Made by a program: the position numbers and the translations under genes. Below, piece by piece: positions 1-64,000 of a stretch of 64,000 nt of DNA. The notes under the pieces are model-generated. The model searched no databases. It was not told the origin of the DNA and was given only the letters and a program-made list of their open reading frames with translations. This DNA comes from Solitalea canadensis DSM 3403 (GTDB lineage: Bacteria > Bacteroidota > Bacteroidia > Sphingobacteriales > Sphingobacteriaceae). The stretch covers positions 4,042,669 to 4,106,668 of the forward strand of contig NC_017770.1 in NCBI RefSeq assembly GCF_000242635.2, in the 5' to 3' direction. Every line of letters starts with the position of its first letter. Within the stretch, counting starts at the first letter, position 1.

Positions 1-106
1 TTATTGCCACGGGCTTGCTTTGGGCTGGTGCCGGAGTTGGCGTTTGGGCATTAACAACGCCAATAAGCGCTATCGATGATATTATTGATAGAAATACTTT
101 TTTCAT
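1..106 (-). CDS. N-terminus of an exported protein, probably a second amidohydrolase (partial)
   Basis: The minus strand carries an ATG at 106-104 followed by an open frame to the window edge. It encodes about 35 residues starting MKKVFLSIISSIALIGVVNA, a classic signal peptide (Lys-Lys, hydrophobic core, VNA cleavage before Gln), then a Pro/Ala-rich linker TPTPAPAQSKPVAI. It starts only 5 bp after the stop of the exported amidohydrolase at 112-3168 and runs the same way, so the two are very probably co-transcribed and translationally close. In Bacteroidota such large amidohydrolases are often followed by a second exported amidohydrolase whose N-terminus looks like this. That identity is inference; the signal peptide and open frame are seen directly. 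Confidence 0.7.
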   Translation of the reverse strand, partial: MKKVFLSIISSIALIGVVNAQTPTPAPAQSKPVAI

Positions 107-111
107 GTTAA

Positions 112-3100
112 TTAATGTTGATTTTCCGAGTGGTCTAAACGATACTGGAAGTTATATTCTGCATCACCTTCATTTCCTCCAAAATGATAGTCAGAATCAC
201 AGTGATAATCGAATGCAATTTCGCTTGAAGGCTTTTGTGTCTTTGCTCCCTTAGATTTTGCTTCAATCATTTTTTGGATAAGGCGAGCCCGTTCTGTTTT
301 TACTTCCTGTTGCATTTGCTTATCCTTCTCGATATCGAAATAGGCAATTCCATCCACAAATGTTTTTTCAGCTTTTGCATAAATAGAAAGTGGATGATTA
401 CTCCACAACACTAAGTCGGCATCTTTTCCAACTTTAACACTGCCTACTTCATTATCAACATGAAGCATTTTTGCCGGGTTAAGTGTCACAAACATCAGCG
501 CTTCTTCTTCAGAAACATTTCCATATTTAACCGCTTTTGCTGCTTCCTGGTTTAAGCGACGCGCCATTTCTGCATCATCTGAATTAAATGCAGTTAACAG
601 ACCCACATTATGCATAATTGCCCCATTATAAGGAATCGCATCTTTCACTTCCATTTTATACGCCCACCAATCAGAAAAGGTAGAACCGGCAGCTCCATGT
701 GCCTTCATTTTATCGGCAACTTTGTAACCTTCCAAAATGTGGGTAAACGTGTTTACTTTGAAACCCATTGAGTCTGCCACATGCATCAACATATTTATTT
801 CCGACTGAACATAAGAGTGACAAGTAATAAATCGTTTTTTGTTCAGAATTTCAACTAAAGCATCTAGCTCTAAATCTCTACGAGGACTCAATCCGTTTTT
901 AGCTTTTGCGGCAGCTTCGTTTAGTTTTTGATATTCCTTAGCCCGTTGAAAAGCATCTGTCATAACCTGCTCAACACCCATACGGGTTTGAGGAAAACGA
1001 TAACGCTGATTTTCGCCCCAGTTTGCTTGTTTAACGTTTTCGCCTAATGCAAACTTGATGAAACCGTCGGACCCTTCAAATTTCAATTCTTCAGGAGCTT
1101 TACCCCAGCGAAGCTTAATCAACTGACTTTGCCCTCCAATCGGGTTAGCAGAGCCGTGCAATAGGTGCGAACTGGTTACTCCTCCAGCCAGCTGACGATA
1201 AATATTGATATCTTCAGAATTAAGCGCATCACCAATTCTAACTTCAGAAGTAACTGCTTGCGTACCTTCATTTACTCCACGAGTAATTGCAATATGTGAA
1301 TGCTCGTCAATAATTCCTGGAGTTAAGTGCTTACCGGTTCCATCTACTACTTTTGCTCCTACAGCTGAGAGATTCTTTCCAACCTGAATAATTTTACCAC
1401 CATCTATTAAGACATCGGTATTTTCTAGTTTCCCTTCTTTTTCGTTGGTCCATACCGTTGCATTTTTGATTAATACCTTTTCTGCTTTAGGTTGTTCGCT
1501 CCAACCGAATGCTACAAATGGATAAGTAACTTTTCCTAAATTCTGATCTGCTTTTTCTGCCTCTTTTTTACCGTTCTCCTTACCGGCTTCTTTCCAATCA
1601 GCAACCCAGTTTACAGAATTTCCATTTGGAAGAACTGCTGTTCCTTTTAACTGAGCAGGCTGACGATTAGCAACATACCCACTTAACGAAACAGCCCCCT
1701 GAGTAAGGTTTTTGAGTGAAAAACTAAGGGTAAGCATGTCGTTTAATCGAGTACTTGTTACCTTGCCTTTAACAGTATCCAATTGAACACTCCACTCCGC
1801 TGCAAAAGGAGAATTTCCTGAAGCAGTTAACTTAACCGGCTGCATCCCATCAATTTTCAACTCATAAACTCCACGAACATCAGCCAATGAGGCATCATTA
1901 ATCACCAATCGCTGACCTTGGGACCAGTTTTCCAAAATCAAATTATCCTTTTTAAATAAGTTTCCTGATGAAATAATAAAGTTAGCGTACATGCCTGTTT
2001 TAAGGCTACCGACTTTATCAGAAACTCTTAATAGCTCTGCAGGTGTTTCTGTAAGTGCTTTTAAAGCCTGCTTTTCAGTTAATCCATATTCAATTGCTTT
2101 CCGGATATTATCCCAAAAATCCTGTCCGTCGCCCGCTGTAATTGCAAACTTTATCCCAGCTTTTTCCAATTGTCCAGGATTGGTTGGTGCCAGCTCCCAA
2201 TTTTTTAACTGAGCAAGACTGATCTGGAGAGCATCATACTGATCCTCCACATCAAACGCTTTAGGAAAATTAACAGGAACAATCAACGACCCGTTTGTAG
2301 CCTTTACATAATCCAACCGTTTGTATTCATCTCCTGCAGATTTGAATATATACTGAATACCAAATTCGTCACCTAATTTATCTGCACGCAACAAATCAAG
2401 GTCGTTATCTACTTCAAATAACTGCGGAATGGCCTGTTGCTTATTTAATTCATCTAAAGAAATATTGTACTCTACCTTGCCTTCATTAGTTTTATACCAA
2501 CGGGCGTCATAATTAGTTTGACGTAACAAAGCGATACATCCCATTAATGAACTTGGGTAATCTTGGGTAGAAGTTCCTTTATTAAAAGAATAATTTGACG
2601 ACGATTTATCTTTTACAATTACTTCATTCTCTTTACCCGCTGCAAGATTTACGAATACTGAAGTCCCCCTCGCTATACCATCCTTGTTAACCACATTCAC
2701 AGCACCGAAACCTAGTTTACGAAGTTCATTTGCTTTTTTCTCATCTACCTGAAAAGTTCTCTCTGCAGAAAACTCAGGGACAATAGCCTCATTCCAGTTA
2801 TAGGCTCCTTTTTTATTAGAAAGGAACTGAGGGTTCCCTCTGAAATTTCTTGCTGTAGCCTTTACTTCCGGCAATCCATAAGCGCTGTATGCATCAATTA
2901 AGGCTGGATAAATATATTTGCCTTGCAAATCTGCAACAACGGCTCCTTTAGGGATGGCTACGTTTGGACCAATGGCCTCAATTTTTTTATCGCGCACTAT
3001 TAACGTGGCGTTTTGTAAGACGGTTTCAGCATTTACCACAATGGTTGCATGGGTAAATGCATACAAATCCGGCCGCTTGTCGTTAACACCATTTACAGGA

Positions 3101-3168
3101 AAAGTTACCTGTGCCATGGCCCAGGTTGAACTTGCCGTAATCAATGCAATGAGTAAACTTTTCTTCAT
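112..3168 (-). CDS. exported double-domain amidohydrolase (imidazolonepropionase/dihydroorotase-like fold)
   Basis: 1018 residues with signal peptide MKKSLLIALITASSTWAMAQ, so periplasmic or surface exposed. The protein contains two amidohydrolase-like halves. The C-terminal half (from about residue 570) has the composite beta-sandwich start (VLIKNATVWTNEKEGKLENT), the metal-binding HxH in GIIDEHSHIAI, later His residues (ITCHSY, THILEG), an Asp in FNSDDAEM and the closing VGSVKVGKDADLVLW motif, and is probably catalytic. The N-terminal half has the same frame (ATIVVNAETVLQNATLIVRD...YIYPALIDAYSAYG, then VGSLKTGMYANFII) but the HxH is replaced by YSAYG, so it looks degenerate. Substrate unknown; peptidase or cyclic-amidase roles are possible. 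First gene of a likely two-gene operon with the partial gene at 1-106. Confidence 0.85.
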   Translation of the reverse strand: MKKSLLIALITASSTWAMAQVTFPVNGVNDKRPDLYAFTHATIVVNAETVLQNATLIVRDKKIEAIGPNVAIPKGAVVADLQGKYIYPALIDAYSAYGLPEVKATARNFRGNPQFLSNKKGAYNWNEAIVPEFSAERTFQVDEKKANELRKLGFGAVNVVNKDGIARGTSVFVNLAAGKENEVIVKDKSSSNYSFNKGTSTQDYPSSLMGCIALLRQTNYDARWYKTNEGKVEYNISLDELNKQQAIPQLFEVDNDLDLLRADKLGDEFGIQYIFKSAGDEYKRLDYVKATNGSLIVPVNFPKAFDVEDQYDALQISLAQLKNWELAPTNPGQLEKAGIKFAITAGDGQDFWDNIRKAIEYGLTEKQALKALTETPAELLRVSDKVGSLKTGMYANFIISSGNLFKKDNLILENWSQGQRLVINDASLADVRGVYELKIDGMQPVKLTASGNSPFAAEWSVQLDTVKGKVTSTRLNDMLTLSFSLKNLTQGAVSLSGYVANRQPAQLKGTAVLPNGNSVNWVADWKEAGKENGKKEAEKADQNLGKVTYPFVAFGWSEQPKAEKVLIKNATVWTNEKEGKLENTDVLIDGGKIIQVGKNLSAVGAKVVDGTGKHLTPGIIDEHSHIAITRGVNEGTQAVTSEVRIGDALNSEDINIYRQLAGGVTSSHLLHGSANPIGGQSQLIKLRWGKAPEELKFEGSDGFIKFALGENVKQANWGENQRYRFPQTRMGVEQVMTDAFQRAKEYQKLNEAAAKAKNGLSPRRDLELDALVEILNKKRFITCHSYVQSEINMLMHVADSMGFKVNTFTHILEGYKVADKMKAHGAAGSTFSDWWAYKMEVKDAIPYNGAIMHNVGLLTAFNSDDAEMARRLNQEAAKAVKYGNVSEEEALMFVTLNPAKMLHVDNEVGSVKVGKDADLVLWSNHPLSIYAKAEKTFVDGIAYFDIEKDKQMQQEVKTERARLIQKMIEAKSKGAKTQKPSSEIAFDYHCDSDYHFGGNEGDAEYNFQYRLDHSENQH

Positions 3169-3291
3169 ATAACAATATTTTATAAGACCTAAAGTAATTA
3201 TTTACAAAATGAAATTTTGATTTTTTAACTGTCATTTTTCAGCTGGTCTTTAACATCTTTGATACTAGTAGCCACTCTCATCAGTAAACTG

Positions 3292-3299
3292 TATATTTG
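3292..3299 (+). promoter_or_regulatory. candidate -7 element for the membrane protein gene
   Basis: TATATTTG matches the Bacteroidota -7 consensus TAnnTTTG and lies 21 bp before the ATG at 3321. No well-spaced TTTG/TTG -33 element is visible, so this is a moderate call. Confidence 0.4.
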
Positions 3300-3320
3300 G
3301 CTGAATTAAATTCATAAAAT

Positions 3321-3764
3321 ATGTATACCGGACTATTACATCTTCACTCTTTTATGCGCTGGATAGCGCTGATTCTGCTGATCATTGCAGTAGTAAAAGC
3401 TGTTAGCGCATGGAATAATAGCAGCAAGCTTTATACAGAAGGAAATCGCAAATTAAATTTGTTTACCTTAATCTCTGTTCACTTACAGTTGGTTATAGGC
3501 TTTGTACTTTATTTCGTAAGTCCTAAAGTTCAATTTGGTGCTTCTACAATGAAAGATGCTCTTATCCGTTACTTTTCGGTTGAACATGCATTTATGATGA
3601 TTATCGCAATTGTATTGATCACAATCGGATACTCAAAAGCTAAACGTCTTGAAATCGGTTTCGAAAAACACAAAAAGATAGCTGTGTTCTATGGACTTGG
3701 TTTATTGGTAATTTTAGTGAGCCTTGCATTAGCACCTTATAACATTATTACCAAGCTTTATTAA
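3321..3764 (+). CDS. four-helix integral membrane protein, cytochrome b-like of Bacteroidota
   Basis: 147 residues with four predicted membrane helices (about 10-28, 48-66, 88-105, 122-140). Histidines sit at or near helix ends (LHLHSFMRW, SVHLQLVIGF, VEHAFMM), a pattern seen in a Bacteroidota family usually labelled cytochrome B or hypothetical membrane protein. Heme binding is only inferred from the histidines. Stands alone, divergent from the amidohydrolase operon and upstream of the trp leader on the same strand. Confidence 0.65.
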   Translation: MYTGLLHLHSFMRWIALILLIIAVVKAVSAWNNSSKLYTEGNRKLNLFTLISVHLQLVIGFVLYFVSPKVQFGASTMKDALIRYFSVEHAFMMIIAIVLITIGYSKAKRLEIGFEKHKKIAVFYGLGLLVILVSLALAPYNIITKLY

Positions 3765-3807
3765 ATTTTATTTGGAAAGCTCGTTTGAGTTTTTCATTTT
3801 TGAATCC

Positions 3808-3858
3808 ATGAACAAAATCAACTCAAATAATTTTGCCTGGTGGCGTTGCAATAATTAA
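3808..3858 (+). CDS. trpL: trp operon leader peptide with tandem Trp codons
   Basis: A 16-codon frame reads MNKINSNNFAWWRCNN and stops with TAA. Two adjacent Trp codons (TGG TGG, 3838-3843) in a 16-residue peptide, located 185 bp before trpE and followed by a terminator with a complementary upstream segment, identify it as the sensor peptide of a ribosome-mediated attenuator. When charged tRNA-Trp is scarce, the ribosome should stall at these codons. The frame is directly visible; translation and function are inferred from the classical trp attenuation mechanism. Confidence 0.85.
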   Translation: MNKINSNNFAWWRCNN

Positions 3859-3927
3859 TTGCGACAAGGGCTTTTATTTGAGTTTATGATATAACCATCA
3901 CAATAAGATATTATGAAGCTTGTCGCA
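3820..3927 (+). promoter_or_regulatory. trp attenuator: alternative RNA pairings (leader stem and antiterminator)
   Basis: Two mutually relevant pairings are exact. (i) AACTCAAATAA at 3820-3830, inside the leader peptide frame, is the perfect complement of TTATTTGAGTT at 3874-3884. (ii) TGCGACAAG at 3860-3868, just behind the leader stop codon, is the perfect 9-bp complement of CTTGTCGCA at 3919-3927, the 5' arm of the terminator. A ribosome stalled on the Trp codons would cover segment (i), keep it unpaired and favour pairing (ii), which destroys the terminator. A ribosome that finishes the peptide would sit over the stop and segment 3860-3868 and let the terminator form. The logic is inference; the complementarities are seen in the sequence. 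Confidence 0.8.
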
Positions 3928-3945
3928 CTGCGGCAAGCTTTTTTT
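3916..3945 (+). terminator. intrinsic terminator of the trp attenuator
   Basis: AAGCTTGTCGC, loop ACT, GCGGCAAGCTT: an 11-bp stem with one G-U pair, followed by a T run through 3945. It lies 98 bp before the trpE start and its 5' arm overlaps the antiterminator pairing, so it is a conditional terminator rather than the end of the upstream gene. Confidence 0.85.
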
Positions 3946-4042
3946 ATGCTCTTTCCGCAGCAACGAGTAATAGTAATTTGTTATTGATGAATTAGTTAAC
4001 AGATTTAAAACATTTTCTTCAATCAACAGAAAAAACACAATT

Positions 4043-5452
4043 ATGAACTATAGATCAGAAACAACCTTTAAAAAACTATTAGCAGATACGGCCACTCCGG
4101 TTAGTATTTACCTGCGTTTACGGGATGAGTTTCCTAACAGCGTACTGCTTGAAAGCTCAGATTACCATACCCGACAAAACAGCATGTCTTACATCTGTTG
4201 CAACTCCGTAGCAGAAGTAAGAATTGAAGACGGAATTTATACAGAACAGTTTCCGGATGGCTCATCCACTCGTTTCAGTGCAGCTGAAGAGAGTATTACC
4301 AAACGTTTAACTGCATTTTGTAATCGGTTTGAGTATGATAATACACATAAGTTCAACTTTATAACTAACGGACTTTTTGGTTATTTTAATTACGAAATGA
4401 TTGAGCATTTTGAAGACATTAAGCTTCATAGCGCTCCCCGACCAGAACGAAAAACACCTGAATTATTATACAATGTTTACCAGATTGTAATTGCCATCAA
4501 TCACTTCAAAAACGAATTATACATTTTCAATCACAACTATGCTGATCATCAAAGCAAAACAAGTATTGAGCGCATTGAATACTTAATTCGTAATAAAGAT
4601 TTTCCTCAATATAAGTTTAAGGCATTAAACCATGAAACCTCTAATTTTACAGATGAAGAGTTTCTGTCGGTATTAGAAAAAGCCCAGAATAATGTATATC
4701 GTGGTGACGTTTTCCAAATTCAGATATCAAGGAGTTTTTCTCAAGAGTTTCAAGGCGATGATTTCAATGTTTACCGTGCATTGCGTTCGATCAACCCTTC
4801 TCCATACCTGTTTTACTTTGATTATGGAAACTTCAAACTTTTTGGTTCTTCACCGGAAATCCAACTTGGAATTAAAAATGGAGTAGCCTCTATCCACCCT
4901 ATTGCAGGCACGTTTAGAAGAACCGGAGATGACGCCGCAGATGCAGAATTAGCTGAAAAACTAAAACAAGATCCGAAAGAAAACGCCGAACATGTAATGT
5001 TGGTTGATTTGGCTCGGAACGACTTAAGCAGACATTGCGACCATGTTAAGGTTGATCGCTTCTGTGAAATTCAGTATTACTCTCACGTAATTCACCTTGT
5101 ATCGGCTGTCACCGGAAAACTTAAAAAACATACTGAACCGTTAAATGTGGTTGCCGATACTTTTCCGGCAGGTACACTATCAGGTGCGCCAAAATATCGT
5201 TCAATGCAATTAATTGATGAATACGAAAACGGACAACGTGGTTTCTACAGCGGTGCGATTGGCTTCTTAGGCTTTAACGGAGAGTTTAACCATGCCATTA
5301 TGATCCGTACCTTTATGAGTAAAAACAACACCTTAAACTACCAGGCTGCTGCGGGAGTTGTTGCAGACTCGGTATTAACGAGTGAACGCCAGGAGGTATA
5401 TAACAAGATGGCCGCATTGAAAAAAGCAATTGAATTGGCGGAGGAAATATAA
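4043..5452 (+). CDS. trpE: anthranilate synthase component I
   Basis: 469 residues, the usual TrpE length. It converts chorismate plus ammonia to anthranilate, with ammonia supplied by TrpG. The N-terminal half carries LLESSD, the conserved site for tryptophan feedback inhibition. The C-terminal chorismate-binding half shows HPIAGTFRRTGDD, HVMLVDLARNDLSR, SHVIHLVSAVTG, FPAGTLSGAPK and the final AAAGVVADS...E motif. The LLES motif and the trp leader in front separate it from aminodeoxychorismate synthase PabB. First structural gene of the leader-controlled unit; trpG follows after 119 bp. Confidence 0.95.
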   Translation: MNYRSETTFKKLLADTATPVSIYLRLRDEFPNSVLLESSDYHTRQNSMSYICCNSVAEVRIEDGIYTEQFPDGSSTRFSAAEESITKRLTAFCNRFEYDNTHKFNFITNGLFGYFNYEMIEHFEDIKLHSAPRPERKTPELLYNVYQIVIAINHFKNELYIFNHNYADHQSKTSIERIEYLIRNKDFPQYKFKALNHETSNFTDEEFLSVLEKAQNNVYRGDVFQIQISRSFSQEFQGDDFNVYRALRSINPSPYLFYFDYGNFKLFGSSPEIQLGIKNGVASIHPIAGTFRRTGDDAADAELAEKLKQDPKENAEHVMLVDLARNDLSRHCDHVKVDRFCEIQYYSHVIHLVSAVTGKLKKHTEPLNVVADTFPAGTLSGAPKYRSMQLIDEYENGQRGFYSGAIGFLGFNGEFNHAIMIRTFMSKNNTLNYQAAAGVVADSVLTSERQEVYNKMAALKKAIELAEEI

Positions 5453-5507
5453 CACCTCACCCGGCCTTCCTCAAGGAGAGGAGTACTTAGCAAACGGGAA
5501 TGGCTTA

Positions 5508-5561
5508 GGTGTAATCACACAAGCAATCAGTGTAATCCACTCAAATAATCGGTGTAATCAC
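5508..5561 (+). repeat. three phased GTGTAATC repeats between trpE and trpG
   Basis: GTGTAATC begins at 5509, 5530 and 5552, spaced 21 and 22 bp, in the longer forms ggtgtaatcac, cagtgtaatccac and cggtgtaatcac. The spacing equals two helical turns. The preceding sequence (5453-5500) is GC-richer than its surroundings and non-coding. A protein-binding array or a relic of intergenic repeat words are both possible. Confidence 0.55.
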
Positions 5562-5571
5562 ATAAAAAACA

Positions 5572-6141
5572 ATGAAAATATTAATTCTAGATAATTACGA
5601 TTCGTTTACTTACAACCTAGTTCATTTGGTTGAAGAAATTGGGATCGGTGAAGTTTCTGTATTCAGAAACGATAAGATCTCATTAGCTGATGTGGCTAAT
5701 TATGACAAAATAATTCTTTCTCCTGGTCCGGGTTTACCGGAAGAAGCAGGGATTATGCCTCAGCTGATTAAAGAATATGCGGGCAAAAAACCGATTTTCG
5801 GCGTTTGCTTAGGTCATCAGGCAATTGGCGAAGCTTTTGGAGCAAAACTTTTTAATTTATCACGTGTACTACATGGTGTTGCTTCACCCATCAACATTAC
5901 AGATGCTAATGAACTTATTTTCAAAAATGTTCCTCAAGGTGTAAATATTGGTCATTATCATTCTTGGGCTGTTGCGAATGAGGATTTGCCTGATACATTA
6001 ACCGTTACTGCGGTTTCTGGTGATGGGACAATTATGGCAATGCGCCATAAAGAGTTTGACGTATGCGGTGTTCAGTTTCATCCCGAATCTGTATTAACGG
6101 AGCATGGTAGAACGATGCTTGAAAACTGGTTGAAAAATTAA
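5572..6141 (+). CDS. trpG: anthranilate synthase component II, glutamine amidotransferase
   Basis: 189 residues, a class I glutamine amidotransferase that hydrolyses glutamine and passes ammonia to TrpE. Seen: N-terminal MKILILDNYDSFTYN, oxyanion segment SPGPGLPEEAG, nucleophile Cys79 in GVCLGHQAIGEAFG and the His-Glu pair in VQFHPESVLTEHG. Could also serve folate synthesis (PabA role), as in many bacteria with one amidotransferase. Only 7 bp separates its stop from trpC. Confidence 0.93.
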   Translation: MKILILDNYDSFTYNLVHLVEEIGIGEVSVFRNDKISLADVANYDKIILSPGPGLPEEAGIMPQLIKEYAGKKPIFGVCLGHQAIGEAFGAKLFNLSRVLHGVASPINITDANELIFKNVPQGVNIGHYHSWAVANEDLPDTLTVTAVSGDGTIMAMRHKEFDVCGVQFHPESVLTEHGRTMLENWLKN

Positions 6142-6148
6142 CAAAAAA

Positions 6149-6943
6149 ATGACCATTCTTGATAAAATAGTTGCCCGGAAACGGGAAGAGATAATTGAAA
6201 ACAAAGCGCGCGTTTCAACTGATGAACTGGAGCAGGCTGAGTTTTTTGACCGCAAATGTTATTCATTGCGGGAAGCATTAACTCAACCCGATAAAGTGGG
6301 CATTATTGCTGAATTCAAACGCAGATCGCCTTCGAAAGGAATTTTAAACGCAACTGCTGATGTGGTGGAAACCACACAAGGTTATGTAAATTCAGGAGCA
6401 TCGGTGCTTTCCATTTTAACAGATATCGACTTTTTTAATGGCAGCAACGAAAATGTAATAAAAGCACGCAGAGCTAATGAAGTTCCTATCCTAAGAAAAG
6501 ATTTCATTGTTGATGAATATCAGATTCTGGAAGCAAAGGCTATTGGAGCCGATGTTATTTTGCTTATTGCCGCTTGCCTTAATCCTGAAGAACTGAAAAG
6601 ATTAGGCGCATTTACGCATAGCTTAGGAATGAGTGTTTTGTTAGAAGTACACGATAAGGAAGAATTATTACGAAGCATTAATCCGCATATTGACGCTATT
6701 GGTGTTAACAATCGTAACCTTGCCACTTTTAATGTAGATGTACAAACATCATTCGAACTAGCAGACCTCATACCAAATGATTTCGTCAAGGTTTCTGAAA
6801 GCGCCCTGTCACAAGCCCAAACCATTATCGACCTTAAAAAGGCCGGATTCGGTGGCTTCCTGATCGGCGAAACGTTTATGAAAACTAATGATCCCGCGAA
6901 GGCATGTAAGGAGTTTGTGGAGGAAGTAAAGAACCTATCATAA
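6149..6943 (+). CDS. trpC: indole-3-glycerol-phosphate synthase
   Basis: 264 residues, TIM-barrel enzyme that closes the indole ring from carboxyphenylamino-deoxyribulose phosphate. Motifs in order: IIAEFKRRSPSKGIL (catalytic Glu and Lys), PILRKDFIVDEYQI, VLLEVHDKEEL, IGVNNRNL, KVSESALS, GGFLIGETFM. It sits directly behind trpG where trpD (phosphoribosyltransferase) would usually come first, and trpF, trpB and trpA do not follow, so the pathway genes are split in this genome. Probably under the same leader control as trpE. Confidence 0.93.
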   Translation: MTILDKIVARKREEIIENKARVSTDELEQAEFFDRKCYSLREALTQPDKVGIIAEFKRRSPSKGILNATADVVETTQGYVNSGASVLSILTDIDFFNGSNENVIKARRANEVPILRKDFIVDEYQILEAKAIGADVILLIAACLNPEELKRLGAFTHSLGMSVLLEVHDKEELLRSINPHIDAIGVNNRNLATFNVDVQTSFELADLIPNDFVKVSESALSQAQTIIDLKKAGFGGFLIGETFMKTNDPAKACKEFVEEVKNLS

Positions 6944-6955
6944 GGACCATAGTAC

Positions 6956-7049
6956 ATTTATAACGTTTTATAATATCCGTAAATCAGCTAAAAGTTTACA
7001 TGGGGTTTTAAGTCTATAGTTCGTAAACAATTATAAAACGTTTTATAAT
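6956..7049. repeat. 20-bp perfect palindrome and a half-degenerate copy
   Basis: attataaaacgttttataat at 7030-7049 is an exact 20-bp palindrome. A related site, atttataacgttttataat, lies at 6956-6974 just after the trpC stop. Between and behind them are permuted short words (actatggact, ggaccatgga at 7063-7095). Two similar palindromes in a 190-bp gene gap suggest an operator pair for a dimeric regulator or a decayed mobile-repeat unit. There is no T run, so they do not look like terminators. Confidence 0.5.
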
Positions 7050-7107
7050 CAGGCAGTAAAGAGACTATGGACTTTGGACCATGGACTATGGACTGTAATT
7101 TTTTCCG

Positions 7108-7115
7108 TAACTTTG
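7108..7115 (+). promoter_or_regulatory. candidate -7 element of hflX
   Basis: TAACTTTG fits TAnnTTTG and lies 18 bp before the ATG at 7134. It falls inside the 5' extension that a TTG start at 7074 would give, which argues for 7134 as the true start. No clear -33 element at 19-21 bp. Confidence 0.5.
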
Positions 7116-7133
7116 CACCCTCTAAAATTATTG

Positions 7134-8324
7134 ATGGGAAATTACAGTACAGCAAGAAAACAAGAACGTGCAGTTTTAGTGGGGGTGGTTACTCCTGATG
7201 AGACTGAATTGCAGGAAAGAGAATACCTTGATGAGTTAGCGTTTCTGGCAGAAACAGCCGGGGCCGAGACCATTAAAATATTTATGCAGAAGTTACAACG
7301 ACCAGACAGTAAAACATTTGTCGGAAGTGGTAAACTGGAAGAGATCATTGAATATGTGCAAGCTGAAGAAGCTGATATGGTGATCTTTGATGATGAGCTT
7401 TCTCCTTCGCAATTAAGAAACCTTGGACGTGAGTTTAAGGAAATAAAGATATTAGACCGAAGTAATCTTATCCTCGACATATTTGCTAATCGAGCCCAAA
7501 CTGCTCAGGCTAAAACACAAGTAGAGTTGGCTCAATATCAATACCTGTTGCCAAGATTAACTCGTATGTGGACTCACTTGGAGCGTCAGCGTGGTGGTAT
7601 TGGTATGCGTGGGCCAGGTGAATCGCAAATTGAAACCGACCGTCGTATTATTCTTGACAAAATCGCTCTATTAAAAGAACGGTTAGAAAAGATTGACAAG
7701 CAGAATGCTACTCAACGTAAAAATCGCGGAGAATTAGTACGTGTTGCCTTGGTAGGTTATACCAACGTTGGTAAATCAACGATCATGAACATGTTGAGTA
7801 AATCCGAAGTTTTTGCAGAGAATAAACTTTTCGCAACACTTGATACAACGGTTCGTAAAATGGTGATCAACAATTTGCCATTCTTACTTTCGGATACGGT
7901 TGGTTTTATTCGTAAGCTTCCTCACCATTTGGTTGAATGTTTTAAATCAACATTAGCAGAGGTTCGTGAAGCGGATATTCTTATTCATGTGGCCGATATT
8001 TCTCATCCAAATTTTGAAGATCATATTATCACCGTTAATGAAACGTTGAAGGAGTTAGGCGCTCGTGACAAAGAAATGATCACGGTATTTAACAAAATTG
8101 ACGCTTATAAAGGAGAAGGGGATACGACTTTATCTCTTGAAGATTTTAAAAGCACCTGGATGGCTAAACACAACTCTCCGGCAATATTCATTTCGGCGAA
8201 AGACCGATTGAATATTGATAGCTTGCGGAAGGAGATTTACGAACGTGCAAAAGCGATTCATTTAAGTCGCTTTCCTTATGACGGATTACTGTACAACATG
8301 GATTACGTTGAAGAAACTGAATAA
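7134..8324 (+). CDS. hflX: ribosome-associated GTPase HflX
   Basis: 396 residues from ATG 7134; a longer frame from TTG 7074 overlaps the promoter and repeat words and is unlikely. HflX splits stalled or hibernating ribosomes. Seen: N-terminal HflX domain with FVGSGKLEEI and VIFDDELSPSQLRNL, the glycine-rich RQRGGIGMRGPGESQIETDRR region (shown here in part: GGIGMRGPGESQIE), then the G domain with G1 GYTNVGKST, G3 DTVGFI, G4 NKID and G5 SAKD. Stand-alone gene. Confidence 0.93.
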   Translation: MGNYSTARKQERAVLVGVVTPDETELQEREYLDELAFLAETAGAETIKIFMQKLQRPDSKTFVGSGKLEEIIEYVQAEEADMVIFDDELSPSQLRNLGREFKEIKILDRSNLILDIFANRAQTAQAKTQVELAQYQYLLPRLTRMWTHLERQRGGIGMRGPGESQIETDRRIILDKIALLKERLEKIDKQNATQRKNRGELVRVALVGYTNVGKSTIMNMLSKSEVFAENKLFATLDTTVRKMVINNLPFLLSDTVGFIRKLPHHLVECFKSTLAEVREADILIHVADISHPNFEDHIITVNETLKELGARDKEMITVFNKIDAYKGEGDTTLSLEDFKSTWMAKHNSPAIFISAKDRLNIDSLRKEIYERAKAIHLSRFPYDGLLYNMDYVEETE

Positions 8325-8343
8325 AATCTCCAACGATAATTGT

Positions 8344-8384
8344 AATAGATCTTTGACAATACAACTCAGAGATCTATTCTTTTA
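8344..8384 (+). terminator. weak terminator-like hairpin after hflX
   Basis: AATAGATCT (8344-8352) pairs perfectly with AGATCTATT (8370-8378) and is followed by CTTTTAT. The 17-nt loop and short T run make it a weak intrinsic terminator. Confidence 0.4.
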
Positions 8385-8504
8385 TATATCAACCACTTGA
8401 ATAAGCAAACGAAGGTTTTTAATCTTAAATGCTTTTTATCACCAAAACTACTGCAACCCTTTTCTTATCTCATTCATCTACTAAATAGATTAATCCTTAC
8501 AGCT

Positions 8505-9242
8505 ATGAACAGTAATTACCTTAAAATAACAGTCGCTCTTTTTCTAAGCTTTATTTCTATTAATACTTTTGCATTCAACCAAACAGTAACTGTTTCCTTA
8601 TCGAACAGAGAATCAATAATTGTTGAAATTGACGGTCGAGTTCAGAATTCAAGACCACAGCGACAAGTGATTATCTCTTCTATGAATCAGGGTGTTCATT
8701 CGTTAAAAGTGTATAGAAGTTCATCCAACTCCTCTCGTCCTGTTGCCATTAATAACCAAAAAGTGCTTTATACAGGCAACTTTTATTTAAACAATAACAG
8801 ATCTATGGCAGTTACTATTGATAACTGGGGCAGAGCGTCATTTGTTGAAGTTGACACTAGAAGCAATAATAACGACAATTACGATCGCTATCCTGACAAT
8901 GATTATGATCGTTATCCTAATAGCAATTACCACGACTGTATCCCAATGACTTCAGGAGAATTTGATCAGTTAAAAAACTCTCTTAAAGACCGTTCATTCG
9001 ACGATAAAAAAATGGATCTTTTAAAAGTGGTGATCAACAACAATTACTTCTCAACAAATCAGGTGAAAGAAATTGTAAAACTATTTTCTTTTAACAATAA
9101 TCAATTGAATGCAGCGAAGTTACTATACCCTTACACTGTTGACCAGGAATATTATTATACTGTTGGAGATGCATTTACGTTCAGTTCATCAAAAAATGAC
9201 CTGGATAAGTTCCTTGCCACTCAATCTCAAAACAGAAAATAG
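8505..9242 (+). CDS. exported DUF4476 domain protein
   Basis: 245 residues from ATG 8505, where a signal peptide begins (MNSNYLKITVALFLSFISIN, cleavage near TFAF|NQ); the longer in-frame extension from 8397 has no signal-like start. The middle carries an Asn/Asp/Tyr/Arg-rich linker (NNNDNYDRYPDNDYDRYP). The last 95 residues match DUF4476 (CIPMTSGEFDQLKNSLKDR, FDDKKMDLLKVVINNNYFS, VKEIVKLFSF), a helical domain common in Bacteroidota with no assigned activity. Alone between hflX and a terminator. Confidence 0.75.
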   Translation: MNSNYLKITVALFLSFISINTFAFNQTVTVSLSNRESIIVEIDGRVQNSRPQRQVIISSMNQGVHSLKVYRSSSNSSRPVAINNQKVLYTGNFYLNNNRSMAVTIDNWGRASFVEVDTRSNNNDNYDRYPDNDYDRYPNSNYHDCIPMTSGEFDQLKNSLKDRSFDDKKMDLLKVVINNNYFSTNQVKEIVKLFSFNNNQLNAAKLLYPYTVDQEYYYTVGDAFTFSSSKNDLDKFLATQSQNRK

Positions 9243-9263
9243 ATTCAATAATATATAAACAAG

Positions 9264-9298
9264 AATCCCATGATTATAAAAACTCATGGGATTTTTTT
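9264..9298 (+). terminator. intrinsic terminator of the DUF4476 gene
   Basis: AATCCCATGA (9264-9273), 10-nt loop, TCATGGGATT (9284-9293), then a run of T to 9298. Only 22 bp behind the stop codon. Confidence 0.85.
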
Positions 9299-9304
9299 AT
9301 GTAA

Positions 9305-10015
9305 TTATCGTTTGTATAACACAAATACTGTTGGTCTTTTATGTAAATCAGGCTTATCGGCTTTCCATTGAGCAATTGTTTTGGTTTTCAAAAACTCTGT
9401 ATCAAGGGTTAAATCACAGGCAATACATAACTCTGTACCTGACTGGCAGTTTTTTAACATATCGTCTAATAGCTGATTATTTCTGAAAGGCGTTTCAATA
9501 AACAATTGCGTTTGCTTTAGTCGCTGCGAAAGGCTCTCCAACTCTTTTAGCTTGCGTGAACGTTCTCCTTTATCAATTGGTAAGTATCCATGAAAAGCAA
9601 ACCCTTGTCCATTAAACCCTGAACCCATTAAAGCTAGCAATAATGAACTCGGACCAACAAATGGAACAACCTTAATGCCTTTTTGATGAGCCAAAGCAAC
9701 AATATCACTTCCCGGATCAGCAATCGCCGGACAACCAGCCTCGGATAACAAACCAACGTCTTTACCCTTTTCAAGTGAGGCTAAAAATTTGGCTTGATCT
9801 CCATCTCTTGAATGTTTACCATAATCATGCATGATCAGTTCACTTTGAGGCTTCGTAATTCCGACCTCTTTCAAAAACTTACGAGCCGATTTCTCATTCT
9901 CCACGATAAATTCATCCAACTGATTAATAGTATCCTTTAAAGCTGGAACTATAGATCGATCTATCACATTTTCACCTAACGAACACGGGATAAGAAAGAG
10001 GGTGCCTTTCTGCAT
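9305..10015 (-). CDS. RsmI-like SAM-dependent methyltransferase (tetrapyrrole methylase fold)
   Basis: 236 residues. The fold is shown by GTLFLIPCSLGE near the N-terminus, the SAM-site segment VGLLSEAGCPAIADPG, and KVVPFVGPSSLLLALMGSG. RsmI methylates the ribose of C1402 in 16S rRNA, but this shorter Bacteroidota version lacks part of the C-terminal domain and often coexists with a true RsmI, so it is named at family level only. Divergent from the gene at 10146 and followed by a shared gene border with the DUF4476 gene. Confidence 0.8.
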   Translation of the reverse strand: MQKGTLFLIPCSLGENVIDRSIVPALKDTINQLDEFIVENEKSARKFLKEVGITKPQSELIMHDYGKHSRDGDQAKFLASLEKGKDVGLLSEAGCPAIADPGSDIVALAHQKGIKVVPFVGPSSLLLALMGSGFNGQGFAFHGYLPIDKGERSRKLKELESLSQRLKQTQLFIETPFRNNQLLDDMLKNCQSGTELCIACDLTLDTEFLKTKTIAQWKADKPDLHKRPTVFVLYKR

Positions 10016-10078
10016 AATTGATAAATAACTTAATTTTTAGTAATTTTTACTAATCAAATTTGATGAGTACAATTGACG

Positions 10079-10110
10079 CAAAAGTACATATTATTGATAT
10101 TTATGTTCAA
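10079..10110 (-). promoter_or_regulatory. candidate promoter of the RsmI-like gene
   Basis: On the minus strand TACTTTTG (10086-10079) fits TAnnTTTG, and TTG (10110-10108) lies 21 bp further upstream as a -33 element. The -7 element is 63 bp before the ATG at 10015. Confidence 0.5.
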
Positions 10111-10145
10111 TTGCAATACAGGCGAGTTACTAATGAGATAACGTT

Positions 10146-10859
10146 ATGAAAACTTTAAACGACAATTGGTTTACCGAAGGTCGGATCGATTTTGAGTTAA
10201 AGAAGTACACACTTCTCTCCTACCTGCAAGACATCAACCTGCATTTTCGCAAAAACAAACTCTACCCACCACTTTCCGACCTCATCTATCACTATGGCAA
10301 GCTTATTGAATTCAAGGAGAATAAAAGTTCTTTCTTTAAACTATTTCCCGAACACCTGATCGATATTAATCTGAAAGAGCTACAATTTACTTATGATAAA
10401 ATAATTGCTGATGACCAGTTAATGCAGGAGATTGAAAACATTATTTCTTATGCCATTGCAGAAATGAACAAACCATTGCAAGACGGCAAAGAAATCTATG
10501 ATTTTGTGGAAGAACAGCTAACTATTGAACCAGTCGGAGTTATACCAATACATAAAGATGAGGGCTATCTTTTCATATGTGATGGTAATTTCAGGGATGT
10601 CAAGGTGTATCAATATCGCATCACTTTAATCGAAGATGCCAAAGAAAGACTAAGAGGCATACACACCTCTTATATTATGTCTTATGCTAATACTTTTTTT
10701 AACACACTTGAAAACATCAAAATTGACCTGATAAAAACCCGAAAAACGTTACCGATTCCGGCAGTATACCGGATCGAAACCGATTTAACATTTCCGATCG
10801 AAGAAACATTATTACCGGTTGCTAAAAGAACCTTTGTAAAATACATATCTGCGGCATAA
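10146..10859 (+). CDS. conserved hypothetical protein of Bacteroidota
   Basis: 237 residues, no signal peptide or membrane helix, so cytoplasmic. Begins MKTLNDNWFTEGRIDFELKK. It is rich in charged residues with an alpha/beta-looking pattern (LTIEPVGVIPIHKDEGYLFI, FRDVKVYQYRITLIED). I recognise no catalytic motif. The even composition and a proper terminator suggest a real, expressed gene. Divergent from the RsmI-like gene. Confidence 0.7.
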   Translation: MKTLNDNWFTEGRIDFELKKYTLLSYLQDINLHFRKNKLYPPLSDLIYHYGKLIEFKENKSSFFKLFPEHLIDINLKELQFTYDKIIADDQLMQEIENIISYAIAEMNKPLQDGKEIYDFVEEQLTIEPVGVIPIHKDEGYLFICDGNFRDVKVYQYRITLIEDAKERLRGIHTSYIMSYANTFFNTLENIKIDLIKTRKTLPIPAVYRIETDLTFPIEETLLPVAKRTFVKYISAA

Positions 10860-10885
10860 AAAACGCGGCACAAAGGCCGCGTTTT
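10860..10885. terminator. bidirectional intrinsic terminator
   Basis: AAAACGCGGC, loop ACAAAG, GCCGCGTTTT lies between the convergent gene ends at 10859 and 10905, with an A run on one side and T run on the other, so it can serve both strands. Confidence 0.85.
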
Positions 10886-10904
10886 AGTAAGTAAACAAGT
10901 CTTA

Positions 10905-12314
10905 TTATTTATCCCAGAACAAACGATCGTCGAGTTTTACCTGCGGCATATTTTTAGCATTGGTTGCAATCTCAGATGAAGGATAGGCAACTCTTCTGAT
11001 AAACCCATTAATATTGGTGTTCACATTAAGCGGCAAGGTAAAATTGGTGTAATTATAATCATATCTGCGGGCATCTACCCAAGCCTCCGGATTTAAAAAC
11101 ATGGCCACATATTTTTCTTTAAAAATCAAATCTAACGTTAACCCAGCAGCGCCTACTCCAACAGATGGATTTTGGAAGTAGGTAGTCCCATCAACCGTTA
11201 ATCCTACTTTCGCAAAATTTGCCTTGATACCTGCTTCATAGGCACTGTAAGCTCTGGTAGAATTACCAGCTCTAAAAGCGGCCTCCGCCTCAATAAATTT
11301 TAATTCAGAAAAAGTGATAATCGTTAATGGCGAAGTGTCAAGGGCATAAAAAGTTGAATTTTGTAAATAACACTCATCATCACCCGTTCCACCACTTACG
11401 CGACCTGCACCATTTCTGGTACCCACATATAATCCATTTTTATTGGGCAACGTAACAGCCGTAAGTCGAGAATCAACCACGGTATAAGTGGTACCGTTCA
11501 TAGCGTTCAGAATAGTGCTTGAAAGCCAACCTCCCAATAAATTACTAGCATTATCAACTGCTACCTGAGCCCATGGGTTCCGATTTAGAAACTCGGCTAC
11601 CTGGGCATCCTCTATATTAGCTACATATGCCTGATCAATTTCTGCAAGAACAGCCGTTGGATTATACGAACTTTGCTTACTAAAGTGATTTAATAATCTT
11701 GCTTTTAACGCGTGCGCAGTTTTGGTCCACCGGGTAAGATTAGCCTGATGAATAAAATCATTAGTGGCAGTTAAAAACTTATCAGCATCAGGTTTAGCAA
11801 ACTCTACAATGGCCTCATCTAACAAACCAAGCATTGTATTATACAGCTGCTCTTGATTATCGTACGCGGGGCGAAGTACCTCCCCTCCAAAAGCCTGGCT
11901 ATACGGAACATCTCCCCACACATCAACTACCATACTTAAGTTCATCACCATCAACACATCTGCAATTCCTTTATGACCAGGCGATTGTTTTTCAATAGCC
12001 ATATTTTTTAGGTCATATATATCTGCCATGTTGCTGTAAAATGCTTTCCATGTGGTACTATAGTCCACTTCATCATATATATCCGTTGGACTTGCTTCAT
12101 TCGGAGATGCTAAATATTGAGTAAAATAAGATGTTATTACTCCGAGTTCATAAACATTCTGAGCTGTGTTATAAGTAGCCGAAGCCAGTAAACCATTTAT
12201 TGGTGGCGTGGTCGGTCTGTTGGGGTCAGTATTAATATCTAAGTAATCATTACAAGACGAAAATGCCATTAAAGAGAAGATGACAATACTGATTCTATAT
12301 AAATTGATTCTCAT
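10905..12314 (-). CDS. SusD/RagB-family surface nutrient-binding lipoprotein
   Basis: 469 residues from ATG 12314. This start gives a lipoprotein signal MRINLYRISIVIFSLMAFSSC with lipidated Cys; the upstream alternative at 12338 would overlap the SusC stop and weaken the signal. SusD-like features: NDYLDINTDPNRPT after the lipobox, helical TPR-like body, and typical YRAGNSTRAYSAYEAGIKA and EKYVAMFLNPEAWVDARRYDY near the end. It caps the SusC transporter and binds the ligand at the cell surface. Starts 10 bp after the SusC stop. Ligand unknown, as no glycoside hydrolase lies nearby. Confidence 0.92.
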   Translation of the reverse strand: MRINLYRISIVIFSLMAFSSCNDYLDINTDPNRPTTPPINGLLASATYNTAQNVYELGVITSYFTQYLASPNEASPTDIYDEVDYSTTWKAFYSNMADIYDLKNMAIEKQSPGHKGIADVLMVMNLSMVVDVWGDVPYSQAFGGEVLRPAYDNQEQLYNTMLGLLDEAIVEFAKPDADKFLTATNDFIHQANLTRWTKTAHALKARLLNHFSKQSSYNPTAVLAEIDQAYVANIEDAQVAEFLNRNPWAQVAVDNASNLLGGWLSSTILNAMNGTTYTVVDSRLTAVTLPNKNGLYVGTRNGAGRVSGGTGDDECYLQNSTFYALDTSPLTIITFSELKFIEAEAAFRAGNSTRAYSAYEAGIKANFAKVGLTVDGTTYFQNPSVGVGAAGLTLDLIFKEKYVAMFLNPEAWVDARRYDYNYTNFTLPLNVNTNINGFIRRVAYPSSEIATNAKNMPQVKLDDRLFWDK

Positions 12315-12324
12315 GATCTTCGGT

Positions 12325-15300
12325 TTAAAATGAAACATTCAGGTTAAGGAAATAGCTGCGTAATCCGGGATAGGTGAATCCAGAAAAGCCGTCAGCATTT
12401 GTTTCAGCACCAGTACTACTTGACTCAGGGTCAAAACCGGTATAATCAGTGTGTAGCCACAAGTTATTTCCGGTTATGGAAAGACTCAATCCGGAAATTG
12501 GCGTATTGGTAAACCATTTTCCAGGCAGGTTCCAATTTAATGTAACCGTTCTTAGTCGTACCCACGAAGCGTCTTCTACAAACTCTTCAGTTACACCTCT
12601 GAAAATATTCCTGTAATACCCGTTTGTATAATCTTTTCCATCCGGACCAACTCCCTGACCTAAGTAAACCATTTGGGTATTAGGCTGACCATTTGCGATT
12701 ACACCATTAAATACCTGGCTTTGGGTTCTGTTTTCAGTGTATTTTGCAGTTCCGAAAGCAGCCATGAAATTGGCAAATTGATTATACTTTTGAAATCCCT
12801 GACGTGTGTCTAATAGTACATATAAACTAAAATTCTTGTAAGTAAAAGTATTGGCCAGCCCCCCAATCCACTTTGGTTGTGTATTACCCAAAATTTTCTG
12901 ATTAGGATCTGTATTTCGTACCGGAAAACCATCTGAAGTTGCCGAACCAGTACCACTCTCAATTAATAATGGCTTATCCTTCTCTGCGAAAGGAGACCCT
13001 GAATCGCCATAACGAGTCCAACTGGTACCATAAATATTTCCATAAGCCTGACCAGGAATTAATTTTAATGTGGCTGTACTGCCTAAATAACCGAATTGCT
13101 CACCTACTGTAATTTCATCACTTCCTTCAATAATCGATATTACCTTATTTTTATTGCGCGAGTAAGTAAGCTTAATATCCCAGCGGAAATCATTCGTTTT
13201 TACCGGTTGAGCATCGAGCATAATTTCAAAGCCCTTATTTTCAATTTCACCGGCATTTGCTACAATCGTTGAATAACCGGTAGCATCTGAAACAGTAACT
13301 GGAATAATCTGATCAATGCTATTTGATTTATACCAGGTAAAATCCACCCCTAATCTGTCTTTTAAAAATCTTAGTTCGGCTCCTGTTTCAAAGGTTTTTG
13401 TACGCTCTGGTTTTAACGTATTTTGTCCTTTTTCATCACTGCGAGTCCAGCCAATTGCTGAGGCAGGCAGATCAACATCTTTTTCATAGTAAATATTTGT
13501 TCGATAGGCGGTCGTTCCCTTTCCCACCTCTCCATATGAAATCCGGAATTTACCATAGTTCCAAAATTCAGGTAACTTAAATTGGTCAGAAAACACATAA
13601 CCCAAACTAACAGAAGGGTAGAAAAATGAATTATTCCCTTTAGGCAATGTAGACGTCCAATCATTGCGACCTGTGATATTTAAAAACAAGAAATTCTTAT
13701 ACGCCACCGACAAATCTCCATACAAACCCACCAAACGTTCTTCCGTTGACGTTTGGCTACTTGTTATAATCTTAGCATTATTCATACTAAAGAGATTATA
13801 AATATCCAGTTCCTCACCTTCTGTACTTAAACGATCAAACTTCTTCTGAAAAATATCATTACCCACTCGGAACGAAGTGACAAAATCTTGTCCGAAGTCT
13901 TTTTTAAATGTAAGGTTAAGTGTAGATGTAAGATCTCTGCTTTGGATATTATACTCATTATAAAAACCTAGCTCATTATCTGAAAAAGGTACTTCATCCG
14001 GTAATCCTGCAGGAGCTGGTCCATATCCTTTTCTAAAATCTGTATAATAGTCCATCCCAACGCGATAGGTTACATCAGCCCACTTAAAGGGTGAATAGGT
14101 AAAATGCAAATTCCCCAAAAAGCGATTAACATCATCTTCATATCTGTTAGAATGAACCCCAAATACTGGATTATCCGTTTCTCCATAGGCTTTCATTGTT
14201 CCATCCACCTTTTGATAATCCGTTACATCCAAGCGAGGAGTCCAATAAATCAGTTGTTCGTTAAAACGATCAGCATTAACCCTGTCTCCTCCAGATTTTA
14301 TATAGTTTACGGCAGCGCCTAATCTAAATTTTTCACTGAAATTTTGATCTCCCGACAGCCTTATTGAAGTATTTTTATATGAACTAACTGGCAATACGCC
14401 ATCCTGATTGAGGTTTGAAGCAGAGAAGTTAAAAGTTGTTTTATCATTGCCTCCGCCAAAACTTATATAGTTTTTAAATTGATTACCTGTTTCATAGGCA
14501 TTTCTAAAATTATCATAGATGTTATTAGGATGAGAAGGGTCTATCTTCTTCGCATCAGCTATAGATGGGCCCCAGGAAGGCCAAAAACTCTCCGGATCAT
14601 ATTCCCCACCAAACCCTTGAGTAAATGTTCGTTGAACATCCGGATATTTATTAACCTGATCAAAACCAAAGGTGCTTGAGAAATCTACTCGAAGGCCTCC
14701 TGATTTTCCTTTTTTAGTGGTTATAACCACAGCTCCATTAGCCCCGCGAGAACCATAAAGTACCGTGGCTGCACCTCCTTTTAAGATTGATACCGATTCA
14801 ATATCCTCCGGATTAATATCCGTAGCCCGATTACTTAACCCTCTGGTTCCTGCAATAGTTCCAACTTCTGTAGTAGAGTTATCAATAGGAATACCGTCGA
14901 TTACAAAAAGAGGCTGGTTATTAGAGTTGGGATCGAGTGAATTTATACCCCGAATAATAATCCTTGAACTTTGTCCCGGAGCCCCTCCCATACTCGATAT
15001 TTGTACTCCTGCAAGTTTTCCCTGCATCGCATTCAGCAGGTTGCTTTGCTTAGATTCCATTAATTCCTGGCTTTTCATATTCTGGAACGAATATCCAAGC
15101 GATTTTTTTTCCTGAGCTGTGCCTAATGCTGTAACAACCACTTCATTCAAAACACGCTGATCTGTCTCAAGTACAATAGTTAATGTTTGTTGGCTACCTA
15201 CATTGATTTCTTTAGAAATAAAACCAACTAAAGAAAAAACCAAAACTGAGTTTCCTGCTGGTACATTTACTTTAAAATCCCCTCCACCATCAGTATTGGT

Positions 15301-15459
15301 TCCTTTTGAACTGCCCTTAATTAATACAGTTACTCCGGCCAATGCGCTTCCATCGGCGGCAGATGTTACTTTTCCACTAACCTCTCGGTTTTGGGCTAAA
15401 GACGAGAAATAAAAAAGGAAAATTAACATCAAGAGCAATAAAGTAGATTTTTTCTTCAT
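12325..15459 (-). CDS. SusC/RagA-family TonB-dependent outer-membrane transporter
   Basis: 1044 residues with signal peptide MKKKSTLLLLMLIFLFYFSS ending SLAQ. Domain order: carboxypeptidase-regulatory-like domain (VSGKVTSAADGSALAGVTVL), TonB-box/plug region (LNEVVVTALGTAQEKK, SSRIIIRGINSLDPNSNNQP, YGSRGANGAVVITTKKGK), then a 22-strand barrel ending in an aromatic residue (LNLNVSF). No STN domain, so unlike the second copy it should not signal to a FecR. Pairs with the SusD at 10905-12314. Confidence 0.93.
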   Translation of the reverse strand: MKKKSTLLLLMLIFLFYFSSLAQNREVSGKVTSAADGSALAGVTVLIKGSSKGTNTDGGGDFKVNVPAGNSVLVFSLVGFISKEINVGSQQTLTIVLETDQRVLNEVVVTALGTAQEKKSLGYSFQNMKSQELMESKQSNLLNAMQGKLAGVQISSMGGAPGQSSRIIIRGINSLDPNSNNQPLFVIDGIPIDNSTTEVGTIAGTRGLSNRATDINPEDIESVSILKGGAATVLYGSRGANGAVVITTKKGKSGGLRVDFSSTFGFDQVNKYPDVQRTFTQGFGGEYDPESFWPSWGPSIADAKKIDPSHPNNIYDNFRNAYETGNQFKNYISFGGGNDKTTFNFSASNLNQDGVLPVSSYKNTSIRLSGDQNFSEKFRLGAAVNYIKSGGDRVNADRFNEQLIYWTPRLDVTDYQKVDGTMKAYGETDNPVFGVHSNRYEDDVNRFLGNLHFTYSPFKWADVTYRVGMDYYTDFRKGYGPAPAGLPDEVPFSDNELGFYNEYNIQSRDLTSTLNLTFKKDFGQDFVTSFRVGNDIFQKKFDRLSTEGEELDIYNLFSMNNAKIITSSQTSTEERLVGLYGDLSVAYKNFLFLNITGRNDWTSTLPKGNNSFFYPSVSLGYVFSDQFKLPEFWNYGKFRISYGEVGKGTTAYRTNIYYEKDVDLPASAIGWTRSDEKGQNTLKPERTKTFETGAELRFLKDRLGVDFTWYKSNSIDQIIPVTVSDATGYSTIVANAGEIENKGFEIMLDAQPVKTNDFRWDIKLTYSRNKNKVISIIEGSDEITVGEQFGYLGSTATLKLIPGQAYGNIYGTSWTRYGDSGSPFAEKDKPLLIESGTGSATSDGFPVRNTDPNQKILGNTQPKWIGGLANTFTYKNFSLYVLLDTRQGFQKYNQFANFMAAFGTAKYTENRTQSQVFNGVIANGQPNTQMVYLGQGVGPDGKDYTNGYYRNIFRGVTEEFVEDASWVRLRTVTLNWNLPGKWFTNTPISGLSLSITGNNLWLHTDYTGFDPESSSTGAETNADGFSGFTYPGLRSYFLNLNVSF

Positions 15460-15573
15460 ATCCTTTATTAGGTTGATAATGTTAATTCTAAGTTAATTTT
15501 TATTTCTCAAATTTCAAGATTTAAAAGCGGGAACTTTATACACTAAAATCCAAGTTATGAACACGTTACAAAA

Positions 15574-15607
15574 CAAAAAAACGCCCGATTTTTAACAAAT
15601 CGGACGT
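15574..15607 (-). terminator. terminator-like hairpin in the susC leader
   Basis: On the minus strand ACGTCCGATTT pairs with AAATCGGGCGT (15607-15597 with 15591-15581, loop of 5, one G-U) and is followed by a long U run. It lies about 115 bp before the SusC ATG, while the upstream aminotransferase gene already has its own terminator at 15765-15795. It may end a short unannotated RNA in 15608-15764 or act as a conditional terminator of the susC mRNA. No other feature is visible in 15460-15812. Confidence 0.6.
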
Positions 15608-15764
15608 CCTCTCTTCATAGACTATTTTCCAAATATCGGTTCATTATTGGAACTGTAATTTTAGAAATATTTTTTCTGAAAACAGAAATAGTATGCATGA
15701 ATAACAATCAATAAAAATGCAAATAACTCATTTTCAGTTAATTAATTTTAGCAACAATTAATAA

Positions 15765-15795
15765 AAAAAGCGAAAGATATGATCTTTCGCTTTTT
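15765..15795. terminator. terminator of the aminotransferase gene
   Basis: AAAAAGCGAAAGAT, loop ATG, ATCTTTCGCTTTTT, a 14-bp perfect stem with A/T runs on both flanks, 18 bp beyond the stop of the minus-strand gene. Confidence 0.85.
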
Positions 15796-15812
15796 AAATA
15801 ATTAAAAATTAA

Positions 15813-17072
15813 CTATTTAAGCTTAGCTAATGCCTCTCTGAAACGAGGAATACCTCCTTCAATATCTGCTAATGATGCAGCTCCGATCGATGAACGGAAC
15901 CAAAAATCATCTTCAGATGTACCAAATGCAGAAAAAGGCACTAACGCCATTCCTGCTTCTTTTATCAAATAAAAGTTAACCTCAGAAGCAGTATTCAATA
16001 CTTTTCCATCCGGAGTGGTTTTACCTTTCATGTTTACTTTTACAGTGAGATAAATTGCACCCATTGGTTCGATAGAATCCACATCAAAACCTTCTGATTT
16101 TAATTGCTGAACACCGTTATGCAATGCAGATAAACTTTTCTGAACTTTTTCTTTGAAGTTGTTCATATAAGTATCTACGTTGTCTTTTTGCAGAAGGAAT
16201 ACTCCAGCTGCTACTTGTTCTGCTTTAGGTGCCCATGCTCCCATGTGCCCAACAATTGGTTTCATTTTAGAGATAACGCTCTCAGGACCGAATCCCCAAC
16301 CAACGCGTACACCTGTTGCAGCAAATGCTTTTGAGCTACCATCAATATAAATCACATAATCTTTTAACTCCGAACGTAGGGAAACCGGGTCATAGTGAAC
16401 ATGCTCTCCAAAGGTTAGCATCCAATACATTTGATCGAACATAATGTATAATGGTTTTTCACCTTCTTTGCGCGATTTATTTTCTGCAATCACCAAATCA
16501 CAAATCTCTTCCAGGTCTTTCTTAGAGAACATGGTTCCGGTTGGATTTAACGGAGAACACAAGGCCAATAAAACAGCACCTTTCACATGCGGGGCAATAT
16601 CAGCTGCTGAAGGCATGTAATTGTGCTCTGGCTTGGTTTCCAACATAACCGCATTAGCCTGCGTTAAATAAGAGTAGTGGTTATTGTTCCATGATGGAAT
16701 CGGGAAAATAACTTTATCTCCAGGATCAACAATGGCCAAATACGTAGAATAAATTAGCGGACGGGAACCTCCTGCTATCATAATTTCTTTTTCAGCAGAA
16801 TAATCTAACCCCAAACGCTCCCTCAAAAATGAAGATACTGATTGACGTAATGATAAAACGCCATCAGCAGGAGGATAATTTGTATGCTTTGCCTGGTAAG
16901 CTTTTGCAATTTCTTCTTGAAATGCTTCAGGAATAGGAAAAATAGCTGGATCAAAGTCTCCCACAGTTAAATTACTAACTTGTGCGCCTCCTGCTTTTAA
17001 TGCATTTACCTGTGCGGCAATTTTCAATATCTCTGAACCGATCAGGTTTTCTGCTAATTTAGATACAATCAT
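15813..17072 (-). CDS. class I/II PLP-dependent aminotransferase
   Basis: 419 residues from ATG 17072; a longer frame to 17129 contains the promoter and is rejected. Fold-type I features: substrate-phosphate region IMIAGGSRPLIYSTYLAI, NPTGTMFSKKDLEEI, DQMYWML, and the PLP lysine in YIDGSSKAFAATGVRVGWGF. The N-terminus IGSEILKIAAQVNAL and the TVGDFDP motif place it among aspartate/aromatic-type transaminases; the substrate cannot be fixed from sequence. Monocistronic, bounded by its own promoter and terminator. Confidence 0.9.
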   Translation of the reverse strand: MIVSKLAENLIGSEILKIAAQVNALKAGGAQVSNLTVGDFDPAIFPIPEAFQEEIAKAYQAKHTNYPPADGVLSLRQSVSSFLRERLGLDYSAEKEIMIAGGSRPLIYSTYLAIVDPGDKVIFPIPSWNNNHYSYLTQANAVMLETKPEHNYMPSAADIAPHVKGAVLLALCSPLNPTGTMFSKKDLEEICDLVIAENKSRKEGEKPLYIMFDQMYWMLTFGEHVHYDPVSLRSELKDYVIYIDGSSKAFAATGVRVGWGFGPESVISKMKPIVGHMGAWAPKAEQVAAGVFLLQKDNVDTYMNNFKEKVQKSLSALHNGVQQLKSEGFDVDSIEPMGAIYLTVKVNMKGKTTPDGKVLNTASEVNFYLIKEAGMALVPFSAFGTSEDDFWFRSSIGAASLADIEGGIPRFREALAKLK

Positions 17073-17097
17073 GGTTGTTATTGATTTGTAAAACGGC

Positions 17098-17128
17098 CAA
17101 AGATAGCATTTCTCTAAGGTTGAAGTCA
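17098..17128 (-). promoter_or_regulatory. promoter of the aminotransferase gene
   Basis: Minus strand TTG (17128-17126), 20-bp spacer, TATCTTTG (17105-17098), a near-ideal Bacteroidota promoter 25 bp before ATG 17072. Confidence 0.65.
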
Positions 17129-17157
17129 ATGAGTTACTGTAAAAATGACGACAAATT

Positions 17158-17184
17158 TAAAAAAAGAAGGCCCCTATTGGGGCC
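17158..17184 (-). terminator. terminator behind SusD 2
   Basis: GGCCCC, loop, GGGGCC (17184-17169 on the minus strand) followed by TTCTTTTTTT. Ends the sigma-FecR-SusCD unit about 45 bp after the SusD stop. Confidence 0.8.
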
Positions 17185-17227
17185 CTCAAAAAACAATCAA
17201 CTAGCATCGATGATTAGGTTCGATATT

Positions 17228-18931
17228 TTAGTATCCCGTATTATTTGGCTTTAAGCCGGGAGCAAGATCAATTTGAGATTGTGGAACAGGCAGTTTCATT
17301 AGTTTGTCATACCATGCTCTGGGCTCCACTGTTTCGTTTTCTAAGTTTACAATGGTTTTCATCACATTTTCTCCAATACCCCAACGACGGATATCGAAAT
17401 ATCGATGACCTTCAAGAGCAAGTTCAACGCGGCGTTCATTTCTAATTAAACTGCGTAAACTTTCTTTGGTGTTATACGTAGTTCTGTCGATAAGAGGCAT
17501 GTCCACACGTTCACGGATTTTATCAAGCGCATCGTAAATGATAGCATCAGGACCACTTAATTCGTTTTTGGCTTCAGCATAAGTAAGTAGTATTTCAGCA
17601 TAACGAATCAGAATAACATTGTTATTCCCTGACCAATCACGTACTGTTTCTGTTGGATCAACCAATTTTCTAAAGTTATATCCTGTTTGAGAGCAGTTGT
17701 TCCCGCCTTTAACCCATTCAAACACATAACCCGATTGAATAGCAGCCCATGGATTACCTTCAAACTGTATGGTAGCGTAAAAACGAGGATCACGGTTTTT
17801 ATATTCATTATAAAAAGCCGGATCAGTTTGCCTTGCTTTATAACGGGTAGCACGTGTTGCAGGAGAAATTGCAGTTGGTACTCTTCCGTCTTTCATTAAA
17901 TACGCATTTACCAATTCTTGTGTTGGTGCTACAGAACTCCATCCACTTTGTGCATCAGTACCTAACAATGTATATAAACCATTAACGGTAGATCCCCATG
18001 CCTCGCCAGCCATATACTGACGATCAAGTATTACCTCTGAATTACCTTCATTGACAGCATAAAACAATTGCTCATAACTACGAATTCCCAATCTGAATTT
18101 TTGGCGATCGGCATCATTAGTAAAATCAACCCAGTTATCATAGTTATCTAACTTATCCGCATCCGATTCGCTGTTAACTTTAAATAACTGATAACCCATA
18201 CCCATTACTTGCTGAGCAGCTTCAGCAGCTTTATCCCATTGTCCGTAGTACAAATGAACACGAGCTTTAAGTGCCAATGCTGCTCCTTTAGTAATTCTAC
18301 CTTTTTCATTTGCAAATCCTCCAGAATAACTAGCAGGCAACAAACTACTTGTTTCTTCAAGTTCCTTTAAAACAAAAGCCAAAACAGTTGCTTCTTTTTC
18401 ACGGGTTACTTGTTTAGCTTCGTCGGTAGTAAGTGTTTTCAATATTAAAGGCACATCTCCATAGGTAGAGATCATATTAAAGTAGCGAAACGCTCTAAGG
18501 AAACGCGCTTCTGCTTTATAACGTTCTTTCAATGCATTGTCTTTAAAGGAAACCTTATCTATGTTTTCCAATAAATAGTTACAACGTCCGACAGAGATAA
18601 AATCCCACCCTTGATTAAAAGCGACAAATGCATAATCTTTCGGACTTTCGCTAGACGGACTTACATCACCACTGGCAATTAACCCCGAAATACTTTCCCA
18701 AGGATACTGAGCATGAGCATTATCAGTAGCCCCATCTCCATAGATAACACCATCCCCTCCGTCCAAATAAGCATAGCATCCGTTTAGAGCTAAATAAACA
18801 TCTTTTTCAGTGGACCAAAAGGAAGCGTTAGAAATAGTAGAAAGTGGTTCTTTATCTAGAAACTCTTTTTCACAACTTGTTAATGACAATGTTGCGGTTA
18901 ACAAGGTTAGTATATATGTATTTCTTTTCAT
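17228..18931 (-). CDS. SusD/RagB-family surface lipoprotein (pair 2)
   Basis: 567 residues from ATG 18931, which opens a lipoprotein signal MKRNTYILTLLTATLSLTSC. SusD features: CEKEFLDKEPLSTISNASFW, AEARFLRAFRYFNMISTYGDVPL, ALALKARVHLYYGQWDKAAE, and the C-terminal RNERRVELALEGHRYFDIRRWG. Longer than pair-1 SusD and of the classical RagB type. Begins 29 bp after the STN-SusC stop. Confidence 0.93.
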   Translation of the reverse strand: MKRNTYILTLLTATLSLTSCEKEFLDKEPLSTISNASFWSTEKDVYLALNGCYAYLDGGDGVIYGDGATDNAHAQYPWESISGLIASGDVSPSSESPKDYAFVAFNQGWDFISVGRCNYLLENIDKVSFKDNALKERYKAEARFLRAFRYFNMISTYGDVPLILKTLTTDEAKQVTREKEATVLAFVLKELEETSSLLPASYSGGFANEKGRITKGAALALKARVHLYYGQWDKAAEAAQQVMGMGYQLFKVNSESDADKLDNYDNWVDFTNDADRQKFRLGIRSYEQLFYAVNEGNSEVILDRQYMAGEAWGSTVNGLYTLLGTDAQSGWSSVAPTQELVNAYLMKDGRVPTAISPATRATRYKARQTDPAFYNEYKNRDPRFYATIQFEGNPWAAIQSGYVFEWVKGGNNCSQTGYNFRKLVDPTETVRDWSGNNNVILIRYAEILLTYAEAKNELSGPDAIIYDALDKIRERVDMPLIDRTTYNTKESLRSLIRNERRVELALEGHRYFDIRRWGIGENVMKTIVNLENETVEPRAWYDKLMKLPVPQSQIDLAPGLKPNNTGY

Positions 18932-18960
18932 TTGTTTACTCTTTTTTGTGACACTGATTA

Positions 18961-21900
18961 CTAAAACTGTACATTCAATCCCAATGACCATGTTTTTGTA
19001 GCCGGATAGTTAGCACGGCCCGATGGTGCTTCCGGATCATAATCTTTCAACCGGTCATCAAACATAAACGTATAGGGGTTTTGGGCGCTTATGTAGAAAC
19101 GAGCTGATTTTACAGGAGTCTTACTGATTAATGTTTTAGGCAAATTGTACCCAAAAACGATACTCTTAATTCTAAAGTAACTTGCATCAAATAACCAGAA
19201 GTCAGAAGCTTTGGTATTGGTCGTTTTACTATTGTCAGCCGAAGGCAATAAACGAGGATACGCTGCATTTGGATCAGGATTCTCTTTAGTCCAGCGTTTT
19301 AAATGTAAGCCTTTAACACCCGAGCCATTAAAAAAGGCAAAAGAAGCTTCGTTATCTAAGTAGATTTTAACATCATTAGCACCCTGTCCCATTATTGCAA
19401 GATCGAAGCCTTTGTAAGATGCTCCTAAATTGATACCATAGGTAAAATAAGGCACATCATTTCCAATAATTACGCGGTCTTCATCATCAATTTTATTATC
19501 ACCATTTTGATCTTTATATTTTATATCACCAGCTTTGGTGGCAGCACTTTGAAATGCATGTTTCGCAACCTCTTCGTCGGTAGCAAACAACCCTTGCGAT
19601 TCATATCCGAAAAAAGAACCTCTTGCAAACCCCAACCGATCGATATAACGACCATCAATTTGCTGATTATCACCGTTTAGGTTGGTTACCTCATTAGCAA
19701 TCTTCGCTAAGTTTACACCGATATTATAATTGAAACTGTTGATTTTGTTATTATAATTAAGTCCCAGCTCAAACCCTTTATTCCTAACTGCTCCGGCATT
19801 AATGTATGGTGGATCCTGATAATAGGTATTCGGTAATGTTTTCTGTTGAAGAAGAATATCAGTTGTATTTTTAATGAAGTAATCGGCAGTTACATCCAAC
19901 TTTCCATTAAAAAATCCGGCATCAATACCAATGTCTGTAATTTCAGCCTTTTCCCAGGTAGTTAAAATATTAACCCCTTTACCAGCCCATACTCCATTTA
20001 CAGCACTACCATCAAAGTTGTATGCATATCCGGTTTCTAATGCTTCAAAATAAGGATAGTCGTCCGGTTCATTATAATCATTTTTGGTAATTAAAGGTTG
20101 ATTGGCGATGTTACCCAATTTTCCCCATGATGCTCTTAACTTTAAGTTACTTAACCATGAGATATTCTTCATAAAGCTTTCTTCACTCATTCTCCAACCG
20201 GCAGATACTGAAGGAAAATATCCCCAACGATGATCGGGATGAAAAATAGAAGACCCATCGGCTCTTAAATTTGCTTCGATCAAGTACTTATCTAAAAACG
20301 CATAGTTAAATCGGCCAAAAAATGAAGCTTGTGCTGTTTCAGAAGAAAATCCGTTAGAACCAACAGCATTTATTGGGGTGGCACCACCATCAACAACATG
20401 CGTATTGTTATTTACAAACTCTTGTCTATTGGCGCCTATAAAATCACCACGGTAAGTTTCATATGACCCACCGGCCATCACCTTTCCATAATGATCTCCG
20501 ATTTTTTTCTCATAATCAGCAAAACCCTGCAAGGTTATTCTATTCTTTTGCGTCCAGTTCTCGTTATACTTATTAGGAGTTGATGCCGAACCAGGAATTT
20601 CAGATCCGTTTAAATAATTGATAAGCGGTTTAGTCTCATTTTCGAATTTGCCATATCTGCGCTGGAAATAATTCAGGGAAGCAATACCATGGATAAACAA
20701 TCCATCAATAATCTTAAAATCTGCATTTAAGGAGGTAATTAAACGATAATCCTTACGAAAATCCAATCCCCCTTCTTCTTGCAATCGCAATGGATTGTCT
20801 TTTGCTAAGGTTGCATCAAGTTTTCCTCCATTGATTGTTCCCCACTGCCAGCTTCCGTCAGTCAACGTTTGTTTGGCAGCCATACTTGGCACCATACGGT
20901 TAAGAGAAACAAAAGAAAAGTCACCACCGTCATTCTTTAAATTTTCATATACAAACGAAGTCTTTGTTCCGATCTTTAAACGGGCTCCAACTTCTGAATC
21001 AGTATTAATGCGGAGACTATAGCGATCAAAGTCTTTTGACACCTTTAAAGATTGCTGATCCATTACACCCATTCCAATGTAATAACTTGTTTTTCCGCCT
21101 CCGGAGATATTTAACTGATAATCCTGTATTCCGGCATTTTCACGTAATGCCAGGTCATACCAATTAGTGTTTGGGTATAAATTAGGATCCGAACCCGATC
21201 TGAATTTCTCTATTTCATCGGCAGTAAAACGAGCAGCCTGACCGGCATTGGTTCTGGCTTCATTGGTTAAGGTAGCATAATCAACAGAACCTAAATAATC
21301 AGGTAAAACTAACGGATTTTGCCATCCAAATGAACTATTAAATGATACAGATGCTTTACCGTTTTTCCCTTTTTTAGTGGTCACCAAAATAACTCCATGT
21401 GCCGCACGGTTACCATAAATAGCCGCGGAAGCTGCATCTTTTAATACTGAAATGCTTTCTATATCATTAGGATTTATTGCGGTAAAATCACTTGTTGTAA
21501 CCGGAATACCATCCACTACATAAAAAGGAGAAGATGTCCCAAAGTTTCCTCGACCACGAATTGTTACGGTTACATTTGAGGCATCAGTACCTACATCACC
21601 CGGACGAGAGAGTACCGTAACACCCGGCATGGTACCTTGCAATGAGCTTTGCAATGACGAAACCGGACGACTGGTAAGCATTTCTGTTTTAACCGTTCCA
21701 ATAGCTCCGGTAAGATTTACCTTTTTCTGTGTGCCATAACCAACTGCAACCACCTCTTCTAGTTGAGTTATATCATTTTCAAGGGTTACATTAATTGTGG
21801 TTTGTGACCCAACCGTAATTTCTTTGGTACGGTAACCGATCATGGAAAAAACAAGGGTTTGCCCCGTGTTTACTTTGATTGAATAACTTCCGTCAGCAGC

Positions 21901-22392
21901 CGTACTTGTTCCTAAAGATGATTGTTTAACGCTCACACTAACACCCGGAATTGGTCCATCCTTGTCAGAAACAATCCCTTTAACCGTAACCTGGTCCGAA
22001 GCTTCAACAGAACTGGAAGTAAGATGTTGTTCCTGATTTTGGGATGATCTAAAAATAACAACCCCATTTTCTCCTTCTTTATATTGAAAGTTTGTACCAC
22101 TCAAAATGGAATTTAGTACCTGCGATAATGGTTCATCGGTAAACGTTAATTGTTTAGCAGAAAGCTTACGGAGCTCATTGTGATTATAATTAAATGGTAC
22201 TTCCGAAACCTCGCTCAAACGTTTCATAGCTTTTTCGAGTGTTTCACCATGAAAGCTGATTGTTACTTTAACTTGCTTAATATCCTGGTACAGCTCGTTG
22301 GCCCAGGCATTAAGTGAAACAACAGATAGCATGGTCAATACACCCAGTTGAGCCATCTGCCGTTTAAACAATAGTTGTAATTTTTGCTTCAT
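18961..22392 (-). CDS. SusC-family TonB-dependent transporter with N-terminal STN signalling domain
   Basis: 1143 residues. Signal region, then a secretin/TonB short N-terminal (STN) domain at about 40-115 (VKVTISFHGETLEKAMKRLS, PFNYNHNELRKLSAKQLTFT), a carboxypeptidase-regulatory-like domain (VKGIVSDKDGPIPGVSVSVK), the plug (LEEVVAVGYGTQKKVNLTGA, SPFYVVDGIPVTTSDF, IYGNRAAHGVILVTTKKGK) and a barrel ending SLGLNVQF. STN domains pass a ligand-bound signal to a FecR anti-sigma factor, and a fecR gene lies directly upstream, so this is both transporter and sensor. Ligand unknown. Confidence 0.94.
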   Translation of the reverse strand: MKQKLQLLFKRQMAQLGVLTMLSVVSLNAWANELYQDIKQVKVTISFHGETLEKAMKRLSEVSEVPFNYNHNELRKLSAKQLTFTDEPLSQVLNSILSGTNFQYKEGENGVVIFRSSQNQEQHLTSSSVEASDQVTVKGIVSDKDGPIPGVSVSVKQSSLGTSTAADGSYSIKVNTGQTLVFSMIGYRTKEITVGSQTTINVTLENDITQLEEVVAVGYGTQKKVNLTGAIGTVKTEMLTSRPVSSLQSSLQGTMPGVTVLSRPGDVGTDASNVTVTIRGRGNFGTSSPFYVVDGIPVTTSDFTAINPNDIESISVLKDAASAAIYGNRAAHGVILVTTKKGKNGKASVSFNSSFGWQNPLVLPDYLGSVDYATLTNEARTNAGQAARFTADEIEKFRSGSDPNLYPNTNWYDLALRENAGIQDYQLNISGGGKTSYYIGMGVMDQQSLKVSKDFDRYSLRINTDSEVGARLKIGTKTSFVYENLKNDGGDFSFVSLNRMVPSMAAKQTLTDGSWQWGTINGGKLDATLAKDNPLRLQEEGGLDFRKDYRLITSLNADFKIIDGLFIHGIASLNYFQRRYGKFENETKPLINYLNGSEIPGSASTPNKYNENWTQKNRITLQGFADYEKKIGDHYGKVMAGGSYETYRGDFIGANRQEFVNNNTHVVDGGATPINAVGSNGFSSETAQASFFGRFNYAFLDKYLIEANLRADGSSIFHPDHRWGYFPSVSAGWRMSEESFMKNISWLSNLKLRASWGKLGNIANQPLITKNDYNEPDDYPYFEALETGYAYNFDGSAVNGVWAGKGVNILTTWEKAEITDIGIDAGFFNGKLDVTADYFIKNTTDILLQQKTLPNTYYQDPPYINAGAVRNKGFELGLNYNNKINSFNYNIGVNLAKIANEVTNLNGDNQQIDGRYIDRLGFARGSFFGYESQGLFATDEEVAKHAFQSAATKAGDIKYKDQNGDNKIDDEDRVIIGNDVPYFTYGINLGASYKGFDLAIMGQGANDVKIYLDNEASFAFFNGSGVKGLHLKRWTKENPDPNAAYPRLLPSADNSKTTNTKASDFWLFDASYFRIKSIVFGYNLPKTLISKTPVKSARFYISAQNPYTFMFDDRLKDYDPEAPSGRANYPATKTWSLGLNVQF

Positions 22393-22424
22393 ATAATATT
22401 TAGGTTAGGATGGATAGATTTTTC

Positions 22425-23327
22425 TTATCTGCACGGTTTTCCTGTAATTAATACAGAATCGTTCTTGATGGTATATTTAATTCCCTGAATGTCTTTCAGG
22501 AGTTTCAATACATCTGTTAATGATTGCTTTTGAGTGAATTGAATGCTATTCTGACAATTACTAAAAGCTTTGGCATCATAAATCATTTTTACATTAAACC
22601 GGTTTTCTATTGCCAGCATCATTTCATGGAAATAAACTCCTTGTAGTACAAACTTCCCTCCCGTCCACGACGTTGCATCTTCCGCTACCACCGTTCTATT
22701 GATTGCTGTATAGTTGGCTTTATTTACGATCAACTGCTTATTGGGAGTAAGCAATCCCAGGTTATTGTTCTTCTCATCGACCCGTACCTTGCCTTGCTGC
22801 ACTGTTACAGTTATCGAAGGCAATTTTTTGTACGCTTTAATATTAAAGGCGGTTCCGAGTACTCGGGTACTTACACTACCTGTGTGTACAATAAAGGGTT
22901 TGGATGCGTCATGCGATACATCGAAAAAGGCTTCTCCTTCGAGGTAAACATCACGAGTATTTTTAAATTTTACCAGGTATTTTAATGTACTGGCTGCGTT
23001 CAGGACAATTCGACTGCTATCGGGAAGCAGAAATTCCATCACTTTACCTTTAGGAGCACTAAGGGTTATGTAAGCTCTCTTATCTTCTTTGAAATAATAA
23101 TTGTAACTGATAAATAAAAAACTAGTCACCGCAATTAAAGCAGCAGCTACTTTGTAGTTTAACAACGACTTAACAATACCTCTTTTCTGAAGCTGTTGTG
23201 AGGCAATGCTCTGTTGCAAACGCTGATGAATCTCCTCTTTGATTTGTGCTTTTTCTACTTCACTTTCAAATGATAAAGGATACTCAGGCACCTGAAACTC
23301 ATTATATAAATCTTTCTTTATCGACAT
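22425..23327 (-). CDS. FecR-family anti-sigma factor
   Basis: 300 residues. Cytoplasmic N-terminal helix region, one membrane helix at about 60-78 (VAAALIAVTSFLFISYNYYF), then a periplasmic FecR domain (ITLSAPKGKVMEFLLPDSSR, VYLEGEAFFDVSHDASKPFI, STRVLGTAFNIKAY, VTVQQGKVRV) and a DUF4974-type C-terminus (FHEMMLAIENRFNVKMIYDA, LTDVLKLLKDIQGIKYTIKN). It holds the ECF sigma factor encoded 66 bp upstream until the STN domain of SusC signals. Confidence 0.93.
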   Translation of the reverse strand: MSIKKDLYNEFQVPEYPLSFESEVEKAQIKEEIHQRLQQSIASQQLQKRGIVKSLLNYKVAAALIAVTSFLFISYNYYFKEDKRAYITLSAPKGKVMEFLLPDSSRIVLNAASTLKYLVKFKNTRDVYLEGEAFFDVSHDASKPFIVHTGSVSTRVLGTAFNIKAYKKLPSITVTVQQGKVRVDEKNNNLGLLTPNKQLIVNKANYTAINRTVVAEDATSWTGGKFVLQGVYFHEMMLAIENRFNVKMIYDAKAFSNCQNSIQFTQKQSLTDVLKLLKDIQGIKYTIKNDSVLITGKPCR

Positions 23328-23393
23328 TAACTTTTTGAATTATTGACGTAAAGACGAATGATTATTAAACTGGTACTAGGGAAAGTTATTTTT

Positions 23394-23954
23394 TTAGAAT
23401 AAAATTGTCATCATGTGCTGAACCACCTTTTTACGCAAAAACTTCAGCGCATTACTAATCTGATTTTTAACAGTTTGGGGAGATAATAATAACCGATCTG
23501 CAATTTGATTAATCGACAGACCTTCTTCACGGCTTAAAAGATAAATCTCCCTCATTTTTTCAGGAAGTAAATCTATTTGTTGATTGAGGAAAGTATTGAG
23601 TTCATTATAATTTAACTGCTCGTTAACTGCATCGTACACCTCCGACTGCTTTTGCCCAATTTCCGTATTCTTCTTTTGACGGCTAACTACCAATCGTTGT
23701 TTATCAATGATTTTATTTTTTAAGCTGATAAATAAGAAACCAGAAAATGACTTGTAGACATGTAGAGAAGCCCGGTTGTTCCAAAGTTGAAGGAAAAGGT
23801 CATGAACGATATCTTTGGCGTCATCTTTATCATGCAGTTTTTTGCAGGCAATATCAAAAAGCATCTCCCAATAACGACTATAAAGCTCATCAAATGCGGC
23901 CATGTTATCGCATCTTAGTAAGTCTAATAACTCTATGTCGTTATACAGTTTCAA
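23394..23954 (-). CDS. ECF RNA polymerase sigma-70 factor, Bacteroidota type
   Basis: 186 residues. Region 2: MAAFDELYSRYWEMLFDIAC, DDAKDIVHDLFLQLWNN. Region 4: LPEKMREIYLLSREEGLSIN, QIADRLLLSPQTVKNQISNA, a helix-turn-helix that binds -35-type elements. Starts MKLYNDIELLDLLRCDN. First gene of the sigma-FecR-SusC-SusD unit and probably activates it. The 216 bp upstream (23955-24170) is AT-rich with no clear consensus element. Confidence 0.93.
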   Translation of the reverse strand: MKLYNDIELLDLLRCDNMAAFDELYSRYWEMLFDIACKKLHDKDDAKDIVHDLFLQLWNNRASLHVYKSFSGFLFISLKNKIIDKQRLVVSRQKKNTEIGQKQSEVYDAVNEQLNYNELNTFLNQQIDLLPEKMREIYLLSREEGLSINQIADRLLLSPQTVKNQISNALKFLRKKVVQHMMTILF

Positions 23955-24170
23955 CTTTGTTTTATTGGATTAGAATACCAAAAAAAACAAAATTGAGATT
24001 ATATACAATTTGATAAATACTGCTTAACGCATAAACCTAATTCTAGGGCTAAATCAACCGTTTGCGTAATTTTCACAATTTCAAGAAAAAAATCAGGGTT
24101 GTATCAAAAAAGGCATTCATTGTTAAAATTAATCATGGATAAACTCGTTGTTAACCAATTGATTTATGAC

Positions 24171-25328
24171 TTAGCTTAATAGTTTACCAACAATCGTTTT
24201 TGCACTTCTTACAGAAGCCTCCATAAATCCGCGGTAAGAAGTCAGGTAATCACCACAAAAATGTAATCGATCATGCCACTCAAGATCAATTATGTTATCC
24301 ATATCTAATGCACCATATGAAATCATTTTCGATGCATCTAAACCCGCGTAATAGTTTATTGAAGAGATATGACGAGTAACATTACCCAAGGCCGGCATTA
24401 AGGTTGAAACTATGGCTTCTTTACGTTCCCAATGATTCATCCGAAGTAAATGCTTAGCCTTATCCCCTGCGGCTGCAAATGTCAGGCATTTATCATCACC
24501 TTGACCACCGTCATATACATAAGGCAGATCAAGATCGGAAATCATCTGAAAATCACTATTGTCCCATAATCGCTTATCAAAATTCACTACTATTTTAAGG
24601 CAAGTTTGGTAATCGGCTTGTGCAATTGAATGAACAGTATCTGATGGTAAATCAGGTTCCCATCTAATTGACTTAATAAAAGGTGCAGGCAATGCACAAA
24701 TAACAGTTGAAGATTTGTACACTTTTCCATCTACACACCCAATAATAAACTCTTTACCCGTATCAATCACTTTCGCGACCTTGCGTCCTGTCTTTATTTG
24801 TGCTGAGCTTAATTTGCCAGCAATACTTTCTATGATGCGATAATTCCCTCCATCAATCTTAAAATCCATTTCATTATTCGGGTTACTAAACACAGATGAA
24901 GATCTTAAAGCAGGCAATGAATTAATACCGTCATCATTGTTTATCGGATATCTGCCAGGTTTGCAATAAACTCCATTCTGCAGTCTGTGCAAACTGAAAC
25001 GATAATGAGCTAGTTGAAGTTGAAGTTCATCACATAATTTTCTTACGGATGAATGGCTAAAACCAATCCATTCCGCTCCCATTTCAGTTATACCCCATTG
25101 ATTACATGTTGTAACGATACGACCACCCAACCGATCAGATCCTTCCAAAAGCAATAAATCAACTCCGGCTTTTCTGAGTTCGTAGGCCGCGGTTAGTCCA
25201 GCTAAGCCTCCACCTATAATGATTACTTTATCAGGCCTTCTGACAACTTCTTTAAACCCTTTTGACGGAGCTACCAATAACCCTGCGGTAGTGATACCCG
25301 TTCGAACAATAAAATCATGCCGATTCAT
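24171..25328 (-). CDS. FAD-dependent amine oxidase-like oxidoreductase
   Basis: 385 residues from ATG 25328 (MNRHDFIVRTGITTAGLLVA). The N-terminus resembles a Tat signal in which the twin arginine reads Arg-His, so export is uncertain. The dinucleotide-binding motif is KVIIIGGGLAGLTAAYELRK, followed by LLLLEGSDRLGGRI, the GG-signature of the monoamine oxidase/phytoene desaturase superfamily. The C-terminus LHFCGDYLTSYRGFMEASVR is the second FAD contact. The usual C-terminal membrane anchor of MAO is absent. Substrate unknown. Single gene, downstream of nothing on its strand. Confidence 0.82.
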   Translation of the reverse strand: MNRHDFIVRTGITTAGLLVAPSKGFKEVVRRPDKVIIIGGGLAGLTAAYELRKAGVDLLLLEGSDRLGGRIVTTCNQWGITEMGAEWIGFSHSSVRKLCDELQLQLAHYRFSLHRLQNGVYCKPGRYPINNDDGINSLPALRSSSVFSNPNNEMDFKIDGGNYRIIESIAGKLSSAQIKTGRKVAKVIDTGKEFIIGCVDGKVYKSSTVICALPAPFIKSIRWEPDLPSDTVHSIAQADYQTCLKIVVNFDKRLWDNSDFQMISDLDLPYVYDGGQGDDKCLTFAAAGDKAKHLLRMNHWERKEAIVSTLMPALGNVTRHISSINYYAGLDASKMISYGALDMDNIIDLEWHDRLHFCGDYLTSYRGFMEASVRSAKTIVGKLLS

Positions 25329-25558
25329 CAGGTATTGATTTATGGAAAAGATCGAAGAAATATACCTAGGAATGCTGGTCTTTTGATGATGCAAATAAGA
25401 ATAAAATGGATGTAAATCTATTCCATTAGGATGCTGATCATTTATAAATTTAACAAAAATGCTTCAATTACTACGAACTAATTTCATAAAACATTTTCCA
25501 ACAGAAGTGTGTTTTTGCTTTTAGTTAACGAATTATGGGAAAATAATTAGGTAAATCT

Positions 25559-25589
25559 TTTGACTGTTAATAAATATACTCTATCTTTG
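25559..25589 (+). promoter_or_regulatory. promoter of the rplM-rpsI-rpsB operon
   Basis: TTTG (25559-25562), exactly 19 bp spacer, TATCTTTG (25582-25589): a textbook Bacteroidota promoter 60 bp before rplM. The leader contains a short palindrome, tcccaaattttggga, at 25592-25606. Confidence 0.75.
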
Positions 25590-25648
25590 CAGTCCCAAAT
25601 TTTGGGAAAAGAGTATTAAATCATTATTAATCAATTAATTATTCACAA

Positions 25649-26092
25649 GTGAATACGTTAAGTTACAAAACTGTCTCTGCAAACAGTAAAACTGTTAAAA
25701 AGGAGTGGGTCGTAATTGACGCCAACGCAGAGATTTTGGGGCGCTTGTCATCGAAGATCGCAATGATCATCCGTGGTAAACACAAGCCTGATTTCACCCC
25801 TCACGTAGACTGTGGAGATAACGTAATCGTTATCAATGCAGACAAGATCAAATTAACCGGTAACAAACTTACTGAAAAACAGTACGTACGTTACACTGGT
25901 TATCCAGGTGGTCAACGCTTTATTTCTCCAAGAGATCTGATGGCAAAGCATCCAAAAGCAGTAATTGAAAAAGCTGTACGCGGTATGCTTCCTAAAAACA
26001 AATTAGGAAATGCGTTAATTAAAAACCTGTTTGTGTATGCTGGTAATGAGCACCCACACGCAGCGCAGAACCCAAAAACCATTAAATTTTAA
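25649..26092 (+). CDS. rplM: 50S ribosomal protein L13
   Basis: 147 residues, GTG start. Family motifs WVVIDANAEILGRLSSKIA, GKHKPDFTPHVDCGDNVIVI, YPGGQRFISPRDLMAKHPKA and AVRGMLPKNKLGN are all present. The N-terminus NTLSYKTVSANSKTV is the usual Bacteroidota form, supporting the GTG start. Followed by rpsI after 11 bp, the standard L13-S9 pair. Confidence 0.97.
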   Translation: MNTLSYKTVSANSKTVKKEWVVIDANAEILGRLSSKIAMIIRGKHKPDFTPHVDCGDNVIVINADKIKLTGNKLTEKQYVRYTGYPGGQRFISPRDLMAKHPKAVIEKAVRGMLPKNKLGNALIKNLFVYAGNEHPHAAQNPKTIKF

Positions 26093-26103
26093 TTTCAAGG
26101 AGA

Positions 26104-26490
26104 ATGGCAACTACAAACACCTCAGGTAGAAGAAAGACCGCAATTGCGCGTATCTACTTAAAAGAAGGTAGTGGTAACATTACCGTAAACGACAAAGATT
26201 ACAAAGTATACTTCCCTACTTTACCTTTACAATACATCGTTAACCAGGCGTTAGAAACTTCTAATCAGGCTGGTAAATTTGATATCGCTGTAAACGTTAA
26301 AGGTGGTGGTATCACTGGCCAGGCAGAAGCTACTCGTTTAGCTATTGCTAAAGCGTTAGTTGAGCTTGATCCTGAAGTTAAAGCGGCTTTACGTGCGAAA
26401 GGTTTAATGACCCGTGACCCACGTATGGTTGAGCGTAAGAAACCAGGACGTAGAAAAGCTCGTCGTAGATTCCAATTTAGTAAACGTTAA
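26104..26490 (+). CDS. rpsI: 30S ribosomal protein S9
   Basis: 128 residues. N-terminal GRRKTAIARIYLKEGSGNIT, central GGGITGQAEATRLAIAKALV, and the basic C-terminal tail ERKKPGRRKARRRFQFSKR that reaches the P-site tRNA. An AAGGAG element lies just before the ATG, notable in a phylum that rarely uses Shine-Dalgarno sites. rpsB follows after 21 bp. Confidence 0.97.
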   Translation: MATTNTSGRRKTAIARIYLKEGSGNITVNDKDYKVYFPTLPLQYIVNQALETSNQAGKFDIAVNVKGGGITGQAEATRLAIAKALVELDPEVKAALRAKGLMTRDPRMVERKKPGRRKARRRFQFSKR

Positions 26491-26511
26491 TATTTTTGGA
26501 GGAACACTAAC

Positions 26512-27324
26512 ATGGCAAGAACTTCATACAACGAATTGTTGGACGCAGGTGTACACTTTGGTCACCTTACTCGCAAGTGGAATCCAAAAATGGCTCCGTA
26601 CATTTTCATGGAGAAAAATGGAATCCACATTATCGACTTGAACAAAACTTTAGTTAAAGTTGAAGAAGCTGCTTCAGCAATTAAGCAGATCGTAAAATCA
26701 GGTCGTAAAGTATTATTTGTAGCTACTAAAAAACAAGCTAAAGACATCGTTGCTGCACAAGCACAAAGCGTAAACATGCCTTTCGTAACTGAACGTTGGT
26801 TAGGTGGTATGTTAACTAACTTTACTACTGTACGCAAGTCAATCAAAAAGATGACTAACATCGATAAATTGACTAAAGACGGTACTTACAGCATTTTGTC
26901 TAAAAAAGAGCGCTTAATGATCAGCCGTGATCGTATTAAGTTGGAAAGAGTGTTAGGCGGTATTGCCGACCTTAACCGTCTTCCTGCTGCATTGTTCCTT
27001 ATCGACGTTAAGAAAGAGCATATCGCTGTTTCTGAGGCGTTGAAATTGAACATCCCTACTTTCGCGATGGTTGATACTAACTCAGACCCTACTAATATCG
27101 ACTTCCCTATCCCAGCGAATGATGATGCAACTAAATCAATTTCATTGATCACAGGCGTTATCTGCAAAGCTATCGAAGAAGGTTTAGAAGAGCGCAAGCG
27201 CGAGAAAGAAGAAGAATCTGATAAAGAAGCTATCGCAAACGCTAAAGCTGAAAAAGCTGAAGGCGAAGCTCCTAAAGCTAAAAAAGCTGAGAAGAGCGAA
27301 GAAGCTGCTGAATCAGCAGAATAA
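26512..27324 (+). CDS. rpsB: 30S ribosomal protein S2
   Basis: 270 residues: LLDAGVHFGHLTRKWNPKMA, FVATKKQAKDIVAAQA, RWLGGMLTNFTTVRKSIKKM, PTFAMVDTNSDPTNIDFPIP. The C-terminal 40 residues are an Ala/Lys/Glu-rich tail (KAEKAEGEAPKAKKAEKS) typical of Bacteroidota S2 and variable between species. GGAGG lies about 10 bp before the ATG. Last gene before the 104-bp repeat-containing spacer to tsf. Confidence 0.97.
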   Translation: MARTSYNELLDAGVHFGHLTRKWNPKMAPYIFMEKNGIHIIDLNKTLVKVEEAASAIKQIVKSGRKVLFVATKKQAKDIVAAQAQSVNMPFVTERWLGGMLTNFTTVRKSIKKMTNIDKLTKDGTYSILSKKERLMISRDRIKLERVLGGIADLNRLPAALFLIDVKKEHIAVSEALKLNIPTFAMVDTNSDPTNIDFPIPANDDATKSISLITGVICKAIEEGLEERKREKEEESDKEAIANAKAEKAEGEAPKAKKAEKSEEAAESAE

Positions 27325-27340
27325 TATTCTTTAAATTATC

Positions 27341-27394
27341 GGGTTGCGGGTTACGGATTACGGGTTAAAACTCGCAACACGTAACCTGCAACCC
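27341..27394 (+). repeat. imperfect inverted repeat of GGGTTRCGG words between rpsB and tsf
   Basis: GGGTTGCGGGTTAC (27341-27354) pairs with GTAACCTGCAACCC (27381-27394) over 14 bp with one G-U. The loop holds more copies of the same word (ggattacgggtta). No T run follows, so it is not a standard intrinsic terminator; it could modulate the rpsB/tsf ratio or be a word-repeat element. Confidence 0.55.
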
Positions 27395-27428
27395 GTAATT
27401 GTTTTAAAAATTTTCAAATTAAAGAAAT

Positions 27429-28274
27429 ATGTCAACTGTACAAATTAGCGCTGCAGACGTAAATAAATTACGTTTACAAACTGGCGCGGGTATGATGGAT
27501 TGCAAAAAAGCATTAACTGAAGCTAACGGTGACTTTGAAGCAGCTATCGACTTATTACGTAAAAAAGGTCAGAAAGTATCTGCAGCTCGTTCAGGTAATG
27601 CTACTGCTGAAGGTATCGTTTTAGTAAACCTATCTGCTGATGGTGCTAACGGTAAATTAATTGCTTTAGCTTGTGAAACTGAGCCTGTATCTAAAGTAGA
27701 AGATTTCCGTAACTTAGGAGATGCTATTTTAGCTGCAGCTGTTGCTAACAACCCTGCGACAACTGAAGAGTTAGAGCAAATTAAATTAGCTGATGGCCGT
27801 ACTGTTGCTGAAACTATAACAGAACTTACCGGTAAAATTGGTGAGAAAATCGTTATTCAAAGCTACGAGAACGTTAGCGGCGAAGCTGTTACTTCTTATA
27901 TTCACTCAAACGGTAAAATGGGTGTATTAGTAGTATTTGGTGGTGCTCAAGGCGCTGATCTTACAGAGGCAGGTAAAGATGTTGCAATGCAAATTGCTGC
28001 AATGAGCCCTATCGCTGTTGATAAAGACGGTGTTGACGCAAGCACTATCGAGCGTGAGTTAGAAATTGCGAAAGACCAAATCCGTGCAGAAGGTAAACCT
28101 GAAGACATGGTTGAGAAAATTGCTCAAGGTAAATTGAACAAATTCTACAAAGAGTCTACTTTATTGAACCAAGAGTTCGTTAAAGACAGCTCTAAAACAA
28201 TCGCTCAAATGTTAGACGGTGTTAAGAAAGGCTTAACCGTTACTGCATTCAAACGTATTGCAATCGGTGCATAA
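27429..28274 (+). CDS. tsf: translation elongation factor Ts
   Basis: 281 residues. N-terminal UBA-like domain with the hallmark LRLQTGAGMMDCKKALTEAN, then LLRKKGQKVSAARSGNATAEG, ACETEPVSKVEDF, and the core dimerisation domain with YIHSNGKMGVLVVF and DVAMQIAAMSPIAVDKD. It exchanges GDP for GTP on EF-Tu. Ends the translation operon with a strong terminator. Confidence 0.97.
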   Translation: MSTVQISAADVNKLRLQTGAGMMDCKKALTEANGDFEAAIDLLRKKGQKVSAARSGNATAEGIVLVNLSADGANGKLIALACETEPVSKVEDFRNLGDAILAAAVANNPATTEELEQIKLADGRTVAETITELTGKIGEKIVIQSYENVSGEAVTSYIHSNGKMGVLVVFGGAQGADLTEAGKDVAMQIAAMSPIAVDKDGVDASTIERELEIAKDQIRAEGKPEDMVEKIAQGKLNKFYKESTLLNQEFVKDSSKTIAQMLDGVKKGLTVTAFKRIAIGA

Positions 28275-28297
28275 TTAATCGCACTTTCTAGAATATT

Positions 28298-28334
28298 AAA
28301 GCGGCTGCTTCTTAATTGAGGCAGCCGCTTTTTT
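28298..28334 (+). terminator. terminator of the rplM-tsf unit
   Basis: AAAGCGGCTGC (28298-28308), 12-nt loop, GCAGCCGCTTT (28321-28331), then T to 28334. An 11-bp perfect GC-rich stem 24 bp after the tsf stop. Confidence 0.9.
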
Positions 28335-28355
28335 GTTGTTAATTTTGAATAATAT

Positions 28356-28650
28356 CTATAGGAATACTCCTAAAATCTCATTGGTAGAAATATTAAAAAT
28401 CAGACAAATTGCCAATTGTAATTGGACTTTTTCCGGTTTCTAACTCTTGGTAGGTACTTTGCACAATATCTAATCTCATAGCCATGTATTCCTGACTAGA
28501 ATTTAGCTCCTCTCTGATTTTACGTATGGAAAGGCCTACTTGTTTTGAAACGTCCACGATGGTATTTTGCTCATTTGCTGGATAAATTTTGGCTGTCGGT
28601 TTGAGTGTAAAATATACACCAATATGAATGTAATTATATTTGAAGAGCAT
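28356..28650 (-). pseudogene. frameshifted XRE-family helix-turn-helix regulator
   Basis: The minus-strand frame from 28650 encodes an XRE domain core (VGLSIRKIREELNSSQEYMA, MRLDIVQSTYQELETGKSPI) but stops after TIGNLSDF, before the last helices. The neighbouring frame continues LIFNISTNEILGVFL and stops at 28356, which matches the normal last helices of XRE domains (compare the pattern of IAEILNVSVNELLG-type ends). A single frameshift near 28398 explains both halves. The first about 40 codons do not look like part of the domain, so the original start is uncertain. Probably a dead regulator. Confidence 0.6.
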
Positions 28651-28691
28651 GAAGCAGGCAAATCCATTTTAGAAGTAAATACAGAGAAATT

Positions 28692-29003
28692 ATGGCAGGC
28701 TATTTCAGATTTACGTTTCTATCTATTAGTGTATTTTATAGCACAACAGGTCTTGCTCAGCAAAAATTTAACGTTACTATACAGTGGCCAAAGAGATTAG
28801 TTATCAATAAAATGGGGATATTTTAATATAAGGGGATTAAAGGCTCTCAGATACAACCTCTTATCAATAGAAATAAAATTATCATTTCAGATATTTTTAT
28901 TTCTAAGTATGCCACAGTTTCAATTATGACAGATAGCAACAACTATCATTTACCTGCCTATAGTCGATTTTATGTCGGGATGCAAACCCTGCGCTCCAAT
29001 TGA
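28692..29003 (+). pseudogene. remnant of an exported protein, possibly a DUF4369/thioredoxin-like lipid-side protein, with in-frame stop
   Basis: From ATG 28692 the frame gives a signal peptide (MAGYFRFTFLSISVFYSTTG LAQ|Q) and KFNVTIQWPKRLVINKMGIF, then TAA at 28824. The same frame stays open beyond the stop for 58 codons (YKGIKGSQIQPLINRNKIII, SDIFISKYATVSIMTDSNNY) to 29001. The beta-rich layout of the combined product resembles the N-terminal domain that precedes thioredoxin folds in Bacteroidota, but no thioredoxin part remains. Likely a decayed gene; a different frame carries about 40 more open codons to 29096. Confidence 0.5.
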
Positions 29004-29670
29004 TTGTGCATCCGGAGTTTGCGCCAATTGGATATCCCCTGGGCATCCCATATGTGGAACAGGTAAATTTTGTTTGTAATCTACTAATGTGCCCCTAGGG
29101 GGCACATTAGTAGAAATTCGAATAAAGCATTATTTAGAAAGTAACTTAAATAATGCTATTTGCATTTTGAAAGTGAGTGAACATGCTTGTCGATTTCATG
29201 TCACAGATCGAAAAGTAATATTGATACAAGTTCTCTAACAACAATAGGTAAAGGCGAATAAGACATATGACGACATATGAACATTAAATTAACTTGTTTT
29301 ACAGATAATAATATAGCATATTAAACTGAAAACCATTGTGTTAAAAATGAAACGAATTCGATATCCAATTAGTTTATTCGAATAGTAAAATTAATAGTTT
29401 GCTTATAACTTGCTGACGTTTAATAAACAAACTATTGAGGAGTAAGTAAACATATCCCCTACCTACCAATGAAAGTATGAATACTTATTCCTCTTTTTAT
29501 TTAGATGGCCTGGATAAGCACTATATGGATTGTCCTTCATTTAGATCAGTCAAAATCATTTTATCTATTTTTTTAGCACTTGCACATATCAACCTTAATT
29601 AAAAAAATCAATTTTTCAGATATTATTAAGGAAACGTAAAATCATAAATTCCATTAAAGGTATTTTTTCC
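29004..29670. other. gene-poor, decayed stretch between tsf and pyrH
   Basis: No intact gene is visible. One short open stretch (29101-29238, plus strand, HYLESNLNNAICILKVSEHA then CRFHVTDRKVILIQVL and stop) has a LytTR-like look, but the match is weak. Other items are an inverted repeat GGGATGC/GCATCCC (28978-28984 with 29042-29048), AATAGTTTG/CAAACTATT (29393-29401 with 29428-29436), and the small direct repeat gacatatga (29264-29282). Composition is AT-rich with many stops in all frames. Confidence 0.5.
29081..29113. repeat. perfect 15-bp inverted repeat with 3-nt loop
   Basis: CTACTAATGTGCCCC (29081-29095), loop TAG, GGGGCACATTAGTAG (29099-29113). Exact over 15 bp. Neither strand has a T run after it, so it is not a normal terminator. 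It stands in non-coding, decayed sequence. Confidence 0.8.
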
Positions 29671-29678
29671 TATTTTTG
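29671..29678 (+). promoter_or_regulatory. candidate -7 element of pyrH
   Basis: TATTTTTG fits TAnnTTTG, 20 bp before the pyrH ATG. The -33 region is not convincing. Confidence 0.45.
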
Positions 29679-29698
29679 CCCAGTTTTTATCTTATCCC

Positions 29699-30406
29699 AT
29701 GAACTATAAAAGAATTCTACTCAAACTTAGCGGAGAGTCTCTAATGGGCAACAAGCCTTTCGGCATTGACCCTGAGCGTGTTAATCAATATGCAAAAGAT
29801 ATTAAAGAGGTTGCCGATAAGGGTGTAGAAGTGGCCATTGTTATTGGAGGTGGAAATATTCACCGTGGACTCGATGCTGAAAAAGGAGGGATGGACCGCG
29901 TGCAGGCTGATTATATGGGAATGCTTGCCACTGTTATCAATAGCATGGCTTTGCAAGATGCTCTTGAAAAGGCAGGTATTAAAACCCGTTTGCTTTCTGC
30001 TATCAAAATGGAACAAATTTGTGAACCATTTATCCGTCGCAGAGCTGTTCGTCACCTTGAAAAAGGACGAGTGGTAATTTTTGGCGCAGGAACTGGAAAT
30101 CCATACTTTACTACTGATACTGCCGCTTCTCTTCGCGCTATTGAAATCGAAGCTGATGTTGTATTAAAAGGCACCCGAGTTGATGGTATTTATACCGCCG
30201 ATCCTGAAAAAGATCCGAATGCTGTTAAATTCGAAAAAATCACTTTTAACGAAGTGTATAAAAAGAATTTAAATGTGATGGATATGACTGCGTTTACGCT
30301 TTGCCAGGAAAATAAACTTCCAATTATTGTATTTGATATGAATAAACCAGGCAACTTTATGAAGATTGCATTAGGTGAGCCTATTGGAACTTTAGTTGAA
30401 GGATAG
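29699..30406 (+). CDS. pyrH: UMP kinase
   Basis: 235 residues, amino-acid-kinase fold that phosphorylates UMP to UDP. Motifs: [100 protein letters not shown]. Usually found between tsf and frr; here the tsf side has been pushed away by 1.4 kb of decayed sequence. Confidence 0.96.
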
Positions 30407-30467
30407 TATTGATTGAGATATCAAATTTGATATTGAGACTGAAGTGAACAACAGACCCTCAATTCAC

Positions 30468-30550
30468 CTTATCTAAATAAAAATTTGATTATTATTTTTG
30501 ATTGACATATCCCGATTAGCACCGGGACTAATCACTTATCTAAATAAAAA
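30468..30550 (+). repeat. 16-bp direct repeat in the pyrH-frr spacer
   Basis: cttatctaaataaaaa occurs at 30468-30483 and 30535-30550, the second copy ending 4 bp before the frr ATG. A small tandem duplication of the frr upstream region is the simplest reading. A 16-bp palindrome, atatcaaatttgatat, lies at 30418-30433. Confidence 0.5.
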
Positions 30551-30554
30551 AGTT

Positions 30555-31118
30555 ATGAACGACCTGATAAAAAAACAGTTGGATGATGCTAAAGAGCACA
30601 TGGAAAAAGCTGTTAGTCACACAGATGCTGAATTATTGAAATTGCGTGCTGGTAAAGCAATGCCCTCAATGGTTGATGGCGTACATGTTGATTACTATGG
30701 CAGCCCTGCTCCTATCAGTCAAATTGCAAATGTGAATACTCCTGATGCTCGTACAATTGTAATTCAACCTTGGGAAAAAACCATGATCAGCCCGATTGAA
30801 AAAGCAATTCTTGAGGCTAACTTAGGTTTTAATCCTCAAAACGATGGTATTATTATCCGCATTAATGTACCTCCTTTAACTGAAGATCGTCGTAAAGACT
30901 TAGTTAAAAAAGTAAAGGCTGAAGCAGAAAACGGTAAAGTTACCGTTCGTAACATAAGAAAAGACGCAAACGAAAAGATTAAAAAATCAAGTAAAGACGG
31001 CGTCTCTGAAGATGAAATAAAAGGTGGTGAGGCTGAAGTTCAAAAACTTACTGATGCATACATCTTAAAAATCGATAAGTTGGTTGAAGTAAAAGAAAAA
31101 GAAATCCTTACCGTCTGA
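30555..31118 (+). CDS. frr: ribosome recycling factor
   Basis: 187 residues from ATG 30555, the standard RRF length; the in-frame extension to 30498 is not conserved-looking and runs through the spacer repeat. Motifs: DAELLKLRAGKAMPSMVDGV, VDYYGSPAPISQIANVNTPD, IEKAILEANLGFNPQNDG, IRINVPPLTEDRRKDLVKKV, TVRNIRKDANEKIKKS. With EF-G it splits post-termination ribosomes. Probably co-transcribed with pyrH. Confidence 0.96.
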   Translation: MNDLIKKQLDDAKEHMEKAVSHTDAELLKLRAGKAMPSMVDGVHVDYYGSPAPISQIANVNTPDARTIVIQPWEKTMISPIEKAILEANLGFNPQNDGIIIRINVPPLTEDRRKDLVKKVKAEAENGKVTVRNIRKDANEKIKKSSKDGVSEDEIKGGEAEVQKLTDAYILKIDKLVEVKEKEILTV

Positions 31119-31140
31119 TCCACTTTCAAAATATCAATCA

Positions 31141-31168
31141 AAGGCTTCCCTCTTAGGAAGCCTTTTTT
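31141..31168 (+). terminator. terminator of pyrH-frr
   Basis: AAGGCTTCC, 6-nt loop, GGAAGCCTT, then TTTT to 31168, 23 bp after the frr stop. Confidence 0.9.
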
Positions 31169-31320
31169 ATTTATTGTCACTATTCATCACCCTCTATTTG
31201 CGGTTTTCAAACATTACTCGCTATCAAATCAGTAAAAAGTACAATAAAACAGTTTTTAAAGTCAATCTAAACGGCTCATTAATTTGCACCTTTGTATATC
31301 AATAATACCTTAACTAAAAG

Positions 31321-32118
31321 ATGGAGATTATAGGATATCTGGGAGCAATTATTATGGGTTTAACCTTAGGACTTATTGGAGGTGGAGGTTCCATCCTAAC
31401 AGTTCCTATCTTGGTGTACTTGTTTCATGTTGACACAGTGCAGGCCACAGCCTATTCATTATTTATTGTAGGTCTGACGAGCATGGTTGGTTCTGTGAGT
31501 CATTTTAAACAGAACAATATAGATTGGCGAAGTGTTCTTCTTTTTGGAGTTCCTTCTGTATTGTCTGTATTTATCACCCGTACATACTTGGTTAAACTTA
31601 TACCCGAAACAGTGGTATCCTGGGGAGATGTAACGGTTAACAAATCCTTGTTTCTGTTATTGGTTTTTGCTGTAGTAATGTTATTTGCGGCATTTTCAAT
31701 GATTAAAAAACCAAAATATCAAACGATAGAAAATCAACAGCCAGAGCCTAATAATACCTTACTAATTGCTCAGGGGTTATTTGTGGGAGAAGTTACCGGA
31801 CTTGTTGGCGCTGGTGGTGGTTTTTTAATTATTCCGGCATTGGTTATTATGGCTAATTTACCAATTAAAAAGGCTATAGGCACTTCACTCGTAATAATTG
31901 TACTGAATTCGCTAATTGGATTCCTTAGTAACCATGTTGGGGTGCAACCATCTGATTGGAGTTTTATGTTGAAGTTTTTCGGTATTGCTTCAGTAGGAAT
32001 ATTAATCGGAAGTGGATTATCGAAAAAGATTAGCGGAGAAAATCTCAAACCAGCTTTTGGTTGGTTTGTTTTGATAATGGGCTCATTTATTATCATTAAA
32101 GAATTACTGATAAAATGA
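31321..32118 (+). CDS. TauE/SafE-family sulfite/sulfonate exporter-like membrane protein
   Basis: 265 residues, about eight membrane helices in two halves, each with the family's glycine signature: LGLIGGGGSILTVPILVYLF in the first half and VTGLVGAGGGFLIIPALVIM in the second. The family moves sulfite, sulfoacetate or related anions. First gene of a nine-gene cluster; its stop codon overlaps the next start as ATGA. Neighbours (thioredoxin, MBL-rhodanese, YeeE/YedE) support a sulfur-anion substrate. Confidence 0.88.
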   Translation: MEIIGYLGAIIMGLTLGLIGGGGSILTVPILVYLFHVDTVQATAYSLFIVGLTSMVGSVSHFKQNNIDWRSVLLFGVPSVLSVFITRTYLVKLIPETVVSWGDVTVNKSLFLLLVFAVVMLFAAFSMIKKPKYQTIENQQPEPNNTLLIAQGLFVGEVTGLVGAGGGFLIIPALVIMANLPIKKAIGTSLVIIVLNSLIGFLSNHVGVQPSDWSFMLKFFGIASVGILIGSGLSKKISGENLKPAFGWFVLIMGSFIIIKELLIK

Positions 32119-32255
32119 AGAGGAAGGATAAGTATAAAGCAATTTTCCTATTCATCTTAATAAACCTATTATTCTGGGGAACGATGAGTTGGATACAGGC
32201 AAAACATAAGCCTAAATCTGATAAAACAACTTCCAGCACTGTTAAAACGCTGTAA
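32115..32255 (+). CDS. 46-residue single-helix membrane peptide in the sulfur cluster
   Basis: A short frame starts within the TauE stop (ATGA overlap) and ends at TAA 32253-32255. It reads MKRKDKYKAIFLFILINLLF then WGTMSWIQAKHKPKSDKTTS STVKTL: a basic N-terminus, one hydrophobic helix and a charged tail. The exact 4-bp overlap and good codon pattern favour a real, translationally coupled small protein, perhaps a partner of the TauE protein. No known family recognised. Confidence 0.65.
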   Translation: MKRKDKYKAIFLFILINLLFWGTMSWIQAKHKPKSDKTTSSTVKTL

Positions 32256-32276
32256 TAAAAAAGAGAGGATTAAATA

Positions 32277-32573
32277 ATGGCAACATTTTCAGAAATTATT
32301 AATTCAGATAAACCGGTCTTGGTTGATTTTTTTGCGACCTGGTGTGGACCTTGCAAAATGATGGCCCCAATTCTGGAAGATGTAAAAGGCCAGGTAGGTG
32401 ATAACGTCAGCATCATTAAAATTGATATCGATAAAAATCCGGCCGCTGCCGCTGCATATAAAGTTATGAGCGTGCCCACTTTAATGATCTTTAAACAAGG
32501 AGAAATTAAATGGAGACAATCGGGTGTTGTACAAGCAGGCCAACTAAAAAGCTTATTAACAAGTTTCATCTAA
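32277..32573 (+). CDS. thioredoxin
   Basis: 98 residues, slightly shorter than typical thioredoxin. Active site WCGPC with Cys23 and Cys26, preceded by VLVDFFAT; cis-Pro in [12 protein letters not shown]. No signal peptide, so cytoplasmic. It may reduce persulfides or the partner proteins made by the cluster. Its stop overlaps the next start as TAATG. Confidence 0.92.
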
Positions 32574-33181
32574 TGACAAGCTCATCATTAACTAGTTTAG
32601 ATGCCGCATTTTGGGATACTAATTATCAAACTCAAAATACTGGCTGGGATTTGGGAGTAGTTTCACCCCCTCTGAGCAGTTATATTGATCAGCTTGAGGA
32701 TAAATCAATTTCCATATTAATACCCGGCTGCGGAAATGCCTACGAAGTGGAGTACTTGCTGAATGCTGGCTTTTCAAATGTTACTGTAATTGATATTTCA
32801 TCAGTTTTAACGGAGCGGTTAAAGGAAAAATTACAACCAAGTGTGGGGAAAGAACTCAAAGTTTTAACAGGTGATTTCTTTGAGCATACAGGTCAGTATA
32901 ACCTCATCATTGAACAAACTTTTCTCTGTGCCTTAGATCCTGAGTTAAGGATTAATTATGCAAAAAAAATGATTGCACTCTTAGCTCCTGGAGGAAAACT
33001 AACCGGCTTACTTTTTAACCGGACATTTGAACAACCAGGGCCACCATTTGGAGGCGACAAGAAAGAATATGAAGCCTTGTTTTCTTCCAATGTTAGAATA
33101 AAAAAAATGGAAACGTGTTATAACTCTATTAAACCAAGAGCAGGTTTCGAATTATTCTTTCAAATAATTAAAGACAATTAA
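32573..33181 (+). CDS. TPMT-like SAM-dependent S-methyltransferase
   Basis: 202 residues from ATG 32573, coupled by TAATG to the thioredoxin stop. TPMT-family features: FWDTNYQTQNTGWDLGVVSP at the N-terminus (thiopurine methyltransferase entry motif), SILIPGCGNAYEVEYLLNAG (SAM loop), NLIIEQTFLCALDPELR, and a C-terminal GGDKKEYEALF. Members methylate thiols, sulfide, selenite or tellurite. In this context methylation of sulfide or methanethiol is a reasonable guess (compare MddA function), not proven. Confidence 0.85.
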   Translation: MTSSSLTSLDAAFWDTNYQTQNTGWDLGVVSPPLSSYIDQLEDKSISILIPGCGNAYEVEYLLNAGFSNVTVIDISSVLTERLKEKLQPSVGKELKVLTGDFFEHTGQYNLIIEQTFLCALDPELRINYAKKMIALLAPGGKLTGLLFNRTFEQPGPPFGGDKKEYEALFSSNVRIKKMETCYNSIKPRAGFELFFQIIKDN

Positions 33182-33207
33182 TGTTAACAAACATAAAATT
33201 AAACAAA

Positions 33208-34617
33208 ATGAAAGTCGAACAAATATATACCGGGTGTTTAGCACAAGGTGCTTACTATATTGAATCTAATGGTGAAGCGGCAATAATTGATCCGCTTCGT
33301 GAGGTAGCTCCATATATTGCAAAGGCAGAAAAAGAAGGTGCCAAAATTAAGTACGTTTTGGAAACGCACTTTCATGCCGATTTCGTGTCAGGACATGTTG
33401 ACTTGGCTAAAAAAACAGGCGCAACCATCGTTTACGGACCAACTGCCGAAACTGGTTTTGAGTCACACATCGCAAAGGATAATGAAGAATTAAAACTTGG
33501 TAATGTGACAATTCGTGTATTACACACTCCTGGCCATACAATGGAATCATCAAGTTATTTGTTGATTGATGAAAATGGCAAATATCACAGTATATTTAGT
33601 GGCGATACCCTGTTTATCGGAGATGTAGGCCGTCCGGACTTAGCGGTGAAATCTGATCTTTCAAAAGAGGATCTGGCAGGCTTACTCTATGATTCATTAC
33701 GTAATAAGGTTATGCCATTACCGGATGAGCTGATTATATATCCTGCCCACGGAGCAGGGTCGGCTTGTGGTAAAAACATGAGTAAAGAAACATGGGATAC
33801 ATTAGGCCATCAAAAGGAAGTGAATTATGCGCTTCGTGATATTAGCAAAGAACAATTTATAAAAGAAGTATTGGATGGTATAGCGCCTCCTCCTCAATAT
33901 TTTCCAAAGAATGCTTTAATGAACAAGAAAGGTTATGACAGTATTGATAGCGTTTTAAGTCATGGGGCAAGGTCTTTGGATCCAGCAGAATTTGAAGTTG
34001 TAGCAGAAGCAGAGGAAGCTTTGGTTTTAGATACACGTAAACCAACGGATTTTTCTAAAGGTTATGTCCCTAACTCCATCAATATTGGTTTAGACGGTCA
34101 GTTTGCTGCTTGGGTTGGAGCTTTAATTACAGACTTAAAACAACCAATACTATTAATTACTGACATTGGTCGTGAAGAGGAAGCTGTTACACGTTTAGCG
34201 CGCGTAGGTTACGATAATACAATTGGGCATTTAAATGGCGGCTTTGATGCATGGAAAGCTTCAGGAAAAGATATTGAAACAATTAAGAGTATTACTGCTG
34301 ATGAATTCTCAAACATCTTTAAAAAAGATGAAACGATTGTATTAGATGTTCGTCGTGAGAGCGAATACAGAGCCGAACATGTGGAAGAATCATTTAATAA
34401 ACCATTGGATTTCATTAACGACTGGATGAGTACAATTGACCATAAGACTCATTATTATATTCACTGTGCAGGAGGATATCGATCAATGATCACAGCTTCG
34501 ATCCTGAAGGCCCGTGGTTTCAATAACTTCACTGAAGTTGCTGGTGGTTTTGGAGCAATAGCTAAAACAAATGTGCCAAAAACCGATTTTGTTTGTCAAA
34601 GCAAGCTGCAAGGATAA
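33208..34617 (+). CDS. MBL-fold hydrolase fused to two rhodanese domains (persulfide dioxygenase-like)
   Basis: 469 residues from ATG 33208, matching the family start MKVEQIYTGCLAQGAYYIES. An alternative ATG at 33181 overlaps the previous stop as TAATG, the same coupling used by its neighbours, so nine extra residues cannot be excluded. Domain 1 (about 1-240): metallo-beta-lactamase with THFHADFVSGH, HTPGHTMESSSY, FSGDTLFIGDVGRPDL, YPAHG, like ETHE1/Blh persulfide dioxygenases. Domain 2 (about 265-360): rhodanese with Asp in ITDIGREEE where the catalytic Cys belongs. Domain 3: rhodanese with intact HCAGGYRS. Probably oxidises or shuttles sulfane sulfur. Confidence 0.88.
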   Translation: MKVEQIYTGCLAQGAYYIESNGEAAIIDPLREVAPYIAKAEKEGAKIKYVLETHFHADFVSGHVDLAKKTGATIVYGPTAETGFESHIAKDNEELKLGNVTIRVLHTPGHTMESSSYLLIDENGKYHSIFSGDTLFIGDVGRPDLAVKSDLSKEDLAGLLYDSLRNKVMPLPDELIIYPAHGAGSACGKNMSKETWDTLGHQKEVNYALRDISKEQFIKEVLDGIAPPPQYFPKNALMNKKGYDSIDSVLSHGARSLDPAEFEVVAEAEEALVLDTRKPTDFSKGYVPNSINIGLDGQFAAWVGALITDLKQPILLITDIGREEEAVTRLARVGYDNTIGHLNGGFDAWKASGKDIETIKSITADEFSNIFKKDETIVLDVRRESEYRAEHVEESFNKPLDFINDWMSTIDHKTHYYIHCAGGYRSMITASILKARGFNNFTEVAGGFGAIAKTNVPKTDFVCQSKLQG

Positions 34618-35240
34618 TGAGTTTTTCACGAAAAGAACATTGGGAAGGCATTTATGATACAAAGAAATTAGAAGAAGTAAGTTGGTTTCAACCCAAACCA
34701 ACTACTTCCTTGAGTTTCTTTGAGGAATTTGATGTTCAGAAAACTGCCTCCATAATTGACATTGGTGGAGGAGATAGCTTCTTAGCTGATAATCTTTTAA
34801 AAGAAGGATACAACCATATTTCGGTGCTTGACATTTCTGCTCGTGCATTGGAGCGTGCTCAAAACCGACTTGGTCCGGATTCGGTCAAAATAACCTGGTT
34901 GGCAGAAGATATTACTCTTTTTAAGCCAGATCAGAAATTTGATGTATGGCATGATCGTGCGGTTTTTCATTTCCTAACCGACGAGGAAGATATTAATTCA
35001 TACATCAATACAGCATATCAGGCTATTAACCCAGGTGGACTATTAATCATCGGGACTTTCTCAACTGATGGTCCTACAAAATGCAGTGGCATCCCAATAA
35101 AGCAGTATTCCGATACTACGCTAACTGAAATGTTTAGCAATGGGTTTACTAAAGTAAATTGTTTTTATATCGATCATTCAACGCCTTTTAACACTATGCA
35201 GAACTTTGTATTCTGCAGTTTTAAGAGAGATAACCATTAA
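34617..35240 (+). CDS. class I SAM-dependent methyltransferase
   Basis: 207 residues, ATG 34617 overlapping the previous stop (TAATG). Begins MSFSRKEHWEGIYDTKKLEE VSWFQ, typical for a methyltransferase family in metal and sulfur gene clusters. SAM motif I: IIDIGGGDSFLADNLLKEGY; motif II/III: FDVWHDRAVFHFLTD and INPGGLLIIGTFS; then FSTDGPTKCSGIPIKQYS. Distinct from the TPMT-type enzyme 1.4 kb upstream. Substrate unknown; a thiol or persulfide acceptor is suggested only by context. Confidence 0.85.
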   Translation: MSFSRKEHWEGIYDTKKLEEVSWFQPKPTTSLSFFEEFDVQKTASIIDIGGGDSFLADNLLKEGYNHISVLDISARALERAQNRLGPDSVKITWLAEDITLFKPDQKFDVWHDRAVFHFLTDEEDINSYINTAYQAINPGGLLIIGTFSTDGPTKCSGIPIKQYSDTTLTEMFSNGFTKVNCFYIDHSTPFNTMQNFVFCSFKRDNH

Positions 35241-35246
35241 ATAGAA

Positions 35247-35813
35247 ATGTTAGAGTTTATTAAACAACCATGGCCCTGGTACATAGCCGGGCCATTAATT
35301 GGACTTACGGTCCCTTTATTACTTTTGATTGGAAATAAATCGTTTGGGATCAGTTCTTCCTTGCGTCACATATGTGCAGCATGTATGCCGTCAAAAATCC
35401 CTTTCTTTAACTATGATTGGAAAAAAGAAGCATGGAACTTATTCTTTGTTGCAGGAATTGCAATTGGGGGTTTTATTGCAACTTTCTTATTAACAAATCC
35501 TGATCCAATAAAGCTAAACCCTCAAACTGTTGCTGACCTTCAGTCGTTAGGTGTTAAGGACTTTACGCATTTATTGCCAACTGATATATTCAACTTTGAT
35601 AATTTATTCAGTTTGCAAGGCTTCGTATTTATGGTTCTTGGCGGTTTCCTTGTTGGCTTCGGAACTCGGTATGCGGGAGGTTGTACATCAGGACACTCGA
35701 TTATGGGGTTATCTAATTTACAATGGCCTTCATTAGTAGCAACTATTAGCTTTATGGCCGGGGGATTTATTATGACGTGGTTAATTCTGCCTCAACTATT
35801 TAAACTTTTTTAA
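35247..35813 (+). CDS. YeeE/YedE-family thiosulfate transporter, first half
   Basis: 188 residues, four to five membrane helices. Carries the family signature FGTRYAGGCTSGHSIMGLSN with the Cys that contacts thiosulfate in TsuA-like proteins, and a further HICAACMP motif near the N-terminus. In many bacteria the transporter is split in two genes, as here. Begins 6 bp after the methyltransferase. Confidence 0.88.
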   Translation: MLEFIKQPWPWYIAGPLIGLTVPLLLLIGNKSFGISSSLRHICAACMPSKIPFFNYDWKKEAWNLFFVAGIAIGGFIATFLLTNPDPIKLNPQTVADLQSLGVKDFTHLLPTDIFNFDNLFSLQGFVFMVLGGFLVGFGTRYAGGCTSGHSIMGLSNLQWPSLVATISFMAGGFIMTWLILPQLFKLF

Positions 35814-35814
35814 C

Positions 35815-36318
35815 ATGGCGAAAGAGATTATTGAAAGAGAAGAGTTTGTGATTGAGCACCCTATAGAATGCGAGGCTCCTAACGAACAAACATCATTTGA
35901 AGGAGTAGGTTCAAACTTAAAATACCTGGTAGCAGGTGTATTATTCGGAATCGTATTTGTTAAGGCTGAAATTGTTTCATGGTTTAGAATCCAGGAGATG
36001 TTCCGCTTACAATCGTTCCATATGTACGGCGTTATTGGCTCAGCTGTTGTTGTTGGACTAATTTCGGTACTCCTGATCAAACGATTTAATATAAAAACGA
36101 TGTCGGGTGAAAAGGTAATTTTTCATGACAAAACCTTTAACAAAGGTCAGATAATCGGTGGATTGCTATTTGGATTAGGATGGGCCATAACCGGTGCTTG
36201 TCCGGGACCATTATTTGCTCAAATAGGCAGTGGATTTTTAGCAATCACTATTACTTTATTAAGTGCAATTGGCGGCACCTGGACCTATGGTTTGTTAAGA
36301 GACAAATTGCCTCATTAA
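35815..36318 (+). CDS. YeeE/YedE-family transporter, second half (DUF6691-type)
   Basis: 167 residues with a charged N-terminal extension and four helices. Signature LGWAITGACPGPLFAQIGSG, the partner motif of the first half. Follows the first half with one base between stop and start. The two should form one thiosulfate or sulfane-sulfur permease. Opposite in role to the TauE-like exporter at the start of the cluster. Confidence 0.88.
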   Translation: MAKEIIEREEFVIEHPIECEAPNEQTSFEGVGSNLKYLVAGVLFGIVFVKAEIVSWFRIQEMFRLQSFHMYGVIGSAVVVGLISVLLIKRFNIKTMSGEKVIFHDKTFNKGQIIGGLLFGLGWAITGACPGPLFAQIGSGFLAITITLLSAIGGTWTYGLLRDKLPH

Positions 36319-36340
36319 TAATATAGAAAATCGATTTTTA

Positions 36341-37213
36341 ATGAATAAGATTCCAACATATAGTATTTGCAATTTATTCGGAGCTGAGAATTGTACTAAA
36401 GACTTTATGGCCTGTGGTCTGCGTAGATTTTTGGATAATCAGTCGAGGCTTGTTATGCCTCATCGACATAGTTTTTACCAGATCATGTACATCTCAAACG
36501 GTTCAGGCAAATACATAGTCGATTTTACAACTTTTGAAATTGAACCCGGTCAGATCTATTTTTTATCACCGGGTCAAATTCATTCGTGGGAGTTTAGCGA
36601 CGATGCAGATGGCTTCATTATTAATTTTGATGAGAGTTTTTTCACAGCAGTATGTTACAATCCTTATTTCTTAAATGAGTTTCCTTTTTTCAATTCGATG
36701 ACCCAACGCTCTATGACGTTATTAAAAGAGGAGATCAAGCCGACAGTATTAAGTCTTTTTCAGCACTTGAAAACAGAGCATGAAGCAGATAATGATTTTA
36801 AAAATGATTATTTAAGAGCCTTGTTACTCCAATTACTTGTTGTTTTAGCCAGAGCTTGTCAGCCCGAAAAACAAACTGAAGCGACGCGGTACAATTACAC
36901 ATTATTGAGGAGTTTTGAAAAACTGATTGAAAGTAACTTCAAAACCAAAAAGTTACCAAAGGAATATGCTGAATTACTGTTCATTACGCCTAACCACTTA
37001 AATGCTGTTGTTACAAGTATTACTGGAAAATCGGCAGGTGAACTTATCCGTGATCGTGTTCTATTAGAAGCCAAAAGAATGCTGGTAAACTCTGGACAAA
37101 GTATTAGTGAGATTGCATGGGATTTAAATTTTGAAGATAATGCCTATTTCAGCCGATTCTTTAAAAAATATACCGGTGCCAGTCCTGACGAATTTCGAAG
37201 ACAATTAGCTTAG
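36341..37213 (+). CDS. AraC-family transcriptional regulator
   Basis: 290 residues. N-terminal cupin-like sensor (MPHRHSFYQIMYISNGSGKY, IEPGQIYFLSPGQIHSWEF) and C-terminal double helix-turn-helix (LPKEYAELLFITPNHLNAVV, GQSISEIAWDLNFEDNAYFS, RFFKKYTGASPDEFRRQ). Lies 22 bp behind the YeeE/YedE pair on the same strand, so it probably belongs to the cluster and may control it. Effector unknown. Confidence 0.9.
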   Translation: MNKIPTYSICNLFGAENCTKDFMACGLRRFLDNQSRLVMPHRHSFYQIMYISNGSGKYIVDFTTFEIEPGQIYFLSPGQIHSWEFSDDADGFIINFDESFFTAVCYNPYFLNEFPFFNSMTQRSMTLLKEEIKPTVLSLFQHLKTEHEADNDFKNDYLRALLLQLLVVLARACQPEKQTEATRYNYTLLRSFEKLIESNFKTKKLPKEYAELLFITPNHLNAVVTSITGKSAGELIRDRVLLEAKRMLVNSGQSISEIAWDLNFEDNAYFSRFFKKYTGASPDEFRRQLA

Positions 37214-37228
37214 AAAAGAACTTTTTTT

Positions 37229-37263
37229 GCTAAAAGCAAAACAATTTTAGCTCAGATTTTTTT
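37229..37263 (+). terminator. weak terminator after the AraC gene
   Basis: GCTAAAA (37229-37235) pairs with TTTTAGC (37245-37251), then TCAGA and seven T. The AT-rich 7-bp stem and the gap before the T run make it weak. Confidence 0.4.
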
Positions 37264-37322
37264 ATTACTCTGTATTTTTAATCCAAAATTACAGTCGATA
37301 TTAAAATCTGTTAGCAAAATAA

Positions 37323-39077
37323 ATGAAAATCCTCTACTCATACCTTAAAAACTATAAAGGCTTATTAGCATTAGCTCTTTTATTAGCCACAATTAATCAG
37401 GGCTTTTCCATGATGGACCCCTATATCTTCGGAAGGCTAATGGATGATTATGTAACCAAATTCAAAACGTTAAATTCCGACGAATTTTTCCACGGGGTAG
37501 GATTATACTTATTGGCAATTGTGGGCGTTGCATTTGTGTCTCGAGTTGCCAAAAACTTTCAGGATTATTTCGCGAATGTAATTGTTCAGAAAATGGGAGC
37601 TCAAATGTATAGTGATGGCTTGGCTCACTCCCTTGAATTACCCTACCAGGTTTTTGAAGATCAACGAAGTGGCGAAACGTTAGGAAAACTTCAAAAAGTA
37701 AGAACCGATGTTGAACGACTGATCACCACTTTCATCAATGTGTTGTTTACTTCCATCGTCGGAATTGTTTTCGTAACCGTTTATGCAATTAAAGTGCATT
37801 GGATCATTGCTCCGATGTTTATACTTGTTATTCCGATATTGGGTTTTCTAAGTTCAGTGCTGAGTAAACGCATCAAAAAAATGCAGAAAACAATTGTTTC
37901 AGAAACAACTGCATTAGCCGGATCAACTACTGAATCCCTCAGAAATATTGAACTGGTAAAATCATTGGGGTTGGCAAACCAAGAAATTGATCGTTTAAAT
38001 GGCACTACTGTTAAAATATTAGGGCTAGAACTTAAAAAGGTAAAATACATCCGAAGTTTAAGTTTTATCCAGGGAACAACAGTAAACCTTTTACGTACCT
38101 CTATTATCTTCCTAATGATGTATCTTATCTTCCGGGAACAAATAACGGTAGGTCAATTTTTCTCGTTAATGTTTTATTCATTCTTCATTTTTGGACCACT
38201 TCAAGAGTTAGGAAATATCATTAATATTTATCGGGAAGCAGAAGTATCGCTTAACAACTTTGAATCAATTTTAAACACGCCAAAAGATGTGAAACCTGAT
38301 CGTCCGGCCCATTTACCGAAAATTCAAAAATTAGATTTTGAAGAAGTAAGTTTCAAACACCAGTCGGCCAACAGAAACGCCATCTCAGATATTTCGTTTA
38401 GTGTAGAGCAAGGAGATACCATCGCATTTGTAGGTCCGTCCGGGGCAGGAAAATCAACCCTAGTGAAATTGTTGGTTGGTTTGTATCGTCCACAGGAAGG
38501 ACAAATCCTCTACAATAACATTGATAGTAACAGAATAGATTTAGATGAATTAAGGGAGAAAATAGGATTTGTAACCCAGGAAACTCAATTATTTGCGGGA
38601 ACGATCCGAGAGAACTTGAAATTTGTCCGCCCTGAAGCAACTGATGAAGAATGTATGGATGTTTTATATAAAGCTGCCTGTCATACTTTGCTCGCAAGGG
38701 CCGATAAAGGACTTGATACATTAATTGGAGAAGGGGGCGTAAAAGTATCGGGAGGAGAAAAACAACGATTATCAATAGCAAGAGCTTTATTACGTCAACC
38801 AGATTTACTTGTTTTCGACGAGGCAACCTCCTCACTAGACTCATTAACTGAAGAAGAAATTAGCAAGACAATTAGAGAAGTTTCTGAAAAAGCGGAACAT
38901 ATTACCATTCTGATCGCCCACCGATTAAGTACAATTATGCATGCTGACAGAATTTATGTATTAGAAAAAGGAATCATCACTGAGGCAGGAGGGCATCATG
39001 AGCTGCTAGACCAGAAAGGCCTTTATTACGCCATGTGGAGACAGCAAATCGGTGAACGACTCGAAGTATTAGATTAA
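37323..39077 (+). CDS. ABC-type exporter, fused membrane and ATPase domains
   Basis: 584 residues. N-terminal six-helix ABC transmembrane domain (to about 310), then the nucleotide-binding domain: Walker A FVGPSGAGKSTLVKLLVGLY, Q-loop GFVTQETQLFAGTIRENL, signature VSGGEKQRLSIARALL, Walker B DLLVFDEATSSLDS, H-loop ILIAHRLSTIM. A type I exporter half-transporter of the MsbA/lipid or peptide/drug kind, working as a dimer. No neighbour reveals the cargo. Confidence 0.9.
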   Translation: MKILYSYLKNYKGLLALALLLATINQGFSMMDPYIFGRLMDDYVTKFKTLNSDEFFHGVGLYLLAIVGVAFVSRVAKNFQDYFANVIVQKMGAQMYSDGLAHSLELPYQVFEDQRSGETLGKLQKVRTDVERLITTFINVLFTSIVGIVFVTVYAIKVHWIIAPMFILVIPILGFLSSVLSKRIKKMQKTIVSETTALAGSTTESLRNIELVKSLGLANQEIDRLNGTTVKILGLELKKVKYIRSLSFIQGTTVNLLRTSIIFLMMYLIFREQITVGQFFSLMFYSFFIFGPLQELGNIINIYREAEVSLNNFESILNTPKDVKPDRPAHLPKIQKLDFEEVSFKHQSANRNAISDISFSVEQGDTIAFVGPSGAGKSTLVKLLVGLYRPQEGQILYNNIDSNRIDLDELREKIGFVTQETQLFAGTIRENLKFVRPEATDEECMDVLYKAACHTLLARADKGLDTLIGEGGVKVSGGEKQRLSIARALLRQPDLLVFDEATSSLDSLTEEEISKTIREVSEKAEHITILIAHRLSTIMHADRIYVLEKGIITEAGGHHELLDQKGLYYAMWRQQIGERLEVLD

Positions 39078-39098
39078 TAAGAAAATACAGTATATTAA

Positions 39099-39130
39099 GG
39101 GTAATTATGTACTATAACACATAATTACCC
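39099..39130. repeat. perfect 12-bp inverted repeat upstream of the PAS-LuxR gene
   Basis: GGGTAATTATGT (39099-39110), 8-nt spacer, ACATAATTACCC (39119-39130). It ends 13 bp before the regulator start and has no T run, so an operator (perhaps for autoregulation) fits better than a terminator, though it could also weakly end the ABC transporter mRNA. Confidence 0.6.
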
Positions 39131-39143
39131 AACACTATGCTGC

Positions 39144-39848
39144 ATGACTAATAGTACTCGCCAAAAACTTACTGCTTTAACAAAAAATGCAGCTTTGGCT
39201 AATAAGTTAGCGGCATTACAAGCTATCGACATTGAATTACCCACCATTTTTATTGTTCATGACCTGAACACGATGACAGTTGAATACATGTCACCCAGAG
39301 GAGAACAATTTTTGGGCTTTACAGTTAATGACCTTAAAAGCTTAGGCTCCGAATATTTCTCAAAGTTTTTTAACCCTGATGACGTTGCCGATTATCTTCC
39401 AAAAGTGTTAAGCTTATTACATGATAATGATAATGACGAAAAGCTGGTATGTTTCTTCCAGCAAGCAAGAGCATCAGAAAAACATGAATGGAAATGGTTC
39501 TTAAGCAGCACCAAAATTTTCCTAAGAAATGAACAGAATGTACCTTCTCACATTATTACAAATGCTACCCCTATTGATCCTCAATATCATATTACATCCA
39601 AGGTAAATCGATTGCTTCAGGAAAAAGATTTCCTTAAAAAGAACGAAGCCTTTTTTAACATGCTTACCAAACGAGAGATCGAAATTCTTCGATTAATTGC
39701 ATTAGGTAAAAACTCTATTGAAATAGCTTTCATTCTTCATATCTCTGAAAAAACAGTGGTAACCCACCGAAGAAATCTTCGCTCCAAGCTTAATGTGCAA
39801 ACATCTTATGATATTACCAAGTTTGCTCAGGCTTTTGACCTCATTTAA
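39144..39848 (+). CDS. PAS-LuxR transcriptional regulator
   Basis: 234 residues. N-terminal PAS-like domain (LPTIFIVHDLNTMTVEYMSP, GEQFLGFTVNDLKSLGSEYF, PDDVADYLP) and C-terminal LuxR helix-turn-helix (LTKREIEILRLIALGKNSIE, IAFILHISEKTVVTHRRNLR, SKLNV). No receiver domain, so it probably senses a ligand or works without phosphorylation. Orphan regulator preceded by a palindrome. Confidence 0.88.
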   Translation: MTNSTRQKLTALTKNAALANKLAALQAIDIELPTIFIVHDLNTMTVEYMSPRGEQFLGFTVNDLKSLGSEYFSKFFNPDDVADYLPKVLSLLHDNDNDEKLVCFFQQARASEKHEWKWFLSSTKIFLRNEQNVPSHIITNATPIDPQYHITSKVNRLLQEKDFLKKNEAFFNMLTKREIEILRLIALGKNSIEIAFILHISEKTVVTHRRNLRSKLNVQTSYDITKFAQAFDLI

Positions 39849-39910
39849 TCACACCTATTGCATATACCCTAATTTTTGAATAACTTAAAAACAGTTAAGA
39901 TTTATGCTCA

Positions 39911-40531
39911 ATGATTTCTATTATTAAATTTAAACCGCTATTCTACTGCTCGGTAATTCTTGTTTGTTGCACATTGTTGGCGAACGGCCAGACAGTAAAA
40001 GTTTACCGAGATTCAACCTATAATTTTACTAATGACAGCACTTATAAGTTCAGGAATGGGAAAGTAATAATTAATAGAGACACGGTCGACAGAACACAGG
40101 CAAACAGCAACATGCAAGCGGTTTTTGAAGCCAATTATTTCCAACATCATCTAAAATTAAATCCTGTTAAAGGCCAGCTTATTTTTACGTTCTTAGGAGG
40201 GATTCAAAATCAAACTAACCTTGCCACCTATGGGCAACAAATAAGATTACCCAAAGGAGTAATAAATAGTGCTACTGAACAATGGCAAAGTGATGAACGA
40301 CCCGAAGGCGTTTTAGTTTTAGCGCTTATCAATCCTAAAACAAACAAACCGGTTTGGGCGGCCGTTGGGTATGATCGCTTTTTTACGCGTGATTCTCAGA
40401 AAATAATCGATGCAATGTTTAAAGAAGCTTTTGAAAATTTCCCAAATAAAGGCACTTACTTTCCGGCAGATTACTATAAGAAACCTACTGTAAAAAAAAC
40501 TCCGGCTTCGCCTAAGAAGCAGAAACAATAA
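39911..40531 (+). CDS. exported protein, DUF4136-like
   Basis: 206 residues with an N-terminal hydrophobic signal (MISIIKFKPLFYCSVILVCC TLLANGQ). The body has Tyr/Thr-rich beta segments (TVKVYRDSTYNFTNDSTYKF RNG) and a C-terminal RPEGVLVLALINPKTNKPVW AAVGYD...FENFP pattern reminiscent of DUF4136 lipoproteins. The last 20 residues are Lys/Pro-rich. Convergent with the MFS gene, stops 5 bp apart. Family assignment is tentative. Confidence 0.6.
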   Translation: MISIIKFKPLFYCSVILVCCTLLANGQTVKVYRDSTYNFTNDSTYKFRNGKVIINRDTVDRTQANSNMQAVFEANYFQHHLKLNPVKGQLIFTFLGGIQNQTNLATYGQQIRLPKGVINSATEQWQSDERPEGVLVLALINPKTNKPVWAAVGYDRFFTRDSQKIIDAMFKEAFENFPNKGTYFPADYYKKPTVKKTPASPKKQKQ

Positions 40532-40536
40532 ACGGG

Positions 40537-41814
40537 TTATTTAAACTCTTTCCCAACCAAACGTATTGGCAACAGAGATTTTGTTTTAGCAAATGTTGCG
40601 GCAACGATTAACACTGTCATACAACCGCCAAATATCACCGCTCTGGTGGTCCCCATTATTTTTGCAGTTACCCCAGATTCAAAAGCGCCTATTTCATTAG
40701 ATGACCCTATAAACATGGTGTTTACAGCAGATACTCTGCCACGCATATGATCGGGAGTAAGCATTTGAAAAATGGTCGACCGAATAATAACACTTACACT
40801 ATCAAAAGCTCCCACCAAAAACAAAAAGACAATAGACAAGTAAAAATTCTTAGAGATACCAAACAAAATAGTGCAAATGCCAAACCCGGTTACGGCAACT
40901 ATTAAATTCCGCCATGGACGAACAGCTGGTGTATATCGGGTCATTATCAGCATGGTAATTACAGCACCAGCAGATGGTGCCGCCCGCAATACGCCTAATC
41001 CCTCTGCTCCTACTTTTAAAATATCATTGGCAAATACAGGAAGTAAGGCAACGGCCCCGCCAAAGAAGACAGAAAACATATCAAGAGTCATAGCTCCGAG
41101 CATCATTTTCGTGTTAAAGACAAATTTAATTCCCTCTCCTAAACTACTCCACATCGACTCTTTCTTCTCTAATACATTAACAGGTTTACTTTTCAGCATT
41201 AAAAGGCTAGAAATAGATAATACCATTAATAGCAATACAATACCCATCGTAACAGACATTCCATAAAAACCATAAATCAGACCACCTGCAGCCGGGCCGG
41301 CGACAGCGGCTAACTGCCAGCACGAGCTGTTCCAGGAAGATGAATTTGGATATAATTCGCGCGGCACCAATGAAGCCATTAAAGAAAAAGCTGCTGGGGC
41401 AAAAAAACCTCTGGCTAATCCGTCTAAAAAAACAACCACATAAACAATTGCTATCAGTAAATGGGTGTTAATAGATTGATGCATTGAAGGCATTGTTACA
41501 ACAAAAAGTAATGTAGCAGCCGTTAATATGGTACTGATGACAATGATCAGCATACTTCTTTTATTGGACCTGTCGGCTACATATCCCCCAAACAAAGCAA
41601 CACAAAGTGCGGGTATCGCTTCAGCTAAACCAATCATTCCTAATGAAAGCGGATCTTTGGTTACACTATAAACAAACCAGCCCACAATAACAGCCTTCAT
41701 TTGAAGAGCGAATGTTAAAAAGAAACGAGTACCTAAGTAAAAACGGAATTCAGGATAACGCAATGCAGCAAAGGCATCGGGTTTTACGGGAGAGTCAACT
41801 GTTTCTGACGGCAC
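40537..41814 (-). CDS. MFS transporter (MFS_3/EntS-like)
   Basis: 425 residues with about 12 membrane helices. The start FAALRYPEFRFYLGTRFFLT, the loop GGYVADRSNKRSMLI (the MFS A-motif) and ELYPNSSSWNSSCWQLAAVA GPAAGG are those of the MFS_3 drug or siderophore exporter subfamily. Late loop TPDHMRGRVSAVNTMFIGSS is also typical. Substrate unknown. Single gene. Confidence 0.9.
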   Translation of the reverse strand: MPSETVDSPVKPDAFAALRYPEFRFYLGTRFFLTFALQMKAVIVGWFVYSVTKDPLSLGMIGLAEAIPALCVALFGGYVADRSNKRSMLIIVISTILTAATLLFVVTMPSMHQSINTHLLIAIVYVVVFLDGLARGFFAPAAFSLMASLVPRELYPNSSSWNSSCWQLAAVAGPAAGGLIYGFYGMSVTMGIVLLLMVLSISSLLMLKSKPVNVLEKKESMWSSLGEGIKFVFNTKMMLGAMTLDMFSVFFGGAVALLPVFANDILKVGAEGLGVLRAAPSAGAVITMLIMTRYTPAVRPWRNLIVAVTGFGICTILFGISKNFYLSIVFLFLVGAFDSVSVIIRSTIFQMLTPDHMRGRVSAVNTMFIGSSNEIGAFESGVTAKIMGTTRAVIFGGCMTVLIVAATFAKTKSLLPIRLVGKEFK

Positions 41815-41891
41815 TTAATATTAATAGCTAAGAATGAAAAAGGGAATTAACCGGAACAAAGATAAATAACGTGCATTAAAACAACGCGTAA

Positions 41892-41929
41892 CCAAAACAA
41901 AAGAGTTACCTAAAATTTGGTAACTCTTT
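41892..41929 (-). terminator. terminator of the M28 peptidase gene
   Basis: On the minus strand AAAGAGTTACC pairs with GGTAACTCTTT (41929-41919 and 41910-41900), followed by a T-rich stretch TTTTGTTTTGG. Lies 24 bp beyond the stop. Confidence 0.75.
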
Positions 41930-41952
41930 AGACTGGCTATGTTATTATTAAT

Positions 41953-43332
41953 TTAATTAAGACCGTTTTGATCGATAAGATAAACTAAAGTTGCCATTGC
42001 TGCGGCGCCAAGCTTTAACTCTCTTTCGTTTACATTTTCAAAAACATCTGTTTTTGCATGATGATAATCAAAGTAACGTTGTGAATCCGGTCTGAAACCG
42101 AACAAAGCTGTTCCCAATGATTTTAATGGACCAATATCTGATCCGGCACCCCCTCCTCCACCTATCTCTTTTAATCCATACTCATCAAATATCGGCGACC
42201 AACTCATTATTCTGTTTACGACTTCCGTGGATGCGTCAATAGAAAAACCACGAGGAGTTAACCCACCGGAATCAGATTCGATGGCTGCATAATGCTGTTC
42301 ATTTGTTACTTTCGCATTTTCTGCATATTTAAGTCCTCCTTTTGTACCGTTCTCTTCATTCATGAACATTACAGCCCTAACAGTATGCTTGGGTTTAATA
42401 CCCAATGCTTTAATGGTTCTCAATACCTCTACAGATTGCATAGTCCCTGCACCATCATCATGAGCGCCTTCAGCCAAATCCCATGAATCAAGGTGCCCTC
42501 CAACTGTTATTATTTTCTCTGGTTGCTCAGATCCTTTTATCTCGCCAATTACATTGTATGACAGTACATCTGGCAATGTTTTACAATTCATTTGATAGAA
42601 AAATTTAAGTGAAGGATCTGTTTTAAGAGCAGCACTTAAACTATTTGCATCTTTTGTACTGATAGCAGCTGCAGGAATTTTAGTAAGCTTTTCATCATAA
42701 CGCATGGTACCTGTATGAGGAAACTCATCAATTTTGGTTGTCATAGACCGAACAATTACCCCTATTGCTCCATATTTTGCGGCCTCAATTGCACCTTGTA
42801 CTCGCTGATTAACTGCTGCTCCATAAGCATTAAAGGTATGCAGTGTTTTAGGATTCATTGGACGATTAAAAAAAACTATCTTTCCTTTAATCTTCTCCTC
42901 TCCTAATTCCTTAAGTTGATCGAAGTTGAACACCTCAATAATAGTCGTTTCAATTCCCTTTTCAGAAGTTGCAACAGAACCGCCAAGAGCAGCTATTTCC
43001 ACATTTATTTTTTTTCCGCCTGTTGCAAACCAGGCTTTTTCTTTAGCACCACGCTCCCAGTGCGGAACCATTACTTCCTGCAGATAAACACGGTCAAATC
43101 CGTACGATTCCATTAATGATCTGGTCCATTCTACTGCATTTTGTGCATTTGCTGAGCCGCTTAATCTCGGACCAATATTTTTACATAAATAATGTAGATT
43201 TTCATAGACTTTCCCATTTCCTAATACCTCTTCATAAATTTTACTTACAACCATAGAATCTGGATTGGAAGCATAGCTGCCTGTAGTAAACATGGCTACT
43301 GCAACTAAAAACAATAAACTTTTCTTCTTCAT
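41953..43332 (-). CDS. exported M28-family zinc peptidase with PA domain
   Basis: 459 residues, signal peptide MKKKSLLFLVAVAMFTTGSY. A PA (protease-associated) segment lies around 125-230 (GKIVFFNRPMNPKTLHTFNA, GAIGVIVRSMTTKIDEFPHT). Zinc ligands of M28: GGHLDSWDLAEGAHDDGAGT, FMNEENGTKGG (catalytic Glu), AIESDSGGLTPRGF, and DYHHAKTDVFENVN. Such enzymes remove N-terminal amino acids or dipeptides in the periplasm or medium. Likely heads a two-gene unit with nothing; the next minus gene upstream has its own terminator. Confidence 0.9.
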   Translation of the reverse strand: MKKKSLLFLVAVAMFTTGSYASNPDSMVVSKIYEEVLGNGKVYENLHYLCKNIGPRLSGSANAQNAVEWTRSLMESYGFDRVYLQEVMVPHWERGAKEKAWFATGGKKINVEIAALGGSVATSEKGIETTIIEVFNFDQLKELGEEKIKGKIVFFNRPMNPKTLHTFNAYGAAVNQRVQGAIEAAKYGAIGVIVRSMTTKIDEFPHTGTMRYDEKLTKIPAAAISTKDANSLSAALKTDPSLKFFYQMNCKTLPDVLSYNVIGEIKGSEQPEKIITVGGHLDSWDLAEGAHDDGAGTMQSVEVLRTIKALGIKPKHTVRAVMFMNEENGTKGGLKYAENAKVTNEQHYAAIESDSGGLTPRGFSIDASTEVVNRIMSWSPIFDEYGLKEIGGGGGAGSDIGPLKSLGTALFGFRPDSQRYFDYHHAKTDVFENVNERELKLGAAAMATLVYLIDQNGLN

Positions 43333-43371
43333 ATATTAACCAAAAGTAATTCTCGACAAAATAATTCAAAT

Positions 43372-43400
43372 AAAAACCCGGCAAGATTAAATCGGCCGGG
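43372..43400 (-). terminator. terminator of the 43413-43913 gene
   Basis: On the minus strand CCCGGC, 12-nt loop, GCCGGG, then TTTTTA, 13 bp beyond the stop codon. Confidence 0.7.
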
Positions 43401-43412
43401 CGTATATCTGGA

Positions 43413-43913
43413 TTATTCCATCATTGCATATCGGGGTTGTTCAAAATACCAATTTGGTTTTGGTAAAGGCAAAATATCATCAAAACGTTTCACAAAGAAC
43501 TTCCCTACATTTCCATCCGTTAACGTTACAATGTTAAGGTGCTGGTCAGAAACCTGCATTACCTGAACTAATACACAATCAAATGTTGTATCTACTCTGG
43601 ATAAGTAGATATTATCATTGGTTACAACAATATCAGGCCCTTTTTTTGATTTCTTGTCTTTTTTATCAGCTTCTGTTGGTTTATAGGTGAGTCTAACAGG
43701 AACCTTTACAAAGTCTTTTCCATCACTATATAATTGTTGGGCCTTGTCCCATTCTGCACTTAAACTATCACAGTTCTTAGGCGTTAATTTCTTTAAAAAG
43801 CCCTCAGGAGTATTCAGGTACCAATTTTCTGCCTGTTGAATAATTCCTTTAGTTTGGGCAAATGAGAGATGAGCGGTAAATAAAGAAATGATAAGAACGA
43901 CTAATTTCTTCAT
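43413..43913 (-). CDS. exported hypothetical protein
   Basis: 166 residues with signal peptide MKKLVVLIISLFTAHLSFAQ. The mature part has a Lys-rich stretch TEADKKDKKSKKGPDIVVTN and ends GKFFVKRFDDILPLPKPNWY FEQPRYAMME. No lipobox, membrane helix or known motif. Bounded by a terminator downstream and recG upstream (43-bp gap). Confidence 0.65.
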   Translation of the reverse strand: MKKLVVLIISLFTAHLSFAQTKGIIQQAENWYLNTPEGFLKKLTPKNCDSLSAEWDKAQQLYSDGKDFVKVPVRLTYKPTEADKKDKKSKKGPDIVVTNDNIYLSRVDTTFDCVLVQVMQVSDQHLNIVTLTDGNVGKFFVKRFDDILPLPKPNWYFEQPRYAMME

Positions 43914-43956
43914 AAATTTATAACAGAATGTTTACTGCTGATAAATATATCAATTA

Positions 43957-46068
43957 TTACGAAATTTTATCCCAAGTTATTTCCCTTTTACTTTTTTTCT
44001 CAAAATAAATACGAAGAGTTTTATTTTTTTCCATATTTAACATAGGATCCTCCTCCAATATCTGTTCTACACACCGACGCGCTTCGATCAAAATTTGCTG
44101 ATCTTTTGCCAGATCTGCTAACCTTAAATCAAGCACACCACTTTGCTGAGTTCCTTCCAAATCTCCTGGTCCGCGTAACTTTAAATCCACCTCAGAAATC
44201 TCAAAACCGTCATTAGTCCTTTCCATGGTATCTAACCGAACTTTAGCTTCAGAAGATAATTTATGACTACTCATCAAAATACAAAAAGATTGTTCTGCTC
44301 CACGCCCAACACGTCCTCTCAATTGATGCAGTTGAGATAATCCAAATTTCTCTGCATTTTCAATAACCATTACGGAAGCATTAGGAACGTTTACCCCAAC
44401 TTCAATAACTGTTGTAGCCACCATAATATGAGTTTCCCCATTTTTGAAACGATTCATCTCAAAATCCTTTTCAGCAGCTTTCATTTTACCATGAACAATA
44501 CTTACCTGGTACTGAGGCTGTGGAAAAGATTTAGTGATGTGTTCATAGCCATTCATCAGATCGAGGTAATCCATTTTTTCTGATTCCTCAATTAAAGGAT
44601 AAACAATATACACCTGTCTCCCTTTGGCAATCTCTTCTTTCAAAAATCCATGCAGGCGCAACCGGTGATTTTCGAATTTATGTAAGGTTTGAATAGGCTT
44701 TCTACCGGCAGGAAGCTCGTCAATTACAGATACATCTAAATCTCCATATAACGTCATTGCTAGGGTCCTGGGAATTGGAGTAGCTGTCATTACCAAAATG
44801 TGTGGAGGGCTACTATTTTTTTGCCACAATTTTGCACGTTGTTCTACACCAAACCGATGCTGCTCATCAATAATAACTAACCCCAGGTTTTGAAACTGAA
44901 CTTTATCTTCAATTAATGCATGCGTTCCTACCAGTAATTTAAGTTCTCCGTTTGCCAATTCTTCAAATAACTTCTCACGTTGCTTCTTTTTAGTAGAACC
45001 GGTTAACAACTCAACCTTAACAGGCATATCTTTCAGCATCATTGAAATGGAATGAAAATGCTGAGTGGCAAGAATTTCTGTTGGAGCCATCATACAAGCC
45101 TGAAATCCATTGTCGATAGCCAATAACATCGACATTAACGCCACTACCGTCTTTCCGCTTCCAACATCACCCTGAACCAGCCTGTTCATTTGCATACCAG
45201 AGTTGGTGTCTCTCCTGATTTCCTTAATAACTCTTTTTTGGGCACCGGTCAGTTCAAAAGGTAAATGATTCGTATAAAAACCATTAAAATTATCACCCAC
45301 TACTGAAAATAAGCTACCATTATGTAGACGTTTTTTGATTTGCTTATTAAAAAGTAATCGTAACTGAATAAAGAATAGTTCTTCAAATTTCAAGCGCGCT
45401 TGGGAACGCTGTAACAGCTTAGAGTCTTTGGGAAAATGAATTTGAATTAATGCATCTCTTCTTGACATTAATTTATATTGTTCCAAAGGAGCTTCAGGCA
45501 AATCTTCGTCTATAAAATTAGCACCCTGTTCCAAGAGATTATACACCAAACGCATAATACCTTTGGTGTCCAGGAAAAATAGCTTTAATTTTTCTGTAGA
45601 CGAATAAACGGGTTGCAAAGCTGTCTGAAATTCTTTTTTAGCTTCTGAAACTAATTCCAGATCTGGATGAGGAAGATTCGCTTTATTATTAAAAAAGTTA
45701 GGCTTCCCGAAAGCAATATACTCCTTCCCTATATGAATATGTTTCTCTATAAATTTAATACCTTGAAACCATACTAATTCGAGATGAGAGCCTCTTTCAT
45801 CCTGCAACGTCGCAACCAATCGCTTACGACGCTGCTCTCCAATTAATTGCTTGTCGACGATAATTCCTTTTAACTGGATATACTGAAGATCAGGCGTTAT
45901 TTCTCCAATTCTATAGAACCTGGTTCTATCAATATAACGAAATGGGTAATGCCTGAGGAGGTCACCATAAGTATAAATATTCAGTTCTTTTTTGAGCACA
46001 TCTGCTTTTGAGGGCCCAACGCCTTTCAAGAATTCAATAGGTGTATCAAAAAATCCTTTTCTTTCCAC
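43957..46068 (-). CDS. recG: ATP-dependent DNA helicase RecG
   Basis: 703 residues if translation begins at GTG 46068 (VERKGFFDTPIEFLKGVGPS), which fits RecG family length and avoids overlap with the upstream gene. An ATG at 46131 would add 21 residues and overlap the EamA stop by 40 bp. Wedge domain with YGDLLRHYPFRYIDRTRF; helicase motif I VQGDVGSGKTVVALM, II IIDEQHRFGVEQR, III MTATPIPRTLAMTLYGD, V/VI TTVIEVGVNVPNA and QLRGRVGRGAEQS. RecG remodels stalled replication forks and R-loops. Confidence 0.94.
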   Translation of the reverse strand: MERKGFFDTPIEFLKGVGPSKADVLKKELNIYTYGDLLRHYPFRYIDRTRFYRIGEITPDLQYIQLKGIIVDKQLIGEQRRKRLVATLQDERGSHLELVWFQGIKFIEKHIHIGKEYIAFGKPNFFNNKANLPHPDLELVSEAKKEFQTALQPVYSSTEKLKLFFLDTKGIMRLVYNLLEQGANFIDEDLPEAPLEQYKLMSRRDALIQIHFPKDSKLLQRSQARLKFEELFFIQLRLLFNKQIKKRLHNGSLFSVVGDNFNGFYTNHLPFELTGAQKRVIKEIRRDTNSGMQMNRLVQGDVGSGKTVVALMSMLLAIDNGFQACMMAPTEILATQHFHSISMMLKDMPVKVELLTGSTKKKQREKLFEELANGELKLLVGTHALIEDKVQFQNLGLVIIDEQHRFGVEQRAKLWQKNSSPPHILVMTATPIPRTLAMTLYGDLDVSVIDELPAGRKPIQTLHKFENHRLRLHGFLKEEIAKGRQVYIVYPLIEESEKMDYLDLMNGYEHITKSFPQPQYQVSIVHGKMKAAEKDFEMNRFKNGETHIMVATTVIEVGVNVPNASVMVIENAEKFGLSQLHQLRGRVGRGAEQSFCILMSSHKLSSEAKVRLDTMERTNDGFEISEVDLKLRGPGDLEGTQQSGVLDLRLADLAKDQQILIEARRCVEQILEEDPMLNMEKNKTLRIYFEKKSKREITWDKIS

Positions 46069-46091
46069 TAAAGCTAAAATAGTTAAACTTC

Positions 46092-47003
46092 CTACGCCAT
46101 TTTGGGAAGTATTCTCTTTAAATATTCCCAATTAAAAAGTACCACGGCAACCCCTAACAAACTGTAAGATATTAGCTTTTGTGTTGTAAAGCCTTCATTA
46201 TAATAAAAGTAGGCCACTGCAAATGCTATTATCGGATTAATGTAGATCAGAATTCCAGCAGTAGATGCAGGTATCTTGATCATGGAGTATAAACTTAAAA
46301 ATAAAGGAATAATAGTAAATACCACAGCAAGTATTAAAATATTAACCCAAAAGCCAATTGTTACGGGAACTGTATGATGATTGATTACCTCAAGTGGGAT
46401 AATAAATAAGCAGGATAGTAACAACTGTAAACCGAGGAGATTAAGTTTATTAAACCCTTGTATACTTCGCTGTACGATAAGATAACCAGCAAACAAAATA
46501 GCGACAAAGAAAGACCAAAATACTTCCATCGGGTGTCCCCATCCAAGTATGATTGCACTCACTATACTGATGCTTATCGCAATCCATTTTAGAGAACTAA
46601 GCTTTTCCTTTAATATAAAGAAAGCTCCGATAGCTGTTAATAGAGGGCAAACCATGTAAGCAAATGCCCCTGCCTGAACACTGATATAATTGACCAGATA
46701 GATATATGACAACCAATTACCAGTTAACAATACACTTGACAAAAATAATATCCCCCAAAAGTACTTTTTGTTCGAGGTTTGCTGTTTGTAATAAGCGAGA
46801 TCTTGCCTTAAATAGGCTTTCCTAAATACTAATACCACTAACCACAAAATGGATAATGAGGCAAAAACTCTATAATTTAATATTTGATTGGGGGGATAAC
46901 TTTTAAGATTTCTTACTAATACTGCCATAAATCCCCATATTACAGGAGAAATAATGGCAGCAATAAAGTATTTTAAGTTGGACTGATTTCCGTCTTCTTT
47001 CAA
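46092..47003 (-). CDS. EamA/RarD-family membrane transporter
   Basis: 303 residues, about ten membrane helices in two EamA repeats. RarD-like entry FIAAIISPVIWGFMAVLVRN, NQILNYRVFASLSILWL, and later EKLSSLKWIAISISIVSAI. The last residues LKRILPKMA. Exporter of small metabolites; substrate unknown. Six bp after ridA and just ahead of recG, so part of a ridA-eamA-recG unit. Confidence 0.88.
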   Translation of the reverse strand: MKEDGNQSNLKYFIAAIISPVIWGFMAVLVRNLKSYPPNQILNYRVFASLSILWLVVLVFRKAYLRQDLAYYKQQTSNKKYFWGILFLSSVLLTGNWLSYIYLVNYISVQAGAFAYMVCPLLTAIGAFFILKEKLSSLKWIAISISIVSAIILGWGHPMEVFWSFFVAILFAGYLIVQRSIQGFNKLNLLGLQLLLSCLFIIPLEVINHHTVPVTIGFWVNILILAVVFTIIPLFLSLYSMIKIPASTAGILIYINPIIAFAVAYFYYNEGFTTQKLISYSLLGVAVVLFNWEYLKRILPKMA

Positions 47004-47009
47004 GATTTG

Positions 47010-47390
47010 TTAAAATTTAACGGCAACAACAGATATTTCAACACTTACATTTTTGGGAAGGCCTGCTACTTCAACAGTCTCACGAGCAGGGTAATTTCCG
47101 CTTAAATAACTTCCATAAATCTCATTCACAACAGCAAAATCGGCCATACTTTTTAAGAAAATTCCGGTTTTAACAACATTATCAAATGATAAACCTGCTT
47201 CTTTTAGAATTGCTGCCAGATTTTTCATTACTTGACGAGTTTCATTAGCAACATCACCGGTTAAAACTTCATTTGTCTCCGGATCAATAGCAATCTGTCC
47301 GGATACAAACAGTATATTACCTGCCCATACAGCCTGACTGTATGGACCAATCGGAGCAGGTGCATTTGTGGTATTTACAATTACTTTCAT
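47010..47390 (-). CDS. ridA: RidA family enamine/imine deaminase
   Basis: 126 residues, full family length. Motifs: NAPAPIGPYSQAVWAGNILF, VSGQIAIDPETNEVLTGD, ETRQVMKNLAAILKEAGLSF, and the catalytic Arg in YPARETVEVAGLPKNVSVEI. It hydrolyses 2-aminoacrylate and similar reactive enamines made by PLP enzymes. First gene of the ridA-eamA-recG unit. Confidence 0.94.
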   Translation of the reverse strand: MKVIVNTTNAPAPIGPYSQAVWAGNILFVSGQIAIDPETNEVLTGDVANETRQVMKNLAAILKEAGLSFDNVVKTGIFLKSMADFAVVNEIYGSYLSGNYPARETVEVAGLPKNVSVEISVVAVKF

Positions 47391-47445
47391 TAGAATATCT
47401 GTTTATTATTTGAGTATTTGATTTGAAGTTGATAGCCAAATCCGC

Positions 47446-47586
47446 TTATTTACGCGTTAGCAAGTCGATGATCTTATAAATTACCCCTGCCAAGAACATA
47501 ATAATTGCGATTCGGTTAATCCAATGCATCACCCTTAGATTAAAGTTAATTGGACGATTGGGGTCTTTTTTACGAAAGAAATACAT
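47446..47586 (-). CDS. 46-residue single-helix membrane protein, DUF6728-like
   Basis: ATG at 47586, stop TAA at 47448-47446. The product MYFFRKKDPNRPINFNLRVM HWINRIAIIMFLAGVIYKII DLLTRK has a basic, Asn-rich N-terminus and one transmembrane helix, and resembles the short DUF6728 proteins of Bacteroidota that begin with a YFFRKKDPN segment. It has its own -7 element at 47613-47620 and a terminator beyond the next gene border. The conserved character makes it a real small gene; function unknown. Confidence 0.75.
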   Translation of the reverse strand: MYFFRKKDPNRPINFNLRVMHWINRIAIIMFLAGVIYKIIDLLTRK

Positions 47587-47612
47587 GTTTAGCTAATAAT
47601 TAACCTTAACCA

Positions 47613-47620
47613 CAAAAATA
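47613..47620 (-). promoter_or_regulatory. -7 element of the DUF6728-like gene
   Basis: Minus strand TATTTTTG (47620-47613) fits TAnnTTTG, 26 bp before the ATG at 47586. No optimal -33 element. Confidence 0.5.
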
Positions 47621-47651
47621 GAACTTTATCAACTATAAATTAGTACCAAAT

Positions 47652-47682
47652 AAAAAAGGAGTCCAATTGGACTCCTTTTTTT
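47652..47682. terminator. bidirectional terminator of the OmpA-family gene
   Basis: AAAAAAGGAGTCC, loop AATT, GGACTCCTTTTTT: 13-bp perfect stem with A/T runs on both sides, 20 bp after the minus-strand gene stop at 47702. Confidence 0.9.
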
Positions 47683-47701
47683 TAATCATATCGTGTTACG
47701 A

Positions 47702-48961
47702 TTATTGTTGTTTGAACTCAACACGACGGTTTTTCTGACGACCTTCTTCAGTATCGTTAGAAGCTACCGGACGAGTTTCGCCGTAACCTTTAGTAGTGAT
47801 GTTACCTGATTTTACACCAGCTTTAACTAAAGCTTTCTTAACTGAAGTTGCACGACGTTTAGAAAGATCCATGTTATAAGCTTCAGTACCTTCAGCAGAA
47901 GCGTGACCTTCTAACAATAATTTACCGTTAGATGATTTTAATTCGCTAGCTAAGTTTTCGATAGCTGGAGCTGACTCTGGACGTAATTTATCAGAGTTAA
48001 AGTCAAACTGGATAGTATTGCTTGGTGCTTCAGGAGTTGGAGCAACTTCTTGTTTAGGGAATACAATAGTACGACCTGCACCGTCAACAACATTACCAGC
48101 TGGAGTGTTAGGCTCTTTGTCAAATACATCAGATACACCGTCACCGTCAGAATCTTTCTTAATATTAGAAACATCACCTTCGGTAGCAGCTACACGTGAT
48201 TTAAGAGCTTCAACTTCTTGACGTAATTCGTTGTCTTTCAACTCATCATACATCAAAGCATATGGATTAACCCAGTCTAAGTTTTTCTTAGATTTGTTTC
48301 CTAATGCAAAGCTTAAACCAGCATAACCGTATGACCATTTGTCGTTAGTAGGACCAAACCAAGTTCTGTCTAAGTTGTCAGCATCTAAGAAATTCATGGT
48401 ATAACCTAAATCTAAGTTAATACCTTCAGATAATTTGAATTTCAAACCACCGCCAACAGGGATAAACTGCTCAGTACGTTTTGCACCATCACCTGGATCG
48501 TATCCGGTTAAACCGTAACCACCTTGTACATATAACGCAACTTTGCTATCACGTTTTAATAATAAGCTGGTTAAATCAATTTGAGCTTGTAATGAAGCTG
48601 CATAGTTGATAGTAGTTTCGAAACTAGGAAAACCAGGATTAACTTGGCCGTTTGTGTTACCATTATAAGTACCAGAAACTTTACCACCTTGGTAATCTAA
48701 TTTCAAACCGAATGCATGAGTAATTTGCTTTTGAATGTAAGCACCGTAACCGAAGTTAGCATCCCACTCATTGTAATCATTATGGCCACCTAAGAAAATA
48801 ACTGGAGCAGCAACTCCACCATTGATTCCTATTGACCATGTTCTGAACTGTTTGGCTCCTCCAAACACTTTAGCGCCCCCATCCTGGGCAAACGCTGATA
48901 GCCCGCCAAACGCTGCAACCAGCGTCAATGCTGCTACCTTTTTAAAAGTAGATTTGTTCAT
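47702..48961 (-). CDS. OmpA-family outer-membrane protein with thrombospondin type 3 linker
   Basis: 419 residues, signal peptide MNKSTFKKVAALTLVAAFGG LSAFAQ. An N-terminal eight-stranded beta-barrel (about 30-230, ending YGYAGLSFALGNKSKKN), a short coiled segment (LRQEVEALKSRVAATEGDVS), a Ca-binding TSP3-type repeat DSDGDGVSDVFDKEPNTPAG, and a C-terminal OmpA domain (IQFDFNSDKLRPESAPAIEN, LLLEGHASAEGTEAYNMDLS KRRATSVKKALV, KGYGETRPVASNDTEEGRQK) that anchors to peptidoglycan. The strong promoter and codon bias suggest high expression. Confidence 0.95.
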   Translation of the reverse strand: MNKSTFKKVAALTLVAAFGGLSAFAQDGGAKVFGGAKQFRTWSIGINGGVAAPVIFLGGHNDYNEWDANFGYGAYIQKQITHAFGLKLDYQGGKVSGTYNGNTNGQVNPGFPSFETTINYAASLQAQIDLTSLLLKRDSKVALYVQGGYGLTGYDPGDGAKRTEQFIPVGGGLKFKLSEGINLDLGYTMNFLDADNLDRTWFGPTNDKWSYGYAGLSFALGNKSKKNLDWVNPYALMYDELKDNELRQEVEALKSRVAATEGDVSNIKKDSDGDGVSDVFDKEPNTPAGNVVDGAGRTIVFPKQEVAPTPEAPSNTIQFDFNSDKLRPESAPAIENLASELKSSNGKLLLEGHASAEGTEAYNMDLSKRRATSVKKALVKAGVKSGNITTKGYGETRPVASNDTEEGRQKNRRVEFKQQ

Positions 48962-49023
48962 AGTCGATCAAATATTAATTAGAATATATATTGTTCTGAT
49001 AAAAAATTAGCGTAAATGCCATG

Positions 49024-49031
49024 CAAATATA
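49024..49031 (-). promoter_or_regulatory. -7 element of the OmpA-family gene
   Basis: Minus strand TATATTTG (49031-49024), 62 bp before the ATG at 48961, leaving a long AT-rich 5' leader as often seen for abundant outer-membrane proteins. -33 not clear. Confidence 0.5.
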
Positions 49032-49117
49032 GAACTTTTTCCTTAATTACATAACTTAGCCAAAAATCGTTCCAGTTTTACTTACGGTTATAATTACCTA
49101 AAAAACAAATAATCATT

Positions 49118-50410
49118 ATGAAATATACAAATATTAATAACAATTTGTTTATCGAAAACAGAAAGAGATTTAATAAAAATTTACGCCCAAAATCCCTTGC
49201 TATATTTAATGCAAATGATGAGTGCCCTCAAAGTGGCGATCAGACATTCCCTTTCAAACAGAATGCCGATTTATTTTACTTGTGCGGAATTGACCAAGAA
49301 CAAACAATATTGTTACTATTTCCCGATTGCCCGAATCCACTCTATAAAGAGGTTCTTTTTCTCAAAAAAACAAGTGAACATATAGCTATTTGGGAGGGTC
49401 ATAAATATACGAAGGCGGAAGCTCGTGAAACATCTGGAATATCAACAATATTTTGGCTTGAAGAGTTCGAAGGATTACTCCCATCAATTATACATTATGC
49501 TGATAATGTGTATTTAAACACAAATGAAAACGACCGGTATGTTCATACTGTTCCGTATCGTGATCTTCGATTTGCTCAAGAACTGAATCAGAAATATCCT
49601 CATTTTAATTATCTCCGTTCAGCACCGATTATGTGTGATCTCCGAATGGTAAAATCAGCTATCGAAGTACAGCTTACACAGCTATCTTGTGACATTACAG
49701 AAAAAGCATTCAGAAGAGTTTTAAATTTTGTCAGTCCGGGTGTGACAGAATATGAAATTGAGGCAGAAATTATACATGAATTCATCAGAAATAGGGCAAC
49801 AGGACACGCCTATAACCCAATCATTGCTTCAGGGAAAAATGCATGTGTGCTCCACTATAATGATAATAATCAAATTTGTAATAATGGAGATGTGATCCTT
49901 TTTGATTTTGGGGCTACCTACGGAAATTACAATGCTGATATGTCACGCTCTATTCCTGTAAATGGCAGATTCTCGGCACGTCAAAAAGCTGTTTACAATT
50001 CTGTGCATCATGTAATGAAGGAAGCTACTAAACTTCTGGTTTCAGGCACAATATGGAATGATTACCATGAAGAGGTGGGTAAAATAATGGAAGCTGAACT
50101 CGTAAAGTTAGGACTTATTGACAGGCATGATATTGAAAAACAAGATCCGAAGAACCCAGCTTATAAAAAGTACTTCATGCATGGAACCTCTCACCATCTT
50201 GGTTTAGATGTACATGACATCAGCAACCGTTACACACCTTTTCAAGCTGGAAACATATTAACTTGTGAACCTGGAATTTACATACTGGAAGAAGGATTGG
50301 GCATTCGTCTTGAAAATAACATTCTAATTACCAAAGAGGGCAATATTGATTTAATGAAAAATATTCCGGTTGATGCAGAAGAAATTGAAGAATTAATGAA
50401 CGTTAATTAA
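49118..50410 (+). CDS. Xaa-Pro aminopeptidase (aminopeptidase P, M24B)
   Basis: 430 residues. N-terminal creatinase-like domain, then the pita-bread fold with metal ligands: LFDFGATYGNYNADMSRSIP (two Asp), HGTSHHLGLDVHD (His), CEPGIYIL (Glu) and GLGIRLENN (Glu). It removes N-terminal residues before proline. No signal peptide, so cytoplasmic. Single gene with a terminator. Confidence 0.92.
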   Translation: MKYTNINNNLFIENRKRFNKNLRPKSLAIFNANDECPQSGDQTFPFKQNADLFYLCGIDQEQTILLLFPDCPNPLYKEVLFLKKTSEHIAIWEGHKYTKAEARETSGISTIFWLEEFEGLLPSIIHYADNVYLNTNENDRYVHTVPYRDLRFAQELNQKYPHFNYLRSAPIMCDLRMVKSAIEVQLTQLSCDITEKAFRRVLNFVSPGVTEYEIEAEIIHEFIRNRATGHAYNPIIASGKNACVLHYNDNNQICNNGDVILFDFGATYGNYNADMSRSIPVNGRFSARQKAVYNSVHHVMKEATKLLVSGTIWNDYHEEVGKIMEAELVKLGLIDRHDIEKQDPKNPAYKKYFMHGTSHHLGLDVHDISNRYTPFQAGNILTCEPGIYILEEGLGIRLENNILITKEGNIDLMKNIPVDAEEIEELMNVN

Positions 50411-50414
50411 AAAC

Positions 50415-50456
50415 AATAAAGAGATTGAGAACTCCTTAACTCTCAATCTCTTTATT
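50415..50456. terminator. bidirectional terminator between pepP-like gene and meaB
   Basis: AATAAAGAGATTGAGA (50415-50430), 10-nt loop, TCTCAATCTCTTTATT (50441-50456): 16-bp perfect stem. It contains the last codons and stop of meaB, so both convergent genes share it. Confidence 0.8.
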
Positions 50457-51353
50457 ATCAAATTGTTTAACAAATCTATACAGGTTAAAGTTATCATTTC
50501 CCAGATTTGCCAATATCGATTTTAATAGGTCAGCTCTCCGGATGTTTCTCATCCTGTTTTGCTGTATTAATTTAAATGCCTTTTCCACTAATAGAAAAGG
50601 TTTTTTTGTGTTTTCTGAAACAGGATGATGTTGCTCGATATGTGCAAACAATTCCCCAATGCCTTCGTTTTTGTCTGCTATCGTCTTTACAACAGGAACA
50701 CTCCAATTCGACTGAGGACGCTGATGTAGGAGTTTTTTAATATTTCCTGCAAATTCGTCTGCACCAATATGGTCGGCTTTGTTTACAACAAAAATATCTG
50801 CGATTTCCATCAAGCCCGATTTAATTGTTTGGATTTCATCGCCAGCTTCTGGGACAAGAACTACAATTGTTGTATCAGCCAACCCAACAATTTCTACTTC
50901 TGACTGTCCAACTCCAACCGTTTCAACTAAAATATAATCGAATGACGCCGCTTTCATGATATCAACAACTTCAATGGTTTTAGTAGACAAGCCACCTAAG
51001 GAACCTCTTGTAGCAAGTGATCTTATGAAGACGCTATCATTATTGAAATGCTCTACCATTCTAATTCTGTCGCCTAATAGAGAACCGTAATTAAAGGGGG
51101 AAGTTGGGTCAATTGCTACTATTCCTACCTTTTTACCCGCATTAGTGATATGACGTATTAACATATTAACCAATGTACTTTTACCGGCTCCTGGAGGCCC
51201 CGTAATACCAATTACAGGCACTTTCTTCGAAAAATCAAGCTTTAACAACAATTCTCTTGAACCTTCAGATTCATTTTCAACTAAACTTATCGCTCTTGAA
51301 ATTGCACGAAAGTTTCCTTTAGTGATTTCGTCCATGAAGGTATTTTCTTTCAT
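50436..51353 (-). CDS. meaB: MeaB/ArgK-type GTPase chaperone of methylmalonyl-CoA mutase
   Basis: 305 residues. Walker A VIGITGPPGAGKSTLVNMLI, FNYGSLLGDRIRMVEHFNND, LGGLSTKTIEVVDIMKAASF, DYILVETVGVGQSEVEIVGL ADTT, and G4 VVNKADHIGADEF. It protects and loads B12-dependent mutases; the mutase genes are not in this window. Divergent from the polysaccharide block. Confidence 0.93.
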   Translation of the reverse strand: MKENTFMDEITKGNFRAISRAISLVENESEGSRELLLKLDFSKKVPVIGITGPPGAGKSTLVNMLIRHITNAGKKVGIVAIDPTSPFNYGSLLGDRIRMVEHFNNDSVFIRSLATRGSLGGLSTKTIEVVDIMKAASFDYILVETVGVGQSEVEIVGLADTTIVVLVPEAGDEIQTIKSGLMEIADIFVVNKADHIGADEFAGNIKKLLHQRPQSNWSVPVVKTIADKNEGIGELFAHIEQHHPVSENTKKPFLLVEKAFKLIQQNRMRNIRRADLLKSILANLGNDNFNLYRFVKQFDNKEIES

Positions 51354-51481
51354 CGATTATTTGTTTTGTTTTCAAAATAAATAAATAATTACGATTCACC
51401 GTCATATAAGGAGTACCAGAATATCCTCTCAAACTGTTTTTAATTTTTACCTTTGCGCTTTAAAAGTTTTTTAAATACTCT

Positions 51482-52237
51482 ATGCATCATAAGTTAAGTG
51501 CAGTAATAATAACATATAATGAAGAACGCAATATTGAGCGGTGCATTAAAGCATTGGTTGATTGGGTAGACGAAATTATTATTGTTGATTCACAAAGTAC
51601 TGATAACACTGAAAATATTTGTAAAAGATATCCAGTAAAATTCTATTCCACTCAGTGGTTGGGATATGGTCCTACAAAAAATTATGGATCTACTTTAGCT
51701 ACGAATGAATATATTTTATCACTTGATGCTGATGAGGAAATTTCTGAATTATTAAGAAATAACATAATTGAGGCACGCAAAAATGGATTAGACGCTGTTT
51801 ACCGTTTTAACAGGCTAACCAATTTCTGTGGAAAATGGATAAAACATGGCGATTGGTACCCAGATACAAAAGACCGTATCTATCCTCGAAATATAGAGTG
51901 GAACACAGCAGCAGCTCACGAAGAACTTTTAATACCTGCAGATATCAAGCGCATTCATCTGAAAGGTAACTTATTACATTATTCGTATTATAGTAAAGAA
52001 GATTTAGTCAGAAAGTACAAGAAATATGCAGAATTACTTGCTGAAGACAGAAAAGATAAATCCAAGGTTTTTCTTTTTTTAAAAACAGTATTTAGTCCCC
52101 TGGTATATTTTATTAAAAACTACTTCTTAAAAGCTGGCTTTTTGGATGGCAAGGCCGGCTTTATTGTTTATTCTCAAGGCGCCTACTATACTTTTTTGAA
52201 GTATAAATTGGCATTAAAAAAATCTTCTGTTAACTGA
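51482..52237 (+). CDS. family 2 glycosyltransferase, WaaE/KdtX-like
   Basis: 251 residues. GT-A fold: LSAVIITYNEERNIERCIKA, EIIIVDSQSTDNTE, SLDADEEIS (DxD-type), WIKHGDWYPDTKDRIYPRN and HEELLIP. The layout matches enzymes that add glucose to the lipopolysaccharide inner core. C-terminal hydrophobic stretch may sit on the membrane. Opens the surface-polysaccharide block; the MsbA-like gene follows after 17 bp. Confidence 0.88.
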   Translation: MHHKLSAVIITYNEERNIERCIKALVDWVDEIIIVDSQSTDNTENICKRYPVKFYSTQWLGYGPTKNYGSTLATNEYILSLDADEEISELLRNNIIEARKNGLDAVYRFNRLTNFCGKWIKHGDWYPDTKDRIYPRNIEWNTAAAHEELLIPADIKRIHLKGNLLHYSYYSKEDLVRKYKKYAELLAEDRKDKSKVFLFLKTVFSPLVYFIKNYFLKAGFLDGKAGFIVYSQGAYYTFLKYKLALKKSSVN

Positions 52238-52254
52238 TTTATCACTATTAAATA

Positions 52255-54096
52255 ATGAAGACCTACCTTCGTTTACTTTCATTTGCAAGACCCATTGGAA
52301 AATTTGCAATTCCCTATATACTTACCACACTTCTAGCTGTAATATTCGGAACGCTTAACCTTGCTCTTTTAATTCCGCTTTTAGAAACATTATTCAAAAG
52401 TGGGGCTGATACAATTCAGCACATACCATTGCCAGAGTTTAGCCTTAGTACAGATTATTTTAAAAATCTGTTTTATCATTACTTCAATGAAGCTGCTATT
52501 ACAAAAGGTAAATTCGGAACTCTTGAGTTTGTATGCATAATCATTATTTCTTCAGCATTTTTAGCCAACTTATTCCGATATATTTCTCAACGGATTATGG
52601 AAGAGTTAAGAATTCATACGATTGAAAACTTACGAGTATCTGTTTTCAATAATATTATGAACCTTAATATTGGTTACTTTAATAATGAAAGAAAAGGAGA
52701 TATAATTTCCAAAGTAGCTTCTGATGTGCAAGTAGTGCAATTTACAGTAACCAGCACATTACAGGTTATTTTTAAAGAGCCCCTTCAGCTAATTGCATTC
52801 TTCTATGCATTATTTGAAATATCTACAAGACTTACGCTGTTTTCATTACTTGTTGTTCCGGTTTCCGGCTTGTTAATTGCCGGCATTGTGAAAAGACTAC
52901 GTCAACAGGCTAAAGAGTCACAAGAGCGTTTTGGCAATATGATAAGTTTCCTGGATGAGGCATTATCCGGCATTAAAATTATTAAGGCATTTAATGCAAC
53001 TGCATTTATCAAAGATCGATTTACAAATGAGAACAAACAATATTCTAAGCTTTCAAGATCAATGGTGAAACGCCAGCAAATGGCATCTCCCCTTTCCGAA
53101 TTCTTAGGTATTGCAACTGTGGCGGGAATACTCCTATATGGAGGGAATATCATCCTGAACAGTCAAGACTCAGGACTTACCGCATCTCAGTTTATCGTTT
53201 ACATTGCTATTTTTTCACAAGTAACCAGACCTGCTAAGGCTATCTCTGAAGCTTTTACACAAATTCATCAAGGACTGGCTGCCGGAGAAAGAGTGTTGGA
53301 TCTTATCAATACTCCTATTCCGATTGTTGATAAAGAAAATGCACTTATTGCTGATGCATTTAATAATAAAATTGAATTTAAGAACGTCAGTTTTTCTTAT
53401 CATGAAAAGTTAGTTCTTGACAATGTAAGCTTTACTGTAGAAAAGGGGCAAACAGTTGCATTGGTGGGCCCATCAGGAAGTGGAAAAACTACAATTTGTG
53501 ATTTAGTTCCTCGTTTTTATGATATTAAGGAAGGATCAATATTGTTTGATGGAACTGATTTACGAGAATTACAAGTAGATTCGATTAGAGGCCAAATAGG
53601 CATTGTTCCTCAGGAATCATTATTATTTAATGACACAATCTTCAACAATATAGCATTTGGCAAACTTGATGCAACAATGGAGGAAGTTGTTGCCGCAGCC
53701 AAAATCGCCAATGCGCATCAGTTCATTGTTAACTCCGATAAAGGGTATGATACCAATGTAGGTGATCGTGGTGCAAAACTATCCGGTGGGCAACGCCAAC
53801 GCTTGTGTATAGCTAGAGCTGTTTTAGCCAACCCGCCAATTATGTTGTTAGATGAAGCTACATCTGCTTTAGATACAGAATCCGAAAAATTGGTTCAGGA
53901 CGCATTGAATAATTTGATGCAAAATAGAACTTCATTAATTATTGCACATAGATTAAGTACGATTAAAAATGCAGATAAAATTATTGTTCTTGAACAAGGC
54001 AAAGTTCTTGAAGAAGGATCCCATAATGAACTTATAGAAAAAGAAGGCCTTTATTATAAATTGGTTAACATGCAATCATTCACAACCGAGGCTTAA
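52255..54096 (+). CDS. MsbA-like ABC exporter (lipid A/lipid flippase type)
   Basis: 613 residues. N-terminal six-helix domain (LRLLSFARPIGKFAIPYILT, NLNIGYFNNERKGDIISKVA) and ATPase domain: VALVGPSGSGKTTICDLVPR, GIVPQESLLFNDTIFNNIAF, LSGGQRQRLCIARAV, IMLLDEATSALDTESEKLVQ, LIIAHRLSTIKNADKIIVLE. Close in pattern to MsbA, which flips lipid A core; its position among glycosyltransferases supports a lipid-linked glycan cargo. Confidence 0.9.
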   Translation: MKTYLRLLSFARPIGKFAIPYILTTLLAVIFGTLNLALLIPLLETLFKSGADTIQHIPLPEFSLSTDYFKNLFYHYFNEAAITKGKFGTLEFVCIIIISSAFLANLFRYISQRIMEELRIHTIENLRVSVFNNIMNLNIGYFNNERKGDIISKVASDVQVVQFTVTSTLQVIFKEPLQLIAFFYALFEISTRLTLFSLLVVPVSGLLIAGIVKRLRQQAKESQERFGNMISFLDEALSGIKIIKAFNATAFIKDRFTNENKQYSKLSRSMVKRQQMASPLSEFLGIATVAGILLYGGNIILNSQDSGLTASQFIVYIAIFSQVTRPAKAISEAFTQIHQGLAAGERVLDLINTPIPIVDKENALIADAFNNKIEFKNVSFSYHEKLVLDNVSFTVEKGQTVALVGPSGSGKTTICDLVPRFYDIKEGSILFDGTDLRELQVDSIRGQIGIVPQESLLFNDTIFNNIAFGKLDATMEEVVAAAKIANAHQFIVNSDKGYDTNVGDRGAKLSGGQRQRLCIARAVLANPPIMLLDEATSALDTESEKLVQDALNNLMQNRTSLIIAHRLSTIKNADKIIVLEQGKVLEEGSHNELIEKEGLYYKLVNMQSFTTEA

Positions 54097-54133
54097 TCTC
54101 TCATAAATGCAATAACTAACCACCAAACCACGC

Positions 54134-55144
54134 ATGGAAACTAAATTAAGTGTCATAATTTGTTGTTATAACAGCACTCATTTGTTAGAACCAACATTAA
54201 AGGCATTAGCATTACAAGAAAAAACAGAGAGCTTTAAATGGGAAATAATACTTGTAGATAATAATAGTAATGATAATACAACTGCTTTTGCTAAGAATGT
54301 TTGGGACAAGTTAAATTGTCCATTTACATTGAAGGTTGTTCAAGAGCCAAATCCAGGATTAATTCATGCAAGAGAAAAAGGTATCTCAGAATCTTCCGGA
54401 GACTTTCTTATCTTTTGCGATGATGACAACAGGCTCTCTGCACACTATGTACATACTGTTGTTGATGAGTTTGAAAAAAATGAACGTATAGCAGTTGTTG
54501 CCGGACGAGGTATTGCTGTTTTTGAAATCGATAAACCCGATTGGTTTGATGAATTTGCAATGAATTATGCTATTGGAAAACAAAAGGGTGCATTTTCAAA
54601 ACTTAAAAATATTTATGGCGCTGGTATAGGAATAAGAAAATGTCATTTAGATACCCTTTATGCAGGTGGGTTTAGTCCGCTTTTAGTTGGACGAACAAAA
54701 TCAATTCTGTTAGCAGGAGAGGATACTGAAATGATCTTTGCTCTTCAATTATTAAGAGTAAAAATCAGGTATAATAATGATTTAACATTTGAACACTTTC
54801 TTACAAGAAAACGTTTAACCTTTGACTACCTATGTTCCCTTAGAAAAGGAATCGGAGCAGCTAGACCTATTCTAAGATTATATGTTTTGGCACACAAAAA
54901 CAGGTCCCTAGGGCTTTTCTATTTTCAACGTCAATTAATGAGTTGTTATTTAAGAATTGTAAGACAATACTTATTTCATTTTAGCAAGTCAGGAAGAAAA
55001 GCTCGCTTAGCTTACAATTTAGGTTATTTACATTCACTGAGAAGTTACAAAACTGAATTTTTGAATATGTATAATAAAATAATGATTCTTAAAGGGAATT
55101 TAAGGAAAATCCCTGATCATAAAAATAAATTGAAAAGTGGTTGA
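54134..55144 (+). CDS. family 2 glycosyltransferase
   Basis: 336 residues. LSVIICCYNSTHLLEPTLKA, EIILVDNNSNDNTTAFA, NPGLIHAREKGISES, FLIFCDDDNRLS (nucleotide-sugar/metal site), YGAGIGIRKCHLDTLYAGGF and LAGEDTEMIFAL. Acceptor and sugar unknown. Ends convergent with the GT4 gene at 55181. Confidence 0.88.
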   Translation: METKLSVIICCYNSTHLLEPTLKALALQEKTESFKWEIILVDNNSNDNTTAFAKNVWDKLNCPFTLKVVQEPNPGLIHAREKGISESSGDFLIFCDDDNRLSAHYVHTVVDEFEKNERIAVVAGRGIAVFEIDKPDWFDEFAMNYAIGKQKGAFSKLKNIYGAGIGIRKCHLDTLYAGGFSPLLVGRTKSILLAGEDTEMIFALQLLRVKIRYNNDLTFEHFLTRKRLTFDYLCSLRKGIGAARPILRLYVLAHKNRSLGLFYFQRQLMSCYLRIVRQYLFHFSKSGRKARLAYNLGYLHSLRSYKTEFLNMYNKIMILKGNLRKIPDHKNKLKSG

Positions 55145-55169
55145 TGGGATTATCAACCATTTTTCAATT
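55128..55169. terminator. hairpin between convergent glycosyltransferase genes
   Basis: AATTGAAAAGTGGTTGAT (55128-55145), loop of 6, ATCAACCATTTTTCAATT (55152-55169): 18 bp with one G-U, covering the stop of the plus-strand gene. The minus strand has a T-rich follow-up, the plus strand a weaker one. Confidence 0.6.
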
Positions 55170-55180
55170 CAATATCTATC

Positions 55181-56329
55181 TTAGTTTGTAATTTGATCTA
55201 AGAAACGCTGTTCTACGTTCTGAGGAAATTTACTTTCAAATAATTCAAAACTTCTTTTCCCCATTTTTTGCAAGTTCATTTTGTTGAGCCACAACAGCTC
55301 TAAAACTCTATCAATTTCATCATAGGAGGTATCTTCCGCAATCCATCCATTTTCATTCTCCAATACCCATTTAGGCATATCGCCAATACGGCTCGCAATT
55401 ATTGGTCTTCCTACTGCCATGGCTTCTATAACTGCAATTGGCATCGCATCCTGACGTGTTATCTGTAATAAAACATGTGCATTATTTATCACTTCTTGTA
55501 CATCTTTAGTAAATCCACGTAAAAACACTTTATTACCAAGTTCTGCCTTTGCAATCATTTTTTCTAACTGCTCTTTATCCGGCCCATTACCATAAAACTC
55601 TAATATCCAATCACGTTTTTTCCATTTCTCAGAAGACAATACTGTTATTAAACAATCCTGTGACTTGGTAGAAGAAATCAGGGCTGCCAGCATAATCATT
55701 TTTAAACTTTCATTCTCTGAAACTGCCAAATCGGAATATTTTGACTCAAAAGCTATTGGATTATAAATTAATTCAGAATTAGGAATAGAAAAGTTCAATT
55801 GTTTGGAAAGTACATGATGCATATGATTGGCAGCAAACAAATTGTGAGAAACAGCATTAAGTCTTTTTCTCATTTTATCGGCCTTTGAAGTTGAAAATAC
55901 ATACTTCTCAATGTAGTTATGGTATACTAATGAACTAACCTTACATTTAAAATCTATATCGTTCCATGGATCATTTACAATGTCCATAAATCCAGATTGA
56001 TTAATCACAATATAGTCGTAATAATGTTTTTTTAAATCATTTACAACTTTATTAAGTTTATAGTTAGTTACATGTTTGGAGAATAATTTATAATATAATT
56101 TTTTAAAAAACTGTCTTTTCTTTTCACTAAAAGGAAGTAAAACAATTGTACACCCTGCTTGTCGTAAGACATCCAGCTTATCTTCCTTCCCTTTTAAATC
56201 AAAAATCGCACAACTTACCTGATACCCATTTTGAGCAGCATACAATGCTGTTTTATACCACAATTGCTCACTACCGCCCCAAGATGCGCCTTTTAATAAC
56301 GAAATAAATAAGATTGATTTGTTACTCAT
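55181..56329 (-). CDS. family 4 glycosyltransferase
   Basis: 382 residues, GT-B fold. N-terminal ILFISLLKGASWGGSEQLWY; C-terminal donor site with FYGNGPDKEQLEKMIAKAEL, VFLRGFTKDVQEVINNAHVL, and the EX7E-like SQDAMPIAVIEAMAVGRPII ASRIGDMPKW region (here QDAMPIAVIEAMAVGRPIIA). The only minus-strand gene of the block, so separately transcribed. Confidence 0.88.
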   Translation of the reverse strand: MSNKSILFISLLKGASWGGSEQLWYKTALYAAQNGYQVSCAIFDLKGKEDKLDVLRQAGCTIVLLPFSEKKRQFFKKLYYKLFSKHVTNYKLNKVVNDLKKHYYDYIVINQSGFMDIVNDPWNDIDFKCKVSSLVYHNYIEKYVFSTSKADKMRKRLNAVSHNLFAANHMHHVLSKQLNFSIPNSELIYNPIAFESKYSDLAVSENESLKMIMLAALISSTKSQDCLITVLSSEKWKKRDWILEFYGNGPDKEQLEKMIAKAELGNKVFLRGFTKDVQEVINNAHVLLQITRQDAMPIAVIEAMAVGRPIIASRIGDMPKWVLENENGWIAEDTSYDEIDRVLELLWLNKMNLQKMGKRSFELFESKFPQNVEQRFLDQITN

Positions 56330-56630
56330 TAACTGCTTTATTATTTAATACTTGATATCCAATCATTAATATTGGTAGAAAAATTACAAGACTTAACTAA
56401 CTACAACTCAACCTAACTGTTTTTAGAATCCAGTCCTGATCATTTTTGTTTGATGTCGCTTCGTTCTGCCTCAGGCTCTAAATAAAGCCTTATTTAAACA
56501 TGGAATGTCATGTGTTTTATTTTACATAAGCGAGACTTCTCCTAAAACAACATAACATTTCAATTTCTTTTTTATTTCTTTGCATAAAAATTTACATGGT
56601 TCTGAAAAGATAATCAGCGCCTAAATTAGT
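56330..56630. other. non-coding intergenic region between divergent glycosyltransferase genes
   Basis: 301 bp without a gene. It should hold promoters for both flanking genes, but no clean TAnnTTTG is visible. A short hairpin, aggctctaaataaagcct, lies at 56471-56488. Composition is AT-rich. Confidence 0.4.
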
Positions 56631-57575
56631 ATGAATTATCCACTTATTTCAATTGCTCTTTGTTCTTACAATGGTGAAAAATATATTTCGAAACAGCTTA
56701 CAAGTATAATTAACCAAACTTATAAAAATTTAGAGATTATAATTGTTGATGATTGTTCAAACGACCAAACCGTTAGTATTATAAAGGCTTTCCTTTCTTC
56801 CGATCCGCGAATCAAGCTATTTGTAAACGAAAAAAATATAGGTTTTAATAAGAACTTTGAGCAAGCAATAAATCTCTGCACTGGTGATTTTATTGCAATT
56901 AGTGACCAAGATGATATTTGGTTACCTAATAAAATAGAAACACTTATTAATTCACTGGGAGATAAAGGCATGGTCTTTTCTAATTCATTATTTATAGATG
57001 AAAACGATATCTCATTAAATACTCTCCTAATTGATCAGGACAGAAAAAAAGAAACGTATGAAACTTATAGAAATATCTTATTAAGCAATTTCGTAACCGG
57101 ACACACAATTCTATTTAGAAAGGAAATGTTAGCCTATTTCCTGCCCTTTCCTCCTAATATTTTCTATGATTGGTGGATGGGATTCGTTATGCTATACGAA
57201 AATCAACTGGTTTATTGTCCAATGGTTCTGACAAATTATAGGATACATAAATCTTCTGTCATGAATAAGGAAACCGTAAAAATCCAGGAGAGTAGAAAAA
57301 ATAAGTACAGGATAGAGACTACAACTATTTTCAATCAACTTAATAGCTTTAAGGAATACAAAGGTTTATCAGTAAAAGATCAGGCTTTTTTGAATAGATT
57401 GACAGAAGCTTTCAGAAAAAAAATGACAGGGTATTATTCTGCAACATTGTTTAGAATTATTCTGAAAAACTTTAGTGATTTATTTCCACTTCATATATCA
57501 TCAAGACTGAAAAAAGTCCTGTTCCTGCAACGCTATTGCAGGGGCCTTAAGTTAACTGACATTGTTAGTCATTGA
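56631..57575 (+). CDS. family 2 glycosyltransferase, rhamnosyltransferase-like
   Basis: 314 residues. SIALCSYNGEKYISKQLTSI, LEIIIVDDCSNDQTVSIIKA, GDFIAISDQDDIWLPNKIE (the DQDD metal site common in rhamnosyl/galactofuranosyl transferases), VTGHTILFRKEML and FYDWWMGFVMLYENQLVYCP. Followed after 114 bp by the WbsX-like gene. Confidence 0.88.
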   Translation: MNYPLISIALCSYNGEKYISKQLTSIINQTYKNLEIIIVDDCSNDQTVSIIKAFLSSDPRIKLFVNEKNIGFNKNFEQAINLCTGDFIAISDQDDIWLPNKIETLINSLGDKGMVFSNSLFIDENDISLNTLLIDQDRKKETYETYRNILLSNFVTGHTILFRKEMLAYFLPFPPNIFYDWWMGFVMLYENQLVYCPMVLTNYRIHKSSVMNKETVKIQESRKNKYRIETTTIFNQLNSFKEYKGLSVKDQAFLNRLTEAFRKKMTGYYSATLFRIILKNFSDLFPLHISSRLKKVLFLQRYCRGLKLTDIVSH

Positions 57576-57689
57576 TAAATATTAATCCTGATTTAAAGGC
57601 ATTAATCTCACCCTAAAAAACACATCCCACAATCACAGCTATTTGAGGCATTTTTACCTTCAATTTTAATAGATTACAATCTCAATAAA

Positions 57690-58793
57690 ATGAACAATAA
57701 AATAAAACCAATTGCAATATATTTACCACAATTTCATCCAATAAAAGAAAACAATGAATGGTGGGGACAAGGATTTACAGAATGGACAAATGTTACTAAA
57801 TCTCTGCCGAAATTTAAAGGTCATTATCAACCACATTTACCTACAGATTTAGGGTTTTATGACCTAAGATTACATGACACGTTAATTGAGCAGGCCAAGC
57901 TTGCACAAGAGCATGGTATTTATGGTTTTTGCTTTTATCATTATTGGTTTAATGGTAAACTTCTATTAGAAACTCCATTACATAATTTGTTAAAAAACAA
58001 AACACCTGATTTTCCTTTTTGTCTTTGTTGGGCAAATGAAAATTGGACCAGAAGATGGGATGGGCTGGAAGAAGAAGTGTTAATTAAACAAGATCATACC
58101 ATACAGGATGATTTAGAGCACATTAAATACCTCATCACCTTTTTCAAAGATGACAGATACATTAAGATTGAAAATAAACCTGTTCTGTTAGTTTACAGAT
58201 CAGAGCTTCATCCACAAATAAATGAATGTACAAAGATGTGGAGAGAAGAGGTCCGAAAAGAAGGATTTGAAGATATCTACCTAATTAGAGTTGAGAATTT
58301 TGTAACAAATGTAAATCCTGAATCTCATGGATTCGATGCTGCAATGGAATTCGCTCCCAGTTTTTCAGGACAGTTAAAAAAGACATACAAAAAAAATGTC
58401 GCAAAATATCTTACAACTAAGGTGCTTGACAAATTAAAGATTCAAACAAGAGCAGATTTAAATAATAATATTTATGACTACAGGGATTTGATTGATTTAA
58501 TGACCAATAGACCTGTTCCTACATATAAAAGATTCCGAGCGATTTGCCCTGGTTGGGATAATTCTGCTCGAAGAAAATCTAACGCCACGATATTCATTAA
58601 TTCGAGCCCAAAATCTTATTCCGTGTGGTTAAAAGATATTATTGATTATACCAAAGAAAATTTCAGTGATGGGGAACAATTGTTTTTTATAAACGCTTGG
58701 AATGAATGGGCTGAGGGTTGTCATTTAGAACCTTGCATTAAATGGGGTAAAGCCTATTTAGAAGAAACTAAAAAAGTTGTTGAATCGAGATAA
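57690..58793 (+). CDS. WbsX-like protein, glycoside hydrolase 99-like domain
   Basis: 367 residues. IAIYLPQFHPIKENNEWWGQ GFTEWTNV at the start, GHYQPHLPTDLGFYDLRLHD, YGFCFYHYWFNGKLLLE, CWANENWTRRWDG, and C-terminal AWNEWAEGCHLEP: the full signature of WbsX proteins, found in O-antigen clusters and structurally like endo-mannosidase GH99. Whether it trims or transfers sugars is not settled for the family. No signal peptide, so cytoplasmic side. Confidence 0.9.
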   Translation: MNNKIKPIAIYLPQFHPIKENNEWWGQGFTEWTNVTKSLPKFKGHYQPHLPTDLGFYDLRLHDTLIEQAKLAQEHGIYGFCFYHYWFNGKLLLETPLHNLLKNKTPDFPFCLCWANENWTRRWDGLEEEVLIKQDHTIQDDLEHIKYLITFFKDDRYIKIENKPVLLVYRSELHPQINECTKMWREEVRKEGFEDIYLIRVENFVTNVNPESHGFDAAMEFAPSFSGQLKKTYKKNVAKYLTTKVLDKLKIQTRADLNNNIYDYRDLIDLMTNRPVPTYKRFRAICPGWDNSARRKSNATIFINSSPKSYSVWLKDIIDYTKENFSDGEQLFFINAWNEWAEGCHLEPCIKWGKAYLEETKKVVESR

Positions 58794-58831
58794 CTCCAAT
58801 TTCATTATCCCTATATCAAGACAAAATAACC

Positions 58832-59980
58832 ATGAAAAAACATAAACTGCTAATAATTTCTCATGGAAGTACTTTAAATGGAGCCGAAAGAGCACTTTTT
58901 GAAACCATAAAAGCTCTTTCCTTGCGAGGCTATGAATTGTATGCGCTATTCCCTTATGAGGGTCCTATTATAGAAATGTGCTTACCTTTTTTAAAAAAAC
59001 ATTATATCACTAATGAAGTTGAGCCCTGGTGGCTATGTCGAAAGAAACTCACATTTTTACATAAGATAAAACGCTTTTTTGTTTTATTAAAAAATATTTG
59101 GATTAATTACAAATATATCAAGCTAATAGATCCCGACATTGTTATAACTAACACATTAACGACACCTTGCGCAGCCATAGGAAGTAAGTTTGCACAAAAA
59201 AAACACATCTGGTATTTACATGAACTTGGTGACGAAGATCATGGATTTCATTTTTTATTGGGAAAAAGGTTTTCATTACGAATGGTAAATTCATTATCCC
59301 AATCTGTTTTTTTGAATTCTTATTTTTTAGATTCAAAATTTAAAAGATGTATTGAGCAAAATAAGCGTTCTGTTGTCTATCAATCTGTTGAATTTACAAG
59401 TACTATTCCATCAAATAAAGCTAAAGAGAATTCATTAAGATTAATTCTCTCTGGACGTTTTGCTCCTGGGAAAGGTCAATTAGACGCCATTAAAGCGCTG
59501 AATATATTAAAGCAAAACAATGAAAATATAACACTTACATTAATAGGTTCAGGGGAAGACAGCTACTCATCGCAAGTAAGAGAGTACATTAAGAAGAACT
59601 CTCTGGAAGAACATGTTGAATTAGTTAACTTTGCGAAAAACACGTCACCTTACTATTCGCGTGCAAATGTTGCCCTTGTTTGTTCACGGTGTGAAGCTTT
59701 TGGTAGAATTACAATAGAGGCAATGAAAATGGGTGTAGTAGTTATAGCTTCGGACACTGGAGCTAACACCGAATTAATAAGAGATAACTTTAATGGCATA
59801 CTTTATCAGTATGGCAATATTGAAGATTTAGCAAAGAAAATAATTTTAACAAAAGATAGTAAACTAAGAGAAAGATTATCTGAACAAGCAAATAAATGGG
59901 CCAATGATACCTTCAATTTAGAAAAATATTCATATAAACTAGATTCAGAAATTAAGAGGGTACTTGAATTACCACTTTAG
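58832..59980 (+). CDS. family 4 glycosyltransferase
   Basis: 382 residues. N-terminal LLIISHGSTLNGAERALFET, middle HIWYLHELGDEDHGF, C-terminal LRLILSGRFAPGKGQLDAIK, LTLIGSGEDSYSSQVREYIK, and CEAFGRITIEAMKMGVVVIA SDTGAN with the catalytic EX7E. Last gene of the block. The following 223 bp (59981-60203) contain no feature I can support. Confidence 0.88.
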   Translation: MKKHKLLIISHGSTLNGAERALFETIKALSLRGYELYALFPYEGPIIEMCLPFLKKHYITNEVEPWWLCRKKLTFLHKIKRFFVLLKNIWINYKYIKLIDPDIVITNTLTTPCAAIGSKFAQKKHIWYLHELGDEDHGFHFLLGKRFSLRMVNSLSQSVFLNSYFLDSKFKRCIEQNKRSVVYQSVEFTSTIPSNKAKENSLRLILSGRFAPGKGQLDAIKALNILKQNNENITLTLIGSGEDSYSSQVREYIKKNSLEEHVELVNFAKNTSPYYSRANVALVCSRCEAFGRITIEAMKMGVVVIASDTGANTELIRDNFNGILYQYGNIEDLAKKIILTKDSKLRERLSEQANKWANDTFNLEKYSYKLDSEIKRVLELPL

Positions 59981-60203
59981 ATATCATTAAGATTTTGACT
60001 AATCATAATAAATTCTGCATACATCCTAGACATTGGCAAGATTGGTCTTGACACTCCCATACGATGCAACAGGACCCTACATTGCAATACACACCTTCTG
60101 CAAAATGGTAGTAGACTAATGCCTACTCCCATTTAAATTGAAATGTATTAGTTACTAAGCATGAGCCTAGTGTTTTAAGAAGAATGTTACTAAATAATAG
60201 CCT

Positions 60204-61613
60204 TTATAATTGTGGTTTTGCATAATTAATTACCCAAACTCCATCATTTTGTTTTACACTCAAATTAGCTTTTCCATCGCCGTCGTAATCAGCTTGTGCA
60301 TTATGCGACATAGAATCGCCAAATCCATAGGCTACAGCATTAAATTTTCCAAATTGATCTTTTGCGTAGTCAATATACCATTCACCTTTGTTATTTCTAA
60401 TTGCTAAATCTGCCTTTCCATCGCCATCATAATCGGCTGGACAAGGTTTATCCGATGAGCTTGAACCATAACCATTAAATGACATATCCCATGCCCCAAA
60501 TCCATTAGATGCATAATCAATATACCATATTCCATTAGTTGAATTCTTAATACTCAAATCTGCCTTGCCGTCGCCGTCATAATCCGCAGGAACTGGAAAT
60601 TCTTGACCTGTGAAGCCGTAATTACTATAATTGATATCCCATTTACCAAATCCATTTGATGCATAGTCAATATTCCATTTACCTTGGCCATTTCTTATGG
60701 ATAAATCTGCTTTCCCATCGCCATCATAATCGGCAGGACAAGGAATATCAGTTGAGCTAGATCCATAACCACCATAAGAAACATCAAATCGTCCAAAACC
60801 ATTGGATGCATAGTCGATATACCATATTCCGGTATTTGAATCTTTAATACTTAAGTCAGCTTTTCCGTCTCCATCGTAATCTTCAGGAACCGGTACTGCC
60901 CCAACAGATGTACCATAACCAGAAAAAGAAGAGTCCCAATTCCCGAATCCATTAGAAGCATAATCAATATACCATACGCCAGCTTTATCTTTAATACTTA
61001 GATCAGTCTTTCCATCTCCATCATAATCGGCTGGTACTGCAATTGCATCAGATGAAGATCCATAATTCGGAAAGGATCTTATTGTTGAGGGATAAAAACT
61101 CAAAACATCAATCTGGCAAAATCCACCTTTAATTGTATGCGGTTTAGGGTTTGGCTCAATATTAGGATCATACGTAGTATAGGTACACCGAACCTCGACA
61201 TTTAAAGGTCCTGTTATAGGATAAGGAATTTTTACGTCTGCAACATTTTCGCCATGAGTTGTTTTATATATATAAAAGAAATCACCCGTTGGTCCGATAG
61301 AGAATTGCCATTCTGTAATACCTGGATTAGGCGCTTCATAGTTTAACTTAACACGATAGGTATAGTATTCCAAATTAATTCCGATTAACTCAATACTGGG
61401 ATAAATTGTACCATTAGGAAAGGAACCAGGTATTCGTTCTATACTTTTACTATCATTAACAGATAAAGAATCAATATAAGCGTTAACTATTATTCCTTTA
61501 TTGTTGGTGTTATTAATTGTTTCCCTAATTGGACCTATTTCCTCTTTCTTACAAGAAACAAAAGATAGACAAACCATAAGTAGCCCTAAAAGGCTCTTTA
61601 ATGAAATTTTCAT
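60204..61613 (-). CDS. lipoprotein with six FG-GAP/VCBS-like DYDGDGK repeats
   Basis: 469 residues with lipoprotein signal MKISLKSLLGLLMVCLSFVS and lipidated Cys22 (SCKKEE). After an about 180-residue N-terminal part come six repeats of roughly 50 residues, each with a Ca-binding loop DYDGDGKADLSI and a WYIDYASNGFG segment, e.g. around residues 193, 243, 294, 343, 394 and 444. FG-GAP/VCBS repeats fold into beta-propeller blades; six to seven blades close a propeller. Surface-exposed binding protein is the likely role. Copies are very similar to each other, indicating recent internal duplication. Confidence 0.85.
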   Translation of the reverse strand: MKISLKSLLGLLMVCLSFVSCKKEEIGPIRETINNTNNKGIIVNAYIDSLSVNDSKSIERIPGSFPNGTIYPSIELIGINLEYYTYRVKLNYEAPNPGITEWQFSIGPTGDFFYIYKTTHGENVADVKIPYPITGPLNVEVRCTYTTYDPNIEPNPKPHTIKGGFCQIDVLSFYPSTIRSFPNYGSSSDAIAVPADYDGDGKTDLSIKDKAGVWYIDYASNGFGNWDSSFSGYGTSVGAVPVPEDYDGDGKADLSIKDSNTGIWYIDYASNGFGRFDVSYGGYGSSSTDIPCPADYDGDGKADLSIRNGQGKWNIDYASNGFGKWDINYSNYGFTGQEFPVPADYDGDGKADLSIKNSTNGIWYIDYASNGFGAWDMSFNGYGSSSSDKPCPADYDGDGKADLAIRNNKGEWYIDYAKDQFGKFNAVAYGFGDSMSHNAQADYDGDGKANLSVKQNDGVWVINYAKPQL

Positions 61614-61748
61614 AAAATGTGTAATTAGATGTTAATATGTTTTTCCCGGGAAGATTTAAACTGTTGCTATGTTACTTAATAAATCAATATTGCCCCAAAC
61701 TGCAATTATTTTTGTTACACAAACTCTTAACGAAGGCCTATTGTCGAT

Positions 61749-61768
61749 CTTTTTGTTGCAACAAAAAG
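61749..61768. repeat. 20-bp perfect palindrome upstream of the lipoprotein gene's border with infB
   Basis: CTTTTTGTTGCAACAAAAAG is an exact palindrome in the 215-bp gap 61614-61828, 9 bp before the infB terminator. Operator or extra terminator arm. Confidence 0.45.
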
Positions 61769-61776
61769 AGTGGAAA

Positions 61777-61809
61777 CAAAAAATGCCCGACTGTTAGGTC
61801 GGGCATTTT
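61777..61809 (-). terminator. terminator of infB
   Basis: AAAATGCCCGAC, loop of 6, GTCGGGCATTTT (61780-61791 and 61798-61809), with a T run on the minus strand, 19 bp after the infB stop. Confidence 0.88.
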
Positions 61810-61828
61810 ATATCTGAATGAAGAATGA

Positions 61829-64000
61829 TTATAACTTACGTTTTACTTCTACTTCTTCGTATGCTTCGATGATGTCACCTTCTTTGATGTCATTGAATCC
61901 TTTAATATTCAAACCACATTCGTAACCGGCAGCAACTTCTTTTACGTCGTCTTTGAAACGTTTTAATGATTCAAGTTCGCCATTGTGAACCACTACTCCA
62001 TCACGCACTATGCGGATTTTACTATTACGGTTGATCTTACCATCCAATACCATACATCCTGCAATGGTACCAACTTTACTAATTTTGAAGGTTTCACGAA
62101 TTTCAACGTTAGCAACCACTTTCTCTTCAATTTCAGGAGAAAGCATGCCTTCCATCGCCAACTTGATTTCTTCAATAGCTTTGTAGATAACCGAGTACAT
62201 GCGGATATCGATTTGCTCTTGTTCTGCAAGCTTACGCGCACTGGCAGAAGGACGAACCTGGAAACCAATGATAATCGCGTCTGAAGCTGATGCTAACAAT
62301 ACATCAGACTCTGAAATCTGACCAACCGATTTGTGAATGATATTAACCTGAATCTCTTCAGTTGAAAGTTTCAGTAATGAGTCTGATAATGCCTCAACAG
62401 AACCATCCACGTCACCTTTAACGATAATATTAAGCTCCTTGAAGTTACCGATAGCCAAACGACGACCGATCTCATCCAATGTAATATGTTTTTGAGTACG
62501 TAACCCTTGCTCACGCAATAACTGCATACGTTTGTTTGCAATTTCTTTTGCGTCCTGCTCAGATTTAGCCTCAATAAACTTATCACCCGCCTGAGGAGCA
62601 CCTTGCATACCCAGTACTAATACTGGCGCTGAAGGGCCTGCCTTCTCAACCTTAACACCACGCTCATTGAACATTGCCTTAACTCTACCATGATAAGAAC
62701 CTGCTAAAATAGGATCTCCCATGTTCAATGTTCCTGTCTGAATAAGCACTGTAGTAACAATACCACGGCCTTTATCCAAAGCTGCTTCAATTACTGTACC
62801 GACAGCTCTTCTATTAGGGTTAGCCTTTAATTCTAATAACTCTGCTTCGAGTAATACTTTCTCTAATAAAAGTTCAATGTTTAATCCTTTTTTAGCTGAG
62901 ATCTCTTGAGTTTGATACTTACCACCCCACTCCTCAACTAAGATATTCATTGCTGAAAGTTGCTCACGTATTCTGTCTGCATTAGCTCCTTCCCTATCAA
63001 TCTTATTGAACGCAAATACAATAGGAACCCCTGCTGCCTGAGCGTGATTGATCGCCTCTACTGTTTGAGGCATTACGGCATCGTCTGCAGCAATTACAAT
63101 AATCGCAATGTCTGTAATCTTGGCACCACGTGCACGCATGGCTGTAAATGCCTCGTGACCTGGAGTATCAAGGAAAGTAATTTTCTTGCCGTTCTCTAAT
63201 TTCACTTCATATGCTCCGATGTGCTGGGTAATCCCTCCTGCCTCACCAGCAATAACGTTAGCCTTACGAATAAAGTCAAGCAATGAAGTTTTACCGTGGT
63301 CAACGTGACCCATTACAGTAACAATTGGTGAACGATCAACTAAGTCTGCCGGATCATCAACATCCTCTTCTAACTCTTCCTGAACATCTGCAGTAACAAA
63401 CTCTACAGTATATCCGAATTCATCGGCAACGATTGTTAATGTTTCAGCATCCAGACGTTGGTTAATTGAAACGAACATACCTAATGACATACATGTTGCA
63501 ATAACTTTTGTTACTGGAACATCCATCATATTCGCTAATTCGTTTGCAGTAACGAACTCTGTTACTTTTAATATTTTCGATTCAAGTTCGTCTTGCATCA
63601 TTTGCTCTTCACGAGATTGTGCATAGTCATCACGTTTCTGACGACGGTGCTTACGTCCCGCTGCAAATTTGCTTTTACCGGCTCCGGTAAGTTTAGCAAG
63701 CGTTTGCTTGATTTGTTCTTGAACTTTTTTCTCGTCAATTTCTTCTTTCTCCGGACGAGCATTGCCTGTTCCACGGTTATCGTGACGATTTGGTTGATTT
63801 CTATCAAATCTTCTTTCACCGCCGTGACCATGACGCTGTCCTCCTCCGTGTTGGCCTTGACCCTGACCCTGACCTTGACCACCACCTTGATGTTGGCCTC
63901 CGCCTTGTCCTTGTCCGCCGCCTTGACCCTGACGTTGTCCGCCTTGTCCTTGACCACCTTGGCGATTGAAATGACCACCCTGACGTTGTCCGCCTTGTCC
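61829..64000 (-). CDS. infB: translation initiation factor IF-2 (5' part cut by the window edge)
   Basis: The frame is open from the stop at 61829 to the right edge, 723 residues, with no start inside the conserved part. From the edge: a Gly/Gln/His-rich linker of about 65 residues ([14 protein letters not shown]...[15 protein letters not shown]), a basic segment [30 protein letters not shown], the IF2_N domain ([20 protein letters not shown]), then the G domain ([50 protein letters not shown]), beta-barrel and C-terminal domains that bind fMet-tRNA. An ATG-only reading would wrongly begin at 63601. The short frame at 63598-63978 is a shadow. Confidence 0.95.

Follow-up and report, generated by a model that had tools for sequence, protein, structure and literature searches.

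The trp leader of E. coli (trpL; Rfam RF00513, Trp_leader) encodes a peptide of 14 codons with tandem Trp codons and has a 5′ UTR, in contrast to the start predicted below for Solitalea. In Pseudomonas, trpE and trpGDC attenuators provide two attenuators in one split trp pathway, as in Solitalea, although the phylum and the gene split are different. Within Bacteroidota, the Rfam family RF01692 (Bacteroid-trp) represents the Bacteroidete tryptophan peptide leader RNA and derives from PMC2864571, whose main text names it once, in Table 1; it is discussed as structured like the E. coli leader in PMC6414381. Furthermore, PMC9723704 mentions strong clues for leader-peptide attenuation upstream of amino-acid biosynthesis operons. 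The view that attenuation is little studied in Bacteroidota, expressed in the initial annotation of the DNA analyzed here, therefore stands only in part: the lineage is less studied, but its trp leaders are already described in PMC2864571 and PMC6414381. Finally, Sinorhizobium meliloti has separate trpE(G) and trpDC and a leader RNA that starts with the trpL ATG; there, attenuation operates at trpE(G) while trpDC is controlled in trans, whereas in Solitalea both operons have an attenuator (PMC7298713).

We analyzed a stretch of 64,000 nucleotides (the window) of the Solitalea canadensis DSM 3403 genome, which consists of a single contig of 5.2 Mb. Ahead of trpE, the window contains what is very probably a ribosome-mediated transcription attenuator of the trpEGC operon. 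Its elements, together with the predicted promoter and the genes that follow, are:

3771–3774, + strand: TTTG, −33 element of the predicted promoter, separated from the −7 box by 20 nt; with the −7 box set at −12 to −5 (PMC9723704), it would occupy −36 to −33
3795–3802, + strand: −7-like element CATTTTTG (consensus TAnnTTTG, first base off; predicted only)
3808–3858, + strand: leader peptide ORF, ATG at 3808 and TAA at 3856–3858, encoding MNKINSNNFAWWRCNN; its 5′ UTR is possibly about 1 nt (predicted)
3820–3830, + strand: region 1, outer arm, 11 bp with 3874–3884 (inverted repeat and folding)
3838–3843, + strand: tandem Trp control codons TGG TGG (direct sequence reading)
3845–3852, + strand: region 1, inner arm, 8 bp with 3858–3865, directly behind the Trp codons (folding)
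3858–3868, + strand: region 2, of which 3858–3865 pairs with region 1, or the antiterminator strand 3860–3868 with region 3
3874–3884, + strand: 3′ partner of the outer stem (inverted repeat and folding)
3916–3926, + strand: region 3, the 5′ arm of the terminator; the partner in the antiterminator is 3919–3927
3930–3945, + strand: region 4 (3930–3940) and T run (3939–3945), intrinsic terminator (sequence)
4043–5452, + strand: trpE, anthranilate synthase component I (best NCBIfam model trpE_most, E 1.4e-127, 426.5 bits, below the curated cut-off of 517.7)
5572–6141, + strand: trpG, glutamine amidotransferase of anthranilate synthase (TIGR00566 trpG_papA over its cut-off; named by context)
6149–6943, + strand: trpC, indole-3-glycerol phosphate synthase (NF001377 over its cut-off)

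Among Rfam families, RF01692 is the best one for the window leader, which it matches over its full length and with the Trp codons in register. The match scores 30.7 bits (E 0.11 for 351 nt) and does not reach the gathering cut-off of 49; thus, the leader works like an RF01692 member, yet it is not filed as one under Rfam's own rule. Indeed, nothing in the window reaches any gathering score, and the RF01692 cut-off is exceeded in only 2 of the 61 genomes searched in the order (Sphingobacteriales). Matches at E up to 10 occur in 56 of these genomes; some chance hits must be expected at this level, and not every one was tied to trp genes. The RF00513 covariance model gave no match at E up to 10 in 3700–4050, with the E. 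coli control scoring 93.1 bits. The mechanism is an ordinary one and the family is already in Rfam, the window element being a divergent example in a less-studied lineage. Among the TrpE matches listed, those from the closest named relatives, Solitalea longa and S. agri, each show 90% identity.

The initial annotation had placed the whole set of attenuator elements in 138 bp (3808–3945), and every detail of this description is correct in the sequence. The 16-codon peptide with TGG TGG is MNKINSNNFAWWRCNN, a predicted short ORF lying 5′ of the tryptophan biosynthesis genes trpE, trpG and trpC. The antiterminator (3860–3868 with 3919–3927) is indeed an exact 9-bp duplex, as the two strands are 100% complementary over 9 nt in an inverted-repeat search, which also returns the exact 11-bp leader stem as the core (3820–3830/3874–3884) of a longer repeat (3817–3830 with 3874–3887; 14 nt, 93% complementary). 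The same search finds the terminator arms (3916–3927/3929–3940, 92% complementary); as annotated, the terminator comprises 11 bp (3916–3926/3930–3940), of which one is a G-U pair, and a T run (T3939–3945), and it is located between the leader ORF and the first structural gene. The antiterminator excludes the terminator, its exact 9 bp sharing 3919–3926 with the terminator arm. Folding of 3808–3945 yields −41.9 kcal/mol (z −4.83), a value equaled by none of 200 shuffles. In the fold, regions 1 and 2 form an interrupted hairpin around the Trp codons, and most of the antiterminator strand lies within it; between the inner and outer arms, 3835–3838 pairs with 3868–3871.

A further claim, that this layout departs from that of E. 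coli, turned out to be mostly wrong. The possibility that region 1 is absent was rejected since an inner arm (3845–3852), which pairs with the antiterminator strand, is found in the fold. The folding models suggest that the Solitalea trpE layout is essentially that of E. coli, with region 1 (3845–3852, 3835–3838 and the outer arm 3820–3830) bracketing the Trp codons. Bases of the Trp codons pair with region 2 in 44 of the 53 trpE leaders of the order having a strict terminator, and with something 3′ of them in all 53; in the window, such 3′ pairing is limited to the first base of the Trp codons. Hence, the window leader appears slightly shifted with respect to its relatives, on the same plan. 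The likeness to E. coli trpL extends to the tandem Trp codons (in a leader of 16 instead of 14 codons), to the terminator, antiterminator and 1:2 hairpin, and to a similar response of the folding to the stall position. On the other hand, the Solitalea pathway is split over two operons with one attenuator each, the first codons of the leader are in part engaged in an outer stem, and the predicted 5′ UTR is possibly almost nil.

The proposed sequence of events is as follows. RNA polymerase would probably start almost at the leader ATG. When charged tRNA-Trp is ample, the ribosome would reach the stop codon UAA (3856–3858), where its footprint, assumed to reach 12 nt beyond the first A-site nucleotide and so to end at 3868, would cover region 2, so that the terminator (3916–3940) could form and transcription would end ahead of trpE. 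When charged tRNA-Trp is scarce, the ribosome would stall at the tandem Trp codons and cover region 1 (to 3850 or 3853); region 2 would then pair with region 3 (3860–3868 with 3919–3927) and the operon would be read. Without translation, regions 1 and 2 would close into the long interrupted hairpin, with 11 bp in its outer and 8 bp in its inner part, and the default would be the terminator.

The effect of the ribosome position was modeled by deleting all sequence through the position 12 nt beyond the first A-site nucleotide; the readout was how far region 3 pairs with sequence upstream of it while region 4 is still untranscribed. The model covers 56 of 61 trpE leaders and 52 of 61 trpD leaders (described below), the rest being without a terminator or a leader passing the rules. 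In the E. coli trpL control, antiterminator pairing is 0.29 with free RNA, 0.71 with the ribosome at Trp and 0.01 at the stop codon. The corresponding means are 0.40, 0.66 (best Trp codon) and 0.14 for the trpE leaders, and 0.33, 0.80 and 0.26 for the trpD leaders. In the window, a ribosome stalled at Trp would mask the 5′ arm of the 1:2 hairpin (3845–3852/3858–3865), and the modeled pairing rises from 0.40 to 0.85. Trp and stop are poorly separated here. A ribosome at the stop codon would extend to the end of region 2 (3856 + 12 = 3868), but the model leaves an antiterminator pairing of 0.57. The difference between Trp and stop exceeds 0.2 in 56/56 trpE and 51/52 trpD leaders, that between Trp and free RNA in only 34/56 and 39/52, respectively. 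In addition, stalls at the eight codons preceding the Trp codons of the trpE leaders give 0.55–0.64 on average, near the Trp value. The model thus favors the arrangement of region 2 and the stop codon, but alone is no proof of Trp specificity, which rests on the true ribosome stall sites because stalls at earlier codons pair nearly as well.

The conservation of the leader was investigated in 61 genomes of the order, in all of which TrpE is present. A leader ORF beginning with ATG, 6–40 codons long, containing WW, WWW or WxW and located at most 400 nt upstream of trpE was found in 61/61 genomes, as compared to 22 of 1830 dinucleotide shuffles (1.2%) and 1 of 61 minus strands. The Trp codons, whose conservation the initial annotation had made decisive, recur in all 61 trpE leaders (29 WW, 24 WxW and 8 WWW) while the other codons vary; the leader has 16 codons and WW in all four Solitalea genomes searched. 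Region 2 begins 13–22 nt past the Trp codons in 52 of 53 trpE leaders, a spacing that is what the ribosome footprint demands (eight of the 61 leaders, with no strict terminator, were left out); the 2:3 duplex has a z below −2 in 25 of these 53. In the wider phylum, of 46 loci for which 400 nt or more of upstream sequence were available, 39 have the leader ORF, four more loci being too short on that side; these loci are the best-scoring TrpE matches plus three added loci rather than a random draw (in one phylum search, TrpE matched in 102 of 118 genomes and the loci came from the best 30). Of the seven misses, at least one (L077) has a visible leader and is an anchoring artefact. WWW leader ORFs upstream of trpE are also seen outside the class of the window, in the same phylum (L124, L126 and L128). 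A single element of this type is ordinary; the addition made here is one of breadth, as it recurs throughout the genomes searched in the order and in 18 further families of the phylum.

The initial annotation had proposed to look for covarying stem changes in related genomes, and the outcome depends on the stem. Four sets of leaders were aligned: A1, with 28 WW or WWW leaders picked by hand (27 of the 61 trpE leaders plus L108); A2, with 51 of 57 trpD leaders; A3, with 15 of the 24 WxW leaders; and A4, with 24 of the 57 trpD leaders. As the leaders were selected, the invariance of the Trp codons in these sets is partly by choice. Consensus folds of A1 and A2 recovered the terminator and no other helix, the others being blurred by indels and register shifts; swapped-partner duplexes and the narrower alignments A3 and A4 were used in their place. 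The terminator clearly covaries. In the 28 leaders of A1, 95.1% of its cells pair (slid versions reach 62.3% at most), and two-sided changes occur in 5 of 11 pairs (reached by 3/500 shuffles) and in 16 cells (0/500). A cell stands for a sequence rather than an event; for three of these five pairs, just three sequences apiece carry the changes. Further pair types are not unusual (154/500 shuffles). In A3 (15 sequences, 14 distinct), terminator pairing is 100% (1/500 shuffles). Covariation of the antiterminator across relatives is weak: in A3 its pairing amounts to 95.2%, a value reached by 36/500 shuffles, and its two-sided pair count is reached by 258/500. In the same set, L042 and L047 change regions 2, 3 and 4 jointly, keeping a 2:3 pair that L053 and L058 break. 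Neither the terminator nor the antiterminator shows a two-sided change in the 24 trpD leaders of A4, in which three rows (L141, L145 and L150) are off by one column; here, the variation is mostly G-U wobble in regions 2 and 4 against a nearly fixed region 3.

The outer stem was evaluated by exchanging its partners between dissimilar leaders. In the 61 trpE leaders, native partners have a mean of −9.35 kcal/mol and swapped partners of −6.42 kcal/mol, with z below −2 in 29/61 leaders against shuffles and in 16/61 against swaps. Outer stems with changed sequence thus recur in part of the order, clearly so in the latter 16 leaders. One of the strongest is the window's (−15.7 kcal/mol, z −6.3 against swaps); within Solitalea, its pair T3823–A3881 is A-U in L001 and L107. 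The trpD outer stem is weak, with z below −2 against swaps in 4 of 57 leaders, Solitalea's being one of the four. Two other features of the aligned leaders can be mentioned. The outer stem pairs at least one base of the leader start codon in many relatives (L018, L020, L022, L023, L025, L035 and others), and the start codon could thereby be hidden from re-initiation after the 1:2 hairpin forms. Moreover, many relatives (A1 columns 85–121, e.g., L018 to L046) have a very similar spacer sequence from region 2 to the terminator, with the consensus CTAATCAATTGTAAACCTAATTTGAAACCC; no pairing which would account for the first part of this spacer was found.

A search of the window's own genome with RF01692 gives two places, namely the window leader (30.7 bits) and a site at 1.526 Mb, about 2.5 Mb from the window and just upstream of trpD (33.8 bits). 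At the latter, a leader encoding MKQTVLNNNWWWRSITCIR (WWW) and a terminator precede trpD, trpF, trpB and trpA, trpD being named by PF00591 and the other three from their translations and context. The unlinked trpDFBA operon of Solitalea therefore appears, from these elements, to carry its own attenuator of the same kind. In the order, trpD is present in 61/61 genomes, in each of them on another contig than trpE or more than 1 Mb apart, and a Trp-rich leader within 500 nt ahead of trpD is found in 57 of them, with WWW in 53 of the 57; the gene content past trpD was examined in Solitalea. As for the four genomes missed, L170 is cut by a contig end, G045 and G049 have an RF01692 match further upstream, and L191 has WWW behind a possible TTG start. 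Two points add interest to the system, namely this second attenuator serving the split pathway and a 5′ UTR that may be almost nil.

In Flavobacterium psychrophilum, the sigma-A box TAnnTTTG lies at −12 to −5, leaderless mRNAs amount to 5.5%, and Shine-Dalgarno sites are reported to be absent in Flavobacterium (PMC9723704); in Bacteroides thetaiotaomicron, 3.7% of the 5′ UTRs are shorter than 10 nt (PMC7366714), so that leaderless mRNAs are rare in both species. Placing the box of the window at −12 to −5 predicts a transcription start at about 3807. The pairing of 3784–3791 with 3820–3827, considered as a part of the switch, was rejected as 3784–3791 lies upstream of this predicted start; the same pairing is imperfect in L001 (by eye). 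A TTTG at most 15 nt from the leader ATG is found in 113 of 118 leaders, i.e., in 60/61 at trpE (4–10 nt between) and 53/57 at trpD (6–15 nt). The longer motif NAnnTTTG ends 3–12 nt before the leader ATG in 103/118 (trpE 57/61, trpD 46/57), as compared to 7/232 ordinary ATG ORFs of at least 100 codons in 60 loci of the order and 2/56 in the window; TTTG alone falls at 3–12 nt in 7.6% of base shuffles. The exact TAnnTTTG at 3–12 nt is present in 52/61 trpE leaders and in 0/57 trpD leaders, most of the latter having CA or AA first. By the Flavobacterium box rule, the 5′ UTR would measure 0–6 nt at trpE and 2–11 nt at trpD, and translation of the leader peptides may take place on nearly leaderless mRNA. 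The box near the ATG is not universal in the phylum, occurring in only 3 of 10 leaders of one sampled family (f54).

We tentatively propose, as a possibility just short of an even chance, that the trp pathway of Sphingobacteriales is split (in Solitalea into trpEGC and trpDFBA), each part being under its own attenuator with a leader peptide translated from mRNA that is leaderless or almost so. Ribosomes would in this case initiate at the 5′ end of the nascent transcript, and the use of WWW at trpD (53/57) versus WW or WxW at trpE (53/61) would give the two operons a different graded response to tryptophan scarcity. The chances of this proposal are lowered by the lack of an exact TAnnTTTG in any of the trpD leaders. 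Among the titles and abstract openings of the open-access literature, we recognized no description of paired attenuators or of leaderless trp leaders in Bacteroidota. Paired attenuators with leader ORFs near the predicted 5′ end would offer a handle on attenuation where Shine-Dalgarno initiation is largely absent.

Could the hairpin be a mere terminator of the upstream gene (3321–3764), with the leader ORF and the extra pairings incidental? It lies about 150 nt behind this same-strand ORF, and such sites are common by chance: a pattern scan of 3300–7100 returned four terminator-like sites, the attenuator terminator among them, against 2.9 in shuffles, so the scan on its own is no evidence. We regard this explanation as extremely improbable in view of the recurrence of the Trp-codon leader ORF in every genome of the order that was searched, the proximity of the TTTG of the −7-like box to the leader ATG in all but one of the trpE leaders, and the better pairing of native than of swapped outer-stem partners. 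The same recurrence of the Trp codons, amid variation at the other codons of the leaders, speaks against a sensing of tryptophan without a leader ribosome, be it by a T-box, a TRAP-like protein or a riboswitch, with the ORF as a by-product. Alternative terminator and antiterminator structures would look alike in such systems; nonetheless, the spacing between the Trp codons and region 2 and the absence from the window of any Rfam family at its gathering score make this reading very unlikely.

The last alternative would act besides the attenuation in cis: the attenuated transcript or its peptide could also act in trans on the unlinked trpDFBA mRNA. This possibility is suggested by S. meliloti, in which a leader RNA beginning with the trpL ATG destabilizes the trpDC mRNA (PMC7298713), and by the likewise split pathway of Solitalea with its possibly leaderless leader ORF. 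Nevertheless, an action in trans is not needed, because trpDFBA appears to carry its own attenuator, and we consider it unlikely. The core claim of the initial annotation, a complete trp attenuator with mutually exclusive pairings, is well supported by the conservation of the leader, the covariation of the terminator and the folding at different stall positions.

Leaders of other amino-acid genes were also seen. In the window's own genome, no leader ORF is found directly upstream of ilvB. The same genome has a His leader ORF, MNTKQHIALHRTHHHHGHHHHCA, ahead of hisG (L195; G000:C1, minus strand); it lies some 200 nt before the hisG match at 1088731–1089273, and his may be attenuated as well. Finally, a Phe-rich leader ORF with Tyr and one Trp, MILNNAYWFFGYFYFFSESRD (L196:1341–1406), precedes the PDT (pheA-type) gene of this genome, as read by eye; a strong hairpin and a T run are visible between this ORF and the gene, and the distance from its TACATTTG box to the ATG is greater than in the trp leaders.
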